Shown here piece by piece: positions 1 to 64,000 of a stretch of 64,000 nt of DNA. The stretch spans positions 44,511-108,510 of the forward strand of contig CACHAQ010000003.1 of assembly GCA_902577905.1 (NCBI GenBank), written 5' to 3'. The notes beneath the pieces were generated by a model. The model saw nothing but the letters and a program-made list of their open reading frames with translations. It was not told where the DNA came from and did no database searches. Position 1 is the first letter of the stretch; each line of letters begins with the position of its first letter. Position numbers and translations under genes: made by a program. Source of the DNA: an uncultured Alphaproteobacteria bacterium (GTDB lineage: Bacteria; Pseudomonadota; Alphaproteobacteria; HIMB59; GCA-002718135).

Positions 1-1
1 T

Positions 2-544
2 TTTTTTGCGCCTAAAGCATATTCAGCTTCTGAAGACAAAGCAGAGGCATTAAATTATTTAAGTTCACTAAGTGATTTCTCTGCTTCATTCATACAAAGT
101 GATGGAGATAACTTAAGTGAAGGCAAGGTATACATAGGTAAAAAAAGGGTTAGGGCTGAGTATTTTTTACCAACGAAAATTCTAATAATCTTAGCAGAAG
201 ATAAGGCTATGTATTACGATTACGAGCTTGAAGAAGATGAGTTTTTTAATCCAAAAAATACTAATGCTTGGTTCTTTTATGACATCTTTAGAAACCCTTA
301 TTTTTTTGAAGATGGAAAAGTAGAAGTAAAAAATAATGAGCTATTATTAGAAAAAAGAGGGATTGATAATGAAGAAAAAAATTTTGTTATAAGAGTATTA
401 TTTGAGAAACAGCCATTGATATTAAGGGGAATAGAAGTGGTAGTTAATGATGATATTCTTAAGCTATCAATTTATAACCATAGTTATAATGAGGTTTTTG
501 ATAAAAATTTTTTTAAACTTATAAATCCTAGTTTTTTAAATTAA
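2..544 (+). CDS. lolA: Outer membrane lipoprotein carrier protein LolA-like (5' end truncated by window; reading frame open from nt 2)
   Basis: Frame is continuous upstream of the ORF-track start at 209 (FAPKAYSASEDKAEALNYLSSLSDFSASFIQSDGDNLSEGKVYIGKKRVRAEY...), resembling the LolA N-terminal pattern. Confidence 0.7.
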   Translation, partial: FFAPKAYSASEDKAEALNYLSSLSDFSASFIQSDGDNLSEGKVYIGKKRVRAEYFLPTKILIILAEDKAMYYDYELEEDEFFNPKNTNAWFFYDIFRNPYFFEDGKVEVKNNELLLEKRGIDNEEKNFVIRVLFEKQPLILRGIEVVVNDDILKLSIYNHSYNEVFDKNFFKLINPSFLN

Positions 545-1134
545 ATCGTAATTAAAAGTTTTTCATTTTTCGTTTGAATTTTTACATTGCTTTTTAAGGT
601 GTTTATTTTTTTTCTTATTCTTGAAAGATGGCTTTCTAGAGAATTAGTTTCAATATTTGATTTAATTTTTAAAATATTTTCTTTTATAAAATTTTTACTT
701 GTTTCTTTCTTCCTAATTAAATAAGTTAAAATTTCTAGCTCTATTTTAGTTAGGTAGCAAAAATTATCATTATTAAGATTTATAAGCTTATCGTTATAAA
801 GAGATAAATCATGAAACTGAACTTTTATGTTTTGAACAAAATGCTCAATTCTATTTTTTAAGTGATTTATGGAAAGTGGGCTTTTTAATATATTTGATTT
901 ATTATTAAAATTTAAGTTTTTCAAATTTGAAATTATTAAACAGTTGTCATTTAACTTGCCATGGTCTCTAAGATCAATATCATTTTTACCTATAATAATT
1001 ATGTTTGCTTGAGATGCTTGTATATTATCTTTTATTTGGTCTAATTTCATAATAGTTAATTCATAATCTGAAAGAAAATAGGGTAAAAAATTTTTAATAT
1101 TGTTGTTACAAAATATATTTAGTCTGTTTTTCAC
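541..1134 (-). CDS. OmpR-like winged-helix transcriptional regulator with degenerate receiver domain
   Basis: C-terminal LTKIELEILTYLIRKKE...LESHLSRIRKKIN resembles OmpR/PhoB-type wHTH; N-terminal half looks receiver-like without the usual phospho-acceptor Asp. Confidence 0.6.
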   Translation of the reverse strand: MKNRLNIFCNNNIKNFLPYFLSDYELTIMKLDQIKDNIQASQANIIIIGKNDIDLRDHGKLNDNCLIISNLKNLNFNNKSNILKSPLSINHLKNRIEHFVQNIKVQFHDLSLYNDKLINLNNDNFCYLTKIELEILTYLIRKKETSKNFIKENILKIKSNIETNSLESHLSRIRKKINTLKSNVKIQTKNEKLLITI

Positions 1135-1769
1135 GATCTTTTTCCAAACAAGATTGTTCCAAGCCTAATGTATGCGGGATTAAATTGTAGTGCTTTCTCA
1201 TAGTCATCACTCATTCCAATGCTTAACTCATCAATTTTATTTTCATTTGCAAGAAGCTTTAATTTATTAAAATGATAGCCTGGATCATCATCTATCGGTG
1301 GTATACACATTAAACCGATAATCGGTAATTTCATTTCTTGTCTTAGAAAAATCAAAAAATCTTTCGTATCTTCTGGAAAAATACCGTTTTTTGTTTTTTC
1401 TTTTCCTGTATTTACCTGAAGAAAAATTTTCTTATTTACTAGTAATTCTCTATATTTTGAGAACTCTCTTGCTATTTTTTCCCTATCTAAAGTATGAAAA
1501 ACATCAAAAAGGTGAATTGCTGGCTTTACTTTATTTGATTGTAGTGGCCCAGTTAAGTGAAGTTCTATTTTTCTATTATCCAGTTTTAGTTTTTGAAATT
1601 TTTCTTGAGCTTCTTGAACTCTATTTTCCCCAAAAATATATACTCCAGCATTAATCGCTTCCAACACACTTTTAATTGGATGATTTTTAGATATAGCAAC
1701 AATTTTGGTGGAATTGCTTCTTTTTTTTAGAAAATCGCTTATTTCATTGTATTTTTTAATATTAAACAT
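1131..1769 (-). CDS. yggS: YggS family pyridoxal phosphate homeostasis protein
   Basis: VAISKNHPIKSVLEAINAGVYIFGENRVQEAQEKF, HLTGPLQSNKVK, LSIGMSDDYEKAL motifs. Confidence 0.93.
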   Translation of the reverse strand: MFNIKKYNEISDFLKKRSNSTKIVAISKNHPIKSVLEAINAGVYIFGENRVQEAQEKFQKLKLDNRKIELHLTGPLQSNKVKPAIHLFDVFHTLDREKIAREFSKYRELLVNKKIFLQVNTGKEKTKNGIFPEDTKDFLIFLRQEMKLPIIGLMCIPPIDDDPGYHFNKLKLLANENKIDELSIGMSDDYEKALQFNPAYIRLGTILFGKRS

Positions 1770-1776
1770 AAATTAT

Positions 1777-1798
1777 AATGTTGTAAAAAAACAACATT
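1777..1798. repeat. Perfect inverted repeat AATGTTGT-N6-ACAACATT upstream of yggS
   Basis: Read directly from sequence. Confidence 0.6.
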
Positions 1799-1864
1799 GT
1801 TTCAAAAAATATACTAAATCATTATGCTTTTTTTGTAATTTATTCAATTTTTAAATATTAGACT

Positions 1865-1908
1865 CATTAATACAAGTATGTTTCTTGTATTTAATGAATA
1901 TTCATTAA
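1865..1908 (+). promoter_or_regulatory. Overlapping inverted repeats in porin leader (CATTAATACAAG/CTTGTATTTAATG and TTAATGAATATTCATTAA)
   Basis: Complementary arms read directly; ends 6 nt before the AAGGAG ribosome-binding site. Confidence 0.6.
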
Positions 1909-1924
1909 CTCAAAAGGAGTAATT

Positions 1925-2968
1925 ATGAAAAAAGAACTATTAATGGGAACTGCTCTAGTTTCTACGCTTGGTGCCGCTTCAGTTGCTGAAGCTGTAACAG
2001 CTACTATGAGTGGTAACCACCAAACTGGTATTGAGTTTGATTCACCAAATAGTGGAACTGACACAAATGCTCAGACCCAAGACAATAACTTTACTGTGTC
2101 ATTATCAGAAACTACTGATGGCGGTATGACTATTTCTTCAAGCTTTATGTTAGCTAATGAGGATGCAGTTGACGGTGACCTAGACGCTGGATTTACTCTA
2201 GCATTTACTGATGGATCTAAGCTTGATATCATAAATGCTGGTAACGCATCAGGATCACACGATGTTTCTATTCCAGGTTCAGCTGGTTCAGAAACTGTAG
2301 CAACAGCTACTTCTAATGCTGCTGAAACTGGTCTAGACTTTATGACTGGTGCATCTAAACAAGGTATTGAGTATCACACAGCTGCTGACTTCCTAGCTGA
2401 TGGACTAAAAATGTCTTTCTCAGCTTCAACTGATGGTGGTGAAGCTGCTACTGCGACTTACAGAACAGACGGTCACGTAGCAATAGGTGCAACTTATGTA
2501 ACCGATCTTGGTGATAGTGCTGTAACAATTGGTGCTGGTTGGTCTGAAATAGACGGATCAAAAACTGGTACTGCTGTAGCAAATGATACTGGTGGATTCC
2601 ACGTAGGTTTAAGTGCTGTAACTGGTGATTTAACTGTTGCTGTTGGTTTTGCTGATGGTAACAAAGCTGGTGTAGGCGCTTCATCTGCTAATGAAATCGC
2701 AGGTGACGTTGTAAAAGCTGGTGTTAAATATGTATCTGGTGATCTAACATTTAATGTTGGAATTGCTTCAGGTGATGCACAAGACTCTACAATTGGTTCC
2801 GTTTCCGGATCTGATGATTCAAAAGACGTAACTTCAGCTAGTATATCTTACGCTGTAGCTTCTGGTGTAACTGCAATTCTTGGTTATACTTCTGTAGAAG
2901 CAAGTGATGAAGGTGTTTCATCAACTGATGGATCAGCTTGGTACATCGGTGCTAATATGGCATTTTAA
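1925..2968 (+). CDS. Porin-like beta-barrel outer membrane protein
   Basis: Signal peptide MKKELLMGTALVSTLGAASVAEA, alternating beta-barrel-like sequence, C-terminal aromatic ...WYIGANMAF, AAGGAG RBS. Confidence 0.85.
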   Translation: MKKELLMGTALVSTLGAASVAEAVTATMSGNHQTGIEFDSPNSGTDTNAQTQDNNFTVSLSETTDGGMTISSSFMLANEDAVDGDLDAGFTLAFTDGSKLDIINAGNASGSHDVSIPGSAGSETVATATSNAAETGLDFMTGASKQGIEYHTAADFLADGLKMSFSASTDGGEAATATYRTDGHVAIGATYVTDLGDSAVTIGAGWSEIDGSKTGTAVANDTGGFHVGLSAVTGDLTVAVGFADGNKAGVGASSANEIAGDVVKAGVKYVSGDLTFNVGIASGDAQDSTIGSVSGSDDSKDVTSASISYAVASGVTAILGYTSVEASDEGVSSTDGSAWYIGANMAF

Positions 2969-2986
2969 TTAAAGATTTTATATCTT

Positions 2987-3020
2987 AAAAAACGGCACTT
3001 TAACGAGTGCCGTTTTTTTT
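2987..3020 (+). terminator. Rho-independent terminator after porin
   Basis: AAACGGCACT-loop-AGTGCCGTTTTTTTT stem-loop with T-tract. Confidence 0.93.
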
Positions 3021-3059
3021 ATGTTTTACATTTTGTTGTCTTTACAATAATTATACTTA

Positions 3060-3674
3060 ATGATTTTAACCAGGTTAATTATTTCTTTTTTATTACTTTT
3101 TGTCTTTTCTTGTAACAGCAACAAAAGCGACGAGGAAATGAAAGATTTGTGGTCAAAAGCACAAACAACCGGGGAGATAGTGAACAGATCTGGAACGGTA
3201 TTTAATTCTGCAACAAATAAAGATTTAGCGATGCGTGATGCCGAAACCAGGCTTCAAAGTGGTGGTGGCTTGTTTGGAGGAAAGGGGATTTCCTTAAGTG
3301 GGGTTTTAAACAACAACAAGGACAATAACACAAATAGTACATCGACAACATCTATTAGTATGTCGGTAAATCCTTACCTTTGGAAAGGCGCTTTAGAAAC
3401 AATTGACTTTATGCCTTTAAACTCTGCCGACCAAATTGGTGGTACAATTATTACTGATTGGTATTCAACTCCTGATAAACAAAAAGAAAGGTGCAAGCTG
3501 AATATTTTTATTTCTGGAAAACAACTAAACACCGAGAACCTTAAAGTAACATCTTTTTGTCAAGAATTTAAAGATCCAATATGGGTAAACAAAAAAACGG
3601 ACAGTAAAAATAATATTAAAATTGAAAATGCTATCTTAAATAAAGCTAAAAAATTAAAACTTCAATCAAGTTAA
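3060..3674 (+). CDS. DUF3576 family lipoprotein
   Basis: Lipoprotein signal ending [37 protein letters not shown] motif; sits upstream of leuS as in other alphaproteobacteria. Confidence 0.85.
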
Positions 3675-3676
3675 AA

Positions 3677-6190
3677 GTGTCATCACGATACAATCATAAA
3701 GTAGTTGAAAAAAAGTGGCAAGATATATGGTCGTCTAATAAAGTTTTTCAAACTTCACGTGATGAAAATAAAGAAAAATTTTATGTTTTAGAAATGTTTC
3801 CTTATCCCTCTGGAAAAATACATATGGGACATGTAAGAAATTACACATTGGGAGATGTGGTAGCTAGATATAAAAAAATGAAAGGGTATAACGTCTTGCA
3901 CCCTATGGGTTGGGATGCCTTTGGTCTTCCTGCAGAAAATGCAGCCTTAACTGAAAAAAAACATCCTGAAAGTTGGACCTACCAAAATATCAAAACGATG
4001 AAAAATCAACTTTTAAAAATGGGATTATCTCTTGATTGGGATAGAGAAATTGCAACTTGTCATCCAGAATATTACAAACATGAACAAAAGTTTTTTATTG
4101 ATATGTTTAAGGCAGGTCTTGCTTATAAAAAAGAAGCTGAGGTAAATTGGGATCCGGTAGATAAAACAGTATTAGCAAATGAACAAGTAATTGATGGAAA
4201 AGGATGGCGATCAGGAGCTATTGTTGAAAAGAAAAAATTATCCCAGTGGTTTTTAAAAATAAGTAAATACTCCGATGAATTGTTAGAGGATTTGAATAAT
4301 TTAGAAAATTGGCCGAATAAAGTCAAAATTATGCAATCTAATTGGATTGGTAAATCGGTAGGAGCAGAAATAGACTTTCAGATTTCAGAAGGTGAAACAA
4401 AAATAAAAATATTTACAACCAGACCAGATACAATTTATGGAGCGACCTTTTTGGCCGTTTCAAGTGAGCATGAAATAGTTAATAAAAATGTAAAAAATAA
4501 AGATGATCTAAAAAAATTTATTAAAGATTGTGAAAACCTTAATCCTGATAAAGTTAAAAAGGGTTTTGATACAGGTTTATTTGTAAATCATCCATTTATT
4601 AAAGATAAAAAACTCCCGGTATTTGTAGCCAATTTTGTTCTTAAAGAATATGGCTTAGGTGCCATTTTTGGGTGTCCTGCACATGATCAACGAGATTTAG
4701 ATTTCGCTAGGGAGTACAAGCTTGATGTGATACCAGTTGTTAAACCAACTAATATTTCTGATAATGATTTTAAAATTGATTTAGAAGCATTTACTGGTGA
4801 AGGTATAATAATTAACTCCCATTCTATTAACGGGTTAGAAATAAATGAAGCGAAAAATGAAATAATCAAAGAATTAGAAACAAAAAAAATTGGAAGAAAA
4901 AAAATAAACTATAAGTTGAGAGATTGGGGGATTTCACGACAAAGATTTTGGGGTTGTCCAATTCCTATAATTTATAGAGAGGATGGAGAAATTTTATCTG
5001 TAGAAGATAATGAGTTGCCTGTGAGGTTACCAGATATTAAAAATTTTACTGAGTCATCTAGCGCCTTAAACAATATCTCTGATTGGAAAGAAACTGTTTG
5101 TCCTAAAACAGGATTAAAAGCTATAAGAGAAACAGATACTTTTGATACTTTTTTCGAATCTTCTTGGTATTATTTTAGATATTGTAACGCAAGGTTGGAC
5201 AAACCTTTTGATAAAAAAGATATAGACTATTGGCTGCCAGTTGATCAATACATTGGCGGCATTGAACATGCTATATTGCACCTTCTGTATTCAAGATTTT
5301 TTACAAAAGCTCTTAGAGATCTAAATTATTTTAATTTAAATGAACCGTTTAAAGGTTTGTTTACACAAGGAATGGTAACTCACGTTACTTACAGAAATAA
5401 AAATGGAGATTGGATTGAGCCAAAAAATGTAGAAAGAGTAAATGGGGTCTTAAAGGATAATAATAAACAAGATGTTGAAACTGGTAAAATTGAAAAAATG
5501 AGTAAATCTAAAAAAAATGTTGTTGATCCAAATGATATTATAAATGCCTATGGCGCAGATACGGCTAGGTGGTTTATGTTGTCTGATAGTCCGCCAGAAA
5601 GAGATTTACAGTGGACCGATACCGGCATAGCTGCATCTTTCAAATTTATAAACAAATTATATGATTTGGTTGAGAAATTTAAAAATCACAAAATAGAAAA
5701 TGGTGAAGATCTAATAACTATTAATAAAATTAAAATTATTATTAATGAAGTTTCGGAAAATATTGAGACATTTCAATTTAATAAATCTGTTGCAAAAATT
5801 TATGAATTTGTAAATATTCTTAATGATACATTGTTAAAGAAGAGATTATCTCGGAAAAACTTTAAATGGTCTCTTGAAAAGTTAGCAATTATATTACAGC
5901 CCTTCGTACCTCATATAAGTGAAGAAATGTGGTCAAATATAGGTAACGAAACTTTGTGCATAAATGAAAATTGGGTATTGGAGAAAGTAGAGAAACGTTC
6001 AGAATTTAAAATTGCTATACAAATAAACGGTAAAACAAAAGAAATTATAGAAATAGATGATAAGTTTTCGAAAGAAAAAATTCTAGAAATTGTTAAAGAT
6101 AACGATAAAATTAAAAAAAATATTTTGGGCAAAAATATTATAAGAGAGATCTATGTTCCTGGCAAAATAGTAAATTTAGTTATCAAATGA
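3677..6190 (+). CDS. leuS: Leucine--tRNA ligase (GTG start)
   Basis: [21 protein letters not shown] (HIGH-type), [24 protein letters not shown]. Confidence 0.98.
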
Positions 6191-6675
6191 AAAAGCTTTT
6201 TTTTACTTTTATTTTTTTATTTATTATCTCATGTTCTGATATTGAATTTGTTTATAAAGAAAACAAAAATCTTGTAAATCCTCTATTTGAAAAAACAGAG
6301 GTTGCCACGTCTGGATATAGCATAAATTTTATGAATTCTTATTTGCCAATGTTGTTTGGAAGTAATAAGGAAGATAGATTTAACCTCCAAATTAACATTG
6401 ATCAGAATAAGACAAAAAGAGCAGTGGAGACAAACCAGGTCACCTCGAATCTTAGATATGAGCTAAAATTTAATTATACTTTGATTTTAAATGAGAAAAA
6501 TTGTGTAACTTTTGAAGAAGAGTTGTTATCTTATTTTTCAATAATTCCTAAGTCTTCTGGTTATAATTTTGGAACTGATACATCTTTAGAGAAAAAATAT
6601 GAGTTGGCAATAACTGAAAATTTGAATCGATTTATGTCTATAATACTAAGCGAAGATATAAATAGTTGCTCATGA
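6187..6675 (+). CDS. lptE: LPS assembly lipoprotein LptE-like
   Basis: Lipobox FIISC; position between leuS and holA is the conserved lptE position; overall length and pattern. Confidence 0.7.
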
Positions 6676-7610
6676 GAGTTAATCCTTTAAATATAATTTT
6701 AAACGAGGCATTTAGCACAGATAAAAGAATTTATTTTATAAGTGGGAATGAAATTACACTTATGGAAAAAATAAAATCAAAAATTATTGAGAGTTTTCAT
6801 CAAAAAGAAAAGGTACAAATAAAAAATATTGAGACAATTATTGATTTTGTTGATGAAGCTGGGCTTTTTGGAGATAGAAATATATTTATAGTAAAAAACC
6901 CAAAAGGGATTGATAAGGGCAGTTTGAATAATCTTAAAAGCTCAGAAAGTATTTTTATTTTCTTACAGGAAAATTCTCAAAAAATAAAAAAAATTAAAAA
7001 TTTATTTGGTGTTGATAAAGATTCTAATCTAATTGATTGTTATGAGTTAGACAGGGAATCAAAAATAAAAATTTTAAATGAATTCTTAAGAAGAAATAAA
7101 TTAAAGATTTCTCAAGAAATATATTGGTTCTTAATAGATAGACTAGATAGTAAATACATTCTCTTTGAAAATAATTTAATTAAAATATTAGAACTAAGAG
7201 ACAGGCTTATTACTCTAAATAATATCAAAAAAATATTAGTTGTTGATGAGTCTGGCAAAGAAAAGGTTTTTTTCAATCTGTTGAGAAAAAATAAGGAAAT
7301 AGTTGAGCTTTATAGAGAAAAAATTGTAACCAATGCAGATGTGAATGAGCTCTATTATTACAGTAAGTTTTTTTGTCAGCTTATCATCGATTGTAATAAT
7401 GAAGATGAATACAATAAAAAAATTCCTGTATATTTATTTAGACAAAAAAACTACTTAATTGAAATTTATAGAAAATATAATTCTAAAAAGAAAAAACTGT
7501 TATTAAAATTACTTTCATCAACAGAGGGAAATTTACGAAAAGAGGTAGGTCTATCTTTGGTAGTTGGACTTCGATTTCTTTTAAATTTTAAGAAAATTAC
7601 TATTTCTTAA
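6675..7610 (+). CDS. holA: DNA polymerase III subunit delta (ORF track begins at 6666; true start probably a few codons downstream)
   Basis: HolA-like sequence (IYFISGNEITLMEKIKSKI...ADEAGLFGDRNIFIVKNP) and gene order. Confidence 0.8.
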   Translation, partial: RVNPLNIILNEAFSTDKRIYFISGNEITLMEKIKSKIIESFHQKEKVQIKNIETIIDFVDEAGLFGDRNIFIVKNPKGIDKGSLNNLKSSESIFIFLQENSQKIKKIKNLFGVDKDSNLIDCYELDRESKIKILNEFLRRNKLKISQEIYWFLIDRLDSKYILFENNLIKILELRDRLITLNNIKKILVVDESGKEKVFFNLLRKNKEIVELYREKIVTNADVNELYYYSKFFCQLIIDCNNEDEYNKKIPVYLFRQKNYLIEIYRKYNSKKKKLLLKLLSSTEGNLRKEVGLSLVVGLRFLLNFKKITIS

Positions 7611-8436
7611 GCCTTTTCATTAAATCATCTAATTGATTTAGGTCTGAATAATATAGTGTGAGAGATCCAGATGACCCGTTTTCATTAAATTGAATGGAGG
7701 TTTTTAGGCCTATTTTATCAGAAAGCTCGTTTTCAAGATCAATAATATTCGCGTCTTTTAAAATTTTTTTTGATTTATTTTTTTTAAATTCAGAGGTTAT
7801 TTTCTCCACTTGTCTAACGCTAAGTTTTTTTTCAACAATTTCTTTTGCTTTATTAATAGCATCAGGAACACCAATTAGAGCCCTTGCGTGTCCCATGGAT
7901 AAATCTCCATTAACAACCATTTCTTGTATTTTTTTATCAAGATCTAAAAGGCGTAGAATATTTGAAACGTAACTTGAGCTTTTACCTATTAATTTAGCAA
8001 GGTTGTCGTTGCTTATTGATTTGATTTTTATTAATCCCTTGTATGCATTGGCTTCTTCAATAACATTTAAATCTTCTCTTTGAATGTTTTCAATTAAAGC
8101 TGCCTCTAAAACATTTGTATCATCAAGGTCTTTAATAACACAATCTACTTCATGCATTCCGTTAAGTTGACATGCTCTCCACCTTCTTTCTCCCGCAATA
8201 ATCTGAAATTGGTTATTAGCTGTTGGTTTAACGATTATTGGCTGGATTAAACCTTGATTTTTTATAGATGAGGAAAGTTCTTTTAGTTCTTCGTCTTTAA
8301 AATTTTTTCTTGGTTGAGAGGGGTTTGGTATTATTTGTGAAATATTAATTTTTTGAACACTGTTAATATTTTCATTATTATTTGATTTTGATAAAAGTGC
8401 TCCTAGGCCCATTCCTAGTTTGTTTTCATTATTCAT
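7600..8436 (-). CDS. parB: Chromosome partitioning protein ParB
   Basis: LGMGLGALLS, IPNPSQPRKNF, PIIVKP, AGERRWRA, ALIENIQREDLN, SYVSNILRLL. Confidence 0.98.
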   Translation of the reverse strand: MNNENKLGMGLGALLSKSNNNENINSVQKINISQIIPNPSQPRKNFKDEELKELSSSIKNQGLIQPIIVKPTANNQFQIIAGERRWRACQLNGMHEVDCVIKDLDDTNVLEAALIENIQREDLNVIEEANAYKGLIKIKSISNDNLAKLIGKSSSYVSNILRLLDLDKKIQEMVVNGDLSMGHARALIGVPDAINKAKEIVEKKLSVRQVEKITSEFKKNKSKKILKDANIIDLENELSDKIGLKTSIQFNENGSSGSLTLYYSDLNQLDDLMKRLKK

Positions 8437-9202
8437 AATTTTTATTTTGATTTAAAATTACTTCTTTTGCAAGCTCTATATAAGCTAAAGACCCTGCGGC
8501 TTGTGTATCGTACACCAATGCTGGTTTACCATGACTTGGCGCTTCAGATATTTTAACATTTCTTGGAATTGTGGTTTTGTATACTTGATTTCCAAAATGT
8601 AGTCTTACGTCTTTTTCTACAAGGGAGCTTAATGAATTTCTTTTGTCTAGCATTGTAAGTAATATTCCCTCAATTTTTAAGTTTGGGTTATAATTTTGTT
8701 GAATAAGTTTAATTGTATTCATTAAAGCTGAAAGACCCTCAAGGGCAAAAAACTCTGACTGAAGAGGAATAAGTGTTGTATCAGATGCAACTAATGAGTT
8801 GATTGTTAGAAGTCCAAGTGCAGGTGGGCAATCAACAAAAATAAAGTCAAAATCATTAATTTCAGAAAATATAGACTTAAATATAAATTCTCTTTTTTCA
8901 AAATTTGTCAACTCCACCTCAGCTGCTGCTAGGTCTGTATTTGCTCCTATTATTTTAAGACCAGGAATTAGTGTTTCTTTAATTCCTTCAATTAAAAGTT
9001 TCTTTTCGTGAATCATTTCATAAATTGTTGGTTTTCTTTCATCATAGGTAAGTCCTAATCCTGTGCTCGCATTACCTTGTGGGTCAGCATCAACAATTAA
9101 AACATTTTTTTTTACCGCAGCTAATGAGGTGGCGAGATTTATAGTAGTTGTGGTTTTGCCAACACCTCCTTTTTGATTGGATATAGAGATAATTTTTTTC
9201 AT
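8429..9202 (-). CDS. parA: Chromosome partitioning ATPase ParA
   Basis: ISNQKGGVGKTTTTINLATSLA deviant Walker A; VDADPQGNASTGLG. Confidence 0.98.
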   Translation of the reverse strand: MKKIISISNQKGGVGKTTTTINLATSLAAVKKNVLIVDADPQGNASTGLGLTYDERKPTIYEMIHEKKLLIEGIKETLIPGLKIIGANTDLAAAEVELTNFEKREFIFKSIFSEINDFDFIFVDCPPALGLLTINSLVASDTTLIPLQSEFFALEGLSALMNTIKLIQQNYNPNLKIEGILLTMLDKRNSLSSLVEKDVRLHFGNQVYKTTIPRNVKISEAPSHGKPALVYDTQAAGSLAYIELAKEVILNQNKNYE

Positions 9203-9804
9203 AGTTTTTTATATTTGTTAATTTTTAATACATACCCATCACCCTCGCTTTGACTTGGATAAAGATCGAATTCAAAGCTATATGATTTTTTTGCATCATG
9301 TATTTCTTTCTTAACACTTCTTCCTTTTAGAAAAAGCAGTGATGTATTTTTTTTATTAAAAAACCGTGAATAATCTAATAATTTTGTCAATGGTGCAAAG
9401 GCTCGGCAGATAATAAAGTCAAATTTTTGATTTCTGATTTTTTCAACCCTTGTACAAATAGTTTTTATTTCTAAATTCTGCTCGTGTGCAAATTCTTTGA
9501 TAAAGTTTATTTTTTTCATCTTTGAGTCAATCAATAATATATTTGAATGCCCAAAAATATATAATATCACTCCTGGTAAACCAGCGCCGGTACCAAGGTC
9601 TATTATTGATGCATTTTTTTTCAAAATAAATTCAGACAACTGTAATGAATCATTAATATGTCTATCCCAAGCAACATTAAGTGTGGAGGGCCCTACTAAA
9701 TTGTGTATTTGGTTGATTTTTGTTAACTTTAGTATGTAGCTATCGATTAAATCAATTTGCTTTCTGTTAAGATTATATTTTTTTATTACAGCGCTTTTAT
9801 CCAA
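9199..9804 (-). CDS. rsmG: 16S rRNA (guanine(527)-N(7))-methyltransferase RsmG
   Basis: WDRHINDSLQLSEF, IIDLGTGAGLPGVIL. Confidence 0.95.
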   Translation of the reverse strand: MDKSAVIKKYNLNRKQIDLIDSYILKLTKINQIHNLVGPSTLNVAWDRHINDSLQLSEFILKKNASIIDLGTGAGLPGVILYIFGHSNILLIDSKMKKINFIKEFAHEQNLEIKTICTRVEKIRNQKFDFIICRAFAPLTKLLDYSRFFNKKNTSLLFLKGRSVKKEIHDAKKSYSFEFDLYPSQSEGDGYVLKINKYKKL

Positions 9805-9805
9805 A

Positions 9806-11671
9806 TTATGCTGCTTTTTTATTTTTATTTTTTTTAATATATCTAAGAAGTGCTATGGTAGCTGCTGGTGTTACACCCGATATTCTTGAGGCTGCTCCAA
9901 GAGTTGGCGGTTTAATTTTCGATAATTTTTCTACTATCTCATTAGACAAGCTGCCAACTAGTTTATAGTTAGTTGATTTTGGAATTGTTAAACTCTCTTC
10001 TTTTTCAAAATCTTGAATATCCATTCTTTGCCTATCAAGATAACCTGAATACTTAGCTTCAATTTCTATTTGTTCTATTACATCGTCTTCTAAATCACTT
10101 AATTCAGGAAGTATTTTTTTGAGCTTGGTGATTGTAATATTAGAAAACGACAAAAGGTCTATGATATTTCTTTTCTTTCCATCTTTGTTTATTTTTATAC
10201 CCTTTTTCAGAAGAGCGTCTGGTGAGAATTTGTGATTTTTAACAAACTTAAACCCTTCTTTTATCCTTCTGGATTTTTTTTCAAATTCTCTTTGCCTGTC
10301 TATATCAACACAACCTATATCAATTCCAAGAGGTGTAAGTCTTAAATCTGCATTATCAGCCCGAAGTAAAAGTCTATATTCGGATCTTGAGGTAAACATT
10401 CTATATGGCTCTTTAGTTCCTTTTGTAACCAAATCGTCTATCAAAACACCTATATATCCGGAGGACCTAGGTATTATGAATTCTTTATTAGATGTTGTTT
10501 TAAGTGATGCATTTATCCCAGCCATTATACCTTGTGCGGCTGCTTCTTCGTATCCGGTTGTTCCATTTATCTGACCTGCAAAAAATAAATTTTTAATTTT
10601 TTTTGTTTCAAGTGTGTGTGTAAGCTCTTGTGGATCAACAAAATCATATTCAATTGCATAAGCAGGTTGTGTAATTGTAACTTTCTCTAAACCTTTAATC
10701 GTTTTAACAAATTTCTCTTGAATTTCTGTTGGTAGTGAAGAGGATATTCCGTTTGGATATATTAAATCACTATCTAATCCTTCTGGCTCAAGAAATATTT
10801 GGTGTGCTGGCTTATTTTTGAATTTATGAATTTTATCTTCAATAGACGGGCAATACCTAGCTCCCATTGATTGTATTTCTCCCGAATACATTGGTGATTG
10901 GTTTAGGTTCTGTGCGATTATTTCATGGGTATTTTTATTAGTATGAGTAATAAAACAAGATATTTGAGGAATGTGGATATCTCTGTTGATAAAAGAAAAT
11001 GGAACAGGCTTTTTATCTGGGTGTTGTTCATCTAAGTTATTGAAATTTATAGTTTTTTTAAGTAATCTTGGGGGTGTTCCTGTTTTCAATCTGCCTATTG
11101 AAAACTTTAGCTCTTTAAGCCTTTTTGCAAGCTTTATTGAGGGCTTATCACCAACTCTTCCAGCTTCTTGCTTCTCAGAGCCTATTCTTATTAACCCTTG
11201 TAAGAAAGTGCCTGTTGTTAAAACCACTGATTTGGACGATATTTTTTTGTTATCACCTAAAACAACTCCATTTACCTGTTTATTTAAAACAATTAAATCT
11301 TCAACTGATCCCTCAATAATTTGAAGATTTTTTTGATCAGATATAAGCTTATTTATGGCATTTTTATATAAAATACGGTCTGTTTGTGCCCTTGGACCTC
11401 TTACAGCAGCACCTCTGCTCGAATTTAACATTCTAAATTGTATGCAGGATTTGTCTGTAGCTTTGGCCATAATTCCATCTAAGGCATCTATTTCCTTTAC
11501 AAGATGTCCTTTTCCAAGACCTCCAATTGCAGGATTGCATGACATTTCTCCTATTTTATCAACTTTATGAGTAATTAAAGCTGTTTTTGACCCAGTTCTT
11601 GCAGATGAGCATGCTGCTTCTACGCCTGCATGTCCTCCACCAATTACGATTACATCAAATTTATTGTCCAT
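9806..11671 (-). CDS. mnmG: tRNA uridine-5-carboxymethylaminomethyl modification enzyme MnmG (ATG at 11671 preferred over GTG at 11683)
   Basis: [70 protein letters not shown]. Confidence 0.98.
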
Positions 11672-11677
11672 GTCTTT

Positions 11678-11689
11678 TTTCACGTGAAA
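11678..11689. promoter_or_regulatory. parS: parS-like ParB-binding site (TTTCACGTGAAA core) between mnmE and mnmG
   Basis: 12-bp match to the core of the bacterial parS consensus TGTTTCACGTGAAACA; parAB adjacent. Confidence 0.85.
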
Positions 11690-12976
11690 TTACTTACCTA
11701 TACAAAAATCACTAAATATTATATCTAAAATTTTCTCAATATCAAATTTTTGATTAATTCCATCAATATACATAATTGATCTTCTAACATTTTCAGCAGC
11801 AATATCTATTTCTTTTAAATCTAAATCTTTAAGTAGTATAAGGGATTTCTTTAAGCTTTCCATATGTCTTTCACGTGAAAAGACTGGTCCAGAAATTGGT
11901 TTTTTCTTTAATTTTGAAGATATGGTTTTAATAAGAGTCTCAATTCCATAACCGGATACTGATGAAATACTATGTGCCCCCCTAATTTTCTTTTTATTTG
12001 TATCATATTTTGATTTAACAAATATTTTTGATTTGATTTTACTGTAGTTTTTCTTTTCATTGTTTTTGAGAAAAACTATATTTAAATCAGACTTTTCAGC
12101 GCTCTCTAAAGATCTTTCAATGCCTATTTTTTCAATTAGATTCTTATATTTTCTTATTCCAGCTGTATCAATAAATGTGTATTTATCTCCTTGAATATCT
12201 AGTGTGGAACTTACTAAATCTGTTGTGGTTCCTGGTATATTAGTAACTATAGAAACCTCCTTGTTATTAATATAATTAATAAAGGAAGATTTTCCTGTGT
12301 TTGGCTTTCCAATAATAGTTATTTTAAAACCGTTATGAATTTGTTTAGATAAAGTTGATCTTTCGATAATATTTTCAATTTGTTTATTTATGTTCTTATT
12401 TTGTTCTATTATGTTTTTATATATTTCTTTAGGAAGGTCTTCATCAGCAAAATCAATTATAGCCTCTATATCTGCTAGAAGTTTTTTTTGTTTATTTGAT
12501 ATTTCATTAACTAATTTGTCTAAATTTCCACTTAAATTACCAATGGCTATCTTTCTTTGATTTTCAGTTTCTGCATTAATTAAATCATTAATTGTTTCAG
12601 CTTCTAAAACACTAAGCTTATCATTCATTAGGGCCCTTTTGGTAAACTCTCCAGGCTCAGCAAGTCTGATCTGTTTTTTTAATAGGATTTTAGTTATTTT
12701 GTTAATTACAGAAATACTTCCATGACAAGATATTTCCACCATATCCTCCCCTGTATAGCTTTTTGGTGATTTAAAAAAAGTTGTTAGCGTATGATCTACA
12801 ACACTCTTTCCGTCTAATAAATCATTTAATGTAGCAAAGTTTGTTTTAAATTTTTTTATAGAAGATATTGATTTAATTATTGTATGAGAGCCTTTTCCCG
12901 AAACCCTAAAAACAGCTATACCTGATTTACCTCTTTGCGTGGCAAGAGCAAAAATTGTCTCTTTGGAAGCTTTCAT
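11690..12976 (-). CDS. mnmE: tRNA modification GTPase MnmE
   Basis: TIFALATQRGKSGIAVFRVSG, GKPNTGKSSFIN, DTAGIRKYKNLIEKIGIERS, C-terminal CIGK. Confidence 0.98.
   Translation of the reverse strand: MKASKETIFALATQRGKSGIAVFRVSGKGSHTIIKSISSIKKFKTNFATLNDLLDGKSVVDHTLTTFFKSPKSYTGEDMVEISCHGSISVINKITKILLKKQIRLAEPGEFTKRALMNDKLSVLEAETINDLINAETENQRKIAIGNLSGNLDKLVNEISNKQKKLLADIEAIIDFADEDLPKEIYKNIIEQNKNINKQIENIIERSTLSKQIHNGFKITIIGKPNTGKSSFINYINNKEVSIVTNIPGTTTDLVSSTLDIQGDKYTFIDTAGIRKYKNLIEKIGIERSLESAEKSDLNIVFLKNNEKKNYSKIKSKIFVKSKYDTNKKKIRGAHSISSVSGYGIETLIKTISSKLKKKPISGPVFSRERHMESLKKSLILLKDLDLKEIDIAAENVRRSIMYIDGINQKFDIEKILDIIFSDFCIGK
11869..11880. promoter_or_regulatory. parS: parS-like ParB-binding site (TTTCACGTGAAA core) inside mnmE coding sequence
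   Basis: Same 12-bp core; extended palindrome TCTTTCACGTGAAAAGA. Confidence 0.85.
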
Positions 12977-13047
12977 TTTTTGGGAATTAAACCCAAGATG
13001 ATATTAAGTAAATAAGTAAATAAGAAAGATTATAAAAAAATTTATAT

Positions 13048-14304
13048 TTATTTAGTTCCCATGCTTTGGAAGAATTCGTTGTTTGTTTTTGTATTTTTCA
13101 TTTTATCTAACAAGAACTCCATGGCTTCTGTACTTCCCATTGGGGCTAGTATTTTTCTTAAAATAAAGATTTTTCCAAGCTCGTCTTTATCAAGCAATAA
13201 TTCTTCTTTTCTTGTTCCTGACTTACCAATATCAAAAGCTGGATAGGTTCTTTTTTGACTTAGTTTTCTATCTAGAACCATTTCACTATTACCAGTACCT
13301 TTAAATTCTTCAAATATAACTTCATCCATTCTACTTCCTGTATCTATTAGAGCAGTAGCAATAATTGTTAGTGATCCACCTTTTTCAACGTTCCTTGCAG
13401 CTCCAAAAAATCTTTTTGGTCTTTGTAGAGCGTTGGCATCAACACCACCTGTTAGTACCTTTCCACTAGAAGGCACAACAGTGTTATATGCTCTTCCTAG
13501 TCTAGTGATTGAATCAAGAAGGATTACAACATCATGTTTATATTCAACTAGTCTTTTAGCTTTTTCAATTACCATTTCAGCAACCTGAACGTGGCGTGAA
13601 GCAGGTTCATCAAAGGTTGAACTAATTACCTCGCCCTTAACTGATCTTTGCATGTCTGTAACTTCTTCTGGTCTTTCATCAATTAGCAGAACAATCAGTT
13701 TAGCGTCTGGGCTATTAGCGGTTATAGCATTAGCAATTTTTTGCATAATTATTGTTTTACCTGTGAAAGGTTGCGCAACAATTAATTGTCTTTGTCCTTT
13801 TCCAAGAGGAGCAATAATATCAATTATTCTTTCTGTATTATCCGGCATAGGTTTTTCTTGTTCAAGTTTGAACCTTGCTTCAGGATATAATGGTGTTAAA
13901 TCTTCGAAGTTAACCCTGTTTTTAACTAAATCAGTTTCTTGACCGTTTATTTTATTAATTTTAGTTATGGCAAAATATCTTTCTCCTTGCTTTGGGGATC
14001 TAATTTCACCTTCAACACTATCACCCGTTCTCAAGCTAAATTTTTTAATTTGAGATGGAGAAATATAGATATCATCTGGTCCTGGAAGATAATTTGACTC
14101 TGAAGACCTTAAAAAACCGAAACCATCTTGCATAATTTCAATAACACCTAAACCAGTAATAACCTCACCCTCTTCAGCAATTGTTTTTAGAATTGCAAAC
14201 ATCAAATCTTGTTTTCTAAGAGACGAAGGGTTTTCTATACCAAGCTTATCTGCCTGTTTTAAAAGCTCCTGGGGTTCTTTTCCTTTTAATTCCTGTAAAT
14301 TCAT
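13048..14304 (-). CDS. rho: Transcription termination factor Rho
   Basis: [71 protein letters not shown]. Confidence 0.99.
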
Positions 14305-14726
14305 AATGTTGTTGGGGTAATTTAGAAATGAAATATTTTAATAATCAAAATTGAAGTTAATGTCAAAATAATAATAAATATATAAATTATATATTTAATT
14401 GTTGTATTAGTTGTAAGGTTAAAAAGCTTAATTACTGCTTTATTACTACACCATTCTTTATTTACCAACATATGAATAACAAACCTAACAAATATGTTAA
14501 TTTAAAGAATATTGAAAAAAAATTATTATTTTTAAATAATTAGTAATTTAATAAATTTCTAATAACTTGTTATTAATTTTGTATAATAAATATATTAACA
14601 CCCACTTTATAATATTAAGACAAGTTATTAAGTTGTTAACAACACATTTTTAAAACAAAAGAACTATTTCTTAAATTCAAATTATATTTAATAGTGTTTA
14701 TAACTATAATTTTTATTAACACACTT
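14305..14726. other. oriC: Putative chromosomal replication origin region (oriC)
   Basis: Largest AT-rich non-coding gap in the window, flanked by divergent rho-mnmE-mnmG-rsmG-parAB and maf-aroE-coaE-dnaQ; several inverted repeats; parS sites nearby. Confidence 0.6.
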
Positions 14727-15317
14727 ATGCACCAAAAATTTATATTAGCCAGTTCAAGCGAATCTAGATACAAAATATTAAAAAATGCAGGATTAAATTT
14801 CACACAAAAAAAACCAAATTGCAACGAAGAGGATATTAAAAAAAACATTAATAGAAAAACAAAGCCTGAGATTTTTGCAAAAAAACTTTCTTATGAAAAA
14901 GCAAGAAGTGTAAGTAGACAAAAACCATATGCTAATAAAATTGTTTTAGGTTGTGATACCGTCATTTATCACAATGGAAAAATTTTAGATAAAGTAAATT
15001 CTATTGAGAAAGCCAAAATAAAAATCAGGTCTTTATCAGGAAAAACACACCTAATAGTATCTGGACTAACTATTTGTTTAAACGGATCTAAGGTTTGGGA
15101 AAATTACGAAAAAACTCATGTTAAAATAAGAAAACTTAATAACAGCGAAATAAATACATATCTAAAAAAAACAGGTAAACAAATACTAAGCTCTGTAGGG
15201 TGTTATCAAATAGAAAGTTTAGGGCCAAATATTATTGAGAGCATAAAAGGAGATTATTTTAATGTTATGGGATTACCTTTATTTAATTTATTAGATTATT
15301 TATATTTAAAAAAATGA
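14727..15317 (+). CDS. maf: Maf family nucleoside triphosphate pyrophosphatase
   Basis: FILASSSESRYKILKNAGL; GCDTVIYHNGKILDK; start at 14727 preferred over 14694. Confidence 0.93.
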   Translation: MHQKFILASSSESRYKILKNAGLNFTQKKPNCNEEDIKKNINRKTKPEIFAKKLSYEKARSVSRQKPYANKIVLGCDTVIYHNGKILDKVNSIEKAKIKIRSLSGKTHLIVSGLTICLNGSKVWENYEKTHVKIRKLNNSEINTYLKKTGKQILSSVGCYQIESLGPNIIESIKGDYFNVMGLPLFNLLDYLYLKK

Positions 15318-16096
15318 AAAAACTTTACGTAGTTGGAAACAAAGCATCTAAAAGTCTTTCACCAACATTATTTAACTATTGGTTTAAAAAATACAACATT
15401 AAAGCAAGCTATGGGTATTTACAGCTTACGGAAAAAAACTTTCATAATAAAATAAAAGATGTTTTGGAAAAAAAAGATACGCTTGGTCTAAATATTACCA
15501 TTCCATTTAAAAACAAAATTATAAAACATCTTGGCAAAATAGACGCTCATGCAAAAAAAATAGGCGCAGTAAATTGTGTAACAAATAAAAAAACTATTAA
15601 AGGAACAAATACTGATTGGACAGGATATTACAAAACCCTACCAAATATAAAACAAACTAAAAATAGGAAAGTTATTATTTTGGGTTATGGGGGTGCATCA
15701 CACGCTATTCACTATGTATTAAAGAAGAGGGGCTTTAAGGATATTTTAATTTTCAACAGATCTAAGAAAAAAATTAAGTATTCAAAAAACATTGAGTATA
15801 CAAAAAAATATATTGATCTTGAAACGCACCTTGAAGGAGTTTTTTTAATAATTAATACTACACCAACAAATCCTATGTTGAAAAAACACTTAAAACTTAT
15901 TACCAAATCCACAATTGTAAGCGACATTGTTTACAGTCCAAAAAACACCTCATTTCTCAAACAGTTTCCGAAGAACAAAAAGATTTATGGAATATCAATG
16001 TTGATAGAACAGGCCAAACCGTGTTTTAAAATGTGGTTTGGTAAAAACCCATCTGTAGATGAAAAAATGCTTAATGCTATTTATAAAAAAATTTAA
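15314..16096 (+). CDS. aroE: Shikimate dehydrogenase
   Basis: SKSLSPTLFNYWF, LNITIPFKNKI, GAVNCV, GTNTDWTGY, VIILGYGGASHAI. Confidence 0.95.
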   Translation: MKKLYVVGNKASKSLSPTLFNYWFKKYNIKASYGYLQLTEKNFHNKIKDVLEKKDTLGLNITIPFKNKIIKHLGKIDAHAKKIGAVNCVTNKKTIKGTNTDWTGYYKTLPNIKQTKNRKVIILGYGGASHAIHYVLKKRGFKDILIFNRSKKKIKYSKNIEYTKKYIDLETHLEGVFLIINTTPTNPMLKKHLKLITKSTIVSDIVYSPKNTSFLKQFPKNKKIYGISMLIEQAKPCFKMWFGKNPSVDEKMLNAIYKKI

Positions 16097-16689
16097 TGAC
16101 AAAAACTATAGCAATAACAGGCGGCATAGGATCGGGTAAATCCACCTTTTGTAGTAAATTAAAAGAAAAAGGTTTTAAAGTTCATAGCTCAGATGAGCAG
16201 GTGGCCAAAATATATAAAAACCCTGAAAAAAAATTTGTTACTTATTTACGTACTATAGGTTTGTCTAAGTCCATTTCAAAAAGAAACATAGATAAAAAAA
16301 TTATTTCAAAGATTATTTTTGAAAATAAACATATAAGAAAAAAGCTCGAGTTATACATATTTAAAACAGTTAGAAAAAAGAGGTTTGATTTTATAAAAAA
16401 AGAAAAACAAAGAAAAACAAAATTAATTTTTATTGATATACCATTATTGTTTGAAAATAATTTAGAGAAACAGTTCAACAAAGTAATATCGATAATAGCC
16501 CCCAAAAGAGTAAGATTAAAAAGATTAAAAAAAACGAGAAAAATGACTGAAAATCAATTTAAGAATATAACTCGATCTCAAACATCAGATGTTACAAGAA
16601 AAAAGAAATCTGATTATGTTATTTATAACAACTCGACATTAAAGGATTATAAAATTAAGATTAATAAGCTAATAAGTAAACTTAGTTAA
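16096..16689 (+). CDS. coaE: Dephospho-CoA kinase
   Basis: IAITGGIGSGKSTFCSKLKEKG; FIDIPLLFEN. Confidence 0.95.
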   Translation: MTKTIAITGGIGSGKSTFCSKLKEKGFKVHSSDEQVAKIYKNPEKKFVTYLRTIGLSKSISKRNIDKKIISKIIFENKHIRKKLELYIFKTVRKKRFDFIKKEKQRKTKLIFIDIPLLFENNLEKQFNKVISIIAPKRVRLKRLKKTRKMTENQFKNITRSQTSDVTRKKKSDYVIYNNSTLKDYKIKINKLISKLS

Positions 16690-16693
16690 AACA

Positions 16694-17368
16694 ATGAGAG
16701 AAATAGTAATTGATACAGAAACCACAGGCCTTGATTATAAGACTGGTGACAGAATAATAGAAGTTGGTTGTGTGGAACTCAAAAATTATGTTCCTACAGG
16801 AAACACACTCCAATTTTATTGCAAACCAAACAGAAGTATAAGCGAAGGGGCAAGAAATATTGTGGGTCTTTCAGATGATTTTCTTAATCAACAAAAACCA
16901 TTTGAAGAAAACCATAAGGAGCTCTTAAATTTTTTGAAAAATGACACATTGATAATTCACAATGCATCGTTTGATTTAGGTTTTATAAATAATGAGTTGT
17001 CAATCTTAGGACTACCTCATTTAGATAATCCTGTAGTAGATACAGTTTCTCTTGCAAGAGAAGTTCTAAATACAAGAATAGCTAATCTCGACTATTTGTG
17101 TAGAAGATTTAACATAGATTTATCAGATAGATCATTTCACGGGGCCTTACTTGACTCCCAACTTCTAGCCGCAGTTTATTTAGAGTTAAGAGGGGGCAAG
17201 CAATTTTCTATGGAGCTGAATTCAAACATTGACGAAAAAAACTCACAAATTAACAACAAAAATGAAACAAAAACCAAAATAATAGAAGTTAATAAAGAAG
17301 ATTATCTTGCCCACAAAGAAATGTTAAAAAAACTAAAAAACCCCCTTTGGAAAAAATTTAACTATTAA
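16694..17368 (+). CDS. dnaQ: DNA polymerase III subunit epsilon
   Basis: REIVIDTETTGLDYKTGDRIIEVGCVEL; HNASFDLGFINNEL. Confidence 0.97.
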   Translation: MREIVIDTETTGLDYKTGDRIIEVGCVELKNYVPTGNTLQFYCKPNRSISEGARNIVGLSDDFLNQQKPFEENHKELLNFLKNDTLIIHNASFDLGFINNELSILGLPHLDNPVVDTVSLAREVLNTRIANLDYLCRRFNIDLSDRSFHGALLDSQLLAAVYLELRGGKQFSMELNSNIDEKNSQINNKNETKTKIIEVNKEDYLAHKEMLKKLKNPLWKKFNY

Positions 17369-17398
17369 TATTTAAAAAAGTTATTATATTAAAATTAA

Positions 17399-17980
17399 AT
17401 GATTTACGGCGACCTTCAATTTTTTGATATTCTAATTTTTGCAGCTATTGCTGGATTTATTATTTATAGACTTAGGAGTGTTCTAGGGAAAAGAACAGGA
17501 TTTCAAAAAAATATTTCAGAGCCAAAACCTCAAGAAACCAAAAAACAAGAAAATGTTCAAAAAATACCATCACTAATGGATAATGAGACAAAGCTTGAGG
17601 TTGTATATAAAAAAGTAAATAATTTTAACCACAGAGAATTTCTTGATGGTGCCAAGAAAGCTTTTGAAATTATAATTTCATCTTTCAACAACGGAGATAA
17701 AAAAACACTAAAAAACCTTGTGTCTAAGGATGTTTATTCTGCTTTTGAAAAAGCAATTGATGAAAAAACAAACAATCCAGAATCACAATTTTATTCACTT
17801 ATTGTAGAGGGTATCGCAGATGCAAAAGTAGAAAATGACACAATATCAATATCAGTCAATTTTATTAGTGAACAGATGTTAAATAATGATGAGGGTTCTA
17901 TTGTTAAAAATAAAGACACCTGGACTTTTGAAAAACCGATAAACTCCTCTAGTCCTATATGGATATTAACTCAAACTTAA
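17399..17980 (+). CDS. Tim44/TimA-like domain protein
   Basis: N-terminal membrane segment, FLDGAKKAFEIIISSFNNGDKKTLKNLVSKDVYSAFEKAI typical Tim44-like domain; position after dnaQ. Confidence 0.85.
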   Translation: MIYGDLQFFDILIFAAIAGFIIYRLRSVLGKRTGFQKNISEPKPQETKKQENVQKIPSLMDNETKLEVVYKKVNNFNHREFLDGAKKAFEIIISSFNNGDKKTLKNLVSKDVYSAFEKAIDEKTNNPESQFYSLIVEGIADAKVENDTISISVNFISEQMLNNDEGSIVKNKDTWTFEKPINSSSPIWILTQT

Positions 17981-17983
17981 TAT

Positions 17984-18412
17984 TTGTCCCTTAAAGAACT
18001 CAAAGACCGAATCAAAAAAAATGAGGGCTATTCTGATAAGCCTTATCAAGATCAGTTAGGGTTTTATACTATTGGCTATGGCCATCTTATTACAGAAAAA
18101 GAAAATAAATATTACATTAAAAAATTTAAAAAAAAATATTTTGAAAAATTGTTTGAGATAGACTTTAAAAAAGCGCACGAACAATACAAAAAAAATTTTT
18201 TTAAAAAAGGTCATACAACTTCAGAGAAAGAATTATTAATAGAAATGCTTTTTCAACTTGGAGCAAAAGGCGTCTCTAAATTTAAGAAAATGCTTTATTT
18301 TCTAAACAAAAAACAAAAATTCATGGCATCACTAGAGATGTTAGACAGTTTATGGTATTTGCAAACACCTGAAAGAGTAAAGAATTTAATTAAAAACTAT
18401 ACAAAAAAATAA
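17984..18412 (+). CDS. T4-type (GH24-like) lysozyme, TTG start
   Basis: LKDRIKKNEGYSDKPYQDQLGFYTIGYGHLIT aligns by eye to the T4 lysozyme [28 protein letters not shown]; C-terminal FQLGAKGVSKF...WYLQTPERVKNLI. Confidence 0.9.
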   Translation: MSLKELKDRIKKNEGYSDKPYQDQLGFYTIGYGHLITEKENKYYIKKFKKKYFEKLFEIDFKKAHEQYKKNFFKKGHTTSEKELLIEMLFQLGAKGVSKFKKMLYFLNKKQKFMASLEMLDSLWYLQTPERVKNLIKNYTKK

Positions 18413-18951
18413 TGGAAGAAGATTTTTTTCTAAAAAACATGAAGGGTGTAAAACCTTTTAAAAAAGATACCTCCATAGTTAAAGCGAAAACAACTAATAA
18501 AAAAAATGTAAAATTAGATAAAAAAACTAATACTATAAATACCAGCAAAAAAACAACAACTGAACACAAAGTTAGTAGCTCAGAGTTTAAACTATCATTT
18601 GGCGAGGTTAACAAGGAGCTTAAGCGGGGAAAAATTAATATAGATAGAAGAATTGATCTTCACGGTTACGGTTTAGTCGAAGCACATGAAAAATTTATAA
18701 GTGAGGTAAAAAAAAATTATAACAAGAATAAAAGATGTTTGCTTATAATTACTGGAAAAGGTGTTCATAAAAAAATTGAAAATGAGCAGGACACAAATCC
18801 TAAACTTTTCTATGGAAAGATTAAAAACTCAATAATAAACTGGATAAACGAAGACGATATCAAGAAATATATCTTAACATATCAAGATGCGGGTTTTGAA
18901 CATGGGGGTGACGGAGCCCTTTTTGTTTATTTAAGAAAAAAAAAGTTTTAA
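18412..18951 (+). CDS. Smr domain-containing protein
   Basis: RRIDLHGYGLVEAHEKFISEV...LLIITGKGVHKK...HGGDGALFVYLRKK. Confidence 0.92.
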   Translation: MEEDFFLKNMKGVKPFKKDTSIVKAKTTNKKNVKLDKKTNTINTSKKTTTEHKVSSSEFKLSFGEVNKELKRGKINIDRRIDLHGYGLVEAHEKFISEVKKNYNKNKRCLLIITGKGVHKKIENEQDTNPKLFYGKIKNSIINWINEDDIKKYILTYQDAGFEHGGDGALFVYLRKKKF

Positions 18952-19622
18952 ATTCTTTCTAACTTAAATACCCTTTTTTTGAAATGAATAAGAATTTCAT
19001 ATGGAAGTAAATCATCTTTAACTAAAAATTCAATTTTTTTTAAATCATTTCTTTTATGGTCAGCCCAAATATTTACATAGTCTTCAATTTCTAAAATTAT
19101 ATTTACATCCTCAATTTTGTTTTGTTTAAGCGTGTAAATTCTTCTCCCATCAATTGTTTTTACCTCATTTTCTCCATGTAAAATATTTATAAAAGAGGTG
19201 ATTGGGTCAAAATATAAATATAAGTCTTCTAGGTCTACCCTAGCTATTTCTTCTTCTATAGGCTCTTGTTCTAATTCAATTAAATAATCATCAAAAGACA
19301 TTTTAACTATTTTTGTTTTCTTATTAGTTTTCCAAAACTGTTTATAATTCTGAGTCTTAAATATGTTGTTTTCAATAACCCCAGTTGAGAGATAGCTTCC
19401 TTCAAATTTATATAAAGGTGAAAAAATACCAGAATTTTTTAATTTAATTTCTGTTTGATAAATATTATCATTAATATTTAATGACCAACTAAAATTACCA
19501 ATTTTAATTCCTGTTGTGCTGACCTTATATTCTGCACTAAAATTATTTGCATAGGATGTATTAATTACAAATATAATAAAAAATATTAGAAATTTATTCA
19601 AACACAACCTCGTAAACATCAA
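18948..19622 (-). CDS. DUF3108 domain-containing exported protein
   Basis: Signal peptide then FSAEYKVSTTGIKIGNFSWSL...RRIYTLKQNK pattern. Confidence 0.7.
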   Translation of the reverse strand: MMFTRLCLNKFLIFFIIFVINTSYANNFSAEYKVSTTGIKIGNFSWSLNINDNIYQTEIKLKNSGIFSPLYKFEGSYLSTGVIENNIFKTQNYKQFWKTNKKTKIVKMSFDDYLIELEQEPIEEEIARVDLEDLYLYFDPITSFINILHGENEVKTIDGRRIYTLKQNKIEDVNIILEIEDYVNIWADHKRNDLKKIEFLVKDDLLPYEILIHFKKRVFKLERI

Positions 19623-21000
19623 GTTTTCTTTTTGTAAATTTCTGATCAGGTGAATTTATTTTTAACACCTTATATTCATTCTCTAAGTAATTAATATCTG
19701 AGGGGTTCCCAATTAAAGTAAAGTTTTCATTTATATTTTTATTAAGAGGAGATACTATTTTAAAGTGGTTTGTTATTTCACTACCTTCTTTATGTGGCAT
19801 ATAGAAATTAATATCCTTATCTCTTAATTCAAAATTAAGGCTTGAAAATAAAAGCCGATCTGAAACCACTATATTTTTTACGACACCACCTGAAGAACCA
19901 CTGTAAATTTTTAGAGCATAATCATTTATACCGCTTATTCTGTCAAAAATTTTAGACGGATAGCTCATTCCAATCATTACAAAAAGAATTAAGCAGACAA
20001 TAAAATTAAACATGTAATTAACTATCTTTAAAAAAGAATTATTAATTCTAATATATAAAAGAGCAAATAAAGAAATTAAAGCTGGAGCAGCCCAATTTGC
20101 ATTAGCTCTGACAATAATAGCTTCTACTAAAACAATTAAAATTATAGGCATAGAAAATATTAGAAAAATTTTTTGAATATAGTTCCATTTATTAAATCCT
20201 AATAACCCACCCAAAACCATAAACGGGCCTAACATTAAAACTTGAATTAACAAAAATTCTAAACCTCTAATGAGATCTATTTCAATATTTCCAAAATTTG
20301 CATTATCCGAAGTATGTTGAATTGTTATCCAGTCATTATTAAAGTTCCAGATAATATTTGGTACGATAATTATAAACACACATAAAAAAGTAAGACAAAA
20401 ACCAAATAAATTATCCAAAAAAATTTTTCTAAATCTTTTATCAAATAAAATTAGAACAAATAAACAAATCACAAAATATATAGCTGCGTATTTTGATAAA
20501 AAACCTAACCCCAGAAAAATACCCAATAATATAAAATTTTTCAAACTATGTTCACCATTGATTTTAACTAATTCATTAAGTGAAAGTGTCCAAAATAATA
20601 ATAAAAAAAGGTCAGTACTAATTATAAACGATGAAAAAGAAACAGCGGGTATAAATAAAAAAATTAAACAACCTACAAATGAATCTTTTTTGTTTAATCC
20701 AGCGTTAATTAAAAGATTATAAATACCCCAGGAAATCAATAAATAAACAAACGATGGTAGAAGTTTTAATGAAATAAAACTACTGCCTAGTATTTCTGTA
20801 TAAACTCTTATTATCCAGGACAAAAAAGGGGGTTTCGAAAAATAACCGAAGTCAATATCTTTTGACCATAACCAATACTGTGCTTCATCACCAAACAAAT
20901 TAAAATTAGTAAAATTTAAGGCACCTATTTTTAATAAAAGTAAAACAATAAATGATGGTAATAGAATTTTATTTAGCATAATATTTTTTATACAACTCAA
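19594..21000 (-). CDS. GT39/PMT-like membrane glycosyltransferase
   Basis: LFGDEAQYWLWSKDIDFGYFSKPPFLSWIIRVYTEILG motif and multiple TM segments. Confidence 0.87.
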   Translation of the reverse strand: MSCIKNIMLNKILLPSFIVLLLLKIGALNFTNFNLFGDEAQYWLWSKDIDFGYFSKPPFLSWIIRVYTEILGSSFISLKLLPSFVYLLISWGIYNLLINAGLNKKDSFVGCLIFLFIPAVSFSSFIISTDLFLLLFWTLSLNELVKINGEHSLKNFILLGIFLGLGFLSKYAAIYFVICLFVLILFDKRFRKIFLDNLFGFCLTFLCVFIIIVPNIIWNFNNDWITIQHTSDNANFGNIEIDLIRGLEFLLIQVLMLGPFMVLGGLLGFNKWNYIQKIFLIFSMPIILIVLVEAIIVRANANWAAPALISLFALLYIRINNSFLKIVNYMFNFIVCLILFVMIGMSYPSKIFDRISGINDYALKIYSGSSGGVVKNIVVSDRLLFSSLNFELRDKDINFYMPHKEGSEITNHFKIVSPLNKNINENFTLIGNPSDINYLENEYKVLKINSPDQKFTKRKLDVYEVVFE

Positions 21001-22246
21001 ATAAAATTATATTTAAAATTACAATAAAAAAGCCAGCAAAAAAAATGTCACTTACAAAATGACCACCAGCCATTATTCTAATTAAACCAAGCACTAAACC
21101 AACAACAAAGCTTCCATAGAGAAAAATTATTTTTTTTGTAATTAAATATAAAATTATAATTGAAAACCCAACTGAGGCATCACCTGAAACAAAGGAGCAG
21201 TTTGTTTCACAAGCATTGGTTATTTCAAACCAAGGGGAAAAAGATTCTTTGCCATCCAACTCCACTACATCGTTTGGTCTTGCCCTACCCCAAAAATTTT
21301 TTAGTATAAGATTTACAAATATTAAAACGCTAATAATTTGAGAAATCCATAACAAAACTATTTCCTTAATAGAAAATTTATAATTAAAAAAAATTTTATC
21401 AATTTTAAAGAAACGCCCAACTATTGGTAAAATTAAAATATAAATAAGTATTAGTGGTAATAAAATATCACGAAACAATATTGAAGTTAAATCAAAACTT
21501 TGTAATTCAAATTGTGATGCACCCTTATAAAACAAAGATGATACATATAAATCTAAGGATGGGCCAGCAGTCACAAACACACAACTAAAAAACAAAATTA
21601 GAATATAATAAAAAATCTCAGAATTTTTTTCAGGAATTAAATTTGATAATTTGTATTTATTATATTTATTTTCTAATAATTTATTTAAAATCTTAAATAA
21701 TATTAGAGCTAAAATTGCCCCAGCAATAATATCTGTAAAAAAATGTGCGCTTACAACAACTCGACTAAAAGCAACAATTGAAGCTAAAAAATAAAAAAAA
21801 TATTTTAATTTTGGAAAAACAGAAATCAAAATAAAGCAAACGATAAATATCGTAGAAGAGTGTCCAGAGGGGAAAGAATGAAAGTTTGATTCCATGGTAA
21901 AATATTTAAAACTAAAAACGTCTTCGAAATCAGTATGATTTGGTCTGGGCCTTCCCACAACATGTTTTATGATTTGAGTAATTATCCCAACTGTCAAAAT
22001 ATAAACAAAAGAAGAAATAAAAAAATTAGAAAGATTTTTTGCTGATTTAGTTTTTATGATTTGAAGTCTGTTGTTTATATAAAAGACAACAAAGCCTATT
22101 ATTGTAATAGAAAAATACCAAGACGAACTACCAAGTTTCGTTATTTCTGAAAAAAAATCTTTTAGAAAAATTCCATTTGCCCAATCACTTAATGTAATAA
22201 ATACTAAAATAAGTAACTCAAATTTGATGCTTTTAAAAATGCTCAT
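20969..22246 (-). CDS. Tandem PAP2-family phosphatase (two PAP2-like domains)
   Basis: GRPRPNH/FPSGHSS/SRVVVSAHFFTDI in first half; GRARPND/CSFVSGDAS/IRIMAGGHFVSDI in second half. Confidence 0.87.
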   Translation of the reverse strand: MSIFKSIKFELLILVFITLSDWANGIFLKDFFSEITKLGSSSWYFSITIIGFVVFYINNRLQIIKTKSAKNLSNFFISSFVYILTVGIITQIIKHVVGRPRPNHTDFEDVFSFKYFTMESNFHSFPSGHSSTIFIVCFILISVFPKLKYFFYFLASIVAFSRVVVSAHFFTDIIAGAILALILFKILNKLLENKYNKYKLSNLIPEKNSEIFYYILILFFSCVFVTAGPSLDLYVSSLFYKGASQFELQSFDLTSILFRDILLPLILIYILILPIVGRFFKIDKIFFNYKFSIKEIVLLWISQIISVLIFVNLILKNFWGRARPNDVVELDGKESFSPWFEITNACETNCSFVSGDASVGFSIIILYLITKKIIFLYGSFVVGLVLGLIRIMAGGHFVSDIFFAGFFIVILNIILFELYKKYYAK

Positions 22247-22275
22247 TTTACAACTATTAAAAAAATTAATGAGCT

Positions 22276-23616
22276 TTACAATATAAACTTTGACAAGTCC
22301 TGACTTTTAATAAGCTCTCCTAAGCTATTTTCAACGTATCCTTTATTAATTATTATTTCTGTAGGGCCTATATCTGAGGCTGTATAACTAACCTCTTCAA
22401 GTAGTTTTTCCATTACAGTATGGAGCCTTCTGGCACCTATATTTTCTACATTCTGGTTTATCTCTGTAGATAAGGAGGCGATGGCATCAATTCCATCTTC
22501 TTCAAATTTCAAATCAACCTTCTCTGTTCCAAGAAGTCCTTGATACTGCTTAATCAAACTGTTTTGTGTTTCAGTAAGAATAAGCTTAAAATCTTTTTTG
22601 CTAAGACTATCAAGCTCTACTCTTATTGGCAATCTACCTTGAAGCTCAGGCAGCATGTCTGATGGTTTTGATAAGTGAAATGCCCCAGAGGCAATGAACA
22701 AAATATAATCAGTTTTAACAACACCATATTTTGTAGTAACCGCAGTTCCCTCAATAAGTGGTAATAAATCTCTTTGAACACCTTCTCTTGAAACATCCGC
22801 GCCACTTCTATCAGCTCTAGAAGTAATTTTATCTATTTCATCTATAAAAACGATACCATTTTGCTCTACATCATCCAATGCTCTTGAGTTTATTTTATCT
22901 TTATCTAAAAGTTTATCGGTTTCTTCATTTAACAAATATGCATGGGAATCTTTGACACTCATTTTTTTCATTTTCTTTTGATTGCCAAAACCTTTTCCAA
23001 ATACATCGCCTAAATTAATCATACCCATTTGAGAACCAGGCATGCCAGGTATGTCCATAGTTGGTAAATTTAAATTTGCATTAGCTGAAACTGGAATTTC
23101 AACCTCATTGTCATTTAGTTCACCAGATCTTAGTTTTTTCCTAAAATTATCTCGAGTAGCAGGCGTTGAGCTTTTAGAAACCAAAACATCTAAAATTCTT
23201 TCTTCTGCGTTTTTTTCTGCTTTTGCCTTCACCTCTTCACCCATTTGTATTTTTGTTTTTGTAATACTTATTTCAACCAAATCTCTTATTATTTGCTCAA
23301 CATCTCTTCCAACATATCCAACTTCTGTAAACTTAGTCGCCTCAACTTTTACAAAAGGTGCGTTTGCTAACTTAGCAAGTCTTCGTGAGATTTCAGTTTT
23401 ACCACAACCAGTTGGACCAACCATCAAAATATTTTTTGGTACAATTTCCTCTTTTAAAGAATCATCAAGTTGTTTTCTTCTCCATCTATTTCTTAAAGCA
23501 ACTGCAACAGCTTTTTTTGCATTGTTCTGACCAATGATAAATTTATCTAACTCAGAAACAATTTCTCTTGGGCTAAAACTAGATTCCATTCTATAACTCA
23601 ATAGTTTCTGAAACAA
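22276..23616 (-). CDS. hslU: ATP-dependent protease ATPase subunit HslU
   Basis: [66 protein letters not shown]. Confidence 0.99.
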
Positions 23617-24139
23617 TATTATGGTTTGTATAAATACAAATGTCTGCAGCTATATTTAGTGATTCTAAAGCAATTTCTTTTGCATTCATTTTTGTATTTT
23701 TCATTAATGCTTTAGCAGCACTATTTGCGTATGGACCCCCAGAACCTATTGCAAGTATTCCATCGTCAGATTCAATTACATCACCAGTACCTGATAACAA
23801 CAAACTTACATCTTTATCAGCTACGATCATCATCGCTTCCAATCTTCTTAGATATCTATCTGTTCTCCAATCTTTGGCTAATTCTACACAAGCTCTTTTA
23901 AGTTGGTTCTTATATTGATCTAATTTTCCCTCTAATCTCTCAAACAAAGCGAATGCATCTGCAGTAGATCCTGCAAAACCAGATATAACGGTTTCATCGG
24001 CACCAAGCCTTCTAATTTTTTTAACATTTGATTTCATTACAGTATTACCAAGACTAGCCTGACCATCACCCGCAATTACAACAAGATTGTCTTTTCTAAT
24101 TCCTACAATAGTTGTTGATTTAATAATATTTTTCTCCAT
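23591..24139 (-). CDS. hslV: ATP-dependent protease peptidase subunit HslV
   Basis: [37 protein letters not shown]. Confidence 0.98.
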
Positions 24140-24220
24140 TAATTATTAAGATGGCTATTTAATCATTTTTATCAAGTAATTTACCTAGAATAAATCATAT
24201 TTCACTGATATTAGGCGAAA

Positions 24221-24808
24221 ATGCGAAATGGTAAGGTAGAGAGAAACACTAAAGAAACCAAGATAAGTTGTGAAGTTAACTTAGATGGCGCTGGCCAATC
24301 TAATATTAAAACACAAATTGGGTTTTTTGATCACATGCTTGAATTATTATCTCATCACAGCTTGATAGATATAGATTTAAAATGTGAAGGAGATACTAAT
24401 GTTGATCTTCACCATTCAGTTGAAGATTCAGCTTACGCAATTGCTTTAGCTATAAACAAAGCACTAGATGATAAAAAAGGAATTAATAGATATGGCTTTT
24501 CATATGTTCCAATGGATGAATGTTTATCGAGATGTGTTATTGATTTAAGTGGAAGGCCTGAGCTTGTCTGGAATGTTAATCTTGGTTTAAAAAAAATTGG
24601 TGAAATGGATACAGAGTTGTTCCATGAATTTTTTAAAGGCTTTTCAAATGAATCTAAATGTAATTTACATATCGAAAATTTGTATGGAAAAAACAATCAC
24701 CATATCATTGAATCATGCTTTAAGGCTTTTGCTAAAAGTTTAAGATTTGCTGTCGAAATAGATAACAGAAGAAAAGACACAATACCATCATCAAAAGGCA
24801 CTCTTTAA
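24221..24808 (+). CDS. hisB: Imidazoleglycerol-phosphate dehydratase
   Basis: GFFDHMLELLSHHSLIDI; DLHHSVEDSAYAI; NNHHIIESCFKAFAKSLR. Confidence 0.98.
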   Translation: MRNGKVERNTKETKISCEVNLDGAGQSNIKTQIGFFDHMLELLSHHSLIDIDLKCEGDTNVDLHHSVEDSAYAIALAINKALDDKKGINRYGFSYVPMDECLSRCVIDLSGRPELVWNVNLGLKKIGEMDTELFHEFFKGFSNESKCNLHIENLYGKNNHHIIESCFKAFAKSLRFAVEIDNRRKDTIPSSKGTL

Positions 24809-24814
24809 TTTTTA

Positions 24815-25444
24815 ATGAAAAAGATCACTATTGTTGATTACGGATCAGGCAATGTTTTGTCTGCACAAAAATCTTTTATTAAAATAGCGAAAGATAATAA
24901 TATTGAGGTTGATGTTTTAATTTCAAAAAAACTAAATGATGTAAAAAACTCAACCCACATTGTATTACCTGGCCAAGGAGCCTTTTCTACATGCATGAAT
25001 GGTTTAAAAAAAACAGATGGATTGATCGATGAGCTTTCTGAGTTTGCATTAATAAAAAAGAAACCATTTTTGGGGATATGTGTTGGTATGCAAATGCTAG
25101 CTAAAAAGAGTGAAGAAAAAGGAGATCATGAAGGCCTAGGTTGGATAGACGGTCAAATTAAATTATTGCCAGGAGATAATTTAAAACTTCCTCATATGGG
25201 GTGGAACTTGGCAACACCAACAAATTCAAAATACAATAACTTAATCTCAAATAAATATGACTATTATTTCGTTCACTCATATTATTTCGATTGTGTCAAT
25301 AAAGACAATATTTTGGCAGAAACTAAGTATGGAACAAATTTTGCTTCAATAGTTGGAAAAGAAAATATATATGGCGTGCAGTTTCATCCTGAAAAAAGTT
25401 CCTCCCAAGGATTAAACTTACTAAAAGAATTTATTGGAGTATGA
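24815..25444 (+). CDS. hisH: Imidazole glycerol phosphate synthase subunit HisH
   Basis: IVDYGSGNVLSAQKSF; LGICVGMQMLAKKSEE; GVQFHPEKSSSQGL. Confidence 0.98.
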   Translation: MKKITIVDYGSGNVLSAQKSFIKIAKDNNIEVDVLISKKLNDVKNSTHIVLPGQGAFSTCMNGLKKTDGLIDELSEFALIKKKPFLGICVGMQMLAKKSEEKGDHEGLGWIDGQIKLLPGDNLKLPHMGWNLATPTNSKYNNLISNKYDYYFVHSYYFDCVNKDNILAETKYGTNFASIVGKENIYGVQFHPEKSSSQGLNLLKEFIGV

Positions 25445-25983
25445 ACATGTCTACACAACTAAAAGAAAAAATTAATATTTCAGTTGATAATATTGAAACA
25501 CTTACAGATGTAGATTTGGCAGATCTTTGTAATATCACAGAACAAGCAATTAAAGCCGGGGGTGGTTTTGGTTGGTTAAGAGTTCCCACAAGAAATATTT
25601 TAATAGATTATTGGACTAAAAGATCTAATGATAAATATATCAAACTTATTGTTGGAAGACTTAACGGCGTTATAGCTGGAACTCTTCAACTGGCATATGA
25701 AGCTCCTAATATTGAATCTAGGAAAAATATTGCGCGAATTAGAAGACAATTTGTTGCCCCATGGGCAAGAGGTTATGGTTTAGCCAAAACAATGATTGAC
25801 CACACTGAACAAATTGCAAAAGAAGACAATATTAAATCTTTGCAGTTAGCCGTAAGAGAAACACAAGATGCAGCAATAAAACTTTTTACAGGTAAACATT
25901 ATACCAAGTGGGGTGAAAACCCATATTATGCTTATATTAACGGAAGCTTTATAAAAGGTTATTATTATTATAAAAATCTATAG
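25441..25983 (+). CDS. GNAT family N-acetyltransferase
   Basis: IVGRLNGVIAGTLQLAYE, RRQFVAPWARGYGLAKTMIDHTEQIAKEDNIKSLQLAVRETQDAAIKLF. Confidence 0.88.
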   Translation: MNMSTQLKEKINISVDNIETLTDVDLADLCNITEQAIKAGGGFGWLRVPTRNILIDYWTKRSNDKYIKLIVGRLNGVIAGTLQLAYEAPNIESRKNIARIRRQFVAPWARGYGLAKTMIDHTEQIAKEDNIKSLQLAVRETQDAAIKLFTGKHYTKWGENPYYAYINGSFIKGYYYYKNL

Positions 25984-26723
25984 TGCAAATCATACCAGCC
26001 ATAGATTTAAAAGACAATAAATGCGTTAGACTCTCTAAAGGTAAAGATAATTCCAGCATTGTTTATAATGAAGACCCAGTAAAACAAGCTATCTACTTTG
26101 AACAAACTGGCTGTAAAAAACTACACTTGATTGACCTAGATGCTGCTTTTGGTAGATCAAATGTTAATTTTAAAACAATAAAGAAGATTAGAAAATCAAT
26201 TTCAATACCAATTCAATTAGGTGGTGGGGTTAGAAATATAGATTTAGCAAAAAAATATTTTGATATTGGAATAAACAATTTAATAATTGGCTCGATGTCA
26301 GTCGAAAAACCAAATGAAGTTATATTATTATCAAATAAGTATGAGGATAAAGTATATATATCATTAGATATTCTGGAAGATAATATAATGATAAAAGGAT
26401 GGGATAAAAATTCGGGAAAAAAAATACAAGATGTTTTTGATATTTATGCTAACTCAAAAATTAAAGGATATGTAATCACAGATATTCAAAATGATGGAAT
26501 GCTAAAAGGATTAAATTTAGATTTTGTTAATAATTTTCTAAAAAAAATAAACTTAATTAAAAAATTTAATAAGAAAATTATAATCGCAGGCGGTTTAACA
26601 GATTATTCTGATCTAATAAATTTAAAAAAGCTTAATATAAAAAATATTGAAGGAATAATTTCAGGTAAATCTTTCTATGAAGGAAAGATTGATTTAGTAG
26701 AAGCTCAAAAAATTCTAAACTAA
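25983..26723 (+). CDS. hisA: HisA isomerase (GTG start)
   Basis: [38 protein letters not shown]. Confidence 0.97.
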
Positions 26724-26724
26724 T

Positions 26725-27480
26725 ATGGTAAAAATAAGAATCATCCCATGCTTGGACGTTAAGGATGGAAGAGTTGTAAAAGGTATCAATTTTTTAAATT
26801 TAATTGACGCAGGAGATCCTGTTGAACAAGCAAAACACTATTCTAATAATGGAGCTGATGAAATTTGTTTCTTAGATATTAGCGCATCTTTAGAAAATAG
26901 AGATACTATGATCAATGTTGTTAAAAAAACTGCAAACGAGGTTTTTATCCCCCTTACAGTTGGTGGTGGAATCTCATCATTAGAAAACATACAAGCATTA
27001 CTTAAAGCTGGTGCCGACAAAGTTTCTATAAATTCTGCAGCAATTAAAAATCCCAATATCATTAAAGAGGCCTCCGAATATTTTGGAAACCAATGTATTG
27101 TTGTAGCTGTTGATGCAAAAAAACACAATAATGATTGGTTCGTTTATTCTCATGGTGGGACTAAGAAAACTGATTTACATGCTTTAAGTTGGATAGAAAA
27201 AGTTCAAAAATTAGGAGCTGGCGAAATTCTTTTAACATCTATGGACAAGGATGGCACAAAATCTGGTTTTGACAATGAACTTTTAGATAAGGTTTCAAAA
27301 TTTTTAAAGATACCTGTTATAGCTAGTGGAGGAGTTGGGGCTCTAGATCATTTTTATGACGGTATAGTTAAAGGTAAAGCCGATGCTTTATTAGCAGCCT
27401 CAGTCTTTCATTTTAATGAAATTAGCATTAAAGAAGTAAAGAAATACTTAAAAAATAAAAATATAAATATCAGAGATTAA
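26725..27480 (+). CDS. hisF: Imidazole glycerol phosphate synthase subunit HisF
   Basis: [49 protein letters not shown]. Confidence 0.98.
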
Positions 27481-27485
27481 ATTTT

Positions 27486-27758
27486 ATGAAAATTGAAGAT
27501 TTAAATAAAATTATAGACGACAGAGTAAAAAGTAGAAAAAAAAATTCTTATACAAATAAACTACTAAAATTGGGACCAAAAAAAATAGCTCAAAAATTTG
27601 GAGAAGAGACATCAGAGTTGATTATAGATTTTCTAAAAGGATCAAAAAAGAGAACTGTTGAAGAAGCTGTGGACGTAATTTACCATTTGTTGGTTATGTT
27701 AAAGTCAAAAAAAATTTCAATGAATGAAATTCATGAAGAGTTAGAAAAAAGAAAATAA
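27486..27758 (+). CDS. hisE: Phosphoribosyl-ATP pyrophosphatase
   Basis: KIAQKFGEETSELIIDFLKGSKKRTVEEAVDVIYHLLVML. Confidence 0.93.
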   Translation: MKIEDLNKIIDDRVKSRKKNSYTNKLLKLGPKKIAQKFGEETSELIIDFLKGSKKRTVEEAVDVIYHLLVMLKSKKISMNEIHEELEKRK

Positions 27759-27764
27759 AAGATC

Positions 27765-28115
27765 ATGTACGATGAAAACAATATCTTTGCAAAAATATTA
27801 AGAAAGGAAATACCTTGTGACAAAGTTTATGAAGATGAATTTAGCTTATTTTTTAATGACATTAATCCCCAAGCTAAAATACATGTATTAGGTATACCAA
27901 AATTTCCTTGTATAACTTTTTCTGATTTTTTACAAAAAGCTGAAAATAAAAATATAATATCTTTTTTTAATAGCATCCAGCTTGTAATAAAAAATATTAA
28001 TGTTGAAAACACTGGTTATAGATTGATAACAAACTCAGGAGAGGATGGCGGACAAGAAGTGCCACATTTTCATATTCATATTTTGGCAGGAGAAAAAATT
28101 GGAAGACTAAGGTGA
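27765..28115 (+). CDS. HIT family protein
   Basis: NIFAKILRKEIPCDKVYEDE; terminal VPHFHIHILAG. Confidence 0.95.
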   Translation: MYDENNIFAKILRKEIPCDKVYEDEFSLFFNDINPQAKIHVLGIPKFPCITFSDFLQKAENKNIISFFNSIQLVIKNINVENTGYRLITNSGEDGGQEVPHFHIHILAGEKIGRLR

Positions 28116-28116
28116 G

Positions 28117-28725
28117 TTATACTTTTTCTCTAATTATTACGTAATTAACAATTTCATTTACGCCTTTTATGTTTTTAAGCGCAAGTATCATTTCGTCTAA
28201 AAGATCAGAACGCGATGTAATACCAGCAACATAAATTTTTCCCTGAATTGTCTCAAAATTAAATGTAATTGCTTTAATCCCCACTGTTTTTGCTGCTACA
28301 GCTCTAGCTTGAGTGTTAATCCATAAATCACTCGCATAATCTTTTAAACTAGTTCTATTACCAATCTCTATTTCATTAATAATTTCCTGCACACCCTCAA
28401 CTTCCCAAACTAGTCTTACAGCATCAATTCTTATTTCTTGATTATCAACAAGTCCAGTTAATAAAATTCTACCCTCTAAGACACTTGTATTAATATTCAC
28501 AAAAAGGCTATTATCTGCGTTTAAGAATTTTGCTGCTATATTAACTTTGATTGTAGCATCATCAATAACAGTCCCCATTGATCTTTCACCTTCTGCAACT
28601 ACCAATGCACCACTCCCCCCTGTTGCAAGCACTCCTGCTGGAGAACAGCCATAGTTAAATAACGCAATAATTAATAGTAAAGGAAAAAATAATTTTTTTG
28701 TTATTTTTTTAACTTTAACAACCAT
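28117..28725 (-). CDS. BON domain-containing lipoprotein
   Basis: Lipobox NYGC; two BON-like segments (FVNINTSVLEGRILLTGLVDNQEIRIDAVRLVWEVEGVQEIINEI; ...GKIYVAGITSRSDLLDEMILALKNIKGVNEIVNYV). Confidence 0.9.
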   Translation of the reverse strand: MVVKVKKITKKLFFPLLLIIALFNYGCSPAGVLATGGSGALVVAEGERSMGTVIDDATIKVNIAAKFLNADNSLFVNINTSVLEGRILLTGLVDNQEIRIDAVRLVWEVEGVQEIINEIEIGNRTSLKDYASDLWINTQARAVAAKTVGIKAITFNFETIQGKIYVAGITSRSDLLDEMILALKNIKGVNEIVNYVIIREKV

Positions 28726-29543
28726 TTGTAAATTTTGTTTTTATTAATATTTGTAAATTTATGTACTATTTCGGCGATGTCGGTCAAAGAAAATTTTGTA
28801 GCCATCTTTCTTAATTCTTTGTTATACATATCAATGTTGTCAAAATCTTGATTTTTTGATGTTTGTCTATCAATAACCGCAACGAACTCTCCTTTAATAT
28901 TTTGTTTATCTTCTAGTATTATATTTTTCACATTGCTTGGGGTACCTCTAAAAACAAATTCATTTACCTTTGTAAGTTCTTTACATATTGATATTGTTCT
29001 TTTAGGCATAATACTTTCTAGGCACTCTAGAAAAACAATCAATTTATGACTTGAGACAAAAAATACAGAAGTCCTCCTTTCTTGAAAAACATTCTTAATA
29101 AGATCCTCTATCTTTTTTTTAGATTTTGGCACAAAACCAAAAAAAGCAAATTCTGATATTGGTAATCCGGATAACTGTAAACTAGATACAATTGATGAGG
29201 GACCAGGCAAAGATGTAACTTTTATATTATTTGCAATACAATATTGTACTAAATTATATCCAGGATCTGAAATAAGTGGTGATCCTGCATCAGAAATTAG
29301 AACGCAATTTTTATTTTTTAATAAAACTTTAATCTGATCTATAACTTTATGCTCATTATAATCGTGTAAAGCTATTAATTTCTTTTTAATGCCTAATTTA
29401 TTTAGTAATTTAAGAGAATGTTTAGGATTTTCACAAATAATTATATCACATTCTCCAATTGTTTTTACAGCTCTGTAGGTTATGTCATCTAAATTGCCAA
29501 TAGGTGTTGCGACTATTGAGAGACCATTAATAATATTATTCAT
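28701..29543 (-). CDS. rsmI: 16S rRNA (cytidine(1402)-2'-O)-methyltransferase RsmI
   Basis: LSIVATPIGNLDDITYRAV; LISDAGSPLISDPGYNLV; SLPGPSSIVSSLQLSGLP. Confidence 0.97.
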   Translation of the reverse strand: MNNIINGLSIVATPIGNLDDITYRAVKTIGECDIIICENPKHSLKLLNKLGIKKKLIALHDYNEHKVIDQIKVLLKNKNCVLISDAGSPLISDPGYNLVQYCIANNIKVTSLPGPSSIVSSLQLSGLPISEFAFFGFVPKSKKKIEDLIKNVFQERRTSVFFVSSHKLIVFLECLESIMPKRTISICKELTKVNEFVFRGTPSNVKNIILEDKQNIKGEFVAVIDRQTSKNQDFDNIDMYNKELRKMATKFSLTDIAEIVHKFTNINKNKIYKWLLKLKK

Positions 29544-30810
29544 TATTTATGTATTTATATTTATAATTTCATGTACTCCAGTAAATTTATCTAAACAAGA
29601 TACAAAAAATACTCAACAAACAACTATATCTGAAAAATCAATTGATCCTAAAAGTGAAAAAAAAGTAATTGAAAAAAAAGAAAACAAACAAGATATCCAA
29701 AATAAGAGTTTAGACGATGTTGTCTTAGATAAAACGATTATTGCTTTATTTGCAAAAGATGATGATAAAAAAACAACGAAACAATTTTTGAATACCTATG
29801 AATTAGGAATTTATAACCTTGGTATAAGCGATGTAGTTATTCAAATAGAGTTTTTTGAAGATGAAAATGATTTACGAAAAATTATAGAAAAAAATCTATT
29901 ACCTGGGAAGATTTTTCTAGGCCCAATACAATCTAAGTATTCAAATATTTTAAATAATTATTGTGCTGATGAAGTAATTTTCTTTTCCTACTCTTCTAAA
30001 TCTTCACTTGCAACAGATTGTATTTACTTATTAAATTTTTTTCCTAAAAATGAACTTTCACAACTTTTTCTGTATTTGAATGATGATGCAAGAGTAGCCC
30101 TTCTATATCCCGAGAATGAATATGGATATTTAATAAATAGCTTTATAGATGATATAATTTTTGAGAGTCCAGCTATATTAGTGAATAGATCTTCATATAA
30201 AAAAGACCTATCGAATGTAAGAGAATCAATAAAAGAATTAGGAAAATATGAATTGAGAAAATATGAATTAAATAGACAAAAACAAATTCTTTTCTCCAAA
30301 AAAGATGAAAAATCAAAAAAAAGACTAAAAAAACTAGAAAGATTTAAAACAACAAGTGATTATGATTTCACACATATTTTAATCGCAGATTATGGTTTGA
30401 ATTTATTACAGGTTGCACCTCTTCTACAATACTACGATATAGACCCTAATATTGTACAGTTTATGGGAACTGGAGTAATAGATGACAAAACCTTTTTCTA
30501 TGAACCTTCTTTACAAGGAGCAATATTCCCAGGAATTCCTGAAACAAGAAGAATAAATATAATTAATAATTATATGGAAATATATGAAGATGAGTTTTTA
30601 AGAATCTCAACATTACCTTATGACTTGATAGGTTTAATTAATTTTATCTACACAAAGAAATATAAACTTGGTGATGTAATCAAATTATTAAACAATCCAA
30701 ACAAAAGATTTGATGGCATTGATGGAAACTTTTATTTTAAAGATAATATGATTGAAAGAGATCTTAACATATTAAAAATAAATAACGGAAATTCTTCTGT
30801 AATTAATTAA
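29482..30810 (+). CDS. LppC/penicillin-binding protein activator-like lipoprotein (periplasmic-binding fold); start uncertain
   Basis: Lipobox IFIISC; KIFLGPIQSKYSNIL; VALLYPENEYGYLINSF; FTHILIADYGLNLLQVAPLLQYYDIDPNIVQFMGTG. Confidence 0.78.
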   Translation: MSSKLPIGVATIERPLIILFIIYVFIFIISCTPVNLSKQDTKNTQQTTISEKSIDPKSEKKVIEKKENKQDIQNKSLDDVVLDKTIIALFAKDDDKKTTKQFLNTYELGIYNLGISDVVIQIEFFEDENDLRKIIEKNLLPGKIFLGPIQSKYSNILNNYCADEVIFFSYSSKSSLATDCIYLLNFFPKNELSQLFLYLNDDARVALLYPENEYGYLINSFIDDIIFESPAILVNRSSYKKDLSNVRESIKELGKYELRKYELNRQKQILFSKKDEKSKKRLKKLERFKTTSDYDFTHILIADYGLNLLQVAPLLQYYDIDPNIVQFMGTGVIDDKTFFYEPSLQGAIFPGIPETRRINIINNYMEIYEDEFLRISTLPYDLIGLINFIYTKKYKLGDVIKLLNNPNKRFDGIDGNFYFKDNMIERDLNILKINNGNSSVIN

Positions 30811-31384
30811 TTAAAAAGTTAATCAATTTTGTTACCGCTATGGACCTATGGCTAATTTCATTTTTTTCTTTAGTGCTTAATTCAGCTAATGTCTTGTTAT
30901 AATTTTTAGGAATGAAAACTGGATCATAACCAAAACCAAATCTACCTTTAGCTTTTTCAGAAATTTTTCCTTCAATTTTGCCATTAAATATAAGGTTTTG
31001 ATTATCTTTAACTGTTAGGCTTATTGAGGTTTTAAAGTAAGCATATTGTTTACTATTTTTTTTAGCACTTTTAATAATACTTTCAAAACAAGCCTCGTTG
31101 CTTTTGAAATTGTTTAAAAATCTTTTTGAAAGAACGCCTGGTTTCCAATTTAAGCTTTCAATGCATATTCCTGAGTCATCCGCAAAACAAGGAATTCCAG
31201 TTTTATTAAATCCATAGTCTGATTTAATTTTTGCATTTTCTTCAAAAGTTTTACCAGTTTCCTCTGGCTCATTATTTATATTTAGATCATTTAATGAAAG
31301 AAGCTCTAGATTAAATTTCTTAAATATTTTTTTAATTTCAATTATTTTATTTTTATTATTTGAGAAAAATAATAATTGCCTCAA
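30803..31384 (-). CDS. rdgB: Non-canonical purine NTP pyrophosphatase (RdgB/HAM1)
   Basis: FFSNNKNKIIEIKKIF; ETGKTFEENAKIKS; PCFADDSGICIESL; GRFGFGYDPVFIP; HRSIA. Confidence 0.97.
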   Translation of the reverse strand: MRQLLFFSNNKNKIIEIKKIFKKFNLELLSLNDLNINNEPEETGKTFEENAKIKSDYGFNKTGIPCFADDSGICIESLNWKPGVLSKRFLNNFKSNEACFESIIKSAKKNSKQYAYFKTSISLTVKDNQNLIFNGKIEGKISEKAKGRFGFGYDPVFIPKNYNKTLAELSTKEKNEISHRSIAVTKLINFLIN

Positions 31385-31385
31385 T

Positions 31386-32096
31386 TTATTTCAAAGCCTC
31401 TTTTTGTTTAGAAATTATTTCCTTAACACCAATTTTTGCTAGTGAAAACATTTCTGTAAACTGAGCATCATTAAAAAAAAATTCTTCACCAGTAACTTGA
31501 ATTTCAGATATTTCACCTGAATCACAAATTACAAAATTTGCATCCACTTGAGCTTCGGAGTCTTCCCTATAATCTAGATCCAATAATGCTTTATTTTCCA
31601 CTATACCAGTTGATACTGCACCTATAAAATTTTTGATAATTGGTTTTTGGAGATTATAATTATTTTTCAACTTTTCTATTGCCAGATATAAAGAAATAAA
31701 ACCACCGCTGATAGAAGCAGTTCGTGTTCCACCATCTGCTTGAATTACATCACAGTCTATTTTTATTTGACGCTCTCCAAGATTTGAAAGATCTACAATT
31801 GACCTTAAGCTACGCCCAATCAACCTTTGTATTTCTTGTGTTCTGCCTGACTGTTTTCCTTTTGCTGCCTCTCTATCCATTCTTGTGTTTGTAGACCTTG
31901 GCAGCATGCCGTATTCTGCTGTAACCCAACCCTTTCCAGTATTTTTTAACCAGTGAGGAACTTTTTCATCAATTGTTGCAAGACATAGTACATGTGTATT
32001 TCCAAATTTTACTAAGCATGAACCATCAGCATGAATATTCACGTTTTTCTCAAATGAAATTTCACGCATTTGATTGAAGGATCTATCTTTTCTCAT
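31386..32096 (-). CDS. rph: Ribonuclease PH
   Basis: FVICDSGEISEIQVTGE; AEYGMLPRSTNTRMDREA; QEIQRLIGRSLRSIVD; CDVIQADGGTRTASI. Confidence 0.98.
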   Translation of the reverse strand: MRKDRSFNQMREISFEKNVNIHADGSCLVKFGNTHVLCLATIDEKVPHWLKNTGKGWVTAEYGMLPRSTNTRMDREAAKGKQSGRTQEIQRLIGRSLRSIVDLSNLGERQIKIDCDVIQADGGTRTASISGGFISLYLAIEKLKNNYNLQKPIIKNFIGAVSTGIVENKALLDLDYREDSEAQVDANFVICDSGEISEIQVTGEEFFFNDAQFTEMFSLAKIGVKEIISKQKEALK

Positions 32097-32143
32097 ATAA
32101 ATTTAATAATAGTAGATAATTATTTTTTTTAAATAAAATTCTT

Positions 32144-33190
32144 ATGTCTGAAAATGTATATGCACAAATTAATGATAGATCGAAATTAATTTTTAAAAAA
32201 TTAGTTGAGTCATATCTTAAAACTGGGTCTCCAGCTGGATCAGAAACAATTATGAAGATGGGAGGCTTAAATCTTTCTTCAGCATCAATTAGATCTATTC
32301 TGTCAAATTTGCAAAAAGAGGGACTTCTATACGCTCCACACAGATCAGCAGGAAGAATGCCTACTGAAAAAGGGATGAGATTTTTTGTTGATGGACTGTT
32401 AGAATTTGGCAGAATATCTAAAGTAGATAAAGAAAATATTAAACAGCAGTGTTTAACTAAAGGCAAATCTTATGAGGAAGTTCTCGATGTTGCTTCTAAG
32501 GCTATTTCAGGATTATCAAGTTATGCGGGAATAGTTATTGCCCCAAAATTTCAAAAAAACTTAAAGCATGTAGAATTTATAAGATTAAATAGTAGTCAAT
32601 TAATGCTTATTCTTGCCTATGAGAACGGGGAAGTAGAAAATCGTATCATTGAAGATAATGGAAAATATAATAGTTCATTATTAATACAGGCCTCAAACTA
32701 TCTTACATCAAAGTTTAATAACAAAAATATCTCTCAAATCAAAAAACTAATTCAATCTGAAATAAAAAATTCACAAAATGAGTTAGAGTCAATTTCTTCA
32801 AAATTAATTCAACAAGGTATTATTGAAACTCAGCCTAATAGCAAAAATCCTTATATTTTTTTACATGGCCAATCAAATTTATTAAAAGATGAAATTGTTT
32901 CTAAAGATCTAGATCAAATTCGAAATCTTTTTGATGAAATTGAGAAAAAATCAAGTTTTGTAGATATATTAGAAACTGCAGGAAAAGCAAAAGGGGTTCA
33001 AATTTTTATTGGATCTAAAAATTTTTTATTTAAACACTCTGGTCTTTCTATGGTAATGGCCCCATATAAAAACAATGAGCAAGAAATTATAGGAGCTATA
33101 GGTGTAGTTGGGCCAACAAGACTAAACTATTCCAAAATAGTTCCTCTTGTCGATTATACATCAAAAATTATTGGAAAGGTGATTGATTAA
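32144..33190 (+). CDS. hrcA: Heat-inducible transcription repressor HrcA
   Basis: KLVESYLKTGSPAGSETI; LSSASIRSILSNLQKEGLLYAPHRSAGRMPTEKGMRFFVD; GVVGPTRLNYSKIVPLVDYTSKII. Confidence 0.97.
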   Translation: MSENVYAQINDRSKLIFKKLVESYLKTGSPAGSETIMKMGGLNLSSASIRSILSNLQKEGLLYAPHRSAGRMPTEKGMRFFVDGLLEFGRISKVDKENIKQQCLTKGKSYEEVLDVASKAISGLSSYAGIVIAPKFQKNLKHVEFIRLNSSQLMLILAYENGEVENRIIEDNGKYNSSLLIQASNYLTSKFNNKNISQIKKLIQSEIKNSQNELESISSKLIQQGIIETQPNSKNPYIFLHGQSNLLKDEIVSKDLDQIRNLFDEIEKKSSFVDILETAGKAKGVQIFIGSKNFLFKHSGLSMVMAPYKNNEQEIIGAIGVVGPTRLNYSKIVPLVDYTSKIIGKVID

Positions 33191-33861
33191 TGGTTGAAAA
33201 AAAAGAAGAAGATAACCAACAAGAAGAAATTAAAGAACCTGATTATGAGAATATTGAAAACGAAGAAGATAATAATGACACTCAAGAAAACACAGATACA
33301 GAAGAGATAAAAGAAGACGAAAATACAGAAGAAGATAGTTTAAAAAAGGAAATTGAAACACTTAAAGAAGAAAAAATTCGATTACTCGCTGAAATGGAAA
33401 ATCTTAGAAAAAGATTTGAACGAGAAAAAGTAGAAACTATAAAGTTTGGTAGTATTAATTTAGCAAGAGATATTCTATCGCCAGGAGATAACTTAGAAAG
33501 AGCGCTAGATGCTTTACCAGAAGATGAAAATCATCCAGAAAGTATAAAAAATCTTATCGATGGTTTAAAAATGGTACTTAAAGAATACAAAAGTACTCTT
33601 GAAAAACACGGAGTCAAAAAAATTGAAACTTTAAATCAAAAATTTGATCATAATTTTCATCAAGCAATGATGGAAGTTGAAAATAATGATGTTGATGAAG
33701 GAACAGTAGTACAAGAAGTCCAATCTGGCTATATAATGCATGACCGATTGCTCAGAGCAGCAATGGTCGGAGTTTCTAAAAAACCAGTCGCTAAAACAGA
33801 AGAACCTAGAGAGAAAAAAGAAGAAGACAATCCTGAAAATGAGAGTAAAGAAAAGTCATAA
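33190..33861 (+). CDS. grpE: Nucleotide exchange factor GrpE
   Basis: LLAEMENLRKRFEREK; DNLERAL; FDHNFHQAMMEV; GYIMHDRLLRAAMVGVSKKP. Confidence 0.97.
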   Translation: MVEKKEEDNQQEEIKEPDYENIENEEDNNDTQENTDTEEIKEDENTEEDSLKKEIETLKEEKIRLLAEMENLRKRFEREKVETIKFGSINLARDILSPGDNLERALDALPEDENHPESIKNLIDGLKMVLKEYKSTLEKHGVKKIETLNQKFDHNFHQAMMEVENNDVDEGTVVQEVQSGYIMHDRLLRAAMVGVSKKPVAKTEEPREKKEEDNPENESKEKS

Positions 33862-33906
33862 AAAGCCTTAAATTACTTGTTTTTTTTAATATAAATCGGG
33901 AACATC

Positions 33907-33936
33907 CTTGTATTTTTAAACTTTTTTCCCATATCT
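33907..33936 (+). promoter_or_regulatory. RpoH (sigma-32)-type heat-shock promoter upstream of dnaK
   Basis: CTTG-N17-CCCATATCT, close to the alphaproteobacterial RpoH consensus, 51 nt upstream of the dnaK ATG. Confidence 0.75.
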
Positions 33937-33986
33937 AATGTAACCAATGTTGATTGGTAAATAATTAAGTAAAGAGGATAAAAAAA

Positions 33987-35909
33987 ATGGCAAAAGTAAT
34001 TGGTATTGATTTAGGTACTACAAATTCCTGCGTTGCAGTAATGGACGGTAAGGAAGCGAAAGTAATTGAAAACTCTGAGGGTGGAAGAACAACGCCGTCA
34101 ATGGTAGCATTTAGTGACACAAAAGAAAAACTTGTTGGACAATCAGCTAAAAGACAAGCAGTAACCAATTCTGAGAATACTTTATTTGCCATAAAAAGAT
34201 TAATCGGAAGAACATTTGAGGATGAAGCTGTTAAGTCTGACAGCGGACTAGTACCTTATAAAATCGTAAAAGGTGATAATGGTGATGCTTGGGTAGAAGC
34301 ACGTGGAGACAAATATAGTCCAAGTCAAATTAGTGCGTTTATCTTACAAAAAATGAAAGAGACAGCAGAGTCTTATTTAGGAGACACCGTTACACAAGCA
34401 GTTATAACAGTCCCTGCATATTTTAATGACGCTCAAAGACAAGCAACAAAAGATGCTGGAAAAATAGCTGGACTAGAAGTTTTAAGAATTATTAACGAGC
34501 CTACTGCTGCAGCATTAGCATATGGTTTAGATAAAAAGAAAACTGGTACTGTAGCTGTTTATGATCTTGGTGGGGGTACATTTGATATTTCTATTTTAGA
34601 AATAGGCGATGGTGTTTTTGAAGTTAAATCAACCAATGGTGATACACATCTTGGTGGAGAAGATTTTGATCTTAAAATCATTGATTATCTCGCTGACGAA
34701 TTCAAAAAAGATAATGGTATTGATTTGCGTTCAGATAAACTTGCCCTTCAACGTTTGAAAGAGGCTGCTGAGAAAGCAAAAATTGAATTATCAAGCTCAA
34801 CTGAAACAGAAGTTAACTTGCCATTCATTACTGCTGATCAATCTGGTCCTAAACATTTAACGATTAAATTATCGAGAGCAAAACTTGAAGCTATCGTAGG
34901 TGAACTTTTAAATCAAAGTTTAAAACCTTGCGAAATGGCACTTAAAGATGCTGGATTACAGGCCGCAGAAATTGATGATGTTATTTTAGTTGGGGGTATG
35001 ACAAGAATGCCTAAAGTAACAGAGATTGTAAAAAACTTCTTTGGTAAAGAGCCTAACAAAGGTGTTAACCCAGATGAAGTTGTAGCATCTGGTGCTGCTA
35101 TTCAAGCAGGAGTATTACAAGGTGATGTCAAAGATGTATTATTACTTGATGTTACACCTTTATCACTTGGTATTGAAACACTTGGCGGTGTATTCACAAA
35201 ACTAATTGATAAAAACACAACTATCCCAACGAAGAAAAGCCAGATATTTTCTACAGCTGAAGATAATCAGAGCGCAGTAACAATTAGAGTATTTCAAGGT
35301 GAAAGAGAAATGGCTGCTGATAATAAATTACTAGGTCAGTTTGACTTAGTAGGTATTCCACCTGCGGCAAGAGGAATGCCTCAAATTGAAGTAACTTTTG
35401 ATATCGATGCAAATGGTATTGTAAACGTTTCGGCTAAAGACAAATCAACTGGTAAAGAACAACAAATCAAGATCCAGGCTTCTGGCGGATTATCAGATGA
35501 AGAGATTGAAAAAATGGTAAAAGAGGCAGAAGAAAATGCCGAAGCAGACAAAAAGAAAAGAGAAGCTGTTGATACTAGAAACCATGCTGATGGTTTAATT
35601 AATGAAACTGAAAAGAACTTAAAAGAGCACGGAGATAAAATTCCTGAAGCTGATAAAAATAAAATCACAGAGGATATTGAAGAGCTCAAAAAAGTAAAAG
35701 ACGGCGAGGATTTAGAAGCTATAAAATCTAAAACTGAAGCACTTGTTCAGTCATCTTTAAAAATGGGTGAAGCAATTTATAAACAAAACCCTCAAGGTGC
35801 CGGACCTCAACCTGATCCATCTGGTGCTGAACCATCAGCTGATAATACAAAAGATGAAAAGGTTGTAGATGCAGAATTTGAAGAAGTAGACGAAGAAAAA
35901 AAAGATTAA
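33987..35909 (+). CDS. dnaK: Molecular chaperone DnaK
   Basis: [66 protein letters not shown]-terminus. Confidence 0.99.
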
Positions 35910-35937
35910 CGCTCCATAATTTTCATAAGGAGGAGAT

Positions 35938-37071
35938 GTGGCTGATAAAGATTTCTATGAGATATTAGGTGTTCAACGAAATGCCAGTGATGATGAAATA
36001 AAAAAAGCTTATAGAAAACAAGCCATGAAATATCATCCTGATCGTAACAAAGATGATAAAACTGCTGAAAGAAAATTCAAAGAAGCAGCTGCTGCTTACG
36101 AAATATTAAAAGACTCAGAAAAAAGATCGGCTTATGATCAATATGGACATGATGCCTTCAAACAAGGTGGCATGGGTGGAGCTCAAGGCTTTGGAGATTT
36201 TGCAGGTGGCTTTTCTGATATTTTTGAAGAGTTCTTTGGTGGAGGGTTTGGAGGACAATCATCAAGAAGACGAGGACCTCAAAGAGGAAGTGATCTTCGT
36301 TATAATATGTCAGTCTCACTATTCGAAGCTTTCACTGGAAAAAAACCACAAATAAGAATACCCACATATGTTGGTTGTGATTCTTGTTCAGCAACTGGAA
36401 GTGCAGATAAATCTGGACCAAGTACCTGTTCTACTTGTGGTGGTGCAGGTAAAGTTCGATCACAACAAGGCTTCTTTTCTATTGAAAGACCATGCCCTAC
36501 ATGTGGAGGAGAAGGTTCAAGCATTAAAAATCCATGTCTTAAATGTTCTGGAACTGGAAATATAAAAAAACAGAAAACAATTTCAGTTACTGTCCCTGCT
36601 GGTGTTGATACAGGTACAAGAATTCGAATAGCTGGTGAAGGTGAGCCTGGTGAAAGAGGCGCAGGAAATGGAGATCTTTATATTTTTGTTGAGGTCCAAA
36701 AGGATAAACTCTTTGAAAGAGAAGAAGAAAATCTATTTTGTGAAATACCAATTTCAATCACTACTGCTATTTTAGGAGGTGAAATAGAAGTACCAACTAT
36801 AGAAGGAAAAAAAGCCAGACTTAATATTCCAGCGGGAACTCAATCTGAGACACAATTTAGACTTCGCGGTAAAGGAATGAGCATACTTCGACAAAGCAGA
36901 CGGGGAGATATGTATGTGCAAGCAAACGTTGAAATACCAGTCAATCTAAACAGCAAACAAAAAGATATTTTGAGAGAGTTCGAAAATGAAGGAGGGACCT
37001 CTAAAAAACATAGTCCAAAATCACAAGGTTTTTTCTCAAAATTAAAAGAAGTCTGGGAAGATTTAACTTAA
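35938..37071 (+). CDS. dnaJ: Molecular chaperone DnaJ (GTG start)
   Basis: [33 protein letters not shown]; CxxCxGxG-like zinc repeats; AAGGAGGAG RBS. Confidence 0.99.
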
Positions 37072-37112
37072 TTTCTTTTCAACTTACAATCACCAAAGTA
37101 TAAGAAGTTTTT

Positions 37113-37916
37113 ATGGCAAAAATTAAAATAGCAGTTGCAGGTTGTCTTGGCCGAATGGGCCAGGAAATATCGAAACAAATTTTACAAAATAAAAATTTAG
37201 AATTTGTCGGTGGCTTTGAACACAAAAAACATAAAGATATAAACAAACCTTTAAACAAAGTTTCAAGTATACACTCTGCAAAATTAGTTACGGCTAATGC
37301 AGCACAGCTAATCAAAGATTCGAATGTCATAATTGATTTTACAACACCTGAGTCTACTTTAGATAATCTTAAAATCGCCTCTGCAAATAAAACAGCAGTT
37401 GTTATTGGCACAACTGGAATGACGGATGGTCAAAAAAAGAAAGTAAAAAATTATTCTAAAAAAATACCTATACTAATGTCTTCTAACATGAGTTTGGGGG
37501 TTAACTTATTATTTAACTTGGTAAAACAAACAGCATCAGCTTTAAAAGATACTGATTATGATATTGAAATTGCTGAATCTCATCATAAACATAAAAAAGA
37601 TGCTCCATCTGGAACAGCATTATCTTTAGGCGAATATGCTGCTGAGGGAAGAAAAACAAAATTAAACAAATCAAAAGTTTTAGATCGTACAAAAAAACTA
37701 ACATCTAGAAAAAAAGGTGAGATCGGTTTTTCTGTTACAAGAGGCGGTGAGATTGCAGGCGAACATACAGTAAGTTTTATAGGAGCTAATGATAGAATAG
37801 ATTTGGTGCACAAGGCTAATAACAGATCTATTTTTGTAAGTGGAGCTATTGAGGCAGCCCTATTTATCTCCAGCAAAAAATCAGGTATGTTTTCAATGCA
37901 CGATTTGTTGTCTTAA
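37113..37916 (+). CDS. dapB: 4-hydroxy-tetrahydrodipicolinate reductase
   Basis: IAVAGCLGRMGQEI; IDFTTPESTLDNL; IAESHHKHKKDAPSGTAL. Confidence 0.98.
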   Translation: MAKIKIAVAGCLGRMGQEISKQILQNKNLEFVGGFEHKKHKDINKPLNKVSSIHSAKLVTANAAQLIKDSNVIIDFTTPESTLDNLKIASANKTAVVIGTTGMTDGQKKKVKNYSKKIPILMSSNMSLGVNLLFNLVKQTASALKDTDYDIEIAESHHKHKKDAPSGTALSLGEYAAEGRKTKLNKSKVLDRTKKLTSRKKGEIGFSVTRGGEIAGEHTVSFIGANDRIDLVHKANNRSIFVSGAIEAALFISSKKSGMFSMHDLLS

Positions 37917-37938
37917 TTGACCAACCTTTATCATATTT

Positions 37939-38787
37939 ATGAATAAAATAATCTGGATTGCATCATATCCAAAAAGTGGCAATACATGGCTTAGATATTT
38001 TCTTGGAAATTATTATTTTAATAACAATGATAATTTTCAACCTGAAATTATAAAAAATATAAAAAAGTTTCATTTAGATAAAGAATTAATTAAATCTAAT
38101 TTCCACAATCAAGATTTTATAAAAAATCCCTATAATGTTTCAAAATACTGGATAGAAAGTCAGAAAAAACTAGAGATCAAACAAGGAAATGTAGTTTTTC
38201 TTAAAACACATAATGCTTTAATAAATATTGAAAATAATGAATTTACAAATTCCGATCTAACATTAGCTATTATTTATATAATTAGAGATCCAAGGGATGT
38301 TGTTGTTTCTTATTCAAAATATAGACATTTAGATTATGATAAAACTATCGAACATATGATTGGTAGTAAAGCAAATGTTCCATTTGTTAGAGACGCGAAA
38401 GATGCTTCTAATATAGAGATAACTGGATCTTGGGCGTTTCATTATAATTCTTGGAAGGATGGAATTTCAGTAATTCCAAGAATCATTATAAAATATGAAG
38501 ATCTTTTGAGTAACAGTGAAAAAATTTTCACCAATCTAATAAAGTTTTTATCAAATATAATGAAGCTTAAAGTAAATTATGAAAAAATTAAAAATAGTAA
38601 TTACTTATCGACATTTACAAACTTAAAAAATTTTGAATTAAAAAACAAATTTTTTGAAAATAATAGTTCAGAAAATTTTTTTAGAATTGGTAAGTCTGGT
38701 AATTGGAAAAAAGAATTAAATAAAGATCAGATAAAAAAAATTGAAGATAGTTTTAAAATAGAGATGATAAATTTAGGATACTTATAG
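37939..38787 (+). CDS. Sulfotransferase domain-containing protein
   Basis: 5'-PSB-like loop ASYPKSGNTWLRYFLG; 3'-PB-like IIRDPRDVVVSYSKY; IKYEDLL. Confidence 0.9.
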   Translation: MNKIIWIASYPKSGNTWLRYFLGNYYFNNNDNFQPEIIKNIKKFHLDKELIKSNFHNQDFIKNPYNVSKYWIESQKKLEIKQGNVVFLKTHNALINIENNEFTNSDLTLAIIYIIRDPRDVVVSYSKYRHLDYDKTIEHMIGSKANVPFVRDAKDASNIEITGSWAFHYNSWKDGISVIPRIIIKYEDLLSNSEKIFTNLIKFLSNIMKLKVNYEKIKNSNYLSTFTNLKNFELKNKFFENNSSENFFRIGKSGNWKKELNKDQIKKIEDSFKIEMINLGYL

Positions 38788-38791
38788 TATT

Positions 38792-39241
38792 TTACAGGCT
38801 TAGATTTATTTGTTTTTTTATTCTATAATACAGACTTTCTTTTAATTCGGCATGAAGGAAAGTTGCAACTTCTGTTTCTTTATTAGATTCTCTAATTGAT
38901 AATTTGGATTTATTTTTAAATTTTGTAAAAAAAACTTTAGACCAATAAGTCCTGAATTTAGATGAATGTAAAAGTTTATCACCTTTATATTTTTTTATAG
39001 AAATTTCTTTTTGATTAATATTAATTTCATCCTTAATATTTTTTTCTTTGAAATATAAACGTATTAAATAAAATATTAGCAAATATTCAAGTCCAAGAAA
39101 TATAGATACGGGCCAAGCACCTTGTATAATTAGAAAAATAGAGAACAATGAAATCCAACCAATAAATATAATTCCTAAAATTAAGAAGACAGATTTAGAA
39201 CAGCTTTGATAAGGTCTTATATTTTCATTTAATGAATTCAT
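38792..39241 (-). CDS. DUF2244 domain-containing membrane protein
   Basis: Two TM segments, RPYQSCSKSVF..., KTEVATFLHAELKESLYYRI-like ending. Confidence 0.7.
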   Translation of the reverse strand: MNSLNENIRPYQSCSKSVFLILGIIFIGWISLFSIFLIIQGAWPVSIFLGLEYLLIFYLIRLYFKEKNIKDEININQKEISIKKYKGDKLLHSSKFRTYWSKVFFTKFKNKSKLSIRESNKETEVATFLHAELKESLYYRIKKQINLSL

Positions 39242-39280
39242 AATTTAACATTAATATAAAATAACCTTTCTGATAAAGGG

Positions 39281-39298
39281 ACATATGTACACATATGT
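39281..39298. repeat. Tandem palindromic octamers ACATATGT-AC-ACATATGT
   Basis: Read directly in the DUF2244/pyc divergent intergenic region. Confidence 0.6.
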
Positions 39299-39453
39299 TA
39301 AATCGATAATTTGCAGTTTATTATCAATTTATAATTGCTTCCAAATCCTAAAAAAAGGCTAAATTCCTTTGATCTCTTGCTAATTTAGTAAGGAACATAT
39401 AGATGCATCCCCGAAAAAATATTAAGTAATAATCCTTATTTAATGGTGGCTTG

Positions 39454-42400
39454 ATGAAAAAAATTAGTAAAATTTTAGCAGCAAACAGAAGTGAAATTGC
39501 TATTCGAATTTTTAGAGCTGCCGAAGAGTCTGGCATTAAAACAGCTGCTATTTATTCGAAAGAAGATCGTTTTGCTATTCATCGATTTAAAACGGATGAA
39601 AGTTATTTAGTTGGTGAAGGCAAAGGTCCAATACAAGCATATTTGGACATAGACTCCATAATTAAAATTGCCAAAGATGCAAAGGTAGATGCAATTCATC
39701 CTGGTTATGGTTTTTTATCGGAGAGCCCTGAACTAGCAGAGCAGTGTGAAAAAAATGACATAACATTTATTGGACCCAGTAAAGAAATACTAAAAAGATT
39801 TGGAAATAAAACCGAAGCTAAAAAAGTTGCTGAAGAAGCAAAAGTGAGCACCGTTCCGTCTGTTCTTGTAACAAAAAAAAATTTAAAAAGCGTTGAAAAA
39901 GAAGTTGAGAAAATTGGTTACCCAGTAATTGTTAAAGCTAGTTGGGGTGGTGGCGGTCGAGGAATGCGTGTTGTTAGATCAAGTAGCGAATTAATAGATC
40001 AAATTACAACTGCTCAAAGTGAGTCACTTAAAGCTTTTGGAAAAGATGAAGTATTTATAGAAAAATTTTTAGAAGATGCTGCACACATTGAAGTTCAAAT
40101 TTTAGGTGACAGACACGGAAATATTATACATCTTTTTGAAAGAGATTGTTCCCTTCAAAGAAGGCATCAAAAGATTATTGAAAGAGCACCTGCACATTTT
40201 CTTGAAAATAATACTCGAGAAGAAATTTGTTACGCTGCTATAAACATTGCAAAACAAGTTAAATACTTTGGTGCAGGAACTGTTGAATTTTTGTTTGATA
40301 AAAAGTCTGGTGAATTTTATTTTATTGAAGTTAACCCAAGAATTCAAGTTGAACACACAGTAACTGAAGAAGTAACTGGTATTGATATTGTTAAAGCCCA
40401 AATTAAAATTGCAGAAGGTGAAAAAATTGGTGGTCATCCAGCACTTCCTAAACAAGAAGACATTCATCTAAACGGATTTGCTATTCAATGTAGAGTTACT
40501 ACCGAAGATCCACTTAATAATTTTATGCCCGATTATGGAAAGATAATGACTTACCGCTCGGCAGCTGGTTTTGGAGTGAGGTTAGATGCAGCAAATGCTT
40601 CTTCTGGCTCGATCATTACACCGTATTATGATTCTTTACTTGTAAAAGTAACAACTTGGGCAAAGCATCAAGACGACTGTATTAAAAGAATGGATAGGGC
40701 TTTACGAGAATTTAGAATTAGAGGAGTTAAAACAAATTTAGTATTCCTTGAGTCTCTTATAAACAATAAAGATTTCCTTGTAGGAAATTACAATACCAAT
40801 TTTGTTGATACTAAAAAAGAACTCTATGCTTATAATCCGCAAAAAGATCGAGCATCAAAAATTGTATCTTATCTTGGAAATATAATCGTAAATGGACACA
40901 ATGATGTATCTGGAAGAGTCAGTAATAATTCGACTGTAGAAGTTCAAATTCCTATTTCAAACATTAAAAGTGAAAAAAATAATTATGTAAAGGATTTACA
41001 AACTTTAGGTCCAGAAAAATTTGCAAAAAAAATAAAAGAAACACCCTACACCTTAATTACTGACACAACGATGCGTGATGCACACCAATCGCTTCTCGCT
41101 ACAAGAATGAGGACAGATGATCTTATTAACATTGCTGAATATTATAGTGAAAATCTAAGCAACTTGTTCTCATTAGAATGTTGGGGCGGTGCAACTTTCG
41201 ACACATCGATGCGTTTTTTAAAAGAGGATCCTTGGGATAGATTAGCGAGATTAAATAAAAGGGCCCCTAACCTTCTTAAACAAATGCTCTTTAGGGGATC
41301 TAATGCCGTTGGATACAAAAATTATCCCGATAACGTTGTTAAACATTTCATTCAACAATCAGCAGAAGCTGGAATTGATGTATTCCGAGTTTTTGATTCA
41401 TTAAATCTAATTGATAATATGCGTGTTGCAATTGATGAAGTACGCAATCAAAATAAAATTTGTGAAGGAACTATCTGTTATACAAATGATGTAACTGATC
41501 CAAATGAGAAAAAATATACATTAAAATATTATATTGATCTTGTTAAAGATTTAGAAAAAGCAGGAGCACATATTATCGCTATTAAAGATATGGCAGGATT
41601 AGCAAAACCTAATGCTATAAAAAAATTAGTTAATGAAATTAAACAAACAACCGATCTTCCAATCCATTTCCATACTCACGATACATCTGGTACTTCATCA
41701 GCTTCAGTCCTAGCTGCTATAGAAGAAAAGGTAGATATCGTGGATCTTGCAATTGACTCGATGAGTGGATTAACATCACAACCTGCACTTGGATCAATCG
41801 TATCTATAATGAAACAAAATCATCAAGACCCAAAACTTGATGAAGAGGCTATAAGAACACTATCTTTATATTGGGAACAAGTTCGTCAAAATTATCATTC
41901 TTTTGAAACCGATTTCAAAGGTGGTAGTTCTGATGTATATCTTCACCAAATGCCTGGTGGTCAGTTTACAAATTTAAAAGAACAAGCGAGATCATTGGGA
42001 ATTACAACTGATAAGTGGGGAATGGTTGCTAATAAATATGCAGAAGTAAACCAACTTTTTGGTGATATTGTTAAAGTTACACCTTCTTCTAAAATTGTAG
42101 GTGATATGGCGCTCTATATGATCGCTAATGATTTATCCAAAGAAGATGTGTTAAACCCAAAAAAAGAAATCTCTTTTCCTGCCTCAGTCATCGAATTTTT
42201 TAAAGGGGAGATTGGTATACCTCAAGGAGGTTTTCCAAAAGAACTACAAAAGAAAATTCTTGGTGAAACTAAACCTTTAACAAAAAGACCTGGGGAAATT
42301 TTAGAATCAGTTGATTTAGATAAAGAAGCCAAAAATTTAGAAGATGAAATAGGGATAAAAATTAATCAAACACATCTAGCGTCTTACTTAATGTATCCAA

Positions 42401-42894
42401 AAGTTTTTAAAGATTATGTTGATCACTTTAAGGAGTTTAGTGATACATCAATTCTTTCAACAGAATTATTTTTTTATGGTCCTCAACAAGATAAAGAATA
42501 CACGATAGAAATTGATAAAGGAAAAAACCTTATCTTAAGATATTTAGCGAAAAGTGAAGTTAATAGTAATGGAAAGTGCTCCGTGTTTTTTGAAATTAAC
42601 GGACAACCAAGAACTATAGATATAGAAAATAAAGAATTTTCAAAAAATATAACACAAAGAGCTAAAGCAGATGATAATAATTTGGATCATGTCGGATCTC
42701 CTTTGCCAGGTCAAGTTGCTAAAATATTTGTTCAATCAGGTAGTAAGGTGATTAAAGGTGATAAGTTACTAGTGATTGAGGCTATGAAAATGGAAACTAC
42801 AATAAACGCTGATAAAAGTGGAACAATCAAATCAATTAATGTTGCATCTGGCGATAATGTGGAAACCAAAGATTTGCTTGTTGAAATTAGCTAG
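39454..42894 (+). CDS. pyc: Pyruvate carboxylase
   Basis: Biotin carboxylase (ILAANRSEIAIRIFRAA, GWGGGGRGMRVV-like), carboxyltransferase (TDTTMRDAHQSLLATRMRT), biotinyl domain (VIEAMKMETTI). Confidence 0.98.
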   Translation: MKKISKILAANRSEIAIRIFRAAEESGIKTAAIYSKEDRFAIHRFKTDESYLVGEGKGPIQAYLDIDSIIKIAKDAKVDAIHPGYGFLSESPELAEQCEKNDITFIGPSKEILKRFGNKTEAKKVAEEAKVSTVPSVLVTKKNLKSVEKEVEKIGYPVIVKASWGGGGRGMRVVRSSSELIDQITTAQSESLKAFGKDEVFIEKFLEDAAHIEVQILGDRHGNIIHLFERDCSLQRRHQKIIERAPAHFLENNTREEICYAAINIAKQVKYFGAGTVEFLFDKKSGEFYFIEVNPRIQVEHTVTEEVTGIDIVKAQIKIAEGEKIGGHPALPKQEDIHLNGFAIQCRVTTEDPLNNFMPDYGKIMTYRSAAGFGVRLDAANASSGSIITPYYDSLLVKVTTWAKHQDDCIKRMDRALREFRIRGVKTNLVFLESLINNKDFLVGNYNTNFVDTKKELYAYNPQKDRASKIVSYLGNIIVNGHNDVSGRVSNNSTVEVQIPISNIKSEKNNYVKDLQTLGPEKFAKKIKETPYTLITDTTMRDAHQSLLATRMRTDDLINIAEYYSENLSNLFSLECWGGATFDTSMRFLKEDPWDRLARLNKRAPNLLKQMLFRGSNAVGYKNYPDNVVKHFIQQSAEAGIDVFRVFDSLNLIDNMRVAIDEVRNQNKICEGTICYTNDVTDPNEKKYTLKYYIDLVKDLEKAGAHIIAIKDMAGLAKPNAIKKLVNEIKQTTDLPIHFHTHDTSGTSSASVLAAIEEKVDIVDLAIDSMSGLTSQPALGSIVSIMKQNHQDPKLDEEAIRTLSLYWEQVRQNYHSFETDFKGGSSDVYLHQMPGGQFTNLKEQARSLGITTDKWGMVANKYAEVNQLFGDIVKVTPSSKIVGDMALYMIANDLSKEDVLNPKKEISFPASVIEFFKGEIGIPQGGFPKELQKKILGETKPLTKRPGEILESVDLDKEAKNLEDEIGIKINQTHLASYLMYPKVFKDYVDHFKEFSDTSILSTELFFYGPQQDKEYTIEIDKGKNLILRYLAKSEVNSNGKCSVFFEINGQPRTIDIENKEFSKNITQRAKADDNNLDHVGSPLPGQVAKIFVQSGSKVIKGDKLLVIEAMKMETTINADKSGTIKSINVASGDNVETKDLLVEIS

Positions 42895-43372
42895 TAAAGT
42901 CGTACTCTTTATAACATTCTTCTATCGAGTTTTTTGTATTTATCAGCTCTCCTAAAGAGTCTCGAAATTCAAAATATTCTACTCTCTTAATATTTGAGTT
43001 TATATTAAAGAAGATAAACAACCTACATGAACTACTATCATATCGCATCATATGCACCGAGCCATCAGATCGTGCTAAATTAGGCTGTCCTAGTTTTTGT
43101 TTAATCTCAGCAAGTTGTTTTCCCATGAAATTTATTTCTGCGATTTTTTGCTGCTCCTTAACTATAGTTTTTTCCTCTTCTTTTTCTTCAGTGATAATTT
43201 GTTGTTCTTCAACAATAGTTTTATCTTCAATAATTTCTGGTTCTTTTTTAATAATAGTTTCTTCTACTTTATCTTTTACTACTGCCCCAACTTTAACGAC
43301 CTCTCTTCCAACTTCAATAGTCGTACAACTAGATAAAAACACTAATGTTAAAAAATAAATTGATAACCGCAT
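42887..43372 (-). CDS. Hypothetical lipoprotein, Glu-rich linker
   Basis: Lipobox VFLSSC; EIKQKLGQPNLARSDGSVHMMRYDSSSCRLFIFF small-domain motif. Confidence 0.75.
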   Translation of the reverse strand: MRLSIYFLTLVFLSSCTTIEVGREVVKVGAVVKDKVEETIIKKEPEIIEDKTIVEEQQIITEEKEEEKTIVKEQQKIAEINFMGKQLAEIKQKLGQPNLARSDGSVHMMRYDSSSCRLFIFFNINSNIKRVEYFEFRDSLGELINTKNSIEECYKEYDFTS

Positions 43373-43407
43373 TGCTCTTAGTGGGATTTCTATATATGTA
43401 ATCGCAT

Positions 43408-44028
43408 ATGATTACAGTAATTAAATCACCATTCGTTCAATACAAATTAACAATTTTACGAAATAAAAAAACATCAAATACTGTTTTTAGACAAACTATG
43501 AATGAAATAAGCTACCTTATTGCTTCTGATGTTCTTCAATACGTTCCATTTAAAAAACAAACAATTGAAACACCTCTAAAAAAAATGAGTGGTACAGCCT
43601 TGGGTCAACCCATAATTTTGGTTCCAATTTTACGTGCCGGTTTAGGGTTACTTGAGGGGTTTGCAAAATTTTTACCAGAAGCTGAAAAAGGTCATATAGG
43701 TTTGTACCGTGACGAACAAACTTATGAACCTGTAGAATACCTCTTTAAGCTTCCAAGAGTAAAAAATAAAAAAGTGTTAATCCTAGACCCAATGTTAGCA
43801 ACAGGTAATTCATCAATTGCAGCTATCAACCTTATTAAAAACAAAGGCGTTAATATTAAAGATATATTTTTGGTGTCTTTGCTAGCTGCTCCTGAAGGTA
43901 TAAAAAATATCCAAAAAAAGCAAAAAGGCATTCATATATTTACATGTAATATCGACGCGAAGTTGAATAAAAATAAGTTCATTGTGCCGGGCTTAGGTGA
44001 CGCAGGCGATAGGTACATGGGTACTTGA
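43408..44028 (+). CDS. upp: Uracil phosphoribosyltransferase
   Basis: LVPILRAGLGLLEGFAKFLPEA; LILDPMLATGNSSIAAI; PGLGDAGDRYMGT. Confidence 0.98.
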   Translation: MITVIKSPFVQYKLTILRNKKTSNTVFRQTMNEISYLIASDVLQYVPFKKQTIETPLKKMSGTALGQPIILVPILRAGLGLLEGFAKFLPEAEKGHIGLYRDEQTYEPVEYLFKLPRVKNKKVLILDPMLATGNSSIAAINLIKNKGVNIKDIFLVSLLAAPEGIKNIQKKQKGIHIFTCNIDAKLNKNKFIVPGLGDAGDRYMGT

Positions 44029-44146
44029 AGTTATCCATAAAAAATCCTATTATTTATCCATAATCTCATTTTTTTAATGCATTTTTTTATCAAGAAAATG
44101 TTATCAATGAGATATCTATAATTCATATTTAAGGGGGATTTTTGGT

Positions 44147-45124
44147 ATGAAGAAAATTTTAAGTATTTTTACAGTTTCTTTCGCTCTTGTCTTCTCTTCA
44201 AGTGCGTTTGCAAACAAAATTGGAGTTGTATATGACTCTGGAGGAAAGTTCGATAAATCATTTAACGAACTAGCTTACGAAAGCGCATTAAGAGTTCAAA
44301 ATGAACTTGGTTGGGACATGGTTGAATTTGAAGCTTCAAATAACACTCAAATTGAACAAGGTATGCGTAAGATAGCAGATAGAGGTGCATCACTAATCGT
44401 AGCAATGGGATTTGCGCAAGCAGATGCAGTTGCAGCAGTTGCTCCAGATTATCCGGATACAAACTTTGTTGCAGTTGATGTTTGTTGGGTGGATGATCCA
44501 GCTAGCAACATTTATCAAGCTTGTTATAAGGAACACGAAGGTTCATTCCTAGTTGGTATGATTGCGGCTATGGCGTCTGAAAGTGGAACAATTGGATTTG
44601 TTGGAGGAATGGATATTCCTTTAATTAGAAAGTTCCAAGGAGGCTATGAGCAAGGTGCTCAATATGTTAATCCTAATATCACAGTTTTAGCTAATATGAC
44701 TGGAACAACACCAGAAGCATGGAACAATCCAACTAAAGGTGCTGAATTAACAAAAGCACAAATTGATGGTGGTGCAGATGTTGTTTATCAAGCAGCAGGT
44801 GGAACAGGTATTGGTGTTCTTCAAGCAGCAGCTGATGCAGGTATAATGGGTATCGGCGTTGATACAAATCAAAACTGGATGCACCCAGGTAACATGCTTA
44901 CTTCTATGTTAAAGCGTTTGGACTTAACAATTTTTGAACAAGCTCAAAAGACAGATGCTGGTACTTTCGAGTCAGGAATTCACATTCTTGGTTTAGCAGA
45001 AGGTATGGTTGGTTATGCTACTGAAGACGGCATGGTAACTTCTGCAATGGAGGCAGCTGTTCAAGCAGCAGCAGCAGATATTGTAAGTGGCTCTATGGAA
45101 GTAGCTGACTGGTCGCAAGAGTAA
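44147..45124 (+). CDS. BMP family ABC transporter substrate-binding protein (purine/nucleoside-type)
   Basis: IGVVYDSGGKFDKSFNELAYESALR; GTIGFVGGMDIPLIRKFQGGYEQGA; QAAGGTGIGVLQAA. Confidence 0.95.
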   Translation: MKKILSIFTVSFALVFSSSAFANKIGVVYDSGGKFDKSFNELAYESALRVQNELGWDMVEFEASNNTQIEQGMRKIADRGASLIVAMGFAQADAVAAVAPDYPDTNFVAVDVCWVDDPASNIYQACYKEHEGSFLVGMIAAMASESGTIGFVGGMDIPLIRKFQGGYEQGAQYVNPNITVLANMTGTTPEAWNNPTKGAELTKAQIDGGADVVYQAAGGTGIGVLQAAADAGIMGIGVDTNQNWMHPGNMLTSMLKRLDLTIFEQAQKTDAGTFESGIHILGLAEGMVGYATEDGMVTSAMEAAVQAAAADIVSGSMEVADWSQE

Positions 45125-45143
45125 AACTACTATAAAACAATCT

Positions 45144-45179
45144 GGTGAGACCTAAGATTTAAAATTTTATGGTCTCACC
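45144..45179 (+). promoter_or_regulatory. 9-bp perfect stem GGTGAGACC/GGTCTCACC covering the start of the ABC ATPase gene
   Basis: Read directly; 18-nt loop; ATG at 45169-45171. Confidence 0.7.
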
Positions 45180-46689
45180 TATCCTAGAACTAACTAATAT
45201 AAATAAATCTTTTGGCCACGTTCATGCCAACAAGAATATTAATCTTACAATTAACAAAGGGACAATCCATGGAATAATTGGAGAAAACGGTGCAGGTAAG
45301 TCAACGTTAATGAGTATCGTTTTTGGCCTCTATCAAGCTAACTCAGGAACAATAAAAGTAAATGGTAAAGAAATAAATCTTAGATCACCAAAAGATTCAA
45401 TTATCAACGGCATTGGTATGGTGCACCAACATTTTATGTTGGTAGAAAATTTTACAGTTTTAGAAAATATTATTCTAGGATTTGAAGGTGAGCTCGTATT
45501 TGGAAAAAATTTAGAAAAAGCAAAAAAAGATTTAAAAGATTTATGTGACACATATAAATTAAATATAGATCTTAACTCTACAATTTCTGATTTATCAGTA
45601 GGCTTCCGTCAAAGAGTCGAAATTTTAAAGTCACTTTATAGAGGCGCAGAGATTCTTATACTTGATGAACCAACAGGTGTTTTAACACCTCAAGAAGTTG
45701 ATGAACTTTTCAAAATATTACGATCTTTAAAGGAAGAAGGTAAAACAATAGTTCTAATTACACATAAATTAATTGAGATAATGGATTTAACAAGTGAAGT
45801 TTCTGTAATGCGCCAGGGTGAAATGGTGGGTCACACCAAAACAGAAAATACAAATAAAGAACAATTGGCTGAGATGATGGTTGGGAGAAGTGTGTTGTTA
45901 AGACTTGATAAATCAGAAGTAAAAGCAGGAGAGGTTTTATTTAGTGTTAATAATCTTACAGTTAAAGATGATCTAGATGTAACAAGAGTAAAGAATGTTG
46001 ATTTAGAAATTCGTTCAGGAGAAATATTAGGCTTAGCGGGCGTTACTGGAAACGGACAAACAGAATTATTAGAAGCGCTTTCTGGTATAAGAAAAGTTGA
46101 GTCTGGAGAAATATATTTAGAAGGAAAAAAAGTATCGGATAGTCAAAATTTCTTGGACCCAAGAGAGTTAAAAGATAAGGGGCTAGCTCATGTTCCTGAG
46201 GATAGACAGAGGATGGGTCTAGTTACAGATTTTAAAGCCTATGAAAATTTAATTTTTGGTTACCACGATCAACAACCTTTTTCAAAGTCATTAGTTTTAA
46301 ATCATAGAGATATAATTTCTCATTCTAAGAAAATAATGGAAGAGTATGATGTAAGGCCTCAATCACCAAACTTAATTACATCCAATTTTTCTGGAGGTAA
46401 CCAACAAAAGATAATTTTAAGTAGAGAACTAAATGAAAATCCAAAAGTATTATTAGTTGGTCAGCCAACTAGAGGTGTAGACATTGGTGCAATTGAATTT
46501 ATTCATCAAAGATTGATAGACATGAGAGATAGAGGGGCAGCTATACTTTTGGTATCTGTTGAATTAGATGAAGTGCTTTCATTGTCTGATAGAATTGTTG
46601 TAATGTTTGATGGAAAGATTGTAGGTGAAAAAGATAATAAAAATGTAACTGACCGTGAGTTAGGTTTGTTGATGGCAGGTGTAGTGTAA
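45169..46689 (+). CDS. BMP/nucleoside-type ABC transporter ATP-binding protein (two ATPase domains)
   Basis: GENGAGKSTLMSI; LSVGFRQRVEILKSLYRGAEILILDEPT; second domain GLAGVTGNGQTELLEALSG, SGGNQQKIILSRELNENPKVLLVGQPTRGVDIGA. Confidence 0.97.
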   Translation: MVSPILELTNINKSFGHVHANKNINLTINKGTIHGIIGENGAGKSTLMSIVFGLYQANSGTIKVNGKEINLRSPKDSIINGIGMVHQHFMLVENFTVLENIILGFEGELVFGKNLEKAKKDLKDLCDTYKLNIDLNSTISDLSVGFRQRVEILKSLYRGAEILILDEPTGVLTPQEVDELFKILRSLKEEGKTIVLITHKLIEIMDLTSEVSVMRQGEMVGHTKTENTNKEQLAEMMVGRSVLLRLDKSEVKAGEVLFSVNNLTVKDDLDVTRVKNVDLEIRSGEILGLAGVTGNGQTELLEALSGIRKVESGEIYLEGKKVSDSQNFLDPRELKDKGLAHVPEDRQRMGLVTDFKAYENLIFGYHDQQPFSKSLVLNHRDIISHSKKIMEEYDVRPQSPNLITSNFSGGNQQKIILSRELNENPKVLLVGQPTRGVDIGAIEFIHQRLIDMRDRGAAILLVSVELDEVLSLSDRIVVMFDGKIVGEKDNKNVTDRELGLLMAGVV

Positions 46690-47804
46690 TGGCGCCAGTA
46701 GATAAATCCAAAGTACCTTGGTGGGTTTCAAATCTTATTGTTCCACTTGTAAACTTAACTTTAGCATTACTTGTTTCGGGCCTGTTTATATTCATCGCAG
46801 GAGAAAATCCTTATGAAGCAGTAAGATTAATCATTTATGGTTCTTTTGGTTATATTGAAGGTTTTGCCTATACACTTTACTACACTACAAATTTTGTATT
46901 TACTGGTTTAGCATTTGCTGTCGCATTTCATTGTAGGCTTTTCAATATAGGTGGAGAAGGTCAAGCATATATCGGTGGACTTGGTGTTTTCTTAGTTGCG
47001 ATAAATTTTAGTTTTTTACCTGTGCCAATAGTGTGGTTATTATCTATCGCTGGCGCTGTTGTTTTTGGTGCAGCTTGGGCATTTATACCTGCATACCTCC
47101 AGGCAACTAGAGGTAGTCACGTAGTAATTACTACCATCATGTTTAATTTTATAGCAGCATCATTAATGGTATTCTTACTAGTCGATGTAATAAGAGACAC
47201 GGCACAAATGGGACCACATACTGTTGCTTTACCAAAAGAACAATGGTTTCCAAGTTTTAAAGATTTTGCTGGTCTGTTTGGAATTAAGATAAGGTACTCT
47301 CCATTAAACATTTCTTTTTTACTAGCAATTACAGCTTCAGTTTTTGTATGGTTCTTAGTTTGGAAAACAAGATGGGGTTATGAAATGAGGGCTGTAGGGC
47401 ACAATACGCAAGCAGCAATTTATGCCGGCATTTCTCCATATAAAAATATAATCATAGCAATGTGTATTTCTGGAGGCTTGGCGGGTTTACTAGGTGTTAA
47501 TGAAATATTAGGGGTTCACCATAAAATAGTAGCAGGATTTCCTGCTGGTTATGGATTCACTGGGATTGCAGTTGCATTAATGGGAAGAAATCATCCAATA
47601 GGAATTTTCCCAGCTGCATTTTTATTTGGTATTTTATACCAAGGAGGGTCTGAAGTTACTTTTGATATGCCAAACATAACTAGATATATGTTTGTTGCTG
47701 TTCAGGGAGTGATTATTTTATTCAGTGGAGCTTTAGAAAATTTATTTAGACCACAAATTGAAAGCTTTTTTGTCAATAGACTAAACATAAAGGCGAGTGC
47801 ATAA
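46689..47804 (+). CDS. ABC transporter permease (nucleoside-type)
   Basis: FNIGGEGQAYIGGLG; MRAVGHNTQAAIYAGISPYKNI; multi-TM. Confidence 0.96.
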   Translation: MAPVDKSKVPWWVSNLIVPLVNLTLALLVSGLFIFIAGENPYEAVRLIIYGSFGYIEGFAYTLYYTTNFVFTGLAFAVAFHCRLFNIGGEGQAYIGGLGVFLVAINFSFLPVPIVWLLSIAGAVVFGAAWAFIPAYLQATRGSHVVITTIMFNFIAASLMVFLLVDVIRDTAQMGPHTVALPKEQWFPSFKDFAGLFGIKIRYSPLNISFLLAITASVFVWFLVWKTRWGYEMRAVGHNTQAAIYAGISPYKNIIIAMCISGGLAGLLGVNEILGVHHKIVAGFPAGYGFTGIAVALMGRNHPIGIFPAAFLFGILYQGGSEVTFDMPNITRYMFVAVQGVIILFSGALENLFRPQIESFFVNRLNIKASA

Positions 47805-48775
47805 TGGAATTTTTATCTGACATTGCATCTTTGATTAATTCTACTTTAAGAATTTCAACACCTTTGGTTTTTGCAGCGATGGCTGGAATATTTGCAGAAC
47901 GATCAGGCGTTATTGATTTTAGTTTAGAGGGAAAAATGCTTATGGCTGCTTTTGTTGCAGCAGTAGGTTCTTATTTTTTAGGTAATCCTTGGTTAGGTTT
48001 ATTACTAGCAATTATAGCATGTGTAAGCTTATCTATGTTACATGGTTTTGCATCTGTTACATATAAAGGTGATCAAGTTGTATCCTGCGTTGCAATCAAT
48101 ATTTTAATAATTGGTTTAACCACAGCATTAGCAGCGGCTTGGTTTGGACAAGCAGGTCTAACACCAACGCTTAATGAAGATCAGCGTTTTTTAGAAGTTA
48201 ACCTTCCTTTTGCCGAGAGTTTAAGAGATGTACCAATCATAGGAACAATATATAGTGATATATTAAGTGGACATTATATTTTTGTTTACCTAGCCTATCT
48301 TTCAGTACCATTAGTGTTTTGGGTGGTTTTTAAAACTAGTTTTGGACTAAGACTAAGAGCGGTAGGAGAAAATCCGAGTGCTGTTGATACAGCGGGTATT
48401 AATGTTTTTGCCATGAGATATAAAGCCCTAGCAATCAATGGTGTTTTAATTGCTTTTGCAGGCGCACACCTATCAACAGCAGTTAATGCAAATTTCTTTA
48501 GAGAAATGTCAGCGGGAAGAGGATACTTAGCTTTAGCAGCAATGATCTTTGGAAAGTGGCATCCTAAAACCGCACTAGTTGCTTGTTTACTTTTTGGATT
48601 TACTGATGCTCTTCAAATTAGATTGCAGGGAGTAGAATTACCTGCGATAGGTGAAATACCAGTACAGTTAATTCAGGCAATACCATATGTATTAACAGTT
48701 GTTTTACTTGCGGGTTTTGTTGGTAAAGCGATAGCTCCTAATGCTATTGGACAACCTTACATTAAAGAAAGATAA
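47804..48775 (+). CDS. ABC transporter permease (nucleoside-type)
   Basis: FAERSGVIDFSLEGKMLMAAF; LRLRAVGENPSAVDTAGINVFAMRY; multi-TM. Confidence 0.96.
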   Translation: MEFLSDIASLINSTLRISTPLVFAAMAGIFAERSGVIDFSLEGKMLMAAFVAAVGSYFLGNPWLGLLLAIIACVSLSMLHGFASVTYKGDQVVSCVAINILIIGLTTALAAAWFGQAGLTPTLNEDQRFLEVNLPFAESLRDVPIIGTIYSDILSGHYIFVYLAYLSVPLVFWVVFKTSFGLRLRAVGENPSAVDTAGINVFAMRYKALAINGVLIAFAGAHLSTAVNANFFREMSAGRGYLALAAMIFGKWHPKTALVACLLFGFTDALQIRLQGVELPAIGEIPVQLIQAIPYVLTVVLLAGFVGKAIAPNAIGQPYIKER

Positions 48776-48830
48776 TTAAATATTTATTTAAAAAAAATTC
48801 CTATATACTTTATTTTTACTAGGAGAAAAC

Positions 48831-49151
48831 ATGTCAATACTAGAAAAATACATGAAGGTTTTTAATGAAAAAGATGAAGCAGGAATGAACGAAATTATCC
48901 ATGATGATTTCAAATTTACAATGCATTCTAGTGGAAATGTTTTATCAAAGTCCGACGTTATAGGCTGGGCTATGAGTGACGACATTAATAATGATAAGTC
49001 TAGAATTGTATACGAAAATGACGAGATTGGGATACATCACTCTTTTGTTACTTTTAAAGATGGCAACACCCAAGCTGTGATGGCAGTATACAAATATAAA
49101 GATGGCAAAATAATTTCATTAGAAACTGGTGCAACCAATATGTCAAAATAA
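48831..49151 (+). CDS. Small SnoaL/NTF2-like fold protein
   Basis: SILEKYMKVFNEKDEAGMNEIIHDDFKFTMHSSG pattern; 106 aa. Confidence 0.65.
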   Translation: MSILEKYMKVFNEKDEAGMNEIIHDDFKFTMHSSGNVLSKSDVIGWAMSDDINNDKSRIVYENDEIGIHHSFVTFKDGNTQAVMAVYKYKDGKIISLETGATNMSK

Positions 49152-49152
49152 A

Positions 49153-49179
49153 AAAAGTGGAACTTAAAGTTCCACTTTT
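49153..49179. terminator. Bidirectional terminator hairpin between convergent SnoaL-like gene and katG
   Basis: AAAAGTGGAACT-TAA-AGTTCCACTTTT perfect stem-loop with A/T flanks. Confidence 0.92.
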
Positions 49180-49198
49180 AAATTAATTTAAATTATTT

Positions 49199-51334
<2,136 letters not shown>

Positions 51335-51394
51335 TTAGAACCTCCGTTATTTAATGCTAATATATAAAGAATTTAAATTAAAGAAAAGTGAAAA

Positions 51395-51799
51395 CTATAA
51401 CTCAATTTTGAATTTTTCAGGTCGCCACGTCGCAGGCGCAAGTTCAAAATCATCAAAATCAAAAGCAGGTGCGACAGTGCATCCAATTAAACTGAAAGCG
51501 CCAGAAGATCTCATTGCAAACCATGTGTTTGCTGTTACGGTGTAAATATAATTATGATCTGAACCTAAAGAAAAAACTTCATAATTAACCCCATCATTCG
51601 ATGTGAAAACTTCTAAAGGATCTCCTGAATAAAAATGTAATATTTCATTTTTAGTTAATCGATGCCAATGTGATTTTTCGCTCCTTTTTAATAGGTAATA
51701 AATTTGACTAACATTGTTGTTCTTAAAATTTTCAACATAATGTCCTCCTTCAGGATGACTAATCATATTGAGTTTTTTAATTAAATTATCTGCTTCCAC
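51395..51799 (-). CDS. Cupin domain protein (DUF985 family)
   Basis: MISHPEGGHYVENFKN; SHWHRLTKNEILHFYSGDPLEV; GCTVAPAFDFDDFELA. Confidence 0.92.
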   Translation of the reverse strand: MEADNLIKKLNMISHPEGGHYVENFKNNNVSQIYYLLKRSEKSHWHRLTKNEILHFYSGDPLEVFTSNDGVNYEVFSLGSDHNYIYTVTANTWFAMRSSGAFSLIGCTVAPAFDFDDFELAPATWRPEKFKIEL

Positions 51800-52390
51800 T
51801 TAGATTAAATGACCAAGTTTACTTTTCTTAGTTGAGATATATTTTTCATTATACTTATTGGTATCTGAGAAAATAGGAACTCTTTGATTTACTTTGATAC
51901 CCATATCTTCAAGCGCTTTTATTTTTTTTGGATTATTGGTCATCAAATCTAATTCTTTGATTGCTAAATATTTTACCATTCCAGCAATATTTTCATAAGT
52001 TCTTTCATCATCTTTGAAACCTAGTTGATGATTAGCCTCAACAGTATCTAGTCCCTTGTCTTGTAAACTATATGCTTTAATTTTATTTGAAAGACCAATG
52101 CCTCTCCCTTCTTGTTGAAGATAAAAAATAACCCCTCTTCCAATCTGAGCAATTTGTTTTAATGATTCAGTTAGTTGGAATCTACAATCACATCTCATAC
52201 TAAAAAATGATTCCCCTGTAATACATTGCGAATGAATTCTTGATAAAACTGGCTCATCGGTAAGCAAATCACCCATACATATTGCTAAATGATCTTTAGA
52301 TTCATTTTCATCTGTAAAGGCATGTACGGTGAACTCCCCAATATCTGTTGGAAGTTTACTAGTCTCAATAAACTTTAATTTGTCTGACAT
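51800..52390 (-). CDS. ribA: GTP cyclohydrolase II
   Basis: VLSRIHSQCITGESFFSMRCDCRFQL; FYLQQEGRGIGLSNKIKAYSLQDKGLDTVEAN. Confidence 0.97.
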   Translation of the reverse strand: MSDKLKFIETSKLPTDIGEFTVHAFTDENESKDHLAICMGDLLTDEPVLSRIHSQCITGESFFSMRCDCRFQLTESLKQIAQIGRGVIFYLQQEGRGIGLSNKIKAYSLQDKGLDTVEANHQLGFKDDERTYENIAGMVKYLAIKELDLMTNNPKKIKALEDMGIKVNQRVPIFSDTNKYNEKYISTKKSKLGHLI

Positions 52391-52863
52391 TATAGTTTAG
52401 TAGGATTTGGGGCACCTTTATATACTTCTTCAGGATCAAAAACTTTTTCTTTCTCTTCAAATTTAAGAACAACTTTAGAGCTAGAATTATCCAATGGAAT
52501 ACTTCTATAAAAACATGATCTATATCCTACATGACAGCTAGCACCACCTTTGACATCAACCCTTAACCAAACACAATCTTGATCATCATCAATTCTTATT
52601 TCTTTTATCTTCTGCGTTAACCCACTTGTTTTACCTTTGTGCCAAAGGGTATTTCTACTTCTAGAAAAATAAACAGCTTCACCCAAACTTATAGTTTTTT
52701 TAAAAGCTTCTTCATTCATATAACCTTGCATAAGTAGTTCACCAGATGAAAAATCTGTTGTTACAACGGGTATTAGACCATTTAAATCAAATTTTGGAGC
52801 AAGCTCGCGTGACTCTTCAACTTGTTCTATAGATTTTCTTTTTTCAAATTGAATGTTATTCAT
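52390..52863 (-). CDS. hisI: Phosphoribosyl-AMP cyclohydrolase
   Basis: [60 protein letters not shown]. Confidence 0.97.
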
Positions 52864-53857
52864 TTTTTAATTTTTCAGCAGCTTCTAATGCAAAGTAAGT
52901 TAGTATACCATTTGCCCCAGCTCTTTTAAAAGATAAAAGAGATTCCATTACAACTTTTTCATTAAGCCAACCTTTATTAATTGACTCTTTTATCATCGAA
53001 TATTCACCAGATACTTGGTAGGCAAAAGTTGGAATTTTAAATTCTGATTTTATTCTAGAAATAATATCAAGATAAGGCATACCAGGTTTAACCATTACCA
53101 TATCTGCACCTTCACTTATATCTAATCCAACTTCTCTAATAGCTTCATCACTGTTTGATGGATCCATTTGATATGTTAATTTACCATCTTTACCCAAATT
53201 AGAACCAGAACCTATAGCATCTCTAAAAGGTCCATAAAAACCCGAAGCATATTTTGCAGCATAAGAGAGAATAAGGGTATCTGCTAAATTGTTTGAATCT
53301 AATGCAGTTCTTATTCTTCCCACTCTTCCATCCATCATATCCGACGGGGCGATTACATCACAACCAGCATTCGCTTGGACTAGAGCCTGTTGTTCCAAAA
53401 CCTCCAAAGTTTTATCATTATCTATTTTATCATTTATAACTAAACCATCATGCCCATGATCAGTAAAAGGATCTAACGCAACATCACATACAATACCAAT
53501 ATTTGGAAAATTTTTTTTGATACTTTTAATTGATCTGCACACCAAATTGTTATCATCTACAGCTAAACTTCCCTCAGAATTTTTAAGGTCACTTTCAATT
53601 TGCGGAAAAATTGCAATAGCAGGAATATTAAATTTAACAGCTTTTTCTACTTCACTTAAAAGTTTATCAATAGAGTATCTGCTTACACCAGGCATCGAAT
53701 TAATAGGATCATCAACCTTGTTTCCCTCGCATACAAATAGAGGCAAGATTAAATCATTAACACTAAGTGTATTTTCAGCAACTAAACGACGAGAAAATTC
53801 TTTCATTCTATTACGTCTAAGTCTTGTACTTGGAAACTTGCCTTGCATGTTATTCAT
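52856..53857 (-). CDS. hemB: Delta-aminolevulinic acid dehydratase
   Basis: [70 protein letters not shown]. Confidence 0.99.
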
Positions 53858-53860
53858 TTT

Positions 53861-55786
53861 TTATTCTATTGGTGATTTTGCTTCTTTAGATAAGCTAGTA
53901 ACAATATCTTCTAATTTAAAGGTCTTTGTTTCAGAAGATCCAATTCTTCTAACAGATACTGTTTTATCTTGAGCTTCTTTTTTTCCTACAGCAATAATTG
54001 CCGGCACTTTACTATTACTGTGTTCACGTATTTTATAACCAATTTTTTCATTACGTGTATCTATTTCGGCCTTAATTCCTTTTGATACTAATGCTTTTTT
54101 TACCTCATAAGCATACTCATCTGTATCAGATGTAATTGTAGCAACTACAGCTTGCAATGGTGAAAGCCAAAACGGAAGATGGCCTGCATAATGTTCAATT
54201 AGAATGCCAGTGAATCTCTCTAAGGAACCAAATAGAGCTCTATGCAACATGACTGGTATTTTTTTATTACCATCTTCTCCAATATAAGTGGCCCCCAATC
54301 TTCCAGGTAAATTTAAATCTACTTGCAATGTTCCGCATTGCCAGTCTCTGCCAATTGCATCACGCAAAACAAACTCTAATTTTGGACCGTAAAATGCACC
54401 TTCTCCTGGGTTGAGTGTATACTCAAGACCTGTTGCTTCCATGGCTTGCATTAATGCAGCCTCAGCTTTATCCCAAATAGCATCATCCCCTACGCGTTTT
54501 TCAGGACGGTCAGAAAATTTAATTCTAACATTATCGAAACCAAAGTCCTTATAGATACTAAGTATCAAATCACATACCGTTTTACTCTCTTGTGTAATTT
54601 GATCTTCTGTACAAAATATATGTGCATCATCTTGTGTGAATGCTCTCACCCTCATTAATCCATGAAGAGCACCAGACGGTTCATAACGATGTACTTTTCC
54701 AAATTCAGATAATAGAAATGGTAAGTCTCTATAACTTTTTAATCCTTGTTTAAAAATTTCTACAGCACCAGGGCAATTCATTGGTTTGATAGCATAAATT
54801 TTATCGTCTTTTGCTTCAGTTCTAAACATCATGTCACTAAATTTGTCCCAGTGACCAGACGTTTCCCATAGAGACTTATCCATCATGTCTGGCGTATTAG
54901 TTTCTACATAACCTGCCTTGTCTTGTCTGTTTCGCATATAATTTATTAGCGATTGGAATAATGTCCAACCCTTAGGATGCCAAAACACCGCTCCAGGAGC
55001 CTCTTCCTGAAAATGAAATAAATCCATTTCTCTTCCTAGTTTTCGATGATCTCTTTTTTCTGCTTCTTCAATTTGTAGAAGGTGTTGTTCAAGATCCTTT
55101 TCTGTTGCCCAGGCTGTTCCATAAATTCTTGTTAGCATTGTATTAGATGAATCACCTCGCCAGTAAGCGCCAGCAACTTTCATTAATTTAAATGCTTTAC
55201 CAATTTGTTTTGTTGAAACCATATGAGGGCCTCTGCACAAGTCTAACCAATCACCTTGTTTGTAAATACTAATTTCCTCATTATCAGCCAGATCATTAAT
55301 TAGTTCAACTTTGTAGTTTTCACCTTTATCTTTAAAATGTTTTATTGATTCTTCTTTAGACCACACTTCTCTTATGAAATTTTTATTTCTTTGAATGATA
55401 TCGTGCATCTTCTTTTCAATTTTTGGAAGATCTGCAACAGTAAAAGGTTCATCTCTTGCAAAATCATAATAAAAACCATTTTCAATTGCTGGACCAATTG
55501 TAACTTGTGTTCCAGGGAATAATTCCTGGACAGCTTCTGCCATTACATGAGCACAATCATGTCGTATTAATTCAAGTGCTTCCTCGCTATCTCTTTTTAA
55601 AATCGCTACAGATGCATTACCATTAATAGGTAAACTAATATCTTTTATCTCATTATTAATTTTTATAGCAACTGATTCTTTGGCAAGAGATTTAGAAATT
55701 TGTGATGCCAATTCAAGACCATTGATGCCTTTATCAACTTCCTTTTTATTTCCATCTGGAAATGTAATTATTATCTTTTCACTCAT
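53861..55786 (-). CDS. thrS: Threonine--tRNA ligase
   Basis: [83 protein letters not shown]. Confidence 0.99.
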
Positions 55787-57168
55787 CTAGATTTCCGCCA
55801 AATCGTTCCTTTATCAGTATCTTCTATTTCTATGCCTTTATCTTTTAATGTGTCCCTAATAGTATCTGCCAAATTAAAGTTTTTACTGCGTCTAGCTTCA
55901 TTACGTTCATTTATCAACCTTTCAATTTCTTCAGCATTTTCAGTATCTTTTTGATTATAACCTAACCAATTTCCTGGATCATCTTCAAGAATGCCTAATA
56001 TTTTACCGGCAGAAAGAAGATTTTTTTTAATTTCTTTTTTTCTTTCATCAGATGCAGATGAAGCATCATTTGCTTCTTCATTAAGTTTTGCAATGACTTT
56101 AGGTGTATTCAAATCATCTAAAAATGATTCCATTATAGAATCAGAAGGTAAGTTAGAATCTATATCAACTTCTGATAGCTCTAATAAAACTCTATAAAGT
56201 CGATCTATCATTTTGCTATTTTGTTCAATGATTTCTTCTGTCCAGTTCAATGGCTGTTTGTAATGAGCTGACAACAATGTTAATCGCAAAACCTCTCCCT
56301 TGTATTTTTTATTGAGATCATGAACGAGTCTAATGTTGCCAATTGACTTTGACATTTTTTCTCCCTCAACATTAACAAATCCATTATGAAACCAATAAGT
56401 TGCAAAATCTTTAGGATCTTTATTTTCAGATATAGAACAAGTTTGTGCTATTTCATTTTCATGATGCGGAAACACCAAGTCAATACCACCGCTATGGATA
56501 TCAAAAGGAAGACCTAATGATTTTTCTGACATAACGGAGCATTCCAAATGCCATCCTGGTCTTCCAAATCCCCAAGGTGAATCCCAACCAGGTAAGGGTG
56601 AGGGAGATGGTTTCCATAAAATAAAATCTGCTGGATCTTTTTTGAACGGCGCTACTTCAACACGGCTTCCAGCTATTTGTTCATCTCTATTTCTTTTTGA
56701 AAGAATTCCATAATTATCAAAACTTGGCACATGAAATAAAACATGACCCTCTTTTTCATAAGCTTTATTTTCATCAATTAATTTTTTTATAAACTCGATC
56801 ATTTCTTTAATATGATCAGTTGCCCTTGGTTGAATATCAGGAAGATTAACGCCAAGTGCACTCATGTCATTATTGTAAATCTCTGTATATTTATTTGTAA
56901 TAACACTAATGTCCTCACCTGTTTCTTTAGAAGCTTCTATTATTTTGTCATCAATATCAGTGATATTAGACACATAGGTCACTTGTTTAAATTGTGTTTT
57001 TAATACACGGACTAATAAATCATTTACAACTGCCATACGCGCATTACCTATGTGCGCAAAATTGTAAACAGTTGGACCGCAAGCATATATTCTTACATGA
57101 TCTGGATTAACTGGTTTAAAAAATTCTTTTTTACCACTTAATGTGTTTTGTAACTGTAATGACATCAA
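55783..57168 (-). CDS. cysS: Cysteine--tRNA ligase
   Basis: [74 protein letters not shown]. Confidence 0.99.
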
Positions 57169-57176
57169 TATATTTT

Positions 57177-57599
57177 TTAATAATTAAGTTCTATTACCAC
57201 GGGTTCGCCATGAACTAAAATGATTGCGGCTTTTTCAAATGATGGAGGACCTTTTGGTTGATAATTATTACTAAAGGCAAAACCTTCTTTTGGTCTCCAG
57301 AATAATCCAGTCTTTAATTTTCCATCTGAATCTTCATCGTGATAGGCAACAATTGCTATTTTTCCTTCATGTATCTTACTCAAAGGAACTACAACCTCAC
57401 CCTTTTGCACTCTTTTTCTAACGCTCTCAATTGCTAATTCTTCATCCAAAAAGCTCTCTTTTGAGTCATATATCTTAACATCAATGTAACCATCACCATG
57501 TTCTACATTTGGAAAAATGATAGTTCCATGTGCAAAAAGACCTAAAGACCATGTGACTGTTAAGCAAAAAAAGAATATTTTAGTAAAAAAACTTTTCAT
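57177..57599 (-). CDS. DUF2141 domain-containing exported protein
   Basis: Signal peptide; IAIVAYHDEDSDGKLKTGLFWRPKEGFAFSNNYQPKGPPSFEKAAIIL. Confidence 0.9.
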   Translation of the reverse strand: MKSFFTKIFFFCLTVTWSLGLFAHGTIIFPNVEHGDGYIDVKIYDSKESFLDEELAIESVRKRVQKGEVVVPLSKIHEGKIAIVAYHDEDSDGKLKTGLFWRPKEGFAFSNNYQPKGPPSFEKAAIILVHGEPVVIELNY

Positions 57600-57627
57600 A
57601 TAAGTATCCTAATTATAATAGAATCAA

Positions 57628-58833
57628 GTGCTGAACAATAAAGAATATCTAAATAGACTATATCAATCAGATAAACCTCTTATAATTTATAAAACTGATA
57701 AGGGTTATGATATCTATACTGACTTTTCTAGAAGAATTATTATTAATAAAAAAAATCTAAAATATTTTCTTAATATCCAATCAAAATCAAAAAAATCTAA
57801 GATTGAAGAATTGAATTGTTATGTTGGTTTCTTTGGTTATAAACTTCTTTGTGAAAATATAGGAATAAAGTTTCCAAAACAGCAATCTAAAAATTTTCAT
57901 AGCGGTGTATTTTACAAGCCACAAACTAAAATTAGTATTGGTAAAAAAATAATAATCAAAAGCATTAAAGCCAATTTTAGAAATATAAGTATAAATACAA
58001 AAAAATATTTACAGTTAAATAAAAAGTTTAATCTTAATTTATCTTTAAAGCAGTACTCTAAGATATTTAATGATTTCTCTAAAAATATTAAACATGGAAA
58101 AACTTATCAAATTAAAATAGCTCAAACATATTCGAAAAAAGGTAATATCAATTCTATTGATCTTTTTTGGAAGCTAATGAAAATGAATGAATCGCCTGAA
58201 AGTTTTCTTATCAAGGAAAAAGACTATAATATCGTAAGTTGTTCACCAGAGACACTCATATTGAAAAAAAATAACACAATTAGAACTAAACCTATTGCTG
58301 GAACATTAAGAAAAACAAAGCAGTTAAATAAAAATAAAGCTCTCACATTCTTTAGAAGAAATGAAAAAGAAACCAAAGAACACAATATGATTGTTGATAT
58401 GGAAAGAAATGATCTGTCTAAAATTTGTAAAACAGGATCTGTAAAAATAGATAAACTAAAAAAGGTTGAGGAATATCGTGATCTTTTTCATTACGTTACG
58501 ACAATCAAGGGAGTTATAAAAAATAAAATGAGTAACCATGATATAATTTCTTCCTTAATGCCAGGCGGTTCAGTCATTGGTTGTCCAAAAATTAGTACTA
58601 TTCAACTTCTAAATAGAAAAGAAAAATTTGACAGAAATATTTATACAGGCAGTTTTGGAATTATACATTCAAATGGTGATATGCGATTTAACATAATGAT
58701 TAGAACACTACTTAATTTTAAAAATGATATTGAATTATCAGTTGCTAGTGGTGTGATCTTAGGTAGTACTGCAAAAAAAGAATATAATGAAAATTATATT
58801 AAAGCTAAATCACTTTTAGATCTATTTAACTAA
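57628..58833 (+). CDS. pabB: Chorismate-binding enzyme, aminodeoxychorismate synthase component I-like (GTG start)
   Basis: GKTYQIKIAQTY; FLIKEKDYNIVSCSPETLI; TKPIAGTLRKTK; EHNMIVDMERNDLSKICK; PGGSVIGCPKISTIQLL; linked to pabA/pabC/folP. Confidence 0.9.
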   Translation: MLNNKEYLNRLYQSDKPLIIYKTDKGYDIYTDFSRRIIINKKNLKYFLNIQSKSKKSKIEELNCYVGFFGYKLLCENIGIKFPKQQSKNFHSGVFYKPQTKISIGKKIIIKSIKANFRNISINTKKYLQLNKKFNLNLSLKQYSKIFNDFSKNIKHGKTYQIKIAQTYSKKGNINSIDLFWKLMKMNESPESFLIKEKDYNIVSCSPETLILKKNNTIRTKPIAGTLRKTKQLNKNKALTFFRRNEKETKEHNMIVDMERNDLSKICKTGSVKIDKLKKVEEYRDLFHYVTTIKGVIKNKMSNHDIISSLMPGGSVIGCPKISTIQLLNRKEKFDRNIYTGSFGIIHSNGDMRFNIMIRTLLNFKNDIELSVASGVILGSTAKKEYNENYIKAKSLLDLFN

Positions 58834-59390
58834 TGATTTATCTCATTGATCACGAAGACTCATTCACATACAATTTAGCTCATCTACTAGATAGTATTGA
58901 GCCAACATTTGTTTCAAATTATTATGAAATAAACCAAACAAAACTAGAAAAATCTTCGACCATCGTTCTTTCACCAGGCCCTGGTGAACCAAAAGATTAT
59001 CCATTAACAACTAAGATTTACAATAAATATAAAGGAAAGAAAAAAATATTAGGAATATGTTTAGGTTTCCAACAAATAGTTTTTTGTGAAGGGGCTAAAA
59101 TAGTTCAACAAAAAAATATTCTTCATGGTTATCAGAGTCATATTAAAGTTACTAACGATAAATCAATTTTTAAAAAAAATTTAAATTTCTTAGGTGGTCG
59201 ATATCATTCCTTAAAAATGTCCGAACCATTTGTTTCTCAATCAATGATAATTACAATGCGTTGTGTAAAAACAAATGTAGCAATGGCGGTTGAAGATGAT
59301 ATTAATAAAGTCTATGGATTACAGTTTCACCCAGATTCATTTTTAACTCCACATGGAAAATATCTTATTAAAAAAATCCTTTCACGCTAA
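58833..59390 (+). CDS. pabA: Glutamine amidotransferase, PabA/TrpG type
   Basis: IYLIDHEDSFTYNLAHLL; VLSPGPGEPKDYP; LGICLGFQQI; GLQFHPDSFLTPHG. Confidence 0.9.
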   Translation: MIYLIDHEDSFTYNLAHLLDSIEPTFVSNYYEINQTKLEKSSTIVLSPGPGEPKDYPLTTKIYNKYKGKKKILGICLGFQQIVFCEGAKIVQQKNILHGYQSHIKVTNDKSIFKKNLNFLGGRYHSLKMSEPFVSQSMIITMRCVKTNVAMAVEDDINKVYGLQFHPDSFLTPHGKYLIKKILSR

Positions 59391-60108
59391 GAATTTAAAA
59401 TTACTTAAGTTCAATTCTCTTTGGGGTTACAAGGGTATCTTTACAACCATTAGACTATTTGGCAAAGAGCCAAATTTAATTTTAGTTGATCAGCACTTAA
59501 AAAAACTAAATAAAGATTTGAGATATTTTGGCATTGATGTTAAGATTTCAAAAAATTTTTTAACTAATTTTTTAAATAAATATTCTAAAATTAAAAATTA
59601 CGACCACCTATTAAGAATTGCAGTCACAAAAAAAATAATCTCATTATCTGTACGTAAACGAAACAAAGATTTTAAGTATTTTACTGCAAAATTTTTTAGA
59701 TTCCAGCGTACTTTACCTAACTTTAAAAATTTACAGTACAAAAAAATAATTTCTTTACAAAAAAAAATTAATTTACAAAAAGAAGAAATTCTTTTTTATT
59801 TTAACAATAAAATTTTAGAAGGCTCTACAACCAATTTAATTTTTGTAGATGGTAATAAATTATTTATTCCAAAAAATTTCTATTATTATGGAATTACTCT
59901 AGAATACTTAATTAAAAATATCCCTTATAAAATTTATAGAACAGATATTAATATTTCTAGTTTACATCAATTTAGTGAAATACTTTTAGTTGGTTCTGGC
60001 AAAGGTGTGGTTAGTATTTCTTTTATTAAACAATTTAATTGGTATAGGTCTTCAATGAAAATATATAATTTTTTATCAAAAAAATATTCAAAAATATTAT
60101 TGAAATGA
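59353..60108 (+). CDS. pabC: Aminodeoxychorismate lyase-like class IV aminotransferase (start uncertain)
   Basis: FTTIRLFGKEPNLILVDQHLKKL; ILEGSTTNLIFVDGNKLFIP; pab/fol neighbourhood. Confidence 0.78.
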   Translation: MENILLKKSFHAKNLKLLKFNSLWGYKGIFTTIRLFGKEPNLILVDQHLKKLNKDLRYFGIDVKISKNFLTNFLNKYSKIKNYDHLLRIAVTKKIISLSVRKRNKDFKYFTAKFFRFQRTLPNFKNLQYKKIISLQKKINLQKEEILFYFNNKILEGSTTNLIFVDGNKLFIPKNFYYYGITLEYLIKNIPYKIYRTDINISSLHQFSEILLVGSGKGVVSISFIKQFNWYRSSMKIYNFLSKKYSKILLK

Positions 60109-60923
60109 AATTAGGGAAATATAATTTTAAACTAACTAGTCCAACGGTAATGGGAATATGCAATGTTACCCCTGACTCTTTTAGTGATGGTGGAAAGAGT
60201 TTTAAAAGTTCAGATGCACTAAAAAATATTAAAGAAATGGTTAAAAATGGAGCAAGTATTATTGATATTGGAGCAGAAAGCACAAGACCTGGTTCAGATC
60301 CATTAACACATAAAGAAGAAGTTAAAAGATTAGACCCGATATTAAAAAAATTGCCAAAAAATAAATTTATCATATCGGTTGATACTAATAAAATTGAAAC
60401 TCAAGAATATGCATTAAATATGGGAGCACATATTATAAATGATGTCTTTGGGGGTTCAGAAGATTTATTCTTTTTAACTAAAAAATTTAAAACTGGTTTA
60501 ATTCTAATGCACACACCTGCACCACCCAAAACTATGCAAAAAAAAATACACTCATATAATAATGTTGTGCAAGATATAAAAAAAATATTTCTCCACAAAA
60601 TTAAACAATTAGAAAATATAAAAATTCCTTCGTCTAAAGTATGGTTTGACCCAGGTATTGGTTTTGGTAAAAATTTTGAACAAAATATAGAAATCATGCA
60701 AAAAATTAATCAGTTTAAATTTAAGGGATATGGATTATTATTAGGATCATCCAGAAAAAGCTGGATCAACTTCATAGATAAGAGTGAAACAAATCAAAGA
60801 TTGGGAGGGTCAATCGCTTCTGCATTATATTGTTATCAAAAGGGAGTTGATATATTTAGAGTTCACGACATAAAAGAAACGTCTCAATCATTAAAAATTT
60901 TTGAAAAACTATGTTCAAAGTAG
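60105..60923 (+). CDS. folP: Dihydropteroate synthase
   Basis: VMGICNVTPDSFSDGGKSF; IIDIGAESTRPGSDPL; WFDPGIGFGKNFEQN; LLGSSRKSWI. Confidence 0.98.
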   Translation: MKLGKYNFKLTSPTVMGICNVTPDSFSDGGKSFKSSDALKNIKEMVKNGASIIDIGAESTRPGSDPLTHKEEVKRLDPILKKLPKNKFIISVDTNKIETQEYALNMGAHIINDVFGGSEDLFFLTKKFKTGLILMHTPAPPKTMQKKIHSYNNVVQDIKKIFLHKIKQLENIKIPSSKVWFDPGIGFGKNFEQNIEIMQKINQFKFKGYGLLLGSSRKSWINFIDKSETNQRLGGSIASALYCYQKGVDIFRVHDIKETSQSLKIFEKLCSK

Positions 60924-61255
60924 AAATTAAAAACTTATCCATCAGTGCAAATATAGGTATCACTGCTCAAGAGAGAAAGAAAAAACAGTTGTTAAAGGTA
61001 ACATTAGAATTTAGTTATCCTGTTAAAAACTCACTAGATTTAAACAATTTAAATAATGTTAAGGATTATTCATCTATTACAAAATATTTAAAAACTTACA
61101 TAAAGGAATCTCAATCACATACTCTTGAGCATTTAATAATAAAAACATCCAATGTTCTTGAAAAAAGATTTAAAATAAAAAAAGTTAAACTTACAATTAA
61201 TAAAACAGCTGTAGCAAAAAAATATGGAGCTGACTCACTAAGTGTATCAAACTGA
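60911..61255 (+). CDS. folB: Dihydroneopterin aldolase
   Basis: NLSISANIGITAQERKKKQLLKVTLEF; SHTLEHLI; TINKTAVAKKYGADSLSV. Confidence 0.88.
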   Translation: MFKVEIKNLSISANIGITAQERKKKQLLKVTLEFSYPVKNSLDLNNLNNVKDYSSITKYLKTYIKESQSHTLEHLIIKTSNVLEKRFKIKKVKLTINKTAVAKKYGADSLSVSN

Positions 61256-61742
61256 AACAATAATCGCACTTGGTTCAAATCTAGGTAATGCTATATTTAA
61301 TTTACGGTGTGCCGTTAGAGAGTTAGAAAAAATTGGTAATATAAAAAAATTTGCAAATATTTATATTTCTTCCCCTTATGGATATAAATCACAAGGTAAT
61401 TTTTTTAATACCGCAATAAAGCTATTAACCAATCAGCAGCCATTAGAATTAATAAATAATATATATGAAATTGAAAAAAAATTAAAAAAAAATAAAAAAA
61501 TTATTAATGGTCCAAGAAACATTGATTTGGATATTATCTTTTTTGGCAAACAAAAATTTAATAAAAAAAATTTAATAATTCCTCACCCAAGAGCAGCTGA
61601 AAGAGATTTTGTGTTATATCCAATACTTGATATTGATCCATTTTTCAGACATCCGTTTGAAAAAAAATCAATAAAAGTCTTATCGAAAGAATTAAAAAAT
61701 AAATATATTATTAAACGATTATCCTACCGAAATTTGATTTAA
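61242..61742 (+). CDS. folK: 6-hydroxymethyl-7,8-dihydropterin pyrophosphokinase
   Basis: IIALGSNLGNAIFNL; FFNTAIKLLT; NGPRNIDLDIIFFG; IPHPRAAERDFVLYPILDID. Confidence 0.97.
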   Translation: MYQTETIIALGSNLGNAIFNLRCAVRELEKIGNIKKFANIYISSPYGYKSQGNFFNTAIKLLTNQQPLELINNIYEIEKKLKKNKKIINGPRNIDLDIIFFGKQKFNKKNLIIPHPRAAERDFVLYPILDIDPFFRHPFEKKSIKVLSKELKNKYIIKRLSYRNLI

Positions 61743-62369
61743 AAAATCTTTGAGTTTTGATTTAGAAATTAAATTTCTCTGATTTTTCAAGCTTCTAGAA
61801 ATATCTAATCCAAAAGGTGTTATTTGTTTTAGAATGTTGGAAACATTTTTTTTGTCTATACCACCACCAATATAAACTGGAATATTTTTACTTTTTATAA
61901 ACTGTATTTGTTTAATACTTTTTCTCAATGAATATTTTTTAATACTTTTTTTCCTATAAACATTCATATCAAAATAAATAACATCAACAATTTTTCTAAT
62001 TGATTCAATGTATTTTTTATCAAAATTTTCTGGATTAATTGCAATACCAATTTTTAATCTTCTAAATATTTTTTTTATTTTTAATAAATCTTTTTTGGGA
62101 AAATGATATGAACATGAAATTGTCTTTGGTTTTGTAAAATCTATTTGTTCTATTAGCTTGTCTAAAGATACATACCGAGTCAGAAGCACTGATTCAATCT
62201 TATAATTTTTACATTCTTTAATTAATGATTGTATTTTTTTATCACTAACTGTGTTTGGTCCGTTTAAATTTTTACTTGCAAAACCCAATGATTTTATTTT
62301 ATTTTTATGTGCCACTTCAACAGATTTGACATTTGTTATGCCACAAATTTTTAAAGGTATATTTTTCAT
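61719..62369 (-). CDS. Phosphoribosylanthranilate isomerase (TrpF)-like protein, divergent
   Basis: LKICGITNVKSVEVAHKNKIKSLGFA at N-terminus; IPVYIGGGIDKKNV; PFGLDISRSLKNQRNLISKSKLKDFL at C-terminus. Confidence 0.68.
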   Translation of the reverse strand: MKNIPLKICGITNVKSVEVAHKNKIKSLGFASKNLNGPNTVSDKKIQSLIKECKNYKIESVLLTRYVSLDKLIEQIDFTKPKTISCSYHFPKKDLLKIKKIFRRLKIGIAINPENFDKKYIESIRKIVDVIYFDMNVYRKKSIKKYSLRKSIKQIQFIKSKNIPVYIGGGIDKKNVSNILKQITPFGLDISRSLKNQRNLISKSKLKDFLNQISVG

Positions 62370-62421
62370 TAAATTTTATTTTTAAAAATTATAAATATAT
62401 GTAAACTATTTTTTTTTATAT

Positions 62422-63858
62422 ATGTCATTAAATTTTTATAGACGAGTAGCGTTTGGCCTGTCGCCAAATGAAAAACCAGATAAAGATCCTCTTAATTGGG
62501 CAATAAATCAATTAGATAGAATACCTGATCTCTTGTGGCCTGGAACAATCCCAACAGAAAAAGATTTAAGAAAAAAATATGGTGAATGGGTGTACGGAGA
62601 TAGAGAAGTTTTAAGAAAAAAATTTAAAAATGATAAACATGCGTATAGAAAAGCAAAAGATGAATTAAGAATAAAAACTGGTGAAAGATATTATGAATTA
62701 AATGAACATGCTATTCGTCATTTTCAAACAAAGTATTCCAAACAACCGGTTTTCGAGCGTTTCTGGCTTTTTTGGGGAAATCATTTTGCAATAAGTGAAA
62801 AAGATTTTCTAGCAGAGTTTAGTACCGGACCTTATCAACGTGAAATTATTAGACCTAACATGGTTAAAACTTTTGAAGAAATGGTTCAGTCAGTTACGAC
62901 TTCATGGTGTATGATTCACCACCTTGATAATTCAGAATCTTTTGGTCCTAATTCTAAAAAAGGAATGGAGTGGGGAGAAACTATAAATGAAAATCATGCA
63001 AGAGAATTATTAGAGTTACATACAGTATCTCCAAATGCTGGATACACACAGGAAGATGTGATTCAATTAGCCTATATCATGACAGGTTGGGCTCACAAAT
63101 GGGATAGAAAAAATTTAGAAACCGGCGATATATGGTTTGATCAAGAAATGCATCAAAAAGGAGATAAAATTGTTTTAGGAGTTAAATATAAAAATGACGC
63201 AAAAAGAGAACTTGCTAAAGTAATTCATGATTTGGCAACACACCCAATCTGCATAAAATTTGTTTCAACAAAATTGTGTAGGCATTTTATTACAGATGAA
63301 CCAACAGATGAAATGATAAACACAGTAATAGAAGCATGGAACAAATCCAATGGAAACTTAATTGAAATTCACAAAGCAGTTATAACTCAAGCTTATAAGT
63401 ATAATGAGATTACACATAAATTTCATCCACCTGAAATATGGTTAATGCAATTATCTAGAATGTTTGATTTAAATATTCCGCTTTCTTTTGAAAAAATGAA
63501 TTATACTTTTAAATCTAAGCCAAATAACAGACAAAGACAATTATCCTGGATACTTAGAGAAATAGGCCATTCACCTTATCGTGCCAAACAACCTAATGGT
63601 TGGAGTGATTTGGAGGTAGATTGGGTGTCACCAGAATTATTATTACGCCGCTTTTGGTTCGCTTCAGTTGAACTGCCAATGCTTGTTAAATCTGGGAACA
63701 GATCCCATGATTTTATTTTAGCTTGTCTTAAAAATAATTTCGAAGATCATGAAAATATGGCGTCTCTTATTGATAATTTTAGATTTGGCACATCAGATTA
63801 TGATTTAGGACAAAAGTATGGAGTTATTTGTAATTTGCCAGGAGTATTAAAAATATGA
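62422..63858 (+). CDS. DUF1800 domain-containing protein
   Basis: FYRRVAFGLSPNE; FWLFWGNHFAIS; NENHARELLELHTVSPNAGYTQEDVIQLAYIMTGW; downstream DUF1501 partner. Confidence 0.93.
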   Translation: MSLNFYRRVAFGLSPNEKPDKDPLNWAINQLDRIPDLLWPGTIPTEKDLRKKYGEWVYGDREVLRKKFKNDKHAYRKAKDELRIKTGERYYELNEHAIRHFQTKYSKQPVFERFWLFWGNHFAISEKDFLAEFSTGPYQREIIRPNMVKTFEEMVQSVTTSWCMIHHLDNSESFGPNSKKGMEWGETINENHARELLELHTVSPNAGYTQEDVIQLAYIMTGWAHKWDRKNLETGDIWFDQEMHQKGDKIVLGVKYKNDAKRELAKVIHDLATHPICIKFVSTKLCRHFITDEPTDEMINTVIEAWNKSNGNLIEIHKAVITQAYKYNEITHKFHPPEIWLMQLSRMFDLNIPLSFEKMNYTFKSKPNNRQRQLSWILREIGHSPYRAKQPNGWSDLEVDWVSPELLLRRFWFASVELPMLVKSGNRSHDFILACLKNNFEDHENMASLIDNFRFGTSDYDLGQKYGVICNLPGVLKI

Positions 63859-64000
63859 ACTGCACAAGAAGAAATTTTTTAATTGGAGGATCAACAACAT
63901 TATTTCTGTCTGGCTATTTTCCAAAAATAAGTTTTGCTTCAATGCAGAAAAAAAATCTAATTATTATATCACTTCGCGGAGGAATGGATGGTTTAACAGC
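63855..64000 (+). CDS. DUF1501 family protein, Tat-like signal (3' end truncated by window)
   Basis: MNCTRRNFLIGGSTTLFLSGYFPKISFASMQKKNLIIISLRGGMDGLT; ATGA overlap with DUF1800. Confidence 0.85.
   Translation, partial: MNCTRRNFLIGGSTTLFLSGYFPKISFASMQKKNLIIISLRGGMDGLT

Follow-up and report, generated by a model that had tools for sequence, protein, structure and literature searches.

The question raised by this locus is what the two inverted repeats in the leader of its porin gene are for. The leader lies in the window, i.e. the whole analysed stretch of 64,000 nucleotides (G000:C3:44511-108510), of a genome of 1.45 Mb that is 87% complete. It was compared with the leaders of relatives; the named relatives are single-cell genomes of uncultured Alphaproteobacteria. 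The order is probably AEGEAN-169/HIMB59 (PMC10308909). The hosts are numerous in the ocean and for the most part uncultured; their genomes are streamlined, and few regulatory elements are known from them.

The porin gene (1925..2968, plus strand, ATG at 1925) encodes a Porin_4 protein of 347 aa (Pfam PF13609 at 34.8 bits) and is divergent from a yggS-like gene. A search of the window's own genome found one porin copy only. A short DNA match at C1:147524 was rejected as a porin paralogue. A strong intrinsic terminator was found by terminator scan 3' of the gene (2987..3018, plus strand), so leader and porin are probably a one-gene unit. The scan found no intrinsic terminator in the leader itself; the only convincing one came after the gene, which speaks against a transcription attenuator. 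Near the porin, the minus strand (541-1134) encodes an orphan protein of 197 aa whose DNA-binding domain is of the OmpR type (Trans_reg_C); its gene overlaps yggS by 4 bp. It was found near the porin in 64 of 77 loci of the window's family and not in the sister family. This orphan is a candidate regulator of the porin.

The sequence-only reading had described the 5' leader of the porin as structured, with a pair of inverted repeats preceding the RBS. Its letters and coordinates were correct: CATTAATACAAG at 1865-1876, CTTGTATTTAATG at 1884-1896, TTAATGAATATTCATTAA at 1891-1908 and AAGGAG at 1914-1919. In the lone sequence, these features are near chance. For 64 kb of the window's composition, the expected number of perfect palindromes of ≥18 bp is one, as was found, and 13% of control positions likewise have a helix of ≥7 bp ending there. 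The significance of the leader therefore rests on the comparison between genomes, in which the described structure was borne out, with both repeats kept across the family. The upstream repeat is called P1 and the downstream one P2 below.

P2 (TTAATGAATATTCATTAA, 1891..1908) is an invariant perfect 18-bp palindrome, which could form an RNA hairpin with an AUAU loop or serve as a DNA dyad. A pattern search for P2 with its CTC tail was run on 162 genomes of the order. It gave matches in 94, nearly always with one copy per genome, and all of these genomes belong to the window's family (6 genera). None of the 52 sister-family genomes had a match, and a reversed control pattern gave no matches in the 162 genomes. 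Because a pattern search finds only its own target, the porin was sought by protein instead. The family porin was found in 95 genomes, and every readable leader had an exact P2. All 18 letters were common to porins down to 49% protein identity. Only two porin-bearing genomes were without a pattern match: in G073, a contig end cuts off the porin, and in G116, an exact P2 is followed by an 8-nt insertion. No P2 was found in viral contigs, and no palindromes of ≥14 bp like it were found before 29 porins from across the class. Over a tree of 10.35 substitutions per site, the P2 columns showed no change, barring one alignment effect.

The window's own genome has one exact copy of P2; a single site with two mismatches was taken as chance. 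A second match in G042 was discarded (one mismatch, within a coding gene). Genome G124 has two different porin/yggS loci (L156 and L157) with the same P2 leader, one of them at a contig end. They are either a duplicate or a mixed assembly.

P1 (1870..1890, plus strand) consists of the arms ATACAAG (1870-1876) and CTTGTAT (1884-1890) around the loop TATGTTT (1877-1883), with an optional pair 1869-1891 and an energy of about -8 kcal/mol at 25 C. When the 45 nt before P2 were examined, all 95 distinct leaders had a helix of 7-13 bp without interruption, whose end lay 0-3 nt from P2. The stem itself took about 40 different sequences among these leaders, and the stems of other clades included ATGAAAG/CTTTCAT, GTGTAAAA/TTTTACAC and TCGTGTGA/TCACACGA.

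The covariation analysis that had been suggested along with the first description came out positive for the arms of P1. In an 88-row alignment, two-sided changes were found at six of seven pairs (64 cells vs 17.6 in shuffles), and the covariation was lost when the partner was slid by 1-3 columns. As kinship among sequences can mimic covariation, a tree-aware null was built: the tree was calculated from the porin coding sequence, and each column's changes were moved to random branches in 1000 nulls. The observed pairing was 91%, compared with a mean of 55% and a maximum of 87.5% in the nulls; none of the 1000 was as well paired. Pair-to-pair double changes were found on 22 branches. These counts are conservative, as the alignment places the rows of other clades out of register. 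For the same reason, the right arm is blurred in the MAFFT alignment and RNAalifold missed P1 there, so that P1 was assessed by the fixed-structure count and the tree test. The 72 in-register rows contained nine G·U cells and no A·C cell, as expected if the porin strand pairs as RNA. The comparison of leaders shows P1 to be a conserved RNA stem. A helix kept for pairing alone would vary as P1 does; hence, P2 appears to be read by its sequence.

P1 and P2 are both absent from the porin leaders of the sister family. Other perfect palindromes of 14-22 bp were found there in 31 of 32 leaders, compared with 1.8% of control stretches. They are of five clade-specific kinds: AGTTTTAATTAAAACT, TATTAGATCTAATA, AACAATATATTGTT, GATTAATATTAATC and GTTTATATATATATAAAC. 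The exception is L162 (G025), with a hairpin but no perfect palindrome. Within the series (L158-L188, L232-L235), the L185 palindrome has one extra pair, added in both arms (GAGTTTTTAATTAAAAACTC), and that of L178 extends to CTTAGTTTTAATTAAAACTAAG. As RNA hairpins, the 14-mers are weak (0 to -1.6 kcal/mol at 25 C). Since these weak palindromes occupy the place of P1, a 5'-hairpin role may not extend to the sister family.

The position of these elements was considered relative to the promoter. An interrupted inverted repeat (TGTTGTAAAAAAACAACA, 1779..1796) with the consensus TGTTGYA-N4-TRCAACA precedes the predicted start site by about 80 bp. The half-sites were present in 90 of 95 family leaders and before all 28 of 28 sister-family porins, and the centre is free to vary. 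It is the single such site in the genome at ≤1 mismatch. The repeat is likely a transcription-factor site (activator or repressor) of the porin promoter. It is also kept before the porins of two families despite different neighbouring genes. A putative -35 box (TTGTAA, 1833..1838) and -10 box (TATTAG, 1856..1861) were identified by eye on the plus strand, with a 17-nt spacer; their spacing predicts a start at about 1867-1869. A scan for the strict promoter consensus did not report this pair, and the promoter is weak by consensus. Across leaders, the mean -35 log-odds peaked with the -10 box ending 7-9 nt before P1.

The distance from the centre of the upstream repeat to the 5' base of P1 was 81.3 nt (sd 1.1) in the window's family. 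In the sister family, the 5' base of the palindromes lay 79.4 nt (sd 1.9) from the repeat, with a distance to the ATG of 16-37. The spacing to the repeat is fixed in both families, which ties the element to the promoter. The element probably begins at the first nucleotides of the mRNA.

This position bears on the geometry that had been proposed for the leader. TTAATG was proposed to pair either upstream, with the extension arm CATTA (1865..1869, plus strand), or inside P2, so that two mutually exclusive hairpins would form a conformational switch. The extension is present in the letters of this genome, where the lengthened P1 (-11.2 kcal/mol at 25 C) outcompetes P2 provided that 6 nt of transcript precede P1. 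However, it is not conserved among relatives. The competing pairs (1865-1869 with 1892-1896) were 65.6% paired with no two-sided changes, the same as shuffles, and at two of the five pairs most leaders had no pairing. P1 (1870-1890) and P2 (1891-1908) are adjacent and able to form together, and they fold together in most relatives. According to the folding, the competing structure requires a transcript start at or before about 1865; as the start is predicted near 1868, most of the arm would be left out of the transcript. With 2 nt before P1, the competing fold was absent in 88 of 88 leaders, and with 6 nt, its probability exceeded 0.3 in only 19-38% of leaders. Moreover, the modelled SD exposure was equal in both folds. 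A switch at this position is very unlikely. A pairing of the 3' arm of P2 with TTAATG in porin codons 6-7 was also dropped, since this stretch varies among relatives.

The Shine-Dalgarno sequence AAGGAG (1914..1919, plus strand) lies 5 nt before the ATG and is invariant in alignment A2. It is partly enclosed in a small hairpin, P3 (1908..1920, plus strand), formed by ACTC (1908-1911) and GAGT (1917-1920). The predicted probability of P3 was ≥0.9, and its letters are invariant; the outlying genus L152 has TAATTAC/GTAATTA instead. In the minimum-energy fold of the leader, P1, P2 and P3 stand in tandem, and the modelled RBS hairpin would be independent of P1 and P2. Five sister-family loci (L160, L161, L175, L176 and L178) have an 8-bp helix around the SD (AATAATTA/TAATTATT) with the SD in the loop, similar to P3 in form and different in sequence.

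The proximity of A/U-rich stems to the SD, with P3 covering its GAG, would also suit an RNA thermometer, which had been one of the suggested functions of the switch. The ompA gene of Yersinia pseudotuberculosis carries one (PMC8245352) and, like the porin, is an outer-membrane protein gene with a structured 5' UTR. Unlike that case, no temperature response is predicted at the SD of the porin leader: in silico, its accessibility stayed at 0.25-0.27 over the whole range of 15 to 37 C. Rfam gave no covariance-model match, to a thermometer or to any other family, at gathering score or at E up to 1. We regard a thermometer as extremely improbable. The leader looks like a fixed, non-switching module of side-by-side hairpins.

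The conservation of P2 continues downstream in a nearly invariant block (1891..1937, plus strand), which comprises P2, linker, SD, start codon, codons 2-4 and the first base of codon 5. It had about 0 parsimony changes per column; in the discriminator, immediately 5' of P1, the columns had 24-40. Porin codons 2-5 (AAA AAA GAA CTA, within 1925-1939) almost never vary, third positions included. P2 can be separated from the RBS: three species tolerate 8-10 inserted nt between it and the SD, and L152 has P2 with a different linker.

Three explanations of the invariance of P2 were weighed. The least credible, to the point of being nearly negligible, is that P2 is conserved for a four-codon leader ORF (ATG AAT ATT CAT TAA, 1894-1908). 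Start and stop are in frame in every family member, P2 being invariant. However, no SD precedes the ORF, its codons never vary synonymously, the TTA before its ATG is equally invariant, and the sister palindromes contain no such ORF.

The DNA operator had been mentioned as an alternative in the sequence-only reading. The part of this proposal that holds is the perfect, invariant dyad at a fixed distance from the promoter. Such a perfect inverted repeat between start site and RBS resembles the operator of a dimeric regulator, and the sister palindromes favour a DNA dyad in two ways, being of low stability as RNA and perfectly symmetric across their centre. What fits poorly is that P2 occurs once per genome, which is unusual for a regulator's site, and that the sequence of the sister-family palindromes differs by clade. 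Moreover, the invariance continues through the RBS to codon 5, which a DNA operator would not need and an RNA-level factor could explain.

According to the third explanation, the block from P2 to codon 5 would be read as RNA by a trans-acting factor (an RNA-binding protein or an antisense sRNA) that controls ribosome loading; P2 would be the recognised hairpin, and P1 would keep it exposed. The invariance into the coding region and the RNA fold of P2 itself (-4.5 kcal/mol at 25 C) favour an RNA-level site. About 47 nt (P2, linker, SD, spacer and first codons) are almost without changes, and P3 folds as RNA as well. In E. coli, the translation start site of the ompA mRNA is targeted by an sRNA (PMC7509114), and the porin leader resembles MicA/ompA-type targets in that the mRNA encodes an outer-membrane protein and its translation-initiation region is conserved. 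In contrast to these, no sRNA was found: a DNA search of the own genome gave no antisense match to the block, and Hfq was not detected in the 87%-complete genome, which makes an sRNA less likely. P2 is also self-complementary, its symmetry being perfect through the loop, which an RNA hairpin does not need, and the tolerated insertions separate it from the SD. We consider this particular mechanism possible but rather unlikely. Overall, P2 is more likely a putative DNA operator than an RNA-level site: by the sequence evidence, the former has about an even chance, and the latter is a serious possibility that falls short of it.

For P1, the closest known systems are the 5'-terminal stem-loops that stabilise mRNA, such as those of E. 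coli ompA and papA (PMC3997798, PMC7509114). As in ompA, the mRNA encodes an outer-membrane protein, a stem-loop is predicted at its extreme 5' end, the stem letters are free while the pairing is kept, the RBS lies downstream, and RNase E is encoded in the genome. Unlike the ompA-type stabiliser, the porin leader continues after the stem-loop with another palindrome, which is invariant, and with a hairpin at the SD, and its 5' end is a predicted one. By this analogy, P1, as a stem-loop of about the first 23 nt of the porin mRNA (with the mRNA start placed by the promoter locking), would most likely guard the transcript against 5'-end-dependent decay of the RNase E type and thereby prolong the life of an abundant mRNA. 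P2 would be an 18-bp dyad in its own right, recognised by its sequence and bound by a dimeric regulator shortly after the start site, and the RBS would follow inside the small hairpin P3. This joint reading, a fixed module of 5' protection by P1, an operator in P2 and an RBS hairpin, is a reasonable proposal whose chances we put slightly below even.

No description of this porin leader was found in the literature searched, and a survey of structured RNAs in Pelagibacter is silent on porins. The leader appears to be new as an element and of a known kind, namely a 5' mRNA hairpin combined with a palindromic regulatory site. At least five kinds of palindrome occur in the sister family, and P2, slightly further downstream, is a sixth in the window's family. 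Across the order, we tentatively suggest that the promoter-locked palindrome of the porin was replaced wholesale several times, remaining exactly self-complementary throughout and nearly invariant per clade, and that in one family it was joined to a covarying 5'-terminal RNA hairpin. If true, this would be serial re-specification, with the regulatory site of the porin being renewed repeatedly at one promoter-locked place. The clade-specific palindromes form a ready-made series in which the wholesale replacement of a regulatory site can be studied. With the covarying P1, protection of an mRNA by a 5' hairpin could be tested cleanly in bacteria other than the models. For the cell, a leader kept letter for letter across a family before the sole porin found points to strong control over what the cell takes in.
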